Below are positions 1 through 39,157 of a stretch of 39,157 nucleotides of DNA, in pieces; the stretch's first letter is position 1; every line of letters starts with the position of its first letter. Origin of the DNA: Terriglobia bacterium (lineage in GTDB: Bacteria > Acidobacteriota > Terriglobia > Terriglobales > Acidobacteriaceae); contig JAJPHW010000039.1 of assembly GCA_021325035.1 (NCBI GenBank), forward strand, positions 1 through 39,157, given 5' to 3'. A model generated the notes under the pieces. The model was not told where the DNA came from and made no database searches. It was given only the letters and a program-made list of their open reading frames with translations. Position numbers and translations under genes: made by a program.

Positions 1-76
1 AAAGCATGCCCAGAAAACCGCACAGTACAACAATGGTCGTTGCAAGGAAGAGACTGCGGCGGGAACTACTTGCCAT
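1..76 (-). CDS. N-terminus of a membrane-anchored or exported protein (partial, runs off the window)
   Basis: Only the first 25 codons are present, read leftwards from an ATG at 74-76. They encode a short basic, serine-rich stretch (MASSSRRS) followed by a hydrophobic run (LFLATTIVVLCGFLGML). This is the profile of a signal peptide or an N-terminal membrane anchor. A good extended -10 box lies about 60 bases upstream (135-143), which supports the start. The gene is divergent from tatA. The family cannot be told from this fragment. Confidence 0.5.
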   Translation of the reverse strand, partial: MASSSRRSLFLATTIVVLCGFLGML

Positions 77-134
77 TTTCGGATTATCCTTGGGTGCGGG
101 CGTGGTCCACAGCCCCATCACCACATCTCAGCGC

Positions 135-143
135 AGTATAACA
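135..143 (-). promoter_or_regulatory. Extended -10 promoter element for the leftward partial gene
   Basis: On the minus strand the sequence reads TGTTATACT, an extended -10 (TGn) joined to the hexamer TATACT at 140-135. It would start transcription near 128, about 50 bases ahead of the leftward ATG at 76. I see no convincing -35, which is tolerable for an extended -10. Confidence 0.4.
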
Positions 144-324
144 TGCAGTCTGTCGCCCTTTTGAACGCCACTTGTACCTAAGTAACCAACAGATTGCATG
201 CGATAACTTGCGCTGCGACTACGTTTTAAGATGCGTTGGAGGGCAGGGAAGTTTCCATGATTTTACAAACAAACTTGATCTTCGCTCGTTGCTGTTGTTT
301 ATCCTGCCGCAGTATGATGCCTTT

Positions 325-681
325 ATGAGTTTTTCCGAGACCATCTTCCTGTTTTTTGTGGCATTGCTGATTTTCGGGCCCAAGAAATTGCCCGAGATTG
401 GCCGCCAGGTCGGAAAGATTCTCAACGATTTCAAGCGCGCTTCCAACGAATTTAAGGCCCAGATCGAGTCGGAAATCGCCCGCGCCGACCTGGAAAACCA
501 GCGGAAAGAGCGCGAAAAACAATGGCAGGACAAGCCGAAAAACACTGTCATGCTGCCCACTGCCCCGCCTGAGGGCACGGTTTCTGTTAATTCGGCGGCT
601 CCCGAGCCGGTAACTGCGGCAACCCCTTCAAACACTCCCGCGGATGAAACCGTTATGGCCAAGGCCAACGCTGATGCCTGA
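325..681 (+). CDS. tatA: Sec-independent translocase TatA/TatB family protein
   Basis: This is a small subunit of the twin-arginine translocase, which moves folded proteins across the inner membrane. The 118-residue product has one N-terminal membrane helix (about residues 3-17), the hinge FGPKKLPEIGRQVGK, and an amphipathic helix, followed by a charged and then Pro/Ala-rich cytoplasmic tail. The frame is open 51 codons further upstream, but only the ATG at 325 places the Tat helix at the N-terminus, so that start is chosen. The long tail is more like TatB than a minimal TatA, and no second TatA/B gene is in the window. The gene overlaps tatC by 8 bases. Tat substrates occur nearby (GH1 at 4218-5672, phosphoesterase at 14669-15661). 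A TatA versus TatB role cannot be settled from sequence alone. Confidence 0.88.
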   Translation: MSFSETIFLFFVALLIFGPKKLPEIGRQVGKILNDFKRASNEFKAQIESEIARADLENQRKEREKQWQDKPKNTVMLPTAPPEGTVSVNSAAPEPVTAATPSNTPADETVMAKANADA

Positions 682-1477
682 AATCACGGCGACGAATCTT
701 ACAGCCGACGATGAAAAAGAGTCTCTCCCCGCGATGGGCTTCCTTGACCACCTTGAGGAACTGCGCAAGCGGATTTTCTATTCACTCATCGCGGTGGTGA
801 TTGGTTTTTTCGCCTGCTGGGGATATCACGAGTTCATCTTCGGCCTCATGCAGAAGCCGATCATGGATACCCTTCGCGCCAACGGCATGGCGGAAAAGCT
901 TGTCTATCTCAATCCGACTGATGCTTTTAACTTGTATCTGAAGCTGGCCTTCCTGGCTGGCGTGTTTGTAACCTCGCCGTTCATTCTTTATCAAGTATGG
1001 CTGTTTATTTCGCCGGGGCTGTATCGCAACGAGAAGCGGTATGTGTTTCCATTCATGTTTTCGACCATTGGACTGTTTCTCGCAGGAGGCTATTTCGGTT
1101 ACCGGGTAGTTTTTCCTGCGGCGCTGGATTTTTTAATCGGGTTCGGGCGGCAATTTACGCCCATGATTACCATCCACGAATACACCGACCTGTTTCTCAG
1201 CGTAATCCTGGGGCTTGGTCTCGTTTTTGAAATGCCGGTGGTGATTTTTTTCCTGGCATTGATGGGAGTCGTTACCGCCGGTTGGATGTGGCGCAACATT
1301 CGCTACGCCATTCTTGTGATTTTTATTATCGCGGCCATCTTAACGCCCACGCCGGACATTCTGAATATGTGCATCTTCGCCGCGCCCATGGTCGGCTTGT
1401 ATATTCTCAGCATCGCCATCGCGTGGGCAGTGCATCCGAATCAACGAAAGGCTCGTCGGGCAAGACAGGAACAATGA
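674..1477 (+). CDS. tatC: Sec-independent translocase subunit TatC
   Basis: TatC is the polytopic receptor of the twin-arginine translocase and binds the RR signal peptide. The product is 267 residues, normal for the family, with six predicted membrane segments. The N-terminal signature FLDHLEELRKRI precedes helix 1, and the conserved SPFILYQVWLFISPGL segment lies mid-protein. An in-frame ATG at 644 would add ten residues inside tatA. The ATG at 674 is preferred because the protein then starts just before the conserved cytoplasmic helix. The stop overlaps the start of the next gene (ATGA at 1474-1477), so tatA, tatC and the peptidase form one coupled operon. Confidence 0.95.
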   Translation: MPEITATNLTADDEKESLPAMGFLDHLEELRKRIFYSLIAVVIGFFACWGYHEFIFGLMQKPIMDTLRANGMAEKLVYLNPTDAFNLYLKLAFLAGVFVTSPFILYQVWLFISPGLYRNEKRYVFPFMFSTIGLFLAGGYFGYRVVFPAALDFLIGFGRQFTPMITIHEYTDLFLSVILGLGLVFEMPVVIFFLALMGVVTAGWMWRNIRYAILVIFIIAAILTPTPDILNMCIFAAPMVGLYILSIAIAWAVHPNQRKARRARQEQ

Positions 1478-2490
1478 AATCAGGATTTTGTGAGAGCAGA
1501 CTGATGTTTGTAACTGCGGCTTTCTTGTTGTTGACGGCCTGTACGCAGAACAAAACCCAAACTCCAGACGCAACCAACAGCACGCCAGCCCAGGCAAGTA
1601 TTCCCGTTATCAATGAGCCTTCCGGGCCGCCGCCGGCGTTCGACGCGCAGCGCGCCTGGCAATACACGAAAGATGTTGTAGGGTTTGGCCCGCGCCCCAT
1701 CGGCAGCGAAAATCACAGAAAACTCGAAGAGTACATTCTCGGCCGCTTAAAGGGCGACGATGTCGAAGCGGACGCCTTCACTGCTACCACTCCGGAAGGT
1801 CCGCTGCCGGTGCGCAACATCATCGCGAAATATCCGGGGACGAAAGATGGAGTCATCATCATCGCCGGGCATTACGACACGGTTTACTCTCTTCGCAATT
1901 CTGGTTACGTCGGTGCCAACGATGGCGGCTCTTCGACCGCGGTTCTTTTAGAGCTGGCCAATCAACTGCGCGGCAAAAAACGTGACGGCTATAGCGTCTG
2001 GCTGCTATGGACCGATGGCGAAGAAGCCGTCAGGCAATGGCAATCGGGCGTGGACAGCGTTTATGGTGTCCGCCATCTTGCCGACAAGTGGCAGAAAGAT
2101 GGAACGCTCAAATCCATCAAAGCATTTTTACTGGCCGACATGATTGGCGATGCGGATTTAAACATTGACCGCGATCTCGATTCCACGCCATGGCTGGAAG
2201 ATATGGTTTATCAGGCTGCCACGAGGCTGGGCTATCAATCGCACTTCTTCGCTCGCAATGAGCCCATGGACGATGACCACACGCCGATGATGCAACTGGG
2301 CGTGCCCAGCGCCGACCTGATTGATTTTGATTATGGCTACGGCAACGTCTTTTGGCACACCCCGCAAGATACGCTGGACAAACTGAGCCCCAAGAGCATT
2401 GAAATCGTCGGCAGCGTGCTGTTAGAGACAGTACGCCTGCTGGATTCGGCAAATCTGCCAGAACAAACCCAGACAAAACCGCGAGCGTAG
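1474..2490 (+). CDS. Lipoprotein M28-family peptidase, glutaminyl-cyclase-like
   Basis: This is a zinc-dependent M28 hydrolase whose layout resembles glutaminyl-peptide cyclotransferase (QC). The 338 residues start with a lipoprotein signal ending in LLTAC (Cys23 lipidated), then a low-complexity linker to about residue 55. The catalytic domain shows GPRPIGSENH near residue 72, GHYDT (H133, D135), GANDGG (D150), the TDGEEA pair E183/E184, DMIGD (D222/D226) and FWHTPQD (H295). The combination DGEEA, DDDHTP and WHTPQDTL is typical of QC-like M28 proteins. The ATG at 1474 overlaps the tatC stop and has AGGA just upstream; Met11 (1504) is an alternative. It probably acts in the periplasm. Whether it is a cyclase or an aminopeptidase is undecided. 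Confidence 0.85.
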   Translation: MKSGFCESRLMFVTAAFLLLTACTQNKTQTPDATNSTPAQASIPVINEPSGPPPAFDAQRAWQYTKDVVGFGPRPIGSENHRKLEEYILGRLKGDDVEADAFTATTPEGPLPVRNIIAKYPGTKDGVIIIAGHYDTVYSLRNSGYVGANDGGSSTAVLLELANQLRGKKRDGYSVWLLWTDGEEAVRQWQSGVDSVYGVRHLADKWQKDGTLKSIKAFLLADMIGDADLNIDRDLDSTPWLEDMVYQAATRLGYQSHFFARNEPMDDDHTPMMQLGVPSADLIDFDYGYGNVFWHTPQDTLDKLSPKSIEIVGSVLLETVRLLDSANLPEQTQTKPRA

Positions 2491-2890
2491 CCGCCAGCCG
2501 GAAATAGTGCAATGGGATGCTCACGAGAAAGCACCCGTGCTGCCATTTGCTGGCACGAGGACGCGATTGGGAGGGTGAAGTTGAGGCAAGAGTATTCCGG
2601 AGAAAATACGCGCTCCAGCGACGAGTTAAATCGATTTACCTTCCGAGAGTAAGCGGCTTATTTTCAGTTGATTGCGGGGGATTTCTTCCACAGCCCTTTC
2701 ATGTTCATTCGTCACATGGGGAATGTTCGCAGATCACAAGGTAAAGCAGATTCCTCACCATTGAAGCTGTCAAGGCGAGGTCGGGGTCGGAGTAGGCAGA
2801 AGCGGCACGGACGCCGTACCTCGATGCTCACCAGTGGTAGCATGGTTTGGCTTAAGGGGGTAGCTGCCTTGTCTATTACGGTTTTTATGA
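2491..2890. other. Non-coding or decayed stretch between the peptidase and the SDR remnant
   Basis: About 400 bases follow the peptidase stop with no ORF that resembles a protein I know. Short open frames exist on both strands but look like chance frames rich in Arg and Ser. A weak hairpin with CGTGC/GCACG arms lies near 2528-2550. Together with the dehydrogenase remnant just downstream, this reads as a scar left by gene loss or past insertion. Confidence 0.5.
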
Positions 2891-3070
2891 AACAAAATCG
2901 CACTTGGTTTCAAAGTGTCTGCTACTGGGCGTGCCGGAACTCAAGACGAAGTTGGAACGGTTGGTGCGCTTCTTATGGGGCCTGACGGCGCGTTTATCAC
3001 GGGCAGCGACTTCCTCATGGATGGCGGAGTGACGGCAGCTTATTGGTACGGCGAACTTGCGCCGAGGTGA
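2891..3070 (+). pseudogene. Remnant of a short-chain dehydrogenase (C-terminal end only)
   Basis: In the frame ending at the TGA at 3068-3070 the translation contains AGTQDEVGTVGALLM, then GPDGAFITGSDFLMDGGVTA and ends AAYWYGELAPR. This is the classical C-terminus of a short-chain dehydrogenase/reductase (the GxxxTGxxxxxDGG segment). The frame is closed by a TGA at 2888-2890. No Rossmann GxxxGxG or YxxxK motif is found upstream, so only about the last 55 residues of a family of about 250 remain. There is no plausible start codon or ribosome site. It is therefore a decayed gene. Confidence 0.75.
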
Positions 3071-3197
3071 GGATTTGGCGCTCAATCCGTTGCTGAAATC
3101 GTGGCCTTGGCAAAGAGACAATGAATGCGCCGCAACTCCCGCCGTGGGATCATAGCAACAATACCTGCCCCAATTTGTTCCACCTAGACGGAGGGTT

Positions 3198-4109
3198 ATG
3201 GACTATCAGCTTCCACAAGTTGATGTTTGGACATTCGGTGGTTTGCGTAACGTATTAGTTCCTAATGATCCCTACGAACTCGGATCGGGGTTTTCACTCA
3301 CAAAACCAAATGAACAACTCTTATCTCTCCGAGACACCCATTTGATGAGCGAGGATGAAATGGCGGATGGGGCTCGCGTCGGGGCCTATTTGTTGCATAA
3401 AACGAAACAACCACTTGATCGAAACATGATCGAAAATGATGCCCTGCAAGCCTATCAACACGGTCTGATGGCGTTTCAAATATTAAAACCTGTCCAAACT
3501 CTCGGATTCATCTTCCAAGGTGAGATTTCCGATAATCATTTACGAATCGCACAAACAAATTGGCGACATGGAACTGATGCAGGTATATGGGCAAACATGC
3601 GGATGTTCGACCAACCTTTACTAGAACAGGTCAGGGCACTGATTCCAAAAATATTCGGTGTCATGGATAGTGATGACGCGGAGAAAAAGAATTCAATTAT
3701 TTTGTTGCAGCTTGCATTGGAACATCACCACCCGCTGATCGCAGGTCTGTTGAGCATCATGGGGCTAGAGGCCGTGTTCAACAGTTGGGATAGAAACGAC
3801 TTCACTAAGAAACTCTGCTCATACTTGGGGTCGTCAACTCGGGCTTTCCCCAACTGGAACTCGCCCAACTACAAGCAACCCGAATACAAGATCGAGGATT
3901 TAGCGTTGCAACTTTACACGCTTAGAAGCAAACTCGCTCACGGTGTAGATCTGAGGAAAGCGGCGCGCGATCCCAAACATCCTGTTGACTTGGCGGAGAG
4001 TGTTTATTTGGTTCCACAACTGGAGCCGATGCCAAAGTCCATCATGCTAGCTCAATCCGCCATTTGCATTCATTGTCAGGTGCTAAGAAAAATGCTTGCG
4101 GAGCTTTAA
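3198..4109 (+). CDS. Orphan HEPN-like protein of unknown function
   Basis: I recognise no named family over the full 303 residues. The C-terminal third is mostly helical. It contains LYTLRSKLAHGVDL, in which R243 and H248 form an R-x4-H motif, the signature of HEPN ribonuclease domains, and the LAHG context is common in Apea/abortive-infection-type HEPN proteins. The N-terminal 150 residues are mixed and lack signal or membrane segments, so the protein is probably cytoplasmic. GGAGGG lies three bases before the ATG. The gene looks more AT-rich than its neighbours, stands alone, and lies between a dehydrogenase remnant and a palindromic repeat, all pointing to lateral gain. A defence or RNA-cleavage role is inference; HEPN folds can also be non-catalytic. 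Confidence 0.6.
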   Translation: MDYQLPQVDVWTFGGLRNVLVPNDPYELGSGFSLTKPNEQLLSLRDTHLMSEDEMADGARVGAYLLHKTKQPLDRNMIENDALQAYQHGLMAFQILKPVQTLGFIFQGEISDNHLRIAQTNWRHGTDAGIWANMRMFDQPLLEQVRALIPKIFGVMDSDDAEKKNSIILLQLALEHHHPLIAGLLSIMGLEAVFNSWDRNDFTKKLCSYLGSSTRAFPNWNSPNYKQPEYKIEDLALQLYTLRSKLAHGVDLRKAARDPKHPVDLAESVYLVPQLEPMPKSIMLAQSAICIHCQVLRKMLAEL

Positions 4110-4180
4110 AACCGGCTTCTCAGATTTCCGCTAGGCGGTGGACTCGCCTCTTGACTACCGTATCGAGAGGTGTCAATTTT

Positions 4181-4198
4181 GCGGACAAGAATGTCCGC
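4181..4198. repeat. Perfect hairpin, possible dispersed palindromic repeat or terminator
   Basis: GCGGACA (4181-4187) and TGTCCGC (4192-4198) are perfect 7-bp arms around a 4-base AGAA loop. It sits between the ends of the converging HEPN and GH1 genes. No T-run follows on either strand in the right place, so a classical intrinsic terminator is doubtful. A REP-like intergenic element is the other reading. Confidence 0.5.
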
Positions 4199-4217
4199 GC
4201 CACACATACTTAGCTAC

Positions 4218-5672
4218 TTACTCCACTGCATTCTTGGCAATCGCTTCTTTGTACCACTGGGCGCTGAGTTTGGGGGTGCGGACCTGAGTTTTGAAATCCA
4301 CGTAGTGCAGCCCGAAGCGTTTGCTGTAGCCGTCCGCCCATTCGAAGTTGTCGAGCAGGCTCCAGAGGAAATATCCCTTGATGGGGTAGCCTTCGGTGGC
4401 GGCGCGATGCAGGTGCGTGAGGTGATTGCGGACGTACATCACGCGGTCGGTATCTTCGATGTGGCCGTCGGCAGTGAGCACATCGTCAGAGGACGTTCCG
4501 TTCTCGGTGATGTAGAGCGCCTTGGGGTTCCATATCTCGCTGACGTTGCGCACCGCCCAGTAGAGAACCTCGGGGCCGATGAACAGCCAGTTCGCCGAAG
4601 CCATGCGCGGGAATGAAGTGGGCCGGGGCACGACCTTGTAGCCGGAAGGCGAAGAATCGGCTTCGACGTATCCGGGCGTGTAGGAGTTGATGCCGACGAA
4701 ATCGAGCGGGCTGCCGATGATTTTCATGTCGCCGGGTTCGACCTTGGGCGCGTTCGCGCCTTCGCGCTGGAGATAGCCGTCGGTATATTTGCCTTCGAGC
4801 ACGGCGGTGAGGAAAGGCGCGTTTTCTTCGCGCTGGGCGAGTTGCGCTGCTTTGATTTGCTCGGCGTTTTCAATGACGGGAACAAAAACTTTTGTATTCT
4901 CGGCGAGGCCGACTTGCGTTCCGGCTTTAGCGTTGGCGCGAATGGCTTGCACACCCAGTCCATGCGCCAGCACGGCGTTGTGACGGATTTGATTGACTTG
5001 CGCGTTTGGCAATTTCAGGCCGGGGGCGAAGCGGCCTTCCTGATAGCCGAGATTTGTCCAGCATTCGAATTCGTTGATGGTGAAAAAGTGGCTGACGCGA
5101 TCGGAGAGATGCTTGGCGACGTATCCGGCGTAGTCGGCGTAGGCCTTCGAAGTATCGCGGTTTTGCCAGCCGCCGGGGAGAGCCTGCGGCAGATCCCAAT
5201 GAAATAGCGTGACGTAAGGCGTGATGTTGTTCTTGAGCAGTTCGTCGAGAACGCGATTGTAGTAATCGAGGCCCTTGGGATTGGGTGCGCCGCTTCCGTC
5301 AGGAAAAACGCGCGGCCACGCGATAGAGAAGCGATAAACGCTCACGCCGAGATTCTTGAGGAGCCGAATGTCTTCTTTGTAGAGATGGTAGGAATCGTCG
5401 GCCACGTCGCCGGTGTCGCCCTGGAAAGTCTTGCCCGGAGTGTGCGAGAAGGTGTCCCAAATGGAGGGCTTGCGTCCGTCTTCAGCGACCGCGCCTTCTA
5501 TCTGATAGGAGGCGGTGGCGCATCCCCAGAGAAAGCCTTTGGGAAATTCGAGCAGCTTGGGCTTACCCACGTCGGCGAGAGCTTTTTGCCACGGGAGCGT
5601 GGTGGTGAGGGCGGTTGCGGCGGTAGTCGTGGCGAGAGTTTTTCCAAACTGGCGGCGGGTGAGGTTTTTCAT
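4218..5672 (-). CDS. Tat-exported family 1 beta-glucosidase
   Basis: This is a GH1 retaining glycosidase, expected to hydrolyse beta-linked glucosides or related sugars outside the cytoplasm. From the ATG at 5670-5672 the product has 484 residues. Residues 1-35 form a twin-arginine signal (LTRRQFGKTLATTTAATAL), and the longer frame up to 5807 would bury this signal, so the later start is used. The mature (beta/alpha)8 barrel begins LEFPKGFLWGCATASYQIEG. The acid/base is E201 in FTINEF (usually NEP) and the nucleophile is E390 in ITENG. SLLDNFEWADGYSKRFGL near residue 438 is the classic C-terminal signature. A Tat signal is unusual for GH1 enzymes, many of which are cytoplasmic. It follows the GloVer gene on the same strand, 52 bases away. 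Confidence 0.93.
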   Translation of the reverse strand: MKNLTRRQFGKTLATTTAATALTTTLPWQKALADVGKPKLLEFPKGFLWGCATASYQIEGAVAEDGRKPSIWDTFSHTPGKTFQGDTGDVADDSYHLYKEDIRLLKNLGVSVYRFSIAWPRVFPDGSGAPNPKGLDYYNRVLDELLKNNITPYVTLFHWDLPQALPGGWQNRDTSKAYADYAGYVAKHLSDRVSHFFTINEFECWTNLGYQEGRFAPGLKLPNAQVNQIRHNAVLAHGLGVQAIRANAKAGTQVGLAENTKVFVPVIENAEQIKAAQLAQREENAPFLTAVLEGKYTDGYLQREGANAPKVEPGDMKIIGSPLDFVGINSYTPGYVEADSSPSGYKVVPRPTSFPRMASANWLFIGPEVLYWAVRNVSEIWNPKALYITENGTSSDDVLTADGHIEDTDRVMYVRNHLTHLHRAATEGYPIKGYFLWSLLDNFEWADGYSKRFGLHYVDFKTQVRTPKLSAQWYKEAIAKNAVE

Positions 5673-5724
5673 GACAAGAAGATTACCATTGGGTGCGTTC
5701 TTAAAACGCGGCAAAAACTCGGCA

Positions 5725-7222
5725 CTATCGAATGACTTGAAATCTCGTGTTGCTCTTAAGCTCTCCGCTTTGGGTCTCGACAGTAACGTTTCCGGTGCTC
5801 GCGCCAACGGGGACGATAGCCTTGATGTAGGTGTCCGAAATTACGTTGAATGTGGCGGTCGTCCCATTAAACGAAACGTCAGTCGCGCCGGTGAAGTCCT
5901 GGCCAAGAATCCCTATCGTTTGGCCGACCTTGCCGAAGGCTTGAACGAGGGCGACGAATGGCGGTAGGCCAGCAGAAAAGCTGAAGGCAGTGCCGGAGCC
6001 ATATTCTTTCAGACCAGATGCTTCAGGCCCCCCCATATTCGGTGGTGCCGTAAAAGTTCCCATTCGTCGCCTGCAAAGGGGGCGCGTCAGGATTTGCTCC
6101 AGCGCCAGCATCGACCCCAAAGTCATACAGCAATGTCGGTCTCCGTCCGGGTGTGACGCTAAAAACTGTTCCACATCTGGCGGGATCGTAGCATCCCGAA
6201 AAGCCACCGCCCTCAAAATTTACTCCGTAAAGGAATTCATCTGTGCCTTGCACCAGTCCCGCATAAGGATGGAATCCATATACGTAGGGCGGCAAGTAAC
6301 TTGAGCTGAAACTGACAAGTAAATCGAATCGGCCATCTGGCGTAACGCGAAAAACCGTTCCGTCCGAGAAGAGGTTCAGACCGCCCTCGGCTGTTGTTCC
6401 GTAAAAATTACCATCATTTCCTTTGATGAGAGGGCTTAACGGGAAGAAGCCATCGTATCCATCAAAGTCGTGCAGAGTGGTAAACTCGCCGAGCGGTGTA
6501 ACCTTGAAAATCGTGCCATCGTATCCTCCTGCGTTTGTTCCTCCATGTGCGGTTGTCCCATAGAAATCCCCGTCGTTTCCCAAGACTAATCCAGCTGCCG
6601 GGTCGAGACCGTCGAGACATTTCGGCTGGCTGCAAAAGTTATGTACGGTCATAATCAGACCGGCAGGAGTAACCCTGAAGACGGTACCTGCCTCTATAGT
6701 GCCACCAGCGTATGTCGTTCCGTAGAAATTTCCGTCACGACCTTGGACTAATTGGCCGGTGGGATTTATCCCTCCGGAATCGGCTGATGATGCGAGGTGA
6801 AAATTGGCTAGGGTTCTTAAATCACCTTGCGGCGTGATGGAAAATATCGTCCCGCAGCCGTAGCCATAACCGTCGTTACATCGTGCAGAACCTCCGTAGG
6901 TCGTTAACCCGTAGAAGTTACCGTCGGAGCCCAAGACGAGTCCGCCTGGACTTGCTCCATCGACCGGATACCCCTGAAAACTGTATAAAGTCGATATCTG
7001 TCCCTGAAGGGTAATTTTGAACACCGTGCCGTTACCATGCGCTCCTCCGTACAGCGTGGTGCCGTATAGGTTGCCGTCCGTGCCCTGAACGAGTGGCGCT
7101 GCAGGATTGGAACCATCAGCAGCGAGGAAATTCGCGATCGTGGTAAACGTCTGTGCAGGAGCATTCGTCAAAGCGAGTACGAGTAGAATCGCAACCTGGA
7201 AATATCGGGAGTGTGCAGTCAT
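5725..7222 (-). pseudogene. GloVer-type tandem-repeat secreted protein with C-terminal IPT/TIG domain, frameshifted
   Basis: The gene starts at the ATG at 7222 with a Sec signal peptide (ILLVLALTNAPAQT). It then encodes about seven copies of a repeat of the form GNFYGTT..GG....GTVFRVTP, the repeat seen in Acidobacterial GloVer-containing proteins, likely a beta-propeller. The frame stops at 6023 just after GTTEYGGA. Removing one base from the seven-C run at 6028-6034 (G7 on the coding strand) restores the reading through GSGTAFSFSAG into an IPT/TIG-like domain (FGKVGQTIGILGQDFTGATD) ending at 5725. The restored product would be 498 residues. The break may be a homopolymer sequencing error, true decay or slippage; the sequence cannot say. 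Export to the surface or periplasm is likely; the function is unknown. Confidence 0.8.
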
Positions 7223-7350
7223 GGCGAGATCCTTTCAAGCTGCAACGCAGATTTTACTACAAGGTCCGCACGTTTTTTAACTTGCTTGATGGCACCAGAT
7301 TGAGAAGCTTTTTTGCTCTTTCTCGGCGTTTCATTTCTAATGCTTTTCTT

Positions 7351-8820
7351 ATGCGAACACTCGGAACACTACTACTCACCCTGACAACATTTTTAGTTCC
7401 CACTTACGCGCAAACTTCTGACGCGAGCGCGCGGATTATTAACGAAGCACTCAAACCCTCGCCTATCGGTGACAACCTGCAACGGCTGACCGATCAAATT
7501 GGCGGGCGCGTGCCGGGCACTCCCGCGATGACGAAAGCCATCGCGTGGGGCGTGGATGCGTTCAAAGCGGCTGGCGGCGCGAACGTTCATACGGAAGAGT
7601 TCACCATTCAGGCTTCGTGGGCAGAAGGCGCCACGAAAATGGAAGTGGTTGCGCCCGAGCGTTTTGCTCTGCGCGTGAACTCCATCGCGTGGGCGCCGGC
7701 GCTGGCACCGCAGAGTCACGTGCCGGTCATCGATATTGGCTCCGGTTCAACTGCCGATTTCGCCAAAGCCTCAAACCTGGCTGGCGCGATTTTGTTGGTC
7801 CATTCCAACGAAATGTCCACATGGGATGACCTATTCGACGAATATGCACGGGCCCCGGGAATTATTGACCGTGCGGTTGAGGCGAAGGCGCTTGCGATTG
7901 CGTTTCAATCCACGCGTCCGCATGATTTGATGTACCGGCACACGAACGCGGTGAATGGCGAGATTGATCGCATCCCGATGGTGCTGGTTGCGCGAGAAGA
8001 TGCGTCGCGAATGGCGCGGCTGCTGGCATCGGGACAGAAACTCTACGCGGATCTCTCGATTCCCAACCACGTCGGCGGGCCGATTAAAGCAGCCAATGTT
8101 GTTGCCGAAATCAAAGGCAGCGAAAAACCGGATGAGTTCGTGATCCTAGGCGCACATCTTGATTCGTGGGAGTTGGGCACCGGCGCGCTCGATAACGGCT
8201 GCAACGCGGCTTTAGTGATTGATTCATTGCGTGCAGTCAAAGCGTCTGGCTTAACGCCTCGCCGCACGATTCGCTTCATATTGTTTGCCGGCGAAGAAGA
8301 GGGCATGACCGGTTCGTTCTCTTACGTGAGGGCCCATCGCGCCGAACTTGATAAAGCCGCGGGCGTGATTGTCTTTGATTCAGGCATTGGAAGGGTTTCA
8401 GGGTTCTCGGTTGGAGGCCGCAAAGATGCTGTCAATGCGGTGAAGGAAATTCTTACCCCGCTTGCGCAATTCAATGCTGCCGGCGTGACCACGGATGCCG
8501 AATGGGGCACCGACAACTTCGACTTCCTAATCGAAGGAGTGCCCACGCTCGTGGCTAATCAGGAAGAAGGAAATTACCTCATCAACTATCACGCGTCGTC
8601 CGACACCTTTGATAAAGTGGACATCCCGCAGTTGAAAAAGCATACCGCCGAAGCTGCATGGGTAACATTTGCGGTTGCGAACTCGCCTGACCGCATCGGC
8701 CCGCGCCTGAATCACGCTGAAATCGAACAGACTCTGCATGAGACGCATATGGACGACCAGTTGAAGCCCACAACTCTGTGGCAGCAATGGCAATCGGGGC
8801 AGCGGGGAAGAGCGCAGTGA
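7351..8820 (+). CDS. Secreted M28-family metallopeptidase with PA domain
   Basis: This is a zinc exopeptidase of family M28, resembling carboxypeptidase Q/aminopeptidase members with a protease-associated (PA) insert. The 489-residue product begins with a Sec signal cleaved near TYAQT (residues 1-20). The PA domain spans about 120-235 (DIGSGSTADFAKASNLAGAI). Catalytic motifs are GAHLDSW (H269, D271), D281 in GALDNG, AGEEEG (E315/E316), VFDSG (D343) and NYHASSDTF (H414), so the metal site looks complete. The frame is open back to 7153, but that extension overlaps the divergent GloVer gene; the ATG at 7351 starts the signal peptide. Its 128-base upstream gap is shared with the GloVer gene. Confidence 0.9.
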   Translation: MRTLGTLLLTLTTFLVPTYAQTSDASARIINEALKPSPIGDNLQRLTDQIGGRVPGTPAMTKAIAWGVDAFKAAGGANVHTEEFTIQASWAEGATKMEVVAPERFALRVNSIAWAPALAPQSHVPVIDIGSGSTADFAKASNLAGAILLVHSNEMSTWDDLFDEYARAPGIIDRAVEAKALAIAFQSTRPHDLMYRHTNAVNGEIDRIPMVLVAREDASRMARLLASGQKLYADLSIPNHVGGPIKAANVVAEIKGSEKPDEFVILGAHLDSWELGTGALDNGCNAALVIDSLRAVKASGLTPRRTIRFILFAGEEEGMTGSFSYVRAHRAELDKAAGVIVFDSGIGRVSGFSVGGRKDAVNAVKEILTPLAQFNAAGVTTDAEWGTDNFDFLIEGVPTLVANQEEGNYLINYHASSDTFDKVDIPQLKKHTAEAAWVTFAVANSPDRIGPRLNHAEIEQTLHETHMDDQLKPTTLWQQWQSGQRGRAQ

Positions 8821-8843
8821 AATTGTTGTTCTTGGTCAGGACT

Positions 8844-8877
8844 CCCACCCTGTCGCAAAACGCGCGAAAAGGGTGGG
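8844..8877. repeat. Imperfect hairpin with CCCACCCT/AGGGTGGG arms
   Basis: Eight-base perfect arms at 8844-8851 and 8870-8877 flank an 18-base loop that itself contains short CGC/GCG complementarity. It lies in the 76-base gap between the M28 peptidase and the terC-like gene. No T-tract follows, so it may be a REP-like repeat or an mRNA 3' stabiliser rather than a simple terminator. Confidence 0.45.
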
Positions 8878-8896
8878 GCACCCGGAGATGTGAGAG

Positions 8897-9805
8897 GTGA
8901 ACCAGATCGAGCTGTGGGTGGCTTTTAACCTGTTTGTTGGCGCGATGCTGGTTCTCGATCTCTTTGTGTTTCATCGCCGGGCGCGAACGGCGAAACTCAG
9001 CGAGGCCCTTGGCTGGAGCGCCTTGTGGATCGGCATCGCCGTTGTCTTTGGTGCACTGATTTATTTCTGGCAGGGGCGGGCAACGGGGCTGGAGTTTGCG
9101 ACCGGCTACGTAATTGAGCTTTCGCTCAGCGTGGATAATCTCTTCATCTTCATTTTGGTATTCACGCACTTTCAGGTGCCAGAGGAGTACCAGCATCGGG
9201 TTTTGTTTTGGGGCGTCATCGGCGCGCTGGTGATGCGGGCAATTTTCATTTTTGCGGGAGTGGGTTTGCTGCGCCGCTTTGAATGGATTATTTATCCCTT
9301 TGGGGCATTACTGATTTTTAGCGGCATCCGACTTTTACGCAGTCACGGCGCCAGCATTGATCTGGATAATAACTTTGTTTTGCGGTTGCTCCGGCGTGTT
9401 ATGGCGGTGACCCCCGATTACCGCAAGCAGCATTTCTTTGTGCGCGAGCCGGCGCTTTCTGCAACGCCACTGTTTGTCGTCTTGTTAGTGATTGAATTGA
9501 CTGACGTGTTATTTGCGACTGACTCGATTCCGGCGATACTGGCAATCACAAACAAAACCTTCATTATTTACTCATCCAACGCGCTCGCAATTATGGGATT
9601 GCGCTCAATGTTTTTTGCGCTGTCGGGAGTTATGAAAATATTCCATTACCTGCATTATGGGCTGGCAGTAATTCTGATTTTTATCGGTGCAAAAATGTTG
9701 TTGGCGCACTATTATCCGATTCCGACGTTGCTTGCGTTGGTGGTTGTGGCGGCTATTTTGCTGCTCTCAGTGATCGCGTCCGTGGTGCATCCAGCCGAAA
9801 CCTGA
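8897..9805 (+). CDS. TerC/Alx family integral membrane protein
   Basis: TerC/Alx proteins are polytopic membrane proteins linked to tellurite resistance, alkaline response and, in several bacteria, manganese efflux. The 302-residue product has about nine hydrophobic segments. Two family signatures carry acidic residues inside membrane helices: ELSLSVDNLFIFILVF near residue 75 and ELTDVLFATDSIPAILAI near residue 200. The start is GTG at 8897, with GGAG about nine bases upstream; no ATG is available before the first helix. It converges with nadB and the stops are one base apart. Substrate assignment (Mn or other) is inference from the family. Confidence 0.9.
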   Translation: MNQIELWVAFNLFVGAMLVLDLFVFHRRARTAKLSEALGWSALWIGIAVVFGALIYFWQGRATGLEFATGYVIELSLSVDNLFIFILVFTHFQVPEEYQHRVLFWGVIGALVMRAIFIFAGVGLLRRFEWIIYPFGALLIFSGIRLLRSHGASIDLDNNFVLRLLRRVMAVTPDYRKQHFFVREPALSATPLFVVLLVIELTDVLFATDSIPAILAITNKTFIIYSSNALAIMGLRSMFFALSGVMKIFHYLHYGLAVILIFIGAKMLLAHYYPIPTLLALVVVAAILLLSVIASVVHPAET

Positions 9806-9806
9806 A

Positions 9807-11369
9807 CTACTCGAAACGAATGGAATCTCCAAGGATGATGGAATGTTTGAGAAAGTTTGCGTCATCGTGCTTGGGGAAGTCTGTACGGTAATGTGCGCCA
9901 CGGCTTTCCTCGCGGGCTAGCGCTGATTTTGCCACGAGCAAGCCGACAGTTTGCCGGTTCCGCGTTTCGTAGGCTCGTCTCGTATGCGCATGCATTACTT
10001 TCGGATGGATATTTTCTAAAGCAGCAATCGCTTTTTTCAATCCTTCAGCGTCCCGTGCAATGCCCACGTGCTTCCACATCAAATCTTGAATTTCACGCTT
10101 AATCTTGTCAGATTCCTTGTCGTCGCCCGCTGCCGGGAGAACCCGGTTCTCAGTTTGGTCGCTGAAACCCGAGAAAGATTCTTCTTTCATGGCTTTGCCT
10201 GCGCGTGCTCCAAATACCAAACCTTCCAGCAGGGAATTGCTGGCCAGGCGGTTCGCACCATGGACTCCGGTTGCAGCGGCTTCGCCCGCAGCGTATAGAC
10301 CGGTAATGCTTGCCCTTCCATGAAGATCAGTGTGGACGCCGCCCATCGCATAGTGCGCGGCAGGTCGAATGGGAATTAAATCGGCAGTAATGTCAATTTT
10401 GTATTGCAGGCAGGTTGAATAAATCCGCGGGAAGCGTAGTTTCATTACATCGGCATGAAGATGCCTGAGGTCGAGATAGACTACGGGATCTTTGGCTTTG
10501 CTGACCTCAAGTTCGTGCACGATGGCGCGCGCAACCACATCGCGTGGTGCTAGCTCGCCTAGATCGTGGTACTTGGACATGAATCTTTGCTGTTCCGAGT
10601 TGCGTAGATAGGCGCCCTCCCCCCGAAGCGCTTCCGAAAGCAGAAATCGTGGGGCATTTTCAAGGTAGAGCGCGGTCGGATGGAATTGAATGAACTCCAT
10701 ATCGCTGATTTCGGCACCGGCACGATAGGCCATGGCGACGCCGTCTCCGGTCGCGACGGCGGGATTGGTGGTATTGCGGTAGAGTTGTCCCAATCCACCG
10801 GTAGCCAATAGGACTGCGCGTGCAGGGATAGTTTCCGCAGAGCCTGCTTCATCAATCAGGCGAATGCCAGACACTCGTCCATCGTGCACGAGCAAATCAG
10901 TGGAAAATTCAAATTCGCGCACAGAAACATTTTTTAAAGTTTTTGCTTTGGCATATAAAGCACGGAGAATTTCGCGTCCGGTGGAATCGCCGTGTGCATG
11001 AAGAATACGATTGCGGCTGTGCGCGCCTTCGCGCCCAAAAGTCAGCTTTGTGCCTTCGCGATCAAATTCCGTGCCCCATGCAATGAGCTCTTCGATCTGC
11101 TGCGGAGCATCTTCCACGAGGGCTTTGGCTGCGTCCACGTTGCATAGGCCATCGCCGGCAATTAATGTGTCTTGTAGATGCAGGCTGATTTCATCTTCAT
11201 CGCTTAACGCAGCGGCGATGCCGCCTTGTGCCCATTGCGTGTTGGAGTCGGTGATCTCGCGCTTGGCCAAAACTACTACGCGGCCTGCATCGGCTAATTC
11301 GATTGCCGCCCGTAATCCGGCAACTCCCGCCCCAATGACAAGAAAATCTGTTCCAGAGTCTTTTTGCAT
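9807..11369 (-). CDS. nadB: L-aspartate oxidase
   Basis: NadB is the FAD enzyme that oxidises L-aspartate to iminoaspartate, the first step of de novo NAD synthesis, working with NadA in the cytoplasm. The 520-residue length is typical. The N-terminal dinucleotide fold is VIGAGVAGLRAAIELA. Flavin and substrate segments include NTQWAQGGIAAAL, FGREGAHSRNRILHAHGDST, HPTALY, the HYAMGGVHTD stretch and GANRLASNSLLEGLVFG. The C-terminal helical domain typical of the fumarate-reductase/NadB group is present. No nadA or nadC lies alongside; it is divergent from aroB across 73 bases. Confidence 0.95.
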   Translation of the reverse strand: MQKDSGTDFLVIGAGVAGLRAAIELADAGRVVVLAKREITDSNTQWAQGGIAAALSDEDEISLHLQDTLIAGDGLCNVDAAKALVEDAPQQIEELIAWGTEFDREGTKLTFGREGAHSRNRILHAHGDSTGREILRALYAKAKTLKNVSVREFEFSTDLLVHDGRVSGIRLIDEAGSAETIPARAVLLATGGLGQLYRNTTNPAVATGDGVAMAYRAGAEISDMEFIQFHPTALYLENAPRFLLSEALRGEGAYLRNSEQQRFMSKYHDLGELAPRDVVARAIVHELEVSKAKDPVVYLDLRHLHADVMKLRFPRIYSTCLQYKIDITADLIPIRPAAHYAMGGVHTDLHGRASITGLYAAGEAAATGVHGANRLASNSLLEGLVFGARAGKAMKEESFSGFSDQTENRVLPAAGDDKESDKIKREIQDLMWKHVGIARDAEGLKKAIAALENIHPKVMHAHTRRAYETRNRQTVGLLVAKSALAREESRGAHYRTDFPKHDDANFLKHSIILGDSIRFE

Positions 11370-11442
11370 GTCTTACAAAAATGCTAACACGCGTGGCTTA
11401 GGGACATGCTCATGCCTACGTTATGATTGGTAAGAAGAATTC

Positions 11443-12531
11443 ATGCGGAAAATTACAGTTCATGTTGCGCCCCAGGCGTATCAAGTAACGATTGGAGCTG
11501 GCGTTCTCAACCAATCCGGTGATTCATTGCGCGCGGTATTTCCCGAGCAGACGCGAGTTTTCGTCGTTACAGTGCCGAAAGTTCGCCGTTTGTGGGGCAA
11601 TAAATTGCAGGCGTCGCTTGTTGCTGCACGGTTTAAGGTTGACTTTCTCGAAATGCCAGACGGCGAAGCACATAAGAAGCTTGCGACGGTGGAGAATCTG
11701 GCTGTCCGCATGTCGCGTCTCGGCGCAGATAGAAAGTCGGTCGTTGTTGCCTTCGGCGGCGGAGTTGTCGGCGATACTGCTGGCTTACTTGCCGCTCTCT
11801 ACATGCGAGGCGTGGATTTGCTGCAAGTCCCGACCACGCTGCTTGCGCAGGTGGATGCTTCGGTTGGCGGCAAGACCGGAGTTGATCTGAAGACCGGTAA
11901 AAACCTAGTAGGAGTATTTCACCAGCCGCGTTTAGTCATCACGGACACGAATGTTCTTTCCACCTTAAGCGCCCGCGAACTTCGCGCCGGTCTTTACGAA
12001 TCGCTGAAGTGTGGCGTTATTGGCAGCATGAAGCTGTTCGAGGAGATTGAGAGTAAGGGCGCGGTGCTCAGCCCGCGGGAGTTGGAAAGTATCGTTAGCC
12101 AATCCGTTCAGATGAAAGCAAAGATTGTTGCTGCGGACGAGCGCGAGAATGGCTTGCGCCGTGTTTTAAATTTCGGGCACACCATTGGGCATGCTCTTGA
12201 GACCGAATCTAACTATCGCCGCTTTTTGCATGGAGAAGCTGTGGCCTGGGGCATGATTGCTGCCACACGCCTGGCAACCGTCACAAACCGCCTGGATACG
12301 TTTTCGGCGAGACGCATCATCAATGCGATTTTGCATATTGGTACTTTGCCGAAAGTTGCGGCTCGAGGCAAAACGATTCTTGGCCTATTGCAGGCGGACA
12401 AGAAAACTAGAGACGGAAAAATCCATTTTGTGCTGCCGACAAAAATTGGGAAAGTGGAAATTGCAAATGATGTGCCGGAGACACTTATTGTTGCCATTGT
12501 AGATGAGCTCAGAGAGATTGCGAGCGTATGA
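11443..12531 (+). CDS. aroB: 3-dehydroquinate synthase
   Basis: AroB converts DAHP to 3-dehydroquinate in the shikimate pathway, using NAD and a divalent metal in the cytoplasm. The 362 residues show the family signatures in order: the nucleotide-binding GGGVVGDTAGLLAALYMRG, the VPTTLLAQVDASVGGKTGVD segment, GKNLVGVFHQPR, then metal-binding NFGHTIGHALE and LHGEAVAWGM. A purine-rich AAGAAG lies just before the ATG at 11443. The stop overlaps the menG start (ATGA at 12528-12531), so the two are translationally coupled. The pairing makes sense because chorismate from this pathway feeds menaquinone. Confidence 0.96.
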   Translation: MRKITVHVAPQAYQVTIGAGVLNQSGDSLRAVFPEQTRVFVVTVPKVRRLWGNKLQASLVAARFKVDFLEMPDGEAHKKLATVENLAVRMSRLGADRKSVVVAFGGGVVGDTAGLLAALYMRGVDLLQVPTTLLAQVDASVGGKTGVDLKTGKNLVGVFHQPRLVITDTNVLSTLSARELRAGLYESLKCGVIGSMKLFEEIESKGAVLSPRELESIVSQSVQMKAKIVAADERENGLRRVLNFGHTIGHALETESNYRRFLHGEAVAWGMIAATRLATVTNRLDTFSARRIINAILHIGTLPKVAARGKTILGLLQADKKTRDGKIHFVLPTKIGKVEIANDVPETLIVAIVDELREIASV

Positions 12532-13283
12532 CGACTTCGACGAAACCTCCGGTGCAGGGTGCGGCTCCTCAAGGTGCGCATGATGTTGATTCGGCTTCGC
12601 GGGCTGTGCGCGAAATGTTTACATCCATCGCGCCCCGCTACGATCTGCTGAATCATGTTCTTTCCATGAACATTGACCGGGTGTGGTGGAACCGCACTGC
12701 GCGCACTTTTTCGCATATTTTGAGTCGTTCCGATGCGAAAATTCTCGACCTCTGTTGCGGTACGGGTGATATGACGTTCGCTTTGCGCCGCCGCGCTGGA
12801 GGGGCAAATCCCAAAATCTTTGGCGCGGATTTTTCTCATGCAATGCTTGAGCGCGCCGCACAAAAATCTTTAGGAACTACTTTGCAGTGGATCGAAGCCG
12901 ATGCTCTCCGACTGCCGTTCCCGGACGACAGTTTTGATCTGGTGACGTCGGCTTTCGGATTCCGCAATCTCGCGGATTATGACGCGGGCTTGCGTGAAAT
13001 CGTTCGAGTGCTGCGGCCCGGAGGCGAAGCTGGCATTCTTGATTTCAGCGAACCCGGTGGTTTAATGGGAAAGATTTATCGTGTTTATTTCAAACATGTT
13101 CTGCCCAAGATAGGCACGCTGATTTCTGGGGTGCGTGGGCCTTACGCGTATCTTCCTGCTTCCGTGGAGCGTTTTCCGGAGCCCGATGAGATGCGGGCGC
13201 GCATGAAGCATGCAGGATTTAGCGACGCCAGTTGGACGCCCTACACATTTGCCATTGCCGGCCTTTATCGCGCGAAGAAATAG
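12528..13283 (+). CDS. menG: Demethylmenaquinone methyltransferase (UbiE/MenG)
   Basis: This SAM-dependent enzyme performs the last methylation of menaquinone (and the C-methylation of ubiquinone in species that have it). The 251-residue product has the family N-terminal motif FTSIAPRYDLLNHVLSMN. The SAM site is ILDLCCGTGDMTFAL, then the DAxxLPFPDDSFDLVTSAFGFRN block and a RVLRPGGEAGILDFSEP segment. The first about 20 residues are a poorly conserved leader. It is coupled to aroB by an ATGA overlap. Its stop directly abuts the stop of the convergent anti-sigma gene, with no spacer. Confidence 0.95.
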   Translation: MTTSTKPPVQGAAPQGAHDVDSASRAVREMFTSIAPRYDLLNHVLSMNIDRVWWNRTARTFSHILSRSDAKILDLCCGTGDMTFALRRRAGGANPKIFGADFSHAMLERAAQKSLGTTLQWIEADALRLPFPDDSFDLVTSAFGFRNLADYDAGLREIVRVLRPGGEAGILDFSEPGGLMGKIYRVYFKHVLPKIGTLISGVRGPYAYLPASVERFPEPDEMRARMKHAGFSDASWTPYTFAIAGLYRAKK

Positions 13284-14021
13284 TTACGACTGGGCGGCCG
13301 ATTTCAGCAATTCCCCGAGCCGACGGATATCATCGCCGCTCGTATCCCCGATTACAAAATAACTCAGGCCGTTGCTATTCCAGCTTTCCGTGCTGAAAGA
13401 TAGTTGTTTCCCGGATGTAAGCTGTAGTTTTCCCGGCAGATTTTTGTCCTGAAAAATAAATACAGAAATCTGATGTTTGCGAATTTGATAAATGAGTTGC
13501 GCACCGGGGGATTGGCCGAGATAGGCAACCCGGCCTCCGATGAGGGTAAAGTCTGAGCCGTTCAGTTCTGGCAAGTTGAACGTAAAAGGAATCTTCCCCT
13601 GGAACCAGGGCTTTACCGTGTGCCGGTCTGTCGAAATCACATCCACGGGATTGGCGCTGGCCAGTGTTGCAACATGCAGATCAGTTAATTCGCTATAAAT
13701 GCGATTACGGCTGCCTGCCGTCTGAGATACATACAGCCCCAAACCGATCAACAAGAGAGCAAAAACGGGCACAGAAAGCCATCTCTGCCAGAAAACAGGT
13801 TTTTCCTGAGTTATCCCGCGTTGAACTTTCGCCCGCAATTCTGGACTCGGCGAATATCGCGTGCCTGTCAGTTTGACAGCGCGTTTCATATGCAACTGCG
13901 CCATGGCATCCGCGGAGCATGATGCACATCCGCGCAAGTGCGCGTCCATCGCCTGCATCTCTTGCGCGCTGAGCTCTCCGTCCAAATATGTCTCAATCTT
14001 CATGCTGAAAGAGTCGCCCAT
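13284..14021 (-). CDS. Membrane-anchored anti-sigma factor with zinc-finger (ZAS) domain
   Basis: This is the likely partner and inhibitor of the ECF sigma factor just upstream. In the 245-residue product the N-terminal cytoplasmic part carries HLRGCASC (H28-x3-C32-x2-C35), the zinc-coordinating ZAS core. A single membrane helix follows near residues 82-100 (VPVFALLLIGLGLYV), and the remaining about 140 residues are periplasmic and would sense the signal. The ATG at 14021 follows the sigma stop by one base, and its AGGAGA ribosome site is formed by the last sigma codons, so the two are translated as a pair. The periplasmic part mentions no domain I recognise. Confidence 0.88.
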   Translation of the reverse strand: MGDSFSMKIETYLDGELSAQEMQAMDAHLRGCASCSADAMAQLHMKRAVKLTGTRYSPSPELRAKVQRGITQEKPVFWQRWLSVPVFALLLIGLGLYVSQTAGSRNRIYSELTDLHVATLASANPVDVISTDRHTVKPWFQGKIPFTFNLPELNGSDFTLIGGRVAYLGQSPGAQLIYQIRKHQISVFIFQDKNLPGKLQLTSGKQLSFSTESWNSNGLSYFVIGDTSGDDIRRLGELLKSAAQS

Positions 14022-14022
14022 T

Positions 14023-14523
14023 TCATCTCCTAACGAGCTTCACTTGCAAGGCTTGCCGCAAATCCCGTCGTGCTCGCGCCAAACGCGACATTACCGTTCC
14101 TATAGGAATCGAGAGCGTTTCTGCAATTTCTTTGTAGGGCATCTCCTCGACGTCGCAGAGAAGCACCACTTCGCGATAATGCAGCGGCAGGGCTTCAATT
14201 GCTTTTTGCAGCAATTGCTGTTGCGATTGATCAATGAAAATGCTTTCCGGCGTCTCGGCCTCTGCAATGCTCTCCGCGGCTTCGTCGAGTTCAACCTGAA
14301 CGCTCGTGGCTTTTAATCCTGTGCGCGAAGTCAAAAAAGTATTGCGTAAAATGCGATAAATCCATGCGCGAAAATTTGTGCCCGGCTGAAAGGATGAAAA
14401 TCCCCGAAGCGCTTTGGAATAAGTCTCCTGCACGAGGTCGTCGGCCTCAGACCTGTCCTGCGTCAACCAATGCGCAAAGTTGTAGAGCTGATCAAAAAGC
14501 GGCATAGCCAGTTCAGCAAACAT
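14023..14523 (-). CDS. ECF-type RNA polymerase sigma factor
   Basis: This is an extracytoplasmic-function sigma factor with only regions 2 and 4. Region 2 shows FAHWLTQDRSEADDLVQETY and FRAWIYRILRNTF. Region 4 shows LPLHYREVVLLCDVEEMPYKEIAETL and IPIGTVMSRLARARRDLRQAL. The frame stays open to an ATG at 14577. I choose Met at 14523 (166 residues) because a promoter matching the divergent one has its -10 at 14565-14560, inside the longer frame, so transcription would start after 14577. The shorter form also begins right at region 2. A GTG at 14550 is a third option. Autoregulation is therefore expected. The ZAS anti-sigma gene follows immediately. Confidence 0.88.
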   Translation of the reverse strand: MFAELAMPLFDQLYNFAHWLTQDRSEADDLVQETYSKALRGFSSFQPGTNFRAWIYRILRNTFLTSRTGLKATSVQVELDEAAESIAEAETPESIFIDQSQQQLLQKAIEALPLHYREVVLLCDVEEMPYKEIAETLSIPIGTVMSRLARARRDLRQALQVKLVRR

Positions 14524-14559
14524 CGCGGATGTCTCGCGGTCCTTTGGCACCTCACTAAA

Positions 14560-14588
14560 GTAAACCAAACGGCCCATGATTTATTCCC
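14560..14588 (-). promoter_or_regulatory. ECF-type promoter of the sigma/anti-sigma operon
   Basis: On the minus strand GGGAAT (14588-14583) is followed by exactly 17 bases and then GTTTAC (14565-14560). The same arrangement and spacing occurs on the opposite strand for the phosphoesterase operon. GGGAAT...GTT is an ECF-style -35/-10 pair. Predicted transcription would begin near 14553, which pushes the sigma start codon downstream of 14577. Confidence 0.6.
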
Positions 14589-14608
14589 AAATTACCCAAA
14601 AATATTGC

Positions 14609-14637
14609 GGGAATAAATCGCCCTGTTCGCAGTTATC
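14609..14637 (+). promoter_or_regulatory. ECF-type promoter of the phosphoesterase/CuA/cytochrome operon
   Basis: GGGAAT (14609-14614), a 17-base spacer, then GTTATC (14632-14637). Its -35 block GGGAATAAATC (14609-14619) is the exact reverse complement of 14578-14588, so two divergent promoters mirror one another around a 20-base centre. Start of transcription is expected near 14645, leaving a leader of about 24 bases with GAGGAG before the ATG at 14669. Confidence 0.62.
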
Positions 14638-14668
14638 CACTGTGCAAGCCAATTTGAGGAGTCAAAAC

Positions 14669-15661
14669 ATGAAGCCAGATCGCAGATCATTCATGAAGAT
14701 CGCCGGAACTTCTTTGGGAATCGGCGTCCTTTATAGCGCTGTGCCTGCTGCCGCGCTCACCGGCGAAGCAGGAGAGATGTTTAGTTTTCTGGGCAAACGT
14801 AACGGCGAAAAAGTCACGCCGTTTAGCTTTGTGCAACTTAGCGATGCGCACGTAGGGTTTAATGGCCCTCCGGATCCATTGGGTACCAAAGCATTTGAAC
14901 GCGCTGTGGAGATGGTCAATGCGCTTCCACAACGGCCCGATCTAGTGCTATTTACGGGCGATCTCACACACGATACCGAAGACAAAGACGTTCATGCCCA
15001 ACGCATGAAGCAGTTCAAGGAAATCTCCAGCCGCATGAATGTCCCACTGATCAAATGCGTTCCGGGAGAACATGATGCGGGCCTCGACCATAGTGGGTTG
15101 TACCGCGAATTCTTCGGGGAGACTTACTATTCCTTCGACCATCGAGGCATGCACTTTGTCGCATTGGACAATGTTTCTCAGGGAAAACCCAAGGTTGGCG
15201 CAGAACAGCTCGATTGGTTAAAGAAAGACCTTGCGCGATTTCCGAAATCCGCACCCATCGTTGTTTTTACCCATCGCCCCCTCTTCGATCTAAAGCCCGA
15301 CTGGGAGTGGTTTACCAGCGACGGCGATGAAGTCATGAACGTGCTTGTGCCTTACGAAAACGTAACGGTGCTTTACGGTCATATTCACCGCGATGATACG
15401 CACGAGGAAGGCCATGTGCATCATTACGCGGCAAAGTCGCTGATTTTTGCCTTCCCCGATCCTGCAAAAGTTGCCGATAAGAAGCCCATTCCATTCGACA
15501 AAGATCAACCATTCAAGAACCTCGGGATTCGGCAAGTGCAAGCGAATGCCAAAGGTTCGACTTCCACAAGCTCGATCGCCATTAGCGACATTGAGCTAAC
15601 AGCCCGCGAATTTTTGGGCATCAACGGTGTGCATCAGATTCTGAAAGATCCAAGTTTATAA
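14669..15661 (+). CDS. Tat-exported calcineurin-like metallophosphoesterase
   Basis: This is a binuclear-metal phosphoesterase secreted by the Tat route. The 330-residue product starts with the twin-arginine signal DRRSFMKIAGTSLGIG (residues 4-19). Metal ligands follow the family order: D59 and H61 in SDAH, D98 in TGDLTHD, GEHD (133-136, where most relatives have GNHD), H202 in FTHRPL, and H238/H240 in GHIH. The Asn-to-Glu change at 134 affects a usual metal-bridging position. The open frame reaches 14576, but GAGGAG at 14656-14661 fixes the ATG at 14669. It heads an apparent operon with the CuA and cytochrome genes and is divergent from the sigma factor that probably controls it. The substrate is unknown. 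Confidence 0.88.
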   Translation: MKPDRRSFMKIAGTSLGIGVLYSAVPAAALTGEAGEMFSFLGKRNGEKVTPFSFVQLSDAHVGFNGPPDPLGTKAFERAVEMVNALPQRPDLVLFTGDLTHDTEDKDVHAQRMKQFKEISSRMNVPLIKCVPGEHDAGLDHSGLYREFFGETYYSFDHRGMHFVALDNVSQGKPKVGAEQLDWLKKDLARFPKSAPIVVFTHRPLFDLKPDWEWFTSDGDEVMNVLVPYENVTVLYGHIHRDDTHEEGHVHHYAAKSLIFAFPDPAKVADKKPIPFDKDQPFKNLGIRQVQANAKGSTSTSSIAISDIELTAREFLGINGVHQILKDPSL

Positions 15662-15683
15662 ATTTCATCGAAAGGGAAAGTGT

Positions 15684-16055
15684 ATGAAGTCTTTCTATAC
15701 CAGATTTTTATTGATTGCTTTTGTCACGGCGGTGTCGTTTTTTTCGGCAGGGCCCATGTCCACGCCCGTGAATGCGAAATCCCCACGGGTAGTCGAGATC
15801 ACGGCGAAACGGTTCGGCTTTTCTCCAGATACAGTCACGTTGAAGAAAGATGAAACCGTCGTTCTCCGGCTCAAAAGTGAAGACGTTACTCATGGGTTCT
15901 TTTTACGTGCGCTGAAGCTGGATGAAGACATTTCGCCGGATTCTCCAACTGACATTACGGTCACGCCGACAACTGCCGGTACCTTCACGACGATTTGCGA
16001 TCATTTTTGTGGCGCCAATCACGGCAACATGAAGATGACGATTGTTGTCGAGTAG
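15684..16055 (+). CDS. Small soluble CuA-type cupredoxin (cytochrome oxidase subunit II-like)
   Basis: This is a 123-residue exported cupredoxin with a predicted binuclear CuA centre for electron transfer. A signal or anchor covers residues 1-30. The ligand set is H70 (DVTHGFF) plus C105, C109, H113 and M116 in CDHFCGANHGNM, which matches the C-x3-C-x3-H-x2-M spacing of COX II and N2O reductase. The residue at i+2, Glu in COX II (bound through its backbone), is His107 here. There is no long two-helix anchor and no subunit I gene nearby, so this is not a normal oxidase subunit. It lies 22 bases after the phosphoesterase and 10 bases before the cytochrome. AAGGGAAAG precedes the start. Confidence 0.85.
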   Translation: MKSFYTRFLLIAFVTAVSFFSAGPMSTPVNAKSPRVVEITAKRFGFSPDTVTLKKDETVVLRLKSEDVTHGFFLRALKLDEDISPDSPTDITVTPTTAGTFTTICDHFCGANHGNMKMTIVVE

Positions 16056-16065
16056 AAATCGTCCA

Positions 16066-16536
16066 ATGATTCAACAAATCAAACGATACGCGCTGGTTGC
16101 AAGTTTGCTGATCTTAAGCGGCTGCGCGGTACGGGAACCGGGCGCATGGGAAACGGCGCTCGTATATCAGGCGAAACGGAACATCACGGTGGGCGGAACA
16201 AAAGACGCGAATCCGCTCGCCGCTTCCGAAGAAAACATCCATGCCGGACAGAAGATCTTCGGCCAGTACTGCATGGTCTGTCATGGACTCGACGGGCAGA
16301 ACACCGGGGTTCCGTTCGCCGATAGAGTATCTCCGCCCGTTCCAGCGCTGAACTCGCAGAATGTTCAGCGATATACAGACGGTCAACTGAAGTGGATCAT
16401 CGAACGCGGCATATTCCCCTCCGGCATGCCTGCATCGAGAGGTATGCTCAGCGATGAGGAAATCTGGGAATTGGTGCTTTACGTCAGGCATTTGCCTACG
16501 AAGGGAAGTCTGGGCGAACCGCAAGTCTATAAATAG
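16066..16536 (+). CDS. Lipoprotein monohaem cytochrome c
   Basis: This is a 156-residue class I-like cytochrome c. The signal ends in LILSGC, with Cys20 as the lipidation site. Haem attachment is C69-M-V-C72-H73, and the distal ligand is probably M121 in SGMPA. The sequence LSDEEIWELVLYVRHL is the usual C-terminal helix of such small cytochromes. The frame is open to 16042, overlapping the CuA gene, but only the ATG at 16066 gives a proper lipoprotein signal. It is the last gene of the sigma-linked operon and probably exchanges electrons with the CuA protein (inference). It converges with the epimerase gene with three bases between the stops. Confidence 0.9.
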   Translation: MIQQIKRYALVASLLILSGCAVREPGAWETALVYQAKRNITVGGTKDANPLAASEENIHAGQKIFGQYCMVCHGLDGQNTGVPFADRVSPPVPALNSQNVQRYTDGQLKWIIERGIFPSGMPASRGMLSDEEIWELVLYVRHLPTKGSLGEPQVYK

Positions 16537-16539
16537 GAA

Positions 16540-17592
16540 TCATCTCGCGAAACTGTCGGTATAGGCGTCGGCAATCTTGTATTGAATGACAGTTTCGTAT
16601 TCCGGCCCCAGAAATTTCTTAAGCCGGTCGGTATTCATCGTGTACTGCCCCGTCATGTATGGAAGCGCTTCTGGGGGAATAGAAGACAAGCGCAACTTCC
16701 ATAACATCGCCAAAGTCATGCGAAATGCCCACTTGCCGGGAACGCGCATGAGTTTGGCATGAGCCAATTCGATGCATTGGCCAAAGCTAAGGGCATCGCC
16801 GCGTCCAGCCACGTTAAGCACAGTGATTCGCTGCGATTCTGGTTCAGTCTTACGCAGAATGTACAAAATCAATCGGGCGACGTCATCTACGTGGACGAAC
16901 TGAAGTTGATGTTCCAGATAACGCTTGCCGTAGGGCAACATACAAGGCAGCCGCTTGCCTTCACGGCGCATTTTCGCCGCCCGGTTGCTTTTGCCATTGG
17001 GCGTGCCTCGAAATGCCCCCATTAGGTAGTTTTCAACCGTTTGACCCGCAAAAATGTGCGCGCGCAACAGATAAATGCTGCAATTCCTCATCCCGGGCGC
17101 GCGTTGCTGCACGACTTTGTCGCACTCCATCTTGTGAATGGCATAAGGCAGCGTGTGCGCTTGCAGAGGCGAATCTTCGTTGGCGGGGGCCGCTAAATCA
17201 GGCCCATAGACGGCTACGCTGCTGGGATAGATAAATTTCTGGACGATATTATCTTCGCGGTTGGCTTCGGCGATAGCTTCCATCACTCTGGCGGTACCGG
17301 CGACATTGATTTGCCACATTTTGTCGAGATCAAGCACGCCAGTTCGCTGAGGATCAATCACAAAGGCGAGGTGGATCACCGCCACCGGACGGTATTGCTT
17401 GAGCAAGAGGTATAACTCGCGGCAGGATTCTTCTTCCCCCAAATCCATGGCGATAAAACGGATGGGAAGGGAAGTTTCAGGGGGCCGTAAATCCACTCCG
17501 ATTACCTGGAACTCCGTCAGCTGAGGAAGCAAACGAAGTCCCAGATTCCCGGAAATGCCGGTGATTACGACGGCTGGTCTGGCAGCGTCCAT
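16540..17592 (-). CDS. NAD-dependent epimerase/dehydratase (extended SDR)
   Basis: This is an extended short-chain dehydrogenase family protein acting on an unknown, possibly nucleotide-sugar, substrate. The 350 residues open with the Rossmann motif VVITGISGNLGLRLL. The catalytic set is present: YPSSVAVYG (Ser) and PYAIHKMECDK (Tyr-x3-Lys). The C-terminal half has the FVHVDDVARLIL segment usual in this superfamily. It begins two bases after the stop of the upstream PPIase gene, so the two are likely co-transcribed. I cannot name the substrate. Confidence 0.85.
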   Translation of the reverse strand: MDAARPAVVITGISGNLGLRLLPQLTEFQVIGVDLRPPETSLPIRFIAMDLGEEESCRELYLLLKQYRPVAVIHLAFVIDPQRTGVLDLDKMWQINVAGTARVMEAIAEANREDNIVQKFIYPSSVAVYGPDLAAPANEDSPLQAHTLPYAIHKMECDKVVQQRAPGMRNCSIYLLRAHIFAGQTVENYLMGAFRGTPNGKSNRAAKMRREGKRLPCMLPYGKRYLEHQLQFVHVDDVARLILYILRKTEPESQRITVLNVAGRGDALSFGQCIELAHAKLMRVPGKWAFRMTLAMLWKLRLSSIPPEALPYMTGQYTMNTDRLKKFLGPEYETVIQYKIADAYTDSFAR

Positions 17593-17594
17593 CC

Positions 17595-18674
17595 TTACTT
17601 TTTAACAGGCGGTGGCGCCATCTGCATCTGCATTCCACCCGGTCCACCCATCGGCATCTTCATGCCCGGAACTGGCGCTGCGCCCGGAACGCTGAAGTAT
17701 GCATCGTTGAGAGTAGCAGTCGCTGACTTCTGTGCCGCCTGCATTCCTTCCTGAATACGCTGGCTGCGCAGAGTATTGCGAATCTCGTCATGTACCTTGT
17801 CGAGAGGCAGCTCTTCTTTGCTGAGCATCTTAAAGATAATGAAGCCGTTTTCGTCTTCCATCACCTTTGAGACTTCCCCCGCTTTTAAATCGAAAACAGG
17901 GGCCTGGTCGGGAGGAAGCATGTTGTGGCGGATGTTGTCGAGCTTCGTGGTGGGCGGCGTCATTTTGTTCCGGGCAGCGGTATAGGCTTCTTTTTCAAGC
18001 TTGTCTGCGTCTTCGCCGGCAGCCAAACGGGTGCGGAGCGATTCGGCGAGCTTCTTCATGGCTGCTTCGCCGACTTCGTCGCGCTTCTTCTGAGCTTCAT
18101 CGCTGAGTTTCGGGCCGCCGGGAAGCGGTTCCTTGTGGCGTGGAACATAGAGTTTTACAAGGTGGAACTGCTCGAATGCAGGCTGGTTCGCCTTGTAATA
18201 ATCTTCGATGTCTTTGTCTGGAACCTGAGCAGCCTTTTCCTGCACGCTTTGTCCAAGAGCTTGCTGCAACAGCTGCATCCGCGTGAGTTTCATCATTTCG
18301 TCGAATTTCGGAGTTTTGTCGAGGCCTTCCTTTTCGGCTTCCTTGGACATGATGAGCGCGTTGGCATAGCGGTTGGCAAACTGTTTACGTGCCGGAGGCG
18401 GCAGTTTTGGGGCGACGGTATCAACCAGGTGTTCGAAATCCGCGCGCGTAATTACGGTCTTGCAGTCGGCAGCGGTTTTATCGGCGCCGTCGCACAAACC
18501 TTGAATCGTAATTACAGGTGCATCAGGAGGCACTTCGGCCGCTTGTGCAGCGGGTGCCTTGTCGGTCTGGGCCGCCGCGGGGCTGGGGGCGGTAGCAGGA
18601 GCTGTAATCGTGTTCGGTGTCTGGGCCCACGTCATACCGGCGAGCAGCAGACATACCAATCCGCGTTGAATCAT
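17595..18674 (-). CDS. Periplasmic parvulin-type peptidyl-prolyl isomerase (SurA/PrsA-like)
   Basis: This is probably a periplasmic folding chaperone. The 359-residue product has a signal peptide (LVCLLLAGMTWAQ), a Pro/Ala-rich linker, then a SurA-N-like helical domain (about 75-200) and a PpiC-type rotamase region (about 200-320). The latter includes FDLKAGEVSKVMEDENGFIIFKM, a typical parvulin end block. The tail is Met/Pro/Gly-rich. The frame is open to 18758, but GGAGGAA eight bases before the ATG at 18672-18674 settles the start. It is upstream of the epimerase in the same operon. Rotamase conservation is moderate, so chaperone activity is surer than isomerase activity. Confidence 0.83.
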   Translation of the reverse strand: MIQRGLVCLLLAGMTWAQTPNTITAPATAPSPAAAQTDKAPAAQAAEVPPDAPVITIQGLCDGADKTAADCKTVITRADFEHLVDTVAPKLPPPARKQFANRYANALIMSKEAEKEGLDKTPKFDEMMKLTRMQLLQQALGQSVQEKAAQVPDKDIEDYYKANQPAFEQFHLVKLYVPRHKEPLPGGPKLSDEAQKKRDEVGEAAMKKLAESLRTRLAAGEDADKLEKEAYTAARNKMTPPTTKLDNIRHNMLPPDQAPVFDLKAGEVSKVMEDENGFIIFKMLSKEELPLDKVHDEIRNTLRSQRIQEGMQAAQKSATATLNDAYFSVPGAAPVPGMKMPMGGPGGMQMQMAPPPVKK

Positions 18675-18815
18675 TGTGTAGGATTCCTCCAGGAAAGTTG
18701 CAAAATTCATTAAAATCGTAGCACAGTTGCGGATTTCCCACCCATTACCGTTGTTCATCCTTTGGAATCCTGCGTCAAAACTTGGCGGAACCGTCCTTAG
18801 GCAGTCATAATTGCA

Positions 18816-20249
18816 GTGATGTCAGGGGCACCTGCTATTTACCAAACCGAATCCATGCGCGCGGAGAAACGTGCGGTCGCTGGGAATTCTGTTTTGGTCG
18901 CGCTCGCCATCACGATCCTCAAAATCTTAGTCGGCGTAAGTACATCAAGCTTGGGCATTCTTTCGGAAGCTGCCCACTCGGGACTCGACCTGGTAGCCGC
19001 TACGATTACGCTTTTCTCTGTGCGGGTCTCCGACAAACCAGCGGATGCCGAACATCAATATGGCCACGGTAAAGTCGAGAATTTTTCGGCTTTCGTCCAG
19101 ACAGGATTATTACTGCTGACCTGTGTCTGGATTGTGCGTGAATCCATCCACCGGCTTTTCTTCCACTATGTGGATATCGAACCGAGTGCGATTGCATTTG
19201 CCGTAATGTTTGCGTCCATGGCAGCTGATTTTTGGCGATCGCGTACGCTGCGCCGCATCGCGGCGAAGTACGATAGCCAGGCCCTGGAAGCGGATGCGCT
19301 GCATTTTTCCACCGATGTGTGGTCGAGCGGGGTGGTGGTTGTTGGCTTGGCGCTGGTGCTCGTTGGGCGCGCTCGCGGCATCACTTGGCTGCGGGATGCC
19401 GACGCGATTGCTGCTCTCTTTGTCGCAGGCGTCGTTGTTTATGTGAGTGGGCGTCTGGGACGCCGAACGATAGATGCTCTTCTCGATGCTGCTCCCAAGG
19501 GAGTACGCGGCAAAATTATTCAGGCAGTGTCAAAAGTGGATGGTCTGCTTGAGGTGGACCGAGTTCGCATTCGCCGGGCTGGCAACCGTTATTTCGCCGA
19601 TCTCTCCATTGGCCTCGCGCGTAACGTGACGTTTCAGCGTTCGGAGCAGGTTGCAGATTCTGTGACCGCTGCCGTCCAGAGTGTTTTGCCGAATGCGGAT
19701 GTAATGGTCCGCTCGGTTCCCCGTGCCGCATTTTCTGAGAATATTTTTGATCGTGTGCGAGCCGTGGCGATGCGCAACAACGTCAACGTCCATGACGTCA
19801 GCGTGCAAGATGTTGACGGCCGTCTGCATGTGGAGCAGCACCTCGAACTGGACGAACGCCTGCTGCTGAAAGACGCGCATGATAAAGTGACCCAGCTTGA
19901 GGCGCAAATACAGGAAGATGTTCCGGAAATTAATAGCATTTTGACTCACATCGAGAGCGAGCCCGCGACCATCGAGACCAGCGAGGAGATCGTTCGCGAT
20001 GCCAACCTGGAGGAACGCCTGAAGAAAGTCAGCACCGAATTTCCGGAAGTTCTTGATATGCACGATCTGGAAATCAAGCGTATTCGCGGACGGCTTTATG
20101 TTTCCTGCCACTGCACTTTTTCCGATGAGCTTCCACTCTCCCGCGTACACGATGTTTCGACGGAGCTGGAAATTCGCTTTAAGCAAGAATCCCCGGAGAT
20201 TTTTCGTGTTCTAATCCACCCTGAGCCCCAAACCGATAACCGGCGATAA
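18816..20249 (+). CDS. Cation diffusion facilitator with three C-terminal dimerisation-domain copies
   Basis: This is an antiporter-type divalent metal exporter of the CDF family. Six membrane helices span residues about 20-220. Transport-site ligands are H54-x3-D58 (HSGLD) and H163-x3-D167 (HFSTD). HD/HD is the pattern of Zn/Co-type rather than Mn-type CDFs. YGHGKVE near residue 82 is a second family signature. Most CDFs end with one about 80-residue cytoplasmic domain. This one, 477 residues long, carries three related copies: about 228-303, 308-388 and 397-472, each with a central G-x-[RL]-[YH]-[FV] strand and a terminal PE/PN segment. The start is GTG at 18816 or the adjacent ATG at 18819; I see no strong ribosome site. 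OsmC and EamA genes follow closely. Confidence 0.9.
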   Translation: MMSGAPAIYQTESMRAEKRAVAGNSVLVALAITILKILVGVSTSSLGILSEAAHSGLDLVAATITLFSVRVSDKPADAEHQYGHGKVENFSAFVQTGLLLLTCVWIVRESIHRLFFHYVDIEPSAIAFAVMFASMAADFWRSRTLRRIAAKYDSQALEADALHFSTDVWSSGVVVVGLALVLVGRARGITWLRDADAIAALFVAGVVVYVSGRLGRRTIDALLDAAPKGVRGKIIQAVSKVDGLLEVDRVRIRRAGNRYFADLSIGLARNVTFQRSEQVADSVTAAVQSVLPNADVMVRSVPRAAFSENIFDRVRAVAMRNNVNVHDVSVQDVDGRLHVEQHLELDERLLLKDAHDKVTQLEAQIQEDVPEINSILTHIESEPATIETSEEIVRDANLEERLKKVSTEFPEVLDMHDLEIKRIRGRLYVSCHCTFSDELPLSRVHDVSTELEIRFKQESPEIFRVLIHPEPQTDNRR

Positions 20250-20267
20250 CCACTAGGATTGAAAAAT

Positions 20268-20675
20268 ATGTCTATGATTTCTGCGCGCGCGAACTGGAAA
20301 GAAAAACATCAATTCACAGCCGTTGCTAAAAGCGGCCATACAATCAACGTGGATGGCGACAGTCAGGTTGGGAACAGTCCCATGGAGCTTGTTTTAATCG
20401 GCCTTTGCGGATGCACCGGGTACGACGTTGCCAGTATTTTGACCAAAAAGCGCGAGCCGTTCACCAGCCTCGAAGTCAGTGCGGAAGGCGACAAGGCCCC
20501 AACGTCGCCGAATGTTTTTACCGAGATTCGTTTGCTCTACCGCGTCGGCGGCAATGTTTCGCACAAAGCAGTTGAGGATGCAGTCCGGTTATCCGAAGAA
20601 AAGTACTGCTCGGTTTCCGCCATGCTGGAAAAAACGGCCAGGATTACCACGCGCATTGAGTATATAAATTCTTGA
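20268..20675 (+). CDS. OsmC family peroxiredoxin-like protein
   Basis: OsmC/Ohr proteins reduce organic hydroperoxides with a reactive cysteine pair. The 135-residue product has the family N-terminal half (GNSPMELVLIGLCGCTGYDV), giving the peroxidatic Cys region, and a second Cys in SEEKYCSVSAML. An in-frame TTG at 20259 exists, but AGGA at 20255-20258 is well spaced for the ATG at 20268. The gene lies 18 bases after the CDF exporter and overlaps the next gene. The YhfA-like subgroup, rather than Ohr, fits the CGCTGYDV context; this is a judgement by eye. Confidence 0.88.
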   Translation: MSMISARANWKEKHQFTAVAKSGHTINVDGDSQVGNSPMELVLIGLCGCTGYDVASILTKKREPFTSLEVSAEGDKAPTSPNVFTEIRLLYRVGGNVSHKAVEDAVRLSEEKYCSVSAMLEKTARITTRIEYINS

Positions 20676-21631
20676 ACTCCGTTCATCAGCCCAAGCCCTA
20701 TAAGGGATATTTGTACATCGCGTGCGCAACGTTTTTATGGGGAATCAGCGCTACACTGGGCCGCGCGGCATTTACGGGCAAGCCTCTTCCGGGTGGACTG
20801 ATTCTTCGGCCGGTTGATCCACTCATTCTCTCGCAGACGCGGACATCGTTCTCCTGCATGGTTTTGCTTTTTATTCTGATTGCGCGAAACCTAAAGAATT
20901 TACGCATCCCAGTGATTGATTTTGGCAGATTAGCTTTGCTGGGTGTTTTCGGCGTGGCGGCTTCGAACTACCTGTACTATCTTGCGATCCAGAGAACCAA
21001 CGTCGCGACGGCGATTGTCGTGCAATATACCGCGCCGATATGGGTGTTGTTGTATGCCGTTCTTCGAGGCCAGCAAAAACCTACGCCGCAACGCATGGGG
21101 GCGGTCGCTCTGGCCGTACTCGGAATCGCTTTTGTGATTCAGATATTTTCTAGCGGAAAGTTGAATTTAGACCGGGTCGGAATATTGGCGGCACTGGCTG
21201 CTGCCTTTTCTTTTGCGTTCTATAACGTCGCTGGACATGGCATTCTTGCACGCTACAACCGTTGGATCGTGCTTTTTTACACCACATTCACGGCCGCGCT
21301 CTTTTGGTTATGCCTGAACCCTCCTACAAAAGTTATCAATGCACATTACTCTGCCGGGCAGTGGTTATTTCTTTTCGTTTTTTCCATGCTTTCCGTCCTC
21401 GGCCCGTTTTCGTTCTACTTTGCCGGATTGCAACATCTTGAGCCCACGCGCGCGATCGTCGTCAGTTGTTTGGAGCCTGTATTCTCCATCCTCATAGCCG
21501 CGCTTGCGCTAGGTGAGACGCTCCGTTTTGTGCAGACGGTGGGTATTTTCATGGTGCTGGCTGCGATTGTTGTCGTCCAACTTCCCAGCAAGGCCGAGCA
21601 GTGCATACCGCCGCTGGAGCCGATAGAATAG
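20672..21631 (+). CDS. EamA/DMT-superfamily transporter
   Basis: This is a drug/metabolite transporter superfamily permease of 319 residues with about ten membrane helices in two EamA repeats. Repeat 1 runs from about residue 12 to 145 (YIACATFLWGISATLGRAAF ... NVATAIVVQYTAPIWVLLYA), repeat 2 from about 165 to 305 (LEPTRAIVVSCLEPVFSILIA). The start is TTG at 20672, overlapping the OsmC stop by four bases. No ATG or GTG occurs before helix 1, so translation probably depends on coupling. The substrate is unknown. Confidence 0.85.
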   Translation: MNSVHQPKPYKGYLYIACATFLWGISATLGRAAFTGKPLPGGLILRPVDPLILSQTRTSFSCMVLLFILIARNLKNLRIPVIDFGRLALLGVFGVAASNYLYYLAIQRTNVATAIVVQYTAPIWVLLYAVLRGQQKPTPQRMGAVALAVLGIAFVIQIFSSGKLNLDRVGILAALAAAFSFAFYNVAGHGILARYNRWIVLFYTTFTAALFWLCLNPPTKVINAHYSAGQWLFLFVFSMLSVLGPFSFYFAGLQHLEPTRAIVVSCLEPVFSILIAALALGETLRFVQTVGIFMVLAAIVVVQLPSKAEQCIPPLEPIE

Positions 21632-21742
21632 CGCTCTTGGTTGAAGTGACAAGTTGATGACAATTTTTTACCAATTAGGTGCGGCATCGCTTTTGGGCTT
21701 GATTGTCAGGTGCGGCCAGCCAACACTAGACAGGAGGTTTCT

Positions 21743-22183
21743 ATGAAATTTCCTCGTTTCAGCGCTCTATTGCTTTTAATTGCATTCGCGGTTCCATGCT
21801 TTGCGCATCATCTTGCGGTCATCGTCAACAAAGACAACAGCGTGGAACAACTCACTTCGGCTCATCTTTCGAAGATCTTTCGCTCGGAGGATACAAAGTG
21901 GCCCAACGGTACATCCATCATTCTCGTGTTGCATAGCAACCTGAGCACGGAGAGCCAGACACTGCAACACCTGAATAAAATGTCTGCTGTTGAATTGAAA
22001 GCTCACATTGCCGCCCACAAAGACTCTATTCACATCGTTGACAGCGACGACGATTTATTGAAAGAAGTGGGAGCGAACGCGGGTGCGATTGGTTTGGTGG
22101 ATGTGCGCTCGATCAACGATCACGTCAAAGTGGTGAAGGTGGATGGCAAGCTCCCGCTCGAAAGCGGCTACCTGCCGCACTAG
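21743..22183 (+). CDS. Small exported PstS-like (PBP-like) domain protein
   Basis: The 146-residue product has a signal peptide cleaved near CFAHH and a single lobe-like domain related to phosphate-binding proteins of ABC transporters (PBP-like-2 fold). Evidence is HLAVIVNKDNSVEQLTSAHLSKIFRSEDTKWPNGTSI, with the [LI]s...[LI]..IF.g....W.nG pattern, and NAGAIGLVDV near residue 117. Family members of full length have two lobes and about 300 residues, so this is a short form. A strong AGGAGG (21732-21737) sits five bases before the ATG. It may bind an oxyanion in the periplasm. The 3' end overlaps ribF by four bases, convergently. Confidence 0.75.
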   Translation: MKFPRFSALLLLIAFAVPCFAHHLAVIVNKDNSVEQLTSAHLSKIFRSEDTKWPNGTSIILVLHSNLSTESQTLQHLNKMSAVELKAHIAAHKDSIHIVDSDDDLLKEVGANAGAIGLVDVRSINDHVKVVKVDGKLPLESGYLPH

Positions 22184-23121
22184 GTTTTGCGTTTGAGCAA
22201 TCGGAAAAAGCGTTGCGCCTTCGCCACATCTTTTCCGATTTGTGCGCGCAATGCCTCGACGGATGGAAATTTAATTTCATCTCGAAGGCGTTTCAGGAAA
22301 GTCACTTCCACCCGTGTTTCCGCGGTTAATTCAATGGGGTGAAAATTCAGGAGATGGCTTTCAATTGCGAAGGAGTCCACGCCGAATGTCGGACGATTTC
22401 CCACATTTGTGACTGAATCAAAGCATTCGGATGCCACACGAGTTTGAGTGATGTACACGCCATGCTTCGGAATCAGTTCGTCGTAGCGATTTAGATTGAT
22501 TGTGGGAACCGTGTATTTTGATCCGTAACCCCGCCCAGCGTGCGGCGTGCTTACAATGCTGAACGGTTTTCCCAAGAGATGCCGCGCTCTTTGTACGTTG
22601 CCATCCGAAATCAACTTGCGAATGTGGCTGCTTGAAACTGGCTCGCCACGCAGGCGCATCTCGGGGTAAATCACAACTTCAAAACCCATTTCCCGTCCCA
22701 ACTGCATGAGCACATTGACGTCGCCAGCCGCTTTGTGGCCGAAGCGGAAGTTGTATCCCTCATGGACTTCGCGTGCCTGCAAGCCGTTTTTCAAAATCCT
22801 TTGTGCGAACTCGCGGGGAGGCATGTGGCAAAGTTCTTGCGTGAACGGAAGTATCAAAACTGCATCGAGGCCGGATTTTCCCAAGAAACGAATCTTTTCT
22901 GCGGTCGGCGTCAACAATTTCAGCTCAGAATCTGGCCGCAAAACCCTTACGGGATGAGGATCAAAGGTGAGTACAACCGACTTGAATCCCCGATCTTTTC
23001 CGCGTGTAACGAGTTGCTTGACGACTTGGGAGTGGCCGTCGTGAACTCCATCGAAATTGCCAATGCTGACAATGGTCGGCCCCAAGCCGTCAAGCTCACT
23101 GAGTTGATGGAGTATTCGCAT
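22180..23121 (-). CDS. ribF: Bifunctional riboflavin kinase/FAD synthetase
   Basis: RibF phosphorylates riboflavin to FMN and adenylates it to FAD in the cytoplasm. The 313-residue length is standard. The N-terminal nucleotidyltransferase domain (about 15-185) has SIGNFDGVHDGHSQVV with the HxGH motif, and EPVSSSHIRKLISDG. The C-terminal flavokinase domain (about 185-310) has GRGYGSKYTVPTINL, the GxxxTxPTxN kinase motif, and TNVGNRPTF. It is last in a minus-strand run with the MBL, DUF1844 and ygfZ genes, two bases after the MBL stop. Confidence 0.95.
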   Translation of the reverse strand: MRILHQLSELDGLGPTIVSIGNFDGVHDGHSQVVKQLVTRGKDRGFKSVVLTFDPHPVRVLRPDSELKLLTPTAEKIRFLGKSGLDAVLILPFTQELCHMPPREFAQRILKNGLQAREVHEGYNFRFGHKAAGDVNVLMQLGREMGFEVVIYPEMRLRGEPVSSSHIRKLISDGNVQRARHLLGKPFSIVSTPHAGRGYGSKYTVPTINLNRYDELIPKHGVYITQTRVASECFDSVTNVGNRPTFGVDSFAIESHLLNFHPIELTAETRVEVTFLKRLRDEIKFPSVEALRAQIGKDVAKAQRFFRLLKRKT

Positions 23122-23123
23122 GC

Positions 23124-23897
23124 TTAGATTTCAAACTCCAGCTTCATGCCGTCATAGGACAATCGCACATGCGGAGGCAAAAGAGCATTCGTCTCTTCAT
23201 GCGGCAATTCATGGCAAATGTGGGTGAAGAACGCGCGCCGCGGCTTGACTTGCTCTACGATCCGCAATGACTGTTCCACGCTGGAGTGGGTAGGATGCGG
23301 TTTATGCCGAAGCGCATCCAGGAACAAAATATCCAGATCGCGTAATTGTTCGAGCGACGATGCTGGGACCTCGCTGTGGTCGGTCAAATAAGCTGCCGAT
23401 CCGAAACGATACCCATAAATCTCCGTTTCGCCGTGAATGATGGGAACGGGAATAAAAGCTACTCCAAATAGATCCAGCGGCTTGTCCATCGCATGCAGTT
23501 CCACTTGAGGCAAACCCCCGAATTTGTACTTGGCTTCAAAAATGTAGTGGAACATGGTCCGCAGAAACTCAGCGGCCTCAGGTTTTGCGTAGAGCGGCAA
23601 TTTGCCTGCCCTGTGGTGGTAGCTTAGCGGTCTGAGATCGTCAATTCCAAGAATGTGATCGGCGTGGGTATGCGTATATAAAACTGCATCCAGTCTTCTG
23701 ATCTGCTCGCGAATCGCCTGCTCGCGGAAGTCGGGCGTCGTATCAATTAAAACGCCGTGCCCATCATACTCAATAAACACCGAAGGACGGGTGCGCCGAT
23801 CATTTGGGTCAGTGGAATGGCAGACGGCGCAATCACACCCGATGGTTGGCACTCCCATGGATGTTCCGCTTCCAAGGACCGTCAGCGTCGCTTTCAT
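23124..23897 (-). CDS. MBL-fold metallohydrolase, PhnP-like
   Basis: This is a metallo-beta-lactamase-fold hydrolase of 257 residues resembling the PhnP/phosphodiesterase group. The first strand carries LGSGTSMGVPTIGC with a Cys cluster (CDCAVC). The metal motif is THTHADHILGIDDL (HxHxDH), followed by PIIHG, YLTDHS and FLDALRH, and a C-terminal FTHICHELP His. A cyclic phosphodiester substrate is likely from the subgroup but not certain. It sits three bases after the DUF1844 stop in an apparent four-gene operon. Confidence 0.88.
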   Translation of the reverse strand: MKATLTVLGSGTSMGVPTIGCDCAVCHSTDPNDRRTRPSVFIEYDGHGVLIDTTPDFREQAIREQIRRLDAVLYTHTHADHILGIDDLRPLSYHHRAGKLPLYAKPEAAEFLRTMFHYIFEAKYKFGGLPQVELHAMDKPLDLFGVAFIPVPIIHGETEIYGYRFGSAAYLTDHSEVPASSLEQLRDLDILFLDALRHKPHPTHSSVEQSLRIVEQVKPRRAFFTHICHELPHEETNALLPPHVRLSYDGMKLEFEI

Positions 23898-23900
23898 CTT

Positions 23901-24485
23901 CTATCTTTTGCCAAAATCAGGTTTGCTCAAATCAGGTATGCCCTTGCCGGGAGCACTCTGTGGTGGCCGGGACAGCGCATTGATCACTTCCACATAAGCC
24001 ATGCGCAACTCATAAAGGCAATTTTGCAGAAAAGTTTTTTCTGCATCGGTAAGATTGCCCTTCGTTTTATCGGCGATCAAGCTGAGCGTATCAATAGTTT
24101 GCCGGGCCCCAATTGGGTCAAGTCTGGGTTGTCCACCCTCTTCATGCATCATGCCGAGTTGCATCATGGCAGTCATGTAGAGAGAAGCCATAAAACGCTC
24201 GAAGGTCATCTCCAAATCTTTGGTCGAATGCCCGCCCATCTCAATCCGGCGATCCATGTCCTTCGACGATGCACGATACGCATCTGCTTGTTGTTGCTGC
24301 TCCGACGCCGATGGAGACGGCGGCATTGCGGGTTCTGGCGCATTTTCTACCGCAGCCGCTACCGGTGCGTTAGAAGCAACAGAAGGCGAAATTTCCTTTT
24401 CGGGGGTCTCTTCCCGCACATCGCCTTCGCTTGTGAACAGGCGCCTGTCGGTGACTGTAAAACTTTCCTGCTTTTTTTCGGGCAT
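23901..24485 (-). CDS. DUF1844 domain protein
   Basis: This is a 194-residue cytoplasmic protein of unknown function. The first about 90 residues are low-complexity (Pro/Ala/Glu, then a Gln run). The C-terminal half matches DUF1844 as I know it: DLEMTFERFMASLYMTAMMQ then a stretch of LDPIGARQTIDTLSLIADKT and NLTDAEKTFLQNCLYELRMAYV. It is located between ygfZ and the MBL gene with spacers of three to six bases. Because of the Fe-S and flavin neighbours it may relate to cofactor handling, but that is guesswork. Confidence 0.82.
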   Translation of the reverse strand: MPEKKQESFTVTDRRLFTSEGDVREETPEKEISPSVASNAPVAAAVENAPEPAMPPSPSASEQQQQADAYRASSKDMDRRIEMGGHSTKDLEMTFERFMASLYMTAMMQLGMMHEEGGQPRLDPIGARQTIDTLSLIADKTKGNLTDAEKTFLQNCLYELRMAYVEVINALSRPPQSAPGKGIPDLSKPDFGKR

Positions 24486-24491
24486 AGGTCC

Positions 24492-25520
24492 TCAAATTCT
24501 AAGAAATTCTTCAAACGGAAGACTCGTGACAGAAGCGGTAAAACCGTTTCCGGCCAGCGGCTTTTTCAGGACGGCGATCTCGCGCCGCACATATCCCAAC
24601 GCGATGTTCTTTGTGCCATCGCTTAGAGGAACAGATGCAGCACTCGTAATTTCAGCAACTTTCTTTTCTTCCAATCGCAGTTCGGCTCCTGCTTCAGGCA
24701 TAGGGCCGTCAATTACGAATCCGGTAAATTGCCGGTGCACCGCACCACGTGAACGAATCCGCTCTACGATTTCCTGACCGACATAACAGCCTTTGTTGAA
24801 ATTCAGAGCGCGCTCCTGATCGGTTTCTTGCGGCAAGTCTTTTTCGCGTATGTCGGTTCCGTATTTCGGGATTCCCGAAGCAATTCGTAGCCATTCAAGC
24901 GTGGTCGCATCAACCGGAACTGCACCTGCTTTTACCAATTCAGCTTTCATTAGTTCTGCGTTCTCAGGCAAAACCCATAATTCATACGACGCAATACTCG
25001 GATTGTCTCCACGCACGACCGTTACATCGTGGTCTCGCCAGTGAATCGCTTTGAACTGTAAAGGCTGCAATTCTTCTACAGAAAACCCGGCTGCTTGTAA
25101 CAAAGAAGCAGCTTTCGGCCCCGCGATGCCAATACATATCGTGGTTTTGCTCACGTCTTTCATGTTCACATCGTCCATGATTATGTGATGGTCGAAAGTG
25201 TCCCAGATTTTTGTGATTTGACCTTGATCGGTATCCACGATGAGCGATTCGCCGAAATTGTAGGCGTACATATCGCCCAAAATTCGCCCTTGCGGACTCA
25301 GCAAAAATGCATAGACTCCATGCCCGGTCGCCAGATCACGAATGTTATTCGTGACCATCCCATTGAGCCAGCGCACACGGTCATCGCCCGTGAGCTCAAT
25401 CTTGCCGCGGGAATTCGTCTGATGGACGCCACAATTCGAAATCAGCGCCCGAAATTCTGCACGTGCAGCTGCGAAATCGCTGGTGACAGGCGTATTTTCT
25501 TGAATCGCGCTGGAAATCAT
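24492..25520 (-). CDS. ygfZ: YgfZ/CAF17-type folate-binding protein for Fe-S cluster assembly
   Basis: YgfZ proteins resemble the T-protein of glycine cleavage, bind folate, and help assemble or repair certain Fe-S enzymes. The 342 residues include RVRWLNGMVTNNIRDL near the N-terminus and the diagnostic NKGCYVGQEIVERIRSRGAV (K-G-C-Y-x-G-Q-E, with the key Cys) near residue 246. It is the first gene of the leftward operon. A TATAAT box on the minus strand ends about eight bases before the ATG, so the transcript may be almost leaderless. Confidence 0.92.
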   Translation of the reverse strand: MISSAIQENTPVTSDFAAARAEFRALISNCGVHQTNSRGKIELTGDDRVRWLNGMVTNNIRDLATGHGVYAFLLSPQGRILGDMYAYNFGESLIVDTDQGQITKIWDTFDHHIIMDDVNMKDVSKTTICIGIAGPKAASLLQAAGFSVEELQPLQFKAIHWRDHDVTVVRGDNPSIASYELWVLPENAELMKAELVKAGAVPVDATTLEWLRIASGIPKYGTDIREKDLPQETDQERALNFNKGCYVGQEIVERIRSRGAVHRQFTGFVIDGPMPEAGAELRLEEKKVAEITSAASVPLSDGTKNIALGYVRREIAVLKKPLAGNGFTASVTSLPFEEFLRI

Positions 25521-25527
25521 TCTTTCA

Positions 25528-25533
25528 ATTATA
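25528..25533 (-). promoter_or_regulatory. Putative -10 box for the ygfZ-ribF operon
   Basis: TATAAT on the minus strand at 25533-25528, with the ygfZ ATG at 25520. A start about seven bases on would give a leaderless or near-leaderless mRNA. No clear -35 is visible. Confidence 0.35.
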
Positions 25534-25571
25534 AATCGTACGTTCGCGGGCCGTTTTATTCGCTGGTTTGT

Positions 25572-25577
25572 GATACT
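25572..25577 (+). promoter_or_regulatory. Putative extended -10 for the leuB-like gene
   Basis: TGTGATACT places an extended -10 (GATACT at 25572-25577) nine bases before the GTG start at 25586. There is no purine-rich ribosome site between them, so a leaderless message is possible. Confidence 0.35.
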
Positions 25578-25585
25578 TTTCTGGC

Positions 25586-26653
25586 GTGAGCTTAAAAAAA
25601 CGCATAGCCATCATTCCCGGCGACGGTATTGGGCAAGAAGTCATTCCGCAAGCGATGAAAGTGCTCGCCGCTACCGGCATTGATCTTGAAACCACGCAAT
25701 TCGATTGGAGCGCCGACCGCTATCTTGCCGACGGCGTCACCGTTCCACCCGACGGCTTCACCATGCTGGATCGTGATTTCGACGCCATCCTCATTGGTGC
25801 ATTCGGCGATCCTCGTGTCGTTACCAATATTCACGCCAAAGAGATTCTTCTTGGCATGCGGTTTCAAATGGATTTATATGCCAATGTTCGTCCGGTGCGT
25901 CTGCTGGATGAATCACTGTGTCCCTTGAAGGGCATTCAACCAAAAGATGTGGATTTCGTTGTGATCCGTGAGAACACCGAGGGTGTCTATGGCGACGTTG
26001 GAGGAGTTTTCAAAAAGGGAACTGCCGATGAAGTTGCCATTCAGGAAGATATCAACACGCGCAAGGGCGTCGAACGGGTAATTCGCTATGCTTTCGAATA
26101 TTGCGAGCGCCACACAAAAAGCGACGGTACGCCGCGCAAGCGTGTGCTCATGTCCGATAAGTCGAATGCTATGACACACGCTGGTGGCCTGTGGCAACGT
26201 GTATTCAAAGAAATTGCCGGAGAGTATCCGCAAATTAAGGCTGAACATATGTATGTGGATGCGCTTTGCATGCAGTTGGTCCGCGACCCGCGCCAGTTTG
26301 ATGTGATCGTCACGAACAATATGTTCGGCGACATCATCACCGACCTTGCCGCCGGATTACAGGGCGGACTCGGCATGGCAGCGAGCGGCAACATTCACCC
26401 CGGCAAGACTTCCATGTTCGAGCCTGTACACGGCTCAGCGCCGCCAATAGCAGGGAAGAATATTGCAAATCCCTTTGGCGCGATCCTGACCGCAGCTATG
26501 ATGCTCGGGCATTTAGGCATGCTGGAAAAAGCCGCGAAGATCGAGGCTGCGGTTCTGGAAGCTATACGGCAGAAACGTACGACGCAAGACCTCGGCGGTG
26601 CGCTGGGCACAAAGGAAACGGGAGACTGGGTTGCTAACTGGGTGGCAAAGTAA
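25586..26653 (+). CDS. Isopropylmalate/isocitrate dehydrogenase family (leuB-like)
   Basis: This is a beta-decarboxylating dehydrogenase of 355 residues. Motifs are [17 protein letters not shown] at the N-terminus, NVRPVRLLD and [16 protein letters not shown] in the substrate region, then [33 protein letters not shown] (metal Asp) and [20 protein letters not shown] (cofactor loop). Family position suggests 3-isopropylmalate dehydrogenase, but tartrate or other malate-type enzymes share these motifs and no leuA/C/D is nearby, so the symbol is left open. The start is GTG at 25586, divergent from ygfZ. It is a full-length relative of the truncated IDH-like fragment at 36290, but of a different subfamily. 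Confidence 0.88.
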
Positions 26654-26701
26654 AACAGAAATACCGCAGGCTGAACAGTTGTAAAACGCAGTTTGTAAAA
26701 C

Positions 26702-28057
26702 ATGGAACAGCGCCTCATCCTCATCAACTTGCTCATCAGGCTCGGCGTGGCCGCGGCCGTGGCCAGTGCATTAGTTCGTTCCGTAGAGTTCAAGAAATTG
26801 CTTTTTCGTGAACGCCGTCCATTGAAGCAAAGAATCTATCTGATTCTTTGGATCGGCCTTCCCCTCACATTGGGTGTCTGGTTTCGTCTGGTTTCGAAAA
26901 GCTTTATCGCGGGCGATCTCACACTGGAAACAACCATTCTCCTCGGTGTTTTGGGCGGGCGTTTTGCTGGAATGGTTGGCGGTTCACTTCTCGCCTTGCC
27001 TGCTTTATTGCATGGAGAGTGGGCCACTTTGCCCTTCGCTCTAATTAGCGGGTTTCTCTCCGGCCAACTCCGCAAGCTGGCTGACGATCAGGAAGAAATC
27101 TGGTCGTTTTCTCCTTTCGTGGACTTGAGCATTTATCGCTGGCTGCGCCGCAACCTGCCGCGTCCCCGCCCGTTTGAATGGCAGACGATGTTTTTCGTCA
27201 TGATCGTCGCTTTGCGTTTCATGCAAACGGAATTGTCGCGCTATTTACCCCGCGCCACATTCAGCATCGAGAGCCCTACATGGTGGGTGGAATGTTTGAT
27301 TTATGCCACTTCCATTATGGTCATCGGTACTGAACTCAAAATCTGGAGCAGCGTGCGCATCCAGATCAAACTTGAAGAACAAGAACGCCTGCTGCTGAAC
27401 GCCCGCATGGAAGCGTTGCAAAACCAGATCAACCCACATTTTTTGTTCAACACGTTAAATTCGGTTTCATCGCTGGTCCGCTTCGATCCAGATACCGCGC
27501 GCGAAATGATCATCAAGCTGGCCAATATCTTGCGGCGCTTGCTCAACAATACGGAAGCTTTTGTGCCGCTGCGGGAAGAGCTGGAATTCATTGATAACTA
27601 TTTGGATATTGAAGTCGTCCGTTTCGGACGCGACAAACTTCACGTGGTCAAAGAGATTGAGCCGGAATCCCTCGACGCGACTGTTCCCAGTATGTTGTTG
27701 CAACCGTTGGTCGAGAACTGCATCAAGCACGGACTCTCTTCGAAAATCGAAGGCGGCAGTATTTATCTGCGCAGCCGCATTACCGAAGTCGGATTGATTG
27801 TCGAGATCGAAGACGACGGTGTTGGTATGCCTACGGTGCCAGTGGATGTTGAAAACGGCGCTCGCCGCGGCATCGGGATGGCAAACGTCGAGGAAAGATT
27901 GCAGGTTTTATACAGTGGCGCTGCAACCATGTCAGTAGATAGCGGCGCAGGCAAGGGAACTCTCATCCGCCTGCGATTGCCGTTGCTCGACACAGAGAGC
28001 GCGTTACCGGCGGCGATCTATGATCGCTCGGCCGAGCGCTCCAGCACACGGCGATAG
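26702..28057 (+). CDS. LytS-type sensor histidine kinase
   Basis: This is a membrane sensor kinase of 451 residues. The N-terminal 5TMR-LYT-like region (about 1-220) has several helices, including VLGGRFAGMVGGSLLALPAL. The kinase core has NQINPHFLFNTLNSVSSLV, with the phospho-acceptor His (His_kinase family of LytS/YehU type), then the ATPase segments LLQPLVENCIKHGL and IEDDGVGM, and GIGMANVEERLQVLY. The expected LytR-type response regulator is not adjacent, so it is an orphan within this window. The last 40 bases overlap the 3' end of bshA on the opposite strand. Confidence 0.9.
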   Translation: MEQRLILINLLIRLGVAAAVASALVRSVEFKKLLFRERRPLKQRIYLILWIGLPLTLGVWFRLVSKSFIAGDLTLETTILLGVLGGRFAGMVGGSLLALPALLHGEWATLPFALISGFLSGQLRKLADDQEEIWSFSPFVDLSIYRWLRRNLPRPRPFEWQTMFFVMIVALRFMQTELSRYLPRATFSIESPTWWVECLIYATSIMVIGTELKIWSSVRIQIKLEEQERLLLNARMEALQNQINPHFLFNTLNSVSSLVRFDPDTAREMIIKLANILRRLLNNTEAFVPLREELEFIDNYLDIEVVRFGRDKLHVVKEIEPESLDATVPSMLLQPLVENCIKHGLSSKIEGGSIYLRSRITEVGLIVEIEDDGVGMPTVPVDVENGARRGIGMANVEERLQVLYSGAATMSVDSGAGKGTLIRLRLPLLDTESALPAAIYDRSAERSSTRR

Positions 28058-29169
28058 AAATCTTCATAAACTGGAATGATTTTGCTCGTGCAGAACCTCG
28101 ATTGTGCGACCGCGCGCGCTGCTTTCGCTGTCTTCGCCAGCAGGGCATCATCGGAGAGCAACTCCACCGCATAGCGGGCCATTGTGTCCACATCGCCTAC
28201 GTCCGCCAGGTAACCGCTTACGCCATTCTCAATCATCTCGGGTATGCCGCCCACATTCGTGGCGATTGGTACTACTTTGCAAGCCATGGCTTCAAGGGCT
28301 GCCAGACCGAAAGACTCCAACTCGCTGGGCAACAAGAGCACATCAGCCAACGAAAGCTTCTCATGTACCTGGTCTTGCTTCCCGAGGAAGTGCACGTCGT
28401 TATGAATGCCTTTTTGCACAGCCAGCCACTCCGCTCGTGAGCGGTCTGGGCCATCGCCAATCAGCAGCAATTTCGCAGGAATTTTCTTTCGCACCCGGTC
28501 GAAAACTTCAACCGCATCGGTGATTCTTTTCACTGGACGGAAATTAGATAAGTGAACCAAAATGCGCTCGCCATTTGGCGCATACTCCAGCCGCCTTTGC
28601 GCTGCACCTTCATCGCGCACATAGACGTCGCAATTCACAAAGTTGTAAATCACCTGAATATTGTTTTTGATGTCGAACTCGCGCAGCGTGCGTTCGCGCA
28701 AATACTGCGAAATCGCCGTGACGCCATCGCTTTGTTCAATGGAATAGCGCGTAATGGGCAGATAAGATCGGTCCTGCCCGACCAGCGTGATGTCAGTACC
28801 GTGTAGGGTCGTCACGAAGGGAAGTTTGCGGCGCTTCGGTCCCGCGGCCAACATTTGACGTGCCAACATCGCGCTTACGGAGTGAGGAATTGCGTAATGC
28901 ACATGCAAAAGATCGAGATCATAAAGCTCCGCCACCTCCGCCATTCGTGTCGCCAAAGCTAAATCATAAGGCGGATAATCGAACAGCGGATAGCGCGAGA
29001 CTTCCACCTCATGGTAGTGAATGTTTGGATGAGGCCCGGTCAACCGGATGGGCTGCGCGTAAGTGATGAAGTGGATCTCGTGCCCACGCTGCGCCAGCTC
29101 CAGACCTAACTCGGTGGCAACTACTCCGCTGCCGCCATACGTGGGGTAACACGTAATGCCGATCTTCAA
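28018..29169 (-). CDS. bshA: N-acetyl-alpha-D-glucosaminyl L-malate synthase
   Basis: BshA is the GT4 glycosyltransferase that joins UDP-GlcNAc and L-malate, the first step of bacillithiol-type low-molecular-weight thiol synthesis. The 383-residue product starts KIGITCYPTYGGSGVVATEL, with HVHYAIPHSVSAMLAR, VTTLHGTDITLVGQDRSY and the NFRPVKR donor segment. The retaining GT4 motif is SELESFGLAALEAMA. This set is characteristic of BshA rather than of generic GT4 enzymes. bshB and bshC are not in the window. The 3' end overlaps the kinase gene by 40 bases, antisense. Confidence 0.92.
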   Translation of the reverse strand: MKIGITCYPTYGGSGVVATELGLELAQRGHEIHFITYAQPIRLTGPHPNIHYHEVEVSRYPLFDYPPYDLALATRMAEVAELYDLDLLHVHYAIPHSVSAMLARQMLAAGPKRRKLPFVTTLHGTDITLVGQDRSYLPITRYSIEQSDGVTAISQYLRERTLREFDIKNNIQVIYNFVNCDVYVRDEGAAQRRLEYAPNGERILVHLSNFRPVKRITDAVEVFDRVRKKIPAKLLLIGDGPDRSRAEWLAVQKGIHNDVHFLGKQDQVHEKLSLADVLLLPSELESFGLAALEAMACKVVPIATNVGGIPEMIENGVSGYLADVGDVDTMARYAVELLSDDALLAKTAKAARAVAQSRFCTSKIIPVYEDFYRRVLERSAERS

Positions 29170-29276
29170 TGGAATCCCTCGCCCGAACGATTTCGCCTCA
29201 TCATTCGATGGTGTGAGGATAGACGGGATTCAGATTTTACGGATAGCAGAGAAGCTAAATACAACAAGTGAAGCGT

Positions 29277-29942
29277 TTACGACCCGGCCGTGGCCTTACT
29301 TCCAATGCGCTGGTCCATGCTTTCGACATAGTGTTGCAGTTGATGCTGGACCGTGTTTTCCAGATCCGTGAACTCTATGCCCATGCCTACGCCGGGATCG
29401 CTGGCGCGAACTACGCCACTGGTTTTGACTTCCTGTGATTCCAGATTGAAGGAAATATCCACTTTTGTGCCACGCGGCAGCGGAGACCGGGTTTCGACAT
29501 AGCATCCGCGCCCGCCAATATCTGTAGAAGTCGTGCTCAGGTGCGTGCGGCCTTTGTCTTGCAAACCGATATCAATAGGAAACGCAACTTTGTGCCGGGT
29601 AAATTTCCGTTTGTTCTTGCCGCCCGTGGAGGCGATGGTCTCCGACGGTGTCAGTTCATGCCAGGGGGCATCCTGCCCGGACATCAGTTGAATACCGAGC
29701 TCAATCTTTCTCGCTCCGGCGTCAATCACCCAGATCACGCGAAAACGGGCTTTCTTCTCCGCGTATTGCACGCCAATCACGTCGTGCGGTTTCAGCGGGT
29801 GGTTGATTCCAGTCAGCAAAGCTCCATCACTGCTCATGTTTTTTGCGACAGTGAATTGAATGAACGGCCGTCCTTCGCAGTCCATACCCCATACGCGAAC
29901 CGGAATTTCAGCTTCGATGCGGCGCTCTGGTCGTTTGTCCAT
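29277..29942 (-). CDS. Tandem PilZ domain protein
   Basis: PilZ domains bind cyclic di-GMP. The product (221 residues from Met at 29942) has two copies. Copy 1 (about 5-100) begins RPERRIEAEIPVRV and has NMSSDG, which fits the [DN]xSxxG motif. Copy 2 (about 115-215) has RKFTRH (RxxxR) and DIGGRG, where the usual Ser is Gly. An alternative ATG at 29969 would add nine residues; GGGAG upstream favours 29942, weakly. The gene stands alone, 108 bases from bshA. A role as a c-di-GMP effector is inferred, and the imperfect motifs leave binding uncertain. Confidence 0.8.
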   Translation of the reverse strand: MDKRPERRIEAEIPVRVWGMDCEGRPFIQFTVAKNMSSDGALLTGINHPLKPHDVIGVQYAEKKARFRVIWVIDAGARKIELGIQLMSGQDAPWHELTPSETIASTGGKNKRKFTRHKVAFPIDIGLQDKGRTHLSTTSTDIGGRGCYVETRSPLPRGTKVDISFNLESQEVKTSGVVRASDPGVGMGIEFTDLENTVQHQLQHYVESMDQRIGSKATAGS

Positions 29943-30070
29943 AAATCGTCGGCTCCCACGGGCGTTCATGGGAGAATACCCGCATCATATCCCGACATGG
30001 CCGGATTTGGTGTTATTAATCTAGGGGCAAACAGGTAACCAAAGCCCGTGTACGGGCAGTTTTGCCCGGT

Positions 30071-30937
30071 TTATCTGCGCGCAAAGTCACCGTATGGAAT
30101 CAGCTCAACCCCATTATTTTCTAGAAGCTTACGCGTAGAAGTTGAAGTAAGGACTGCCAATTCCTTTTCTCGCGAGGCCCTCAGCCGCGTACGCACAGTA
30201 TCGAGCTCTGCGTCGTTATAGCCGGGATGGCAGACAAACTCCCATGTTCCTTCGGGCAAATGTTGAATCATGCTGCGAAAAAGCTCGTCATCCAATGCGC
30301 CCGTCGCGACTACGCCCAAACTTCCATCTGGAGTTAACATCCCCGCCTCGGCTACTGCCTTTCGAAAAGATACTGCCATGCGATTCAGCAAGCTGACTTG
30401 AACATATCTCTTCCACAGATCCGGCCGCCCCACTGCTACTCGAATACTCAATCGGCCAAAAGGATTCCGAATGGCTTTTACTCCGCAAGCTTTGGCCGCT
30501 CGCAGGATGGGTTTCAAAATTTGCGGAAATAAGTGTGTGTGTTTGTGCGTGTCCACATGAGAAACGGCAACGCCCGCGTCTTGCAGTTTGCGAATCTGCG
30601 CTGCGACTTCGGCTTCGATTTCGGAGGTGTCGAGTTGTCCGCGAAATGCTCGCCCGACGACTCGCGTTAGTGTATTAGGAAAATTGTGTGTTTTAGATTC
30701 AACCAGGCTGGTAACCTGCTCGCTCGGGAGCACAGGCGAACCATCCACTAAAACCACATGGCAACCTACGCTGATGCCGGACAGCTTCGACGCAACATTG
30801 ACCGCATCTTCAAAGGCCGAGCTGTTGGCCATCAACGTCGTCGAAGTTACCACGCCATTCTGATGCGACTCAGCGATCGCGCGGTTGACTCCCCGCGTCA
30901 ATCCAAAATCGTCAGCATTGATGATGAGCCGTCGCAA
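30071..30937 (-). CDS. ChbG/HpnK (YdjC) family carbohydrate deacetylase
   Basis: This is a polysaccharide-deacetylase-like YdjC fold enzyme of 288 residues. Motifs are LIINADDFGLTRGVNRAIAE (metal Asp pair), SVGCHVVLVDGSPVLP and SHVDTHKHTHLFP (metal His). The C-terminal part has EFVCHPGYND. HpnK proteins in this family are associated with hopanoid synthesis and ChbG proteins deacetylate chito-oligosaccharides. No hopanoid gene is visible here, so the subgroup is undecided. Confidence 0.85.
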   Translation of the reverse strand: MRRLIINADDFGLTRGVNRAIAESHQNGVVTSTTLMANSSAFEDAVNVASKLSGISVGCHVVLVDGSPVLPSEQVTSLVESKTHNFPNTLTRVVGRAFRGQLDTSEIEAEVAAQIRKLQDAGVAVSHVDTHKHTHLFPQILKPILRAAKACGVKAIRNPFGRLSIRVAVGRPDLWKRYVQVSLLNRMAVSFRKAVAEAGMLTPDGSLGVVATGALDDELFRSMIQHLPEGTWEFVCHPGYNDAELDTVRTRLRASREKELAVLTSTSTRKLLENNGVELIPYGDFARR

Positions 30938-30986
30938 GCAGTGAGTTTAGCAGGGCGCAAGAACACCGTTTTCTATGATCCGTAGT

Positions 30987-32222
30987 TTATTGCGGAACAA
31001 ACACGTAAGCCGCGCCTTCATCCACATTGCCTCTGACCGGATGCAACGGCGCTCCGACGACGGCAGTGTTTCCGCTTATCGAAATTGAATTGCCGAACAT
31101 ATCTTGTGATTGCGCGTCCGACGGGAGAAGTTTGTACGTCTCGGACATATTGATCCACCCGCCAGCCGGTTCGACGTATGCATAAGCGGCACCCTGAACT
31201 GGATTATCTATACTTCCTGGTGCTCCTGCTATTGCAAGCTTGCCATTGATTGCAACGGAGGTTCCAAATTGTCCGTTTGGGATCGCATCGGAAGAAGTTA
31301 ACTCGGCGGTTTGCGTCATGTTTGCCCAGCCGGTGGATGGCTTGACAAAGATGTAAACTGCGCCGACGCCGTTGTTGTGCTCCGGCGCTCCAACCACGAT
31401 TGTGTCCCCACTAATCGCAACTGAATCCCCGAAGTAGTCAAGGTTTGCGCCATCTGAGGCCGAGAGTAGCGCTTGCAACCTCAGGTTGTGTCCTTTCTTC
31501 ACGTACACCGAGACACTGCTAGGATATGGGGATCCGACCACCAAAGTTTCGTTCGACTCGGCGACCGACTCAACAGCGCCTGCGCTTCCACCTGGCCAAA
31601 GAGTCCAAGTCGGATCGCCATTAGAATTCTTCCAGCCGCCGGAAGGTTCTTCATAAATGGCAACAGCTGCGTTCGCGCCGCCGAATATCAAACTGCTGGT
31701 TGGATCAATGGCCACACTGTACCCTAACGCCTGACCGTACCGGCTCGGGAAATTCAAGACTGCTGTTGGAGTTTCATCAATCCACCCTGATGGAGAGCTT
31801 GTGTACACAAAGTCTTGTGCGTCAACCTGAAATGTTCCCGGTGCGGGAGTACCCAAAACGATCGTTGATTCAGTGCACGCTATTGATTGGCCCAATTCTT
31901 GTCCGCTTGGGTCAACGAGGCTTAACACGGCGGTTTGCGTCGCGTCTTGCCATCCATTTGTATCGCTAACAAAAACGTAGGCTTCATCATTGGAGCCGGC
32001 AAATGCGCCGGTTGCTCCTACTCCAATTGTGTTTCCACTAATGCAAACCGACCATCCGACCCGGAAATATTGCTCGCCGTCCGACGCGGTCAACTCTGCG
32101 ACCTGATTCAGCACGGTGGAAGGAGATTTTGCTTTTGAGAAATTGGAACTCTGGCCGCGTACAATTGCGGGTAAGAGCACGATCAAAATCAAACTTACTG
32201 AAAACAATCTCGATTTGCGCAT
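30987..32222 (-). CDS. Secreted FG-GAP-like beta-propeller protein
   Basis: This is a 411-residue exported protein with a signal peptide (LFSVSLILIVLLPAIVRGQ) and about seven repeats of the form FG.SVAI.G.T.VVGAP....G.AY.FV, as in FG-GAP/integrin-like propellers (FGDSVAISGDTIVVGAP, FGTSVAINGKLAIAGAP, FGNSISISGNTAVVGAP). No enzymatic motif is seen. The open frame extends to 32315, but the signal starts at the ATG at 32222. It lies just upstream of, and divergent from, the tRNA-Val gene. Its function is unknown; binding or surface display is possible. Confidence 0.82.
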   Translation of the reverse strand: MRKSRLFSVSLILIVLLPAIVRGQSSNFSKAKSPSTVLNQVAELTASDGEQYFRVGWSVCISGNTIGVGATGAFAGSNDEAYVFVSDTNGWQDATQTAVLSLVDPSGQELGQSIACTESTIVLGTPAPGTFQVDAQDFVYTSSPSGWIDETPTAVLNFPSRYGQALGYSVAIDPTSSLIFGGANAAVAIYEEPSGGWKNSNGDPTWTLWPGGSAGAVESVAESNETLVVGSPYPSSVSVYVKKGHNLRLQALLSASDGANLDYFGDSVAISGDTIVVGAPEHNNGVGAVYIFVKPSTGWANMTQTAELTSSDAIPNGQFGTSVAINGKLAIAGAPGSIDNPVQGAAYAYVEPAGGWINMSETYKLLPSDAQSQDMFGNSISISGNTAVVGAPLHPVRGNVDEGAAYVFVPQ

Positions 32223-32328
32223 GACAGCACCACGGTCGGACAGCGAAGCTTGCCCGCAGGATGGGACAATACGACCAGCTCGAAACTGTACCACATTTTC
32301 CACTACATTCGGCATAAAGCGAGTGCGC

Positions 32329-32334
32329 TATACT
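32329..32334 (+). promoter_or_regulatory. Putative -10 box for tRNA-Val
   Basis: TATACT at 32329-32334 would start transcription near 32341, about 18 bases before the tRNA. No good -35 is recognisable. Confidence 0.4.
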
Positions 32335-32358
32335 GCCTATGCGGCGAAGGCCCGTAAC

Positions 32359-32435
32359 GGGCGGTTAGCTCAGTTGGTTAGAGCGCCTGCCTTACAAGCA
32401 GGAGGTCGCAGGTTCGAGCCCTGCACTGCCCACCA
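32359..32435 (+). tRNA. tRNA-Val (anticodon TAC)
   Basis: A 77-base cloverleaf. Acceptor arms GGGCGGT and ACTGCCC pair with one G-T wobble, the D-arm is GCTCAGTTGGTTAGAGC, and the anticodon stem-loop CCTGC-CTTACAA-GCAGG gives anticodon TAC. The T-arm is GCAGG-TTCGAGC-CCTGC. The CCA end is encoded (32433-32435). Confidence 0.96.
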
Positions 32436-32620
32436 TCCCAAATGTGTTTCGCGGGTGGTCGTGAATCGCGCTCGTCTGTTACAATCGAGTTTCGGTCAGG
32501 GACAGCTGGCCCGAATCGTTGATCTGCTCTCGGCGGGTGTTGAGAGTTGGCTGGAATATCCGGCGGAATTCAATTCCTACAACGAAACTGCATCGCGCAC
32601 CCTCCCGGGCGCGCTCAAGT

Positions 32621-32697
32621 GGGGACGTAGTTCAGTTGGTTAGAACGCTGCCCTGTCACGGCAGAGGCCGCGGGTTCGAGTCCCGTCGTCCCCGCCA
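32621..32697 (+). tRNA. tRNA-Asp (anticodon GTC)
   Basis: A 77-base cloverleaf with acceptor arms GGGGACG and CGTCCCC, discriminator G and encoded CCA. The anticodon stem-loop CTGCC-CTGTCAC-GGCAG gives GTC. The T-arm is GCGGG-TTCGAGT-CCCGT. It lies 185 bases after tRNA-Val; I see no gene in the gap. The integrase remnant begins about 95 bases downstream, making this the probable insertion site of the island. Confidence 0.96.
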
Positions 32698-32790
32698 TCT
32701 TTTCAGTAACTTACCGTCGGTGATTCGTTTTCTCGTGGGCACAAAAAGGTACAAATTAGGAACAACGTCAGTGCGAACCCCACATAATGA

Positions 32791-33048
32791 CTACTCATTC
32801 CGCTGATTTTCGTGGGCGCAATAATGGACCACAGCCTCTTGTGCGGTACGCTTCCCTGTCGCGACCGCCTGCATGGAAGTATCGAACGTCACCCGGATCG
32901 TCGAGTGACGTAGGAGTTCCTGCATAATCTTCAGTTCGGCGCCGGTAGATCGAAGCAGCGTGGAATATGTGTGTCGAAAAAACGTGTGGCAGCCTATCTT
33001 CTTGTTGATGCCCAGCTTCCGCGCCACTGGGAGGATATGGAGTCTCAT
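32791..33048 (-). pseudogene. Tyrosine recombinase (phage-type integrase) C-terminal remnant
   Basis: The fragment of about 85 residues reads like the last third of a tyrosine recombinase: LPVARKLGINKKIG, then CHTFFRHTYSTLLRSTGAEL, then MQELLRHSTIRVTFDTSMQAV. Several hallmarks are damaged. The usual HTFRH has an extra Phe, so H-x2-R becomes H-x3-R. The nucleophile Tyr (normally LDTYxQAV) is Ser. The N-terminal two-thirds are missing. It cannot be active. Its place beside tRNA-Asp fits an old integration event that brought the genes to its right. Confidence 0.8.
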
Positions 33049-33119
33049 AGTCAGCCTCGCTACAATTGGCGATACACCCCGGAAGCGTACTGGCGGGCAA
33101 AGGTACCGACCGTGCCTGC

Positions 33120-33473
33120 TCAGCGGCCCTTGCCGCCAGACACGCCGAGTTCCAGCAAGGCACCGACTGACCTGTGCTGTTCGATTGGGTGGCGCAGAGG
33201 CAGCTTCATGTTCACCCGGTACTGGTTGCTGCGCGCATCATCTTTTTTCCGCTCGCGGCTGATATAACCCGCCGCCTCCAACTCGTCCAGAATGCGCTGC
33301 ACCGCCCGGTACGTAATACCCACCTTCTCGGCAACGTCCTGGATTCGCGACTCCGGATTCTGAGCCAGACAGATCAGCACGTGCGCGTGGTTGGTCAAGA
33401 ACGTCCACGGAGCCGATTGCGACTGGGAGGTCTTAGCTTTTCCCACGGACTTGTCATCCTCCGAATTTGCCAT
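33120..33473 (-). CDS. Winged-helix (MarR-like) transcriptional regulator
   Basis: This is a 117-residue DNA-binding protein. After a polar N-terminus, the wHTH spans about 25-95: HVLICLAQNPESRIQDVAEK, the recognition helix VGITYRAVQRILDELEAAGY, and a wing ISRERKKDDARSNQYRVN. It has no ligand-binding domain beyond this. The frame continues to an ATG at 33509, but that would put the start inside the ACATGT repeat array, so Met at 33471-33473 is preferred. It is divergent from the sbtA-like gene and probably controls both itself and that operon through the boxes between them. The C-terminus abuts the integrase remnant. Confidence 0.82.
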   Translation of the reverse strand: MANSEDDKSVGKAKTSQSQSAPWTFLTNHAHVLICLAQNPESRIQDVAEKVGITYRAVQRILDELEAAGYISRERKKDDARSNQYRVNMKLPLRHPIEQHRSVGALLELGVSGGKGR

Positions 33474-33482
33474 TAATATATG

Positions 33483-33514
33483 ACATGTGATACATGTAAT
33501 GCTGTACATGTAAT
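33483..33514. promoter_or_regulatory. Three ACATGT palindromes, probable operator array
   Basis: ACATGT occurs at 33483-33488, 33492-33497 and 33506-33511. The second and third are inside identical TACATGTAAT decamers 14 bases apart. They lie in the 109-base gap between the divergent regulator and permease genes. Palindromic boxes of this kind are typical binding sites for a dimeric winged-helix protein; binding is inferred. Confidence 0.55.
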
Positions 33515-33544
33515 ACTAATCGTGCATTAAGGAGCATCTGTCTT

Positions 33545-33586
33545 ATGCGCAAGCATACCACTGCCGGCTCAGGGGAGTCACGATGA
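33545..33586 (+). CDS. Possible 13-codon leader ORF coupled to the permease gene
   Basis: ATG at 33545 is preceded by AAGGAG (33529-33534, ten bases away) and reads [13 protein letters not shown] before TGA at 33584-33586. That TGA overlaps the permease ATG as ATGA, and GGGGAG for the permease lies within the small frame. The arrangement looks like a translationally coupled leader, but it is so short that chance is a fair explanation. Confidence 0.3.
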   Translation: MRKHTTAGSGESR

Positions 33587-34638
33587 GCACCGTCGAGATT
33601 CTGGGCGCCAATTTGCTCTCCCCCATCGTTTTGGCTTTCGCCCTTGGCGTGTTGGCCCGTCTGGTACGCAGCGAGCTTCGTATTCCCCAGGCCCTCTACA
33701 CCAGCTTGTCGATCTATCTCTTACTCGCACTGGGTCTCAAGGGCGGACATGAACTAGCCCACGTCGGCCTAGTCACAATTGCGAAGCCTGCGGCGATCAC
33801 CGTTCTGCTGGGTTGCGTGACTCCGGTTAGCGCCTACTTTGCTCTCCGCCGGCTGGGGCGCTTTAGCGCCGCCGACTCAGCTGGTATTGCCGCACACTAC
33901 GGCTCAGTCTCTGCTGTAACTTTCATCGCTGCACAACAGTTCGTGAGCGCCATGGGAGCGGTGCCCGAGAGTTTCATGCCGACGCTGCTGGCTTTGCTCG
34001 AAAGCCCTGGCATTCACGTCGCCCTAGCCATGGGTGTCCTCGCAGGAGCAACCCGAACCATAACCGCGGCAGCGCCGGTGCGCACCGCCGCGCTGGCTGG
34101 GGGAGGATCGGTGCTAGTTCTCGACGAAGAAGAGCCACCTGCGCGCCAATCCTCACCGATCCTGACTTCTCTCCATGAAGTCCTGACGGGCCGGACCATG
34201 ATCCTGCTCGCCGGAGGACTCATCGTTGGATGGCTGATGGGCGAGGCTGGGTGGAAGCAAGTTCAACCCTTCTTCGACTCAGGATTCAAGGGTGCCCTGA
34301 TGATCTTCCTGTTGGAGATGGGCATGCTGGCGGCCGAGCGCATTGGCGATCTTCGCCGTGTCGGTCCCTTCCTGATCGCCTTCGGCATTGTCACGCCGAT
34401 CGTGCACGGATGCCTCGGCGTTCTGCTCGGTCATCTTGCCGGGCTTTCGCCCGCCGGTTCCACGGTGCTGGGGGCCATGGCGGCCAGTGCTTCCTACATC
34501 GCCGCGCCGCCTGCAGTTCGCGCCACGATGCCTGATGCCAACCCGACCTACTCGCTGACTCTGGCTCTGGCCATCACCTTTCCTTTTAACGTCATCGTGG
34601 GCATTCCGCTCTTCTGGCGGCTGGCCACCATCCTGTGA
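33583..34638 (+). CDS. sbtA: Sodium-dependent bicarbonate permease, SbtA family
   Basis: SbtA proteins import bicarbonate with sodium and are best known from cyanobacteria. The 351-residue product has about ten membrane helices in two inverted halves with a polar loop near 185-200. Family segments are [40 protein letters not shown] then LKGGHEL, and [17 protein letters not shown] and [20 protein letters not shown]. The usual PII-like partner SbtB does not follow; purE does, eight bases after the stop. GGGGAG lies five bases before the ATG. Supplying bicarbonate to PurK downstream is an inference from context. Confidence 0.88.
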
Positions 34639-34645
34639 GGTACTT

Positions 34646-35128
34646 ATGAATCCCTTAGTCGGAATCATTATGGGCAGCCAGAGCGACCTGGAATATGTGC
34701 AACCCGCCTCTGAGTTGCTGCGCGGAATGGATGTCCCGCACGAAGTGCGCATTGTTTCTGCTCATCGGACGCCTGAGTGGATGGCGGAATACGCCACAAC
34801 CGCAAGAGGGCGAGGTCTCAAAGTCATCATTGCCGCTGCGGGCGGGGCTGCGCATTTACCCGGGATGGTTGCGGCCCACACAACGCTTCCGGTGCTGGGA
34901 GTTCCGATTCCCGCTACCGTCCTGAACGGCATGGACTCGCTGCTCTCTATTGTGCAAATGCCAAAAGGAGTCCCCGTCGGCACTCTGGCCATTGGGAAGC
35001 CGGGTGCCATCAATGCGGCCCTGCTTGCTGCCCAGATCCTGGCGCTAAGCGACAGCGCCCTCGCCGGAAGACTGGAACAATGGCGGCTGGAACGGCGCGA
35101 TGAGGTGCTGAAGCAGGTGGCGCAATGA
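34646..35128 (+). CDS. purE: N5-carboxyaminoimidazole ribonucleotide mutase
   Basis: PurE moves the carboxyl group of N5-CAIR to carbon to give CAIR in purine synthesis. The 160-residue product is a class I PurE with all active-site blocks: MGSQSD (9-14), SAHRTP (38-43, catalytic H40), and GGAAHLPGM (66-74), then GVPIPA near residue 85. The gene lies eight bases after sbtA and overlaps purK by four bases (ATGA), so it is part of the same operon. A second purE-like gene, lacking these residues, lies at 36889. Confidence 0.96.
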
Positions 35129-36363
35129 ACGCAATCTTGCCACCGGCGACATTGGGACTCATGGGCGGCGGCCAGCTCGGGCGTATGACTGCTCTGGCTG
35201 CTCGTTCTGCCGGATATCGCATTCATGCTCTCGATCCAGATCCTAACTGCGCCATTCGACCGTTAGTCGAAGACTTCATCACAGCGGGGTGGGACGACGC
35301 GCCAGCGGCCGCAGCGCTCGCCAAGAGCTCTCAAGTCGTCACTTTTGAGATCGAGAAAATTTCTCTGGCTTCGCTTGAGGCCGCGTCCCGCTATGCGCCG
35401 GTCCGGCCCGGCTTTGCAGTTCTTGAACTCGTACAGAACCGTCTTCGTCAGAAGCGGTGGCTCTCCCGAGCGGGATTTCCCGTGGGTCCCTTTCTACCAG
35501 TGAGCAAGTTGGAGGATATGCAGAAAGCGTGCCAAGAGTTCGGATCTTGCTTTGTGAAAGTTGCCGAGGGCGGGTACGACGGACGTGGCCAGATCCGTGT
35601 CGACTCGCTCGAGCAAGCCAACCGCGCATGGAACTATCTCGGGGAACTTGAGTGCGTGGCGGAAAAAGGACTCGATCTTGAGTATGAAATCTCGGTCCTA
35701 GTGGCCCGCCGCTCCAGCGGAGAGACTTGCATCTATCCGCCCTCGATGAATCATCACGAAAACCATATCTTGGTCTGGTCCGTCATTCCTGCGCCAATCC
35801 CTGAAGGAATTGCCCTCCAGGCGCAGGAGATTGCACGTGAGATTGCCGTGGCGCTGCGACTGGAAGGCATATTGGTCATCGAAATGTTTGTTACGCGGCA
35901 GGGCCAGCTTCTGGTCAACGAATTGGCGCCTCGTCCCCACAACAGTTATCACGCTTCCGAGCGAGGTTGTGTCACAGGACAGTTCGAGCAATTGGTACGC
36001 GCCGCCTGCGATCTTCCGCTGGGGTCGGCAGAGGTGATTCGACCGGCCGCTATCGTGAACCTTCTCGGCGAACTCTGGGCTGGGCCAAGTCCGCTTGATC
36101 TAGCGGCTGCCTTGCGTATAGCCGAGGTGCGGCTTCACCTCTATGACAAGGCTCCTAGACCCGGCCGCAAAATGGGTCACATTTCGGCGACCGGGTCGAC
36201 TCCGCAGCAAGCTCTGCGGTCGGCACTCAAGGCCAAGGTGGCTTTGCATGGCCCGGTAGATTCGCCCTTCGGGCCTGCTGCTGTCCTCGGTGATGATGCT
36301 GGTGCATATTGGCCAGCCAAGCGTCGCGGAGAGGGTGCACAATGCGTGGCTGCGAACCGTTGA
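35125..36363 (+). CDS. purK: N5-carboxyaminoimidazole ribonucleotide synthase, with a foreign 3' tail
   Basis: PurK is the ATP-grasp enzyme that uses ATP and bicarbonate to turn AIR into N5-CAIR, the substrate of PurE. Of 412 residues, about the first 380 are a normal Pur[30 protein letters not shown], the [20 protein letters not shown] metal segment and [16 protein letters not shown] near the C-terminus. The last about 32 residues (from the [11 protein letters not shown] segment) are not PurK-like. The DNA there is the isocitrate dehydrogenase fragment read in another frame. The ORF was apparently extended when the icd piece was joined near 36262. The core enzyme should be intact. Confidence 0.93.
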
Positions 36364-36892
36364 GGACGGCCTGCATACGGCCGATATGTTCACGGAAGGA
36401 ACCAGCACGCGGCGGGTGGGAACGCGGGGGTTCGCCCGTGCTGTAATCGAGCGTCTGGGGGAGCTGCCGAAGTTGTTCAAGCCAGTGCGCTACGCCGCGC
36501 GGCAGGCAGACCTACTTACCCGCGCCAACACTCCCTGGGAGCGAAAGCCTCCGCTCAAAAAAGATCTGGTTGGCGTCGATGTTTTCATGCATTGGCGCGA
36601 AGGATCTCCGGAAAATCTGGGAGCGATCCTGAAGGGTCTCGGCAACCATTCCCTGCAAGTGTTGATGGTCACTAATCGTGGCGTGAAGGTATGGCCGAAC
36701 GGCCTGCCTGAAACCTTTTGCACCGATCACTGGCGGTGCCGCTTCATGCACCCCGAGAAGGCAAATATAAGCCATCGCGACATCATTGAACTGCTTGATC
36801 GCCTCGAAGGCGCCGGGCTCGATTTTATTAAAGCTGAGAACCTTTGCAACTTTGACGGAGTCCCAGGGTATGCGCTGGGGCAGGGGCAATGA
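36290..36892 (+). CDS. C-terminal part of an NADP-type isocitrate dehydrogenase (truncated)
   Basis: The 200 residues match the end of Thermus/Rickettsia-type isocitrate dehydrogenases: [40 protein letters not shown], then a C-terminal domain with VGVDVFMHW, VLMVTNRGVKVWPNGLPETF and CTDHWRCRFMHP. In-frame homology reaches back to PSGLLLSS near 36266, where a TAG at 36257-36259 closes it. The catalytic N-terminal half (about 280 residues) is gone, so no dehydrogenase activity is expected. The piece overlaps purK by 74 bases in a different frame; an ATG at 36386, after the purK stop, could start the C-terminal domain alone. Its stop is coupled (ATGA) to the PurE-like gene. It may be a remnant or a retained regulatory domain. 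Confidence 0.7.
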   Translation: MMMLVHIGQPSVAERVHNAWLRTVEDGLHTADMFTEGTSTRRVGTRGFARAVIERLGELPKLFKPVRYAARQADLLTRANTPWERKPPLKKDLVGVDVFMHWREGSPENLGAILKGLGNHSLQVLMVTNRGVKVWPNGLPETFCTDHWRCRFMHPEKANISHRDIIELLDRLEGAGLDFIKAENLCNFDGVPGYALGQGQ

Positions 36893-37476
36893 TTCACAAT
36901 CTGGGGAAAAATATGCGCGATTTGTCAAATGACGTCACACGAAAGGGGCAACTCGAAAGCCTCTTCACAGAACAGACTGAGGGGACTGTGACGGACTCAA
37001 GAATGGCTGTCAGCATAGTTCTGGAATCTCACGAACAATTCGCATTCATGCAGTCCGCCAGCGATCTCCTCTGCGCCCTCGAAATATCCCACGAAGTCGT
37101 CATCATGTCGAACTATACCCAAGAACAGGTCGTCGAGTTCACCCGCATTGCTCAATTGCGCGGTCTGAAGGTCATCATTGCCGGTGCTACTCCTCAAAGC
37201 GACTTCTTCAGCTCGATTACCTCCAACACACTGCTTCCGGTTCTTGAAGTCGCGATCTCAACACCGCTGGTGGGGGAGCATCCTTCCGCATCAGACGCCG
37301 GAGAAGTAGCCACATCTACGAAAGACCTGGGATCGCAGGCCAAGTGCTCCGCTCACAAGGCCGCGCGGACAGCTGCCGCCATTGCCGCGCTCGACGACTG
37401 CCATATTTCTGACCGACTCAGAAGGTGGCAGGAGACGCACGCGAACAAAAGCGATGCGGAGTTGGCCGGAAAATAG
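36889..37476 (+). CDS. PurE-fold pseudoenzyme of unknown function
   Basis: Residues about 40-183 of 195 align by eye along their length with PurE at 34646: ASDLLCALEISHEVVIMS versus [27 protein letters not shown] versus [19 protein letters not shown] versus [10 protein letters not shown], and the end AARTAAAIAALDD...RLRRWQE versus [13 protein letters not shown]...RLEQWRL. Every catalytic block is lost: GSQSD is ESHEQ (46-50), SAHRTP is SNYTQE (74-79), and GGAAHLPGM is GATPQSDFF. A 38-residue polar N-terminal extension is added. The frame is intact and starts as ATGA with the IDH fragment, with AGGGG close upstream. This looks like a diverged paralogue kept for a non-catalytic role, but early decay is possible. 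Confidence 0.7.
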   Translation: MIHNLGKNMRDLSNDVTRKGQLESLFTEQTEGTVTDSRMAVSIVLESHEQFAFMQSASDLLCALEISHEVVIMSNYTQEQVVEFTRIAQLRGLKVIIAGATPQSDFFSSITSNTLLPVLEVAISTPLVGEHPSASDAGEVATSTKDLGSQAKCSAHKAARTAAAIAALDDCHISDRLRRWQETHANKSDAELAGK

Positions 37477-37546
37477 CGCGGGTGACTAGTGTCTGCTTTT
37501 GTGAACTTTAAGCATGATCAAAGCGACATAAACGGCTTTCAGGAAG

Positions 37547-39046
37547 TCACGTGAGGGTGATGCGAGCTTCCAACCCTGCCCGAATGGCGATTGCTCGCAG
37601 CATTCCCGCAAAAATCCAGCGATGTACGGGATAGAGCGCGTACCAGTAGGCAAGACCACCCAGTCCCGCGGGGTCGAAAATGGCAGTCTGGGTAATATTT
37701 GATCCTTGGGAAGGTAGAAGGGGATCGATGGGCTCAACTTCGAATTGGAGCCAAGCGCGTCCCGGCACTTTCATTTCGGCGGCGAGTCTTAGACGACGAT
37801 CGGGCTCGAACGCTTCAACTCGCCAGAAATCCAGTGCATCCCCTACCGCCAGAGTCTGAGCATTACGCCGCCCACGCCGCATTCCGACCCCACCTAGCAG
37901 CAGATCCAGAAAACCGCGCAACCACCACAGGAAATCGGCAAAGTACCAACCGTTCGCTCCTCCGATCTGCCGGATGGGAGCAAAGGCCGCTGCTGGCGGT
38001 AAGGAGACATCTAAAGTCCGAGAGTCTACCAACCGGGTTCCAAAGCGTACGCCACCCCACGACCGAGGCTTTCCTGAAGAGGAGAGGGCGTCCGACCAAG
38101 ACGTCTCCGCGAACTCCAAGTTCTCATTGTGTAAGGCTCTTTCGATCGCATCCTTCAAACCTCTCGGCCTGATGGCGAAAACTTCAAGCGCTGACGGGTT
38201 CCGGACCAGTGTAGGGTTGCGCATGCTATCAACGAGCTTGCGTCCCACGCGAGCATAGATCGGCGTGACCAGACCTAACCACAAACTGGAGAGGCGGGGC
38301 GTTAGAACGGGGACCGGAATCATCCAGCGGCGGAGGCCGCACTGCCGCGCATACTCCTGCATGATTTCCCCATAGCTCACCTGGTCGGCGCCGCCAATCT
38401 CGAAAACCGCTTCTTTTCCGACCGGCAGATCAAGCGCCTCCACCAGGTATGCGATCACATCTTCGACTGCGATGGGCTGTGCCTTCACCCCAACCCATCG
38501 CGGGCAAATCATTACGGGCAAGCGCTGCACCAGAGCCCGAATCATCTCGAAGGAAAGGCTGCCCGAGCCGATTACTATCGAGGCACGAAACTCAATGGTG
38601 GGGACTTCAGAGGAGCGCAAAATGTCCGCTACTTCTTGACGGCTGCGCAAATGTGCAGATAGCGACTGTCCCTCCGCACCGAGCCCACCAAGATAAATGA
38701 TGCGGCGGACACCGGCTTGGCGCGTGGATGCCGCGAAATTACGAGCTGCTTGACGGTCCTCGTCCTCGAATTTACCTGAGGATCCCATTGAGTGAACCAG
38801 ATAATACGCAGTGTGCACTCCGGCCAGCGCCGGCTGTAGTGAGGCCACATCGAGGCAATCGCCCTTTACCACCTCGGTGTTGGGAGCGACACGCTGTTGC
38901 AGAAATTCAGGGTGTCGTGCAAGACAACGAATTGGACACCCGGTCTTCTCCAGAGCCTTGAGAAGACGCCCTCCGATGTAGCCGGTGGCTCCGGTTAGCA
39001 GGATGAGCGGGCGCGCAGCGGAACTACTTGTGGATTTCGATGTCAG
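37547..39046 (-). CDS. SDR/NAD-binding protein fused to a DUF2867-type domain
   Basis: This is a two-domain protein of about 499 residues. The N-terminal atypical SDR domain starts LILLTGATGYIGGRLLKALE, then VVKGDCLDVASL, YYLVHSMG, RRIIYLGGLG and FRASIVIGSGS. The C-terminal about 160 residues (WGGVRFGTRLVDSRTLDV ... GWYFADFLWWLRGFLD ... VPGRAWLQFEVEP) are DUF2867-like. The first ATG/GTG in frame (38872) would cut off the Rossmann GATGYIGG. No ATG, GTG or TTG lies between that motif and the in-frame stop upstream. A CTG at 39044-39046 has GGAG six bases before it and is the likely start. The gene follows the DUF1295 gene by 15 bases. Confidence 0.82.
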   Translation of the reverse strand: MTSKSTSSSAARPLILLTGATGYIGGRLLKALEKTGCPIRCLARHPEFLQQRVAPNTEVVKGDCLDVASLQPALAGVHTAYYLVHSMGSSGKFEDEDRQAARNFAASTRQAGVRRIIYLGGLGAEGQSLSAHLRSRQEVADILRSSEVPTIEFRASIVIGSGSLSFEMIRALVQRLPVMICPRWVGVKAQPIAVEDVIAYLVEALDLPVGKEAVFEIGGADQVSYGEIMQEYARQCGLRRWMIPVPVLTPRLSSLWLGLVTPIYARVGRKLVDSMRNPTLVRNPSALEVFAIRPRGLKDAIERALHNENLEFAETSWSDALSSSGKPRSWGGVRFGTRLVDSRTLDVSLPPAAAFAPIRQIGGANGWYFADFLWWLRGFLDLLLGGVGMRRGRRNAQTLAVGDALDFWRVEAFEPDRRLRLAAEMKVPGRAWLQFEVEPIDPLLPSQGSNITQTAIFDPAGLGGLAYWYALYPVHRWIFAGMLRAIAIRAGLEARITLT

Positions 39047-39061
39047 AATTCACTCCGTGAA

Positions 39062-39157
39062 TTATTTCTTTGGAACCCAAGGGAAAAATTCGTTTGTCCT
39101 TCGCTTGTACTCCATGAAATCAGGATTCTCGGCCATCTTCCTTTCGAGCATTGGAAT
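39062..39157 (-). CDS. DUF1295 family protein, C-terminal end (partial)
   Basis: The last 31 codons of a leftward gene are present, with the stop at 39062-39064. They read PMLERKMAENPDFMEYKRRT then NEFFPWVPKK. This fits the cytoplasmic tail of DUF1295/steroid 5-alpha-reductase-like membrane proteins, where a Y-x-x-Y/Y-K-R-R-T segment precedes FxPW.P. It is upstream of the SDR-DUF2867 gene and probably in one operon with it. Confidence 0.6.
   Translation of the reverse strand: MPMLERKMAENPDFMEYKRRTNEFFPWVPKK

Follow-up and report, generated by a model that had tools for sequence, protein, structure and literature searches.

Two divergent gene sets in a 39,157-base stretch of acidobacterial DNA (the window) are separated by a region that carries a perfect 11-bp inverted repeat, and the question raised by this locus is whether the symmetry reflects an operator, an RNA structure or a pair of promoters. 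A sequence-only reading had proposed mirrored ECF promoters, one for a sigma/anti-sigma pair and the other for a phosphoesterase–cupredoxin–cytochrome operon, and comparison with relatives supports this well: the two candidate promoters are conserved and covary with the clade of the sigma factor. We conclude, with a probability of about 0.87, that positions 14563–14634 hold two independent, back-to-back promoters of the type (G)GGAATAAA-N17-GTT (N17 being counted from GGGAAT) that would both be read by the adjacent ECF sigma factor. From sequence comparison we infer that the sigma factor recognizes both promoters, that it is autoregulated and that its control of the neighboring operon is direct. 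The features of the locus are as follows.

13284–14021, minus strand: anti-sigma factor gene; zf-HC2 domain (Pfam) that includes H-x3-C-x2-C and is followed by a segment judged hydrophobic from inspection of the translation
14023–14550, minus strand: ECF sigma factor gene, with a reassigned, conserved GTG start at 14550–14548; Pfam Sigma70_r2 and r4_2
14563–14565, minus strand: putative sigma promoter, -10 core GTT (GTTTAC), 17 nt from GGGAAT; sites conserved in the sigma clade
14580–14588, minus strand: putative sigma/anti-sigma promoter, -35 element GGGAATAAA; conserved upstream of orthologous sigma genes
14578–14588, plus strand: left arm of the 11-bp inverted repeat
14589–14608, no strand: spacer between the two -35 elements, 20 bp, 75% A+T
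14609–14619, plus strand: right arm of the 11-bp inverted repeat
14609–14617, plus strand: putative phosphoesterase operon promoter, -35 element GGGAATAAA; conserved in relatives
14632–14634, plus strand: putative phosphoesterase promoter, -10 core GTT (GTTATCCAC), 17 nt from GGGAAT; target-side sites share GTTaTc.Ac
14656–14661, plus strand: Shine–Dalgarno sequence GAGGAG of the phosphoesterase gene
14669–15661, plus strand: calcineurin-like phosphoesterase (Pfam Metallophos) with an N-terminal RRSFMK motif in the translation
15684–16055, plus strand: cupredoxin/COX2-like protein (Pfam Cupredoxin_1 and COX2)
16042–16536, plus strand: cytochrome c (Pfam Cytochrome_CBB3 and Cytochrom_C)

Pfam searches placed the sigma, zf-HC2 anti-sigma, phosphoesterase, cupredoxin/COX2-like and cytochrome c genes where they had been claimed to lie. 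The sigma factor matches regions 2 and 4 alone, the domain content of the ECF (group IV) class, and, as is also characteristic of that class, a zf-HC2 anti-sigma gene lies directly downstream and adjoins the sigma gene in most of the loci compared. The RRSFMK motif of the phosphoesterase is presumably Tat-like. The named relatives of the phosphoesterase (n = 11) come from Acidobacteria/Terriglobia metagenome bins, except for one labelled Candidatus Binataceae, which makes class Terriglobia, within the Acidobacteriota, the most likely origin of the window.

The repeat itself is as it had been described. Its arms, GATTTATTCCC and GGGAATAAATC, are 100% complementary and enclose a 20-nt loop, and a script found no second perfect inverted repeat (arms of at least 11, loop of at most 40) across the window. 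On the minus strand GGGAAT (14588–14583) is followed by 17 nt and GTT (14565–14563), and on the plus strand GGGAAT (14609–14614) is likewise followed by 17 nt and GTT (14632–14634). When the 121-bp intergenic stretch was shuffled with a Markov chain, a comparable repeat arose in 41 of 20,000 shuffles and GGGAAT-N17-GTT on both strands in none of 20,000. A third copy of GGGAAT-N17-GTT occurs at 8064 on the minus strand of the window, the full GGGAATAAA version being confined to 14609(+) and 14588(-). Throughout the 3.86-Mb assembly GGGAATAAA-N13..15-GTT was found at these two intergenic sites alone, and the reversed control gave one match. No site resembling a sigma-70 promoter was found in 14450–14750.

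Are these elements conserved? Loci were drawn from a search with the sigma factor (61 genomes), from searches with the phosphoesterase and from fetched neighborhoods; four loci that duplicated a place already included (L008, L011, L114 and L115) were dropped. The window's sigma clade was defined by at least 52% identity. Fifteen loci with distant sigma factors (L018–L032), none of which contains GGGAATAAA, were left out of the site counts; their sigma factors may belong to other ECF groups. Sites were sought by script within 320 nt upstream as xGGAAT or GGGAAC, N16–19 and GT[TC], and where the script returned several matches the choice was made by eye, the match followed by AAA or AAT and closest to the gene being taken. 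A sigma-side site was present in 17 of 22 clade loci (15 with N17-GTT, one of these being GGGAAC, in L121, and two with N18-GTT), and a phosphoesterase-side site in 13 of 14 (12 with N17-GTT, one with N18-GTT), counts that come from related sequences and not from independent trials. The 320 nt upstream of the sigma gene held no site in five of the 22 (the second copy in L104, and L106, L110, L111 and L120), the region in L106 being cut by the contig end, and L120 was also the one locus without a phosphoesterase-side site. In 11 of the 13 site-bearing loci the phosphoesterase gene is the divergent neighbor of the sigma gene, the exceptions being L104 and L106. The hand-picked sites align on GGGAATAAA; those of sigma genes often have GTTTAC, and those of target genes GTTaTc.Ac.

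A search of 399 genomes of the class for TTTATTCC-N16..46-GGAATAAA pairs found them in 24, compared with 11 for the reversed control. In 13 of the 24 the pair is upstream of a phosphoesterase homologue, no more than about 320 nt from its aligned part, and in another (G006) it is upstream of the sigma gene; the remaining ten correspond to the control level. A phosphoesterase homologue (1e-30 or better) was present in 86 of 299 genomes of the class, but only in 13 genomes, a minority, does the exact divergent pair stand beside one.

Conservation also bears on what the symmetry represents. The claim of a shared 11-bp repeat stands for the 9-bp -35 element GGGAATAAA and fails for the trailing TC; because the TC that completes the arms is not conserved, we regard the repeat, from its alignment with relatives, as a common 9-bp -35 element extended by two chance matches. 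The claim of a mirrored, equal geometry holds insofar as N17 is found on both sides, but the distance between the arms is not fixed: the two hexamers of the 13 divergent pairs measured stand 20, 22, 32, 22, 32, 19, 44, 19, 18, 21, 22, 22 and 31 bp apart. Pooled, the spacers between the -35 elements of these pairs are 58% A+T, compared with 46% for the window. A gap mode near 18–22 may reflect a shared upstream region, and it is our guess that the spacer serves as a common UP-type region.

A sister clade of sigma factors, 34–41% identical to that of the window, is also found beside phosphoesterase genes. Support in the tree is 100/99 for the sister clade and 82/67 for the window's own clade, with a warning of long-branch effects against the outgroup. 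All nine sister loci have N18 on the sigma side, seven with GTC and two with GTT; three of the nine (L015, L017 and L122) had been included after GGGAATAAA was seen there or in a shorter locus at the same place, and the other six were found through phosphoesterase searches regardless of motif. The phosphoesterase side of the sister loci is not uniform: five carry N18-GTC (L015, L017, L042, L043 and L122), two N18-GTT (L118 and L119) and one N17-GTC (L038), and no convincing site was seen on that side of L123. Two loci lack a sigma factor of this kind; one (L041) has N18-GTC and the other (L040) has no site. L034, a member of the window's clade, has N18 at both promoters. Promoter and sigma factor thus change together, and the simplest reading of these alignments is that the adjacent sigma factor reads both promoters. 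The paired changes in the two clades could be used to map the sigma residues that set spacer length and the last base of the -10 element.

Three other explanations were weighed against the two-promoter reading. Perfect 11-bp arms within a divergent intergenic region are what one might see if the repeat were a single operator at which a dimeric regulator controls both genes. However, the gap between the arms ranges from 18 to 44 bp over the 13 pairs, the arms are not conserved beyond 9 bp, and the same element with N17-GTT stands alone before other genes. Because the -35/-35 gap varies so widely, we favor two promoters over one operator and rejected the latter as very improbable. The repeat could also be an RNA hairpin, an attenuator or a terminator, and a 58-nt stretch does, on either strand, fold better than shuffled versions of itself (z = -3.1 and -2.9); but no terminator-like site was found, the repeat would lie outside both mRNAs if transcription starts at the positions predicted below, and the element is one-sided in several loci. 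This explanation was rejected as well, and we give it next to no credence.

It is conceivable, though we think it improbable, that the promoters are real but have a different ECF sigma factor of the same genome as their main reader, the adjacent sigma gene being just one of its targets. The genome has 14 matches to the window's sigma factor, itself included (13 others), and cross-activation between ECF sigma factors has a precedent in RpoE1 and RpoE4 of Sinorhizobium meliloti, as cited passages of PMC6180224 describe. Against this, the element and the sigma gene travel together, spacer length and the third base of the -10 element track the clade of the adjacent sigma factor, and the next match in the genome is just 35% identical.

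We return to the two-promoter reading and to its consequence for the start of the sigma gene. The sequence-only reading had moved the start to an ATG at 14523, a proposal that finds no support in the relatives: their residue at this position is T, S, E, D, F, K, G or A, and L107 alone among them has a GTG there. The ATG not being conserved, we rejected this start, and we also rejected 14577, the start of the longest open reading frame, because it lies upstream of the -10 element. Sixteen of the loci that have a sigma-side site were inspected, and in all 16 an in-frame ATG, GTG or TTG was found 9–15 nt past the GTT of the -10 element, where it falls 9–11 codons before a conserved F[EA]x[LR][AS]. 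By this alignment the conserved start in the window is GTG 14550–14548, which reads VPKDRETSAMFAELA and is placed 12 nt after the -10 element of the sigma promoter. A further reason for rejecting 14577 is that 11 of the 22 clade members meet a stop in the sigma frame no more than 21 codons from residue 19, the others remaining open for longer. The correction has a practical side, in that an open-reading-frame caller would put the start 27 bases too far upstream.

At ECF promoters transcription begins about 7–11 nt after the GTT. A start at this distance would leave the sigma mRNA a leader of about 2–6 nt, with no space for a Shine–Dalgarno sequence. As GTG 14550 is only 12 nt past the -10 element, the autoregulated sigma mRNA is probably leaderless or nearly so. 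Leaderless genes have been predicted in three of three Acidobacteria genomes, averaging 13.3%, in the portion of PMC3160421 cited here. Whether the same division holds throughout the clade, with a self-promoter that abuts the sigma start (leaderless) and a target transcript led by a Shine–Dalgarno sequence, so that one sigma factor would serve two modes of translation, we consider an even bet. Taken with the sister clade and its N18-GTC self-promoters, such an arrangement would offer a natural series for following the evolution of spacer length and -10 readout with the sigma factor.

Taken together, these features would make up the following circuit. The anti-sigma factor, which is of the zinc type and probably membrane-anchored, would release the sigma factor, and the freed sigma factor would transcribe its own operon leftward, giving positive feedback on both sigma and anti-sigma, and the phosphoesterase–cupredoxin–cytochrome c operon rightward. 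The leftward transcript would begin a few bases before the GTG (at about 14556–14552) and the rightward transcript, with its Shine–Dalgarno leader, at about 14641–14645. From the cupredoxin, the cytochrome and the zinc anti-sigma factor we would guess that the inducing signal is copper, redox or envelope stress.

A circuit in which an ECF sigma factor activates itself and a neighbor is of a known, standard kind. In a review, about 55% of the ECF factors covered by a prediction method are described as autoregulated, and at the EcfG locus the divergent units nepR-ecfG and phyR are both EcfG-dependent (PMC8103513, in the passages cited). The general stress locus thus has two divergent units under one ECF sigma factor, as we propose for the window, but EcfG belongs to another sigma group, with a promoter of the form AAC / CGTT and a PhyR response regulator. 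The literature covered, which included few subscription papers, showed no acidobacterial case or experimental study of this sigma lineage that we recognized.

How, then, does the window's sigma factor relate to SigR and SigH? Its nearest solved structures are 6jcy (7e-38), whose chain name gives SigH and SigE, and 5zx2 (SigH; 2e-33). Its best NCBIfam model is PRK12533 (146.3 bits; cut-off 248), followed by TIGR02947 SigH_actino (137.1 bits; cut-off 251.55). The sigma factor is, by these sequence models, SigH/SigR-like, yet because its score for TIGR02947 is below the cut-off we do not class it as SigH. SigR promoters are described as GGGAAT(G/C)-16 nt-(C/G)GTTG and those of SigH from Corynebacterium glutamicum as GGAAT-N18-19-GTT (parts of PMC3489674 and PMC10012870). 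SigR–RsrA of Streptomyces and SigH–RshA of Mycobacterium and Corynebacterium therefore share with the window the GGAAT and GTT cores, as far as the quoted promoters go, together with an anti-sigma gene downstream of sigma. Autoregulation from an upstream promoter offers a further likeness: SigR activates its own operon in this way, producing a longer isoform (PMC5472188, as excerpted), but the self-promoter of the window abuts the sigma start codon. In spacing the window differs, at 17 being one less than the 18–19 from GGAAT of the published SigR/SigH examples; 18 was found at 2 of 17 clade sites and 9 of 9 sister sites. The window's regulon, unlike that of SigR/SigH, looks tiny.

The anti-sigma factor also departs from the SigR/SigH type in that a hydrophobic segment is present and an N-terminal cysteine is absent. 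It scores 32.6 bits with TIGR03988 antisig_RsrA, below the cut-off of 62.5. By an eye count, 20 of 28 aligned anti-sigma sequences have a cysteine 26 residues before the histidine, which we take to be the position of the redox cysteine of RsrA. The anti-sigma factors of the window, L033 and L035 lack it and keep H-x3-C-x2-C, so the window does not have the RsrA-type combination of the two. These three anti-sigma factors may have lost redox control.

Another parallel is offered by the ECF26 factors of S. meliloti, for which the excerpts of PMC6180224 give a -35 element GGAATA and a -10 element GT. ECF26 is marked by a GGAATA/GT promoter together with an anti-sigma factor that has a transmembrane segment; the window has such a promoter, and its anti-sigma factor shows, to the eye, a hydrophobic and presumably transmembrane segment in the translation. 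In the same excerpts the promoter of the rpoE1 operon is GGGAATAAATC-N13-GTC, equivalent to N18-GTC from GGGAAT and like that of the sister clade, and several promoters of RpoE6 targets, SMa0142 among them, are GGGAAT-N17-GTT, like those of the window; the N18-GTC and N17-GTT types that separate the two acidobacterial clades thus recur among the ECF26 promoters quoted there. The described target operon of RpoE4 (sulfite oxidase, cytochrome c and pseudoazurin) likewise recalls the cytochrome/cupredoxin operon of the window. RpoE6, according to that source, faces its target, but the target is a protease and that of the window a phosphoesterase. On pSymA we found a locus (L209) with an S8 peptidase gene divergent from sigma and anti-sigma genes, and we read its sigma factor, 36% identical to the window's, as RpoE6. 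GGGAAT-N17-GTT precedes the peptidase gene, and none was found before the sigma gene in the stretch scanned. In the tree this sigma factor and an Agrobacterium relative are separate from all acidobacterial sigma factors.

The extent of the regulon was gauged with GGAATAAA-N14-GTT in 15 genomes chosen because they hold a relative of the sigma factor or the phosphoesterase, which gave 54 matches, compared with 10 for the reversed control. All but one (in G035) were inspected and sorted by hand. Ten of these 53 are sigma-side sites, and 15 either face a sigma gene or precede a phosphoesterase or cluster gene. Among the 15, five in L104 (G006) and two in L106 (G036) stand before the phosphoesterase and repeat-type secreted proteins (Pfam); in L112 no clear gene follows, and L172 lies on a different contig from its sigma gene. 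Another ten, associated with secreted proteins, a DoxX protein, an NAD/FAD oxidoreductase, a ferritin-like protein and a cupredoxin, are plausible, and the last 18, many of them inside coding frames, look like chance.

In the window's own genome there is, besides the two known sites, only one further strong match to GGAATAAA-N14-GTT, at G000:C23:11035–11059(-). This site, which has the target-type GTTATCAAC, lies 3 nt past the upstream gene's stop codon. Some 70 nt separate its GTT from the ATG of a small secreted-type protein of 90 aa, whose N terminus resembles a signal peptide and which found no relative in 60 other genomes searched. Among 22 one-mismatch matches, of which 21 (all but that at window 23448) were inspected in context, the G000:C23 site stood out; two others (L140 and L143) are intergenic too. 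A two-mismatch scan was discarded as near background (297 matches, compared with 228 for the control), and only the one-mismatch matches were used. The direct regulon in this genome, judged by such matches, looks tiny, with three sites. The analysis gives an Acidobacteriota sigma lineage a specific candidate promoter and a small putative regulon (phosphoesterase, cupredoxin and cytochrome c), which in relatives would also include secreted beta-propeller or repeat-type proteins.

Some further sequences deserve mention. The target-side -10 region GTTATCCAC (14632–14640) looks like a DnaA box, the consensus for which is TTATCCACA. Many of the family's target promoters have a similar GTTATCnA, so the sequence more probably belongs to the promoter itself. 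GGGAATAAA-N-GTC has five extra matches in the window's genome, four of which overlap longer open reading frames, and we make no claim for them. The fifth, GGGAATAAA-N14-GTC on contig G000:C146 (L127), reading on the minus strand from 1957, is intergenic and lies 179 nt before a 403-aa open reading frame without a Pfam match. Among relatives, L104 (G006:C3, 5000–16800) has a 6.8-kb stretch around its sigma gene and phosphoesterase with six GGAATAAA-N14-GTT sites, in a cluster that also contains secreted/beta-propeller proteins, a cupredoxin and two additional sigma-like genes and that looks like a local regulon of this type on a larger scale. Finally, a single 6.8-kb contig (G036:C109, L178) carries four sites, three of them before genes for a small secreted protein, an NAD/FAD oxidoreductase and a ferritin-like protein and the fourth at the contig end.
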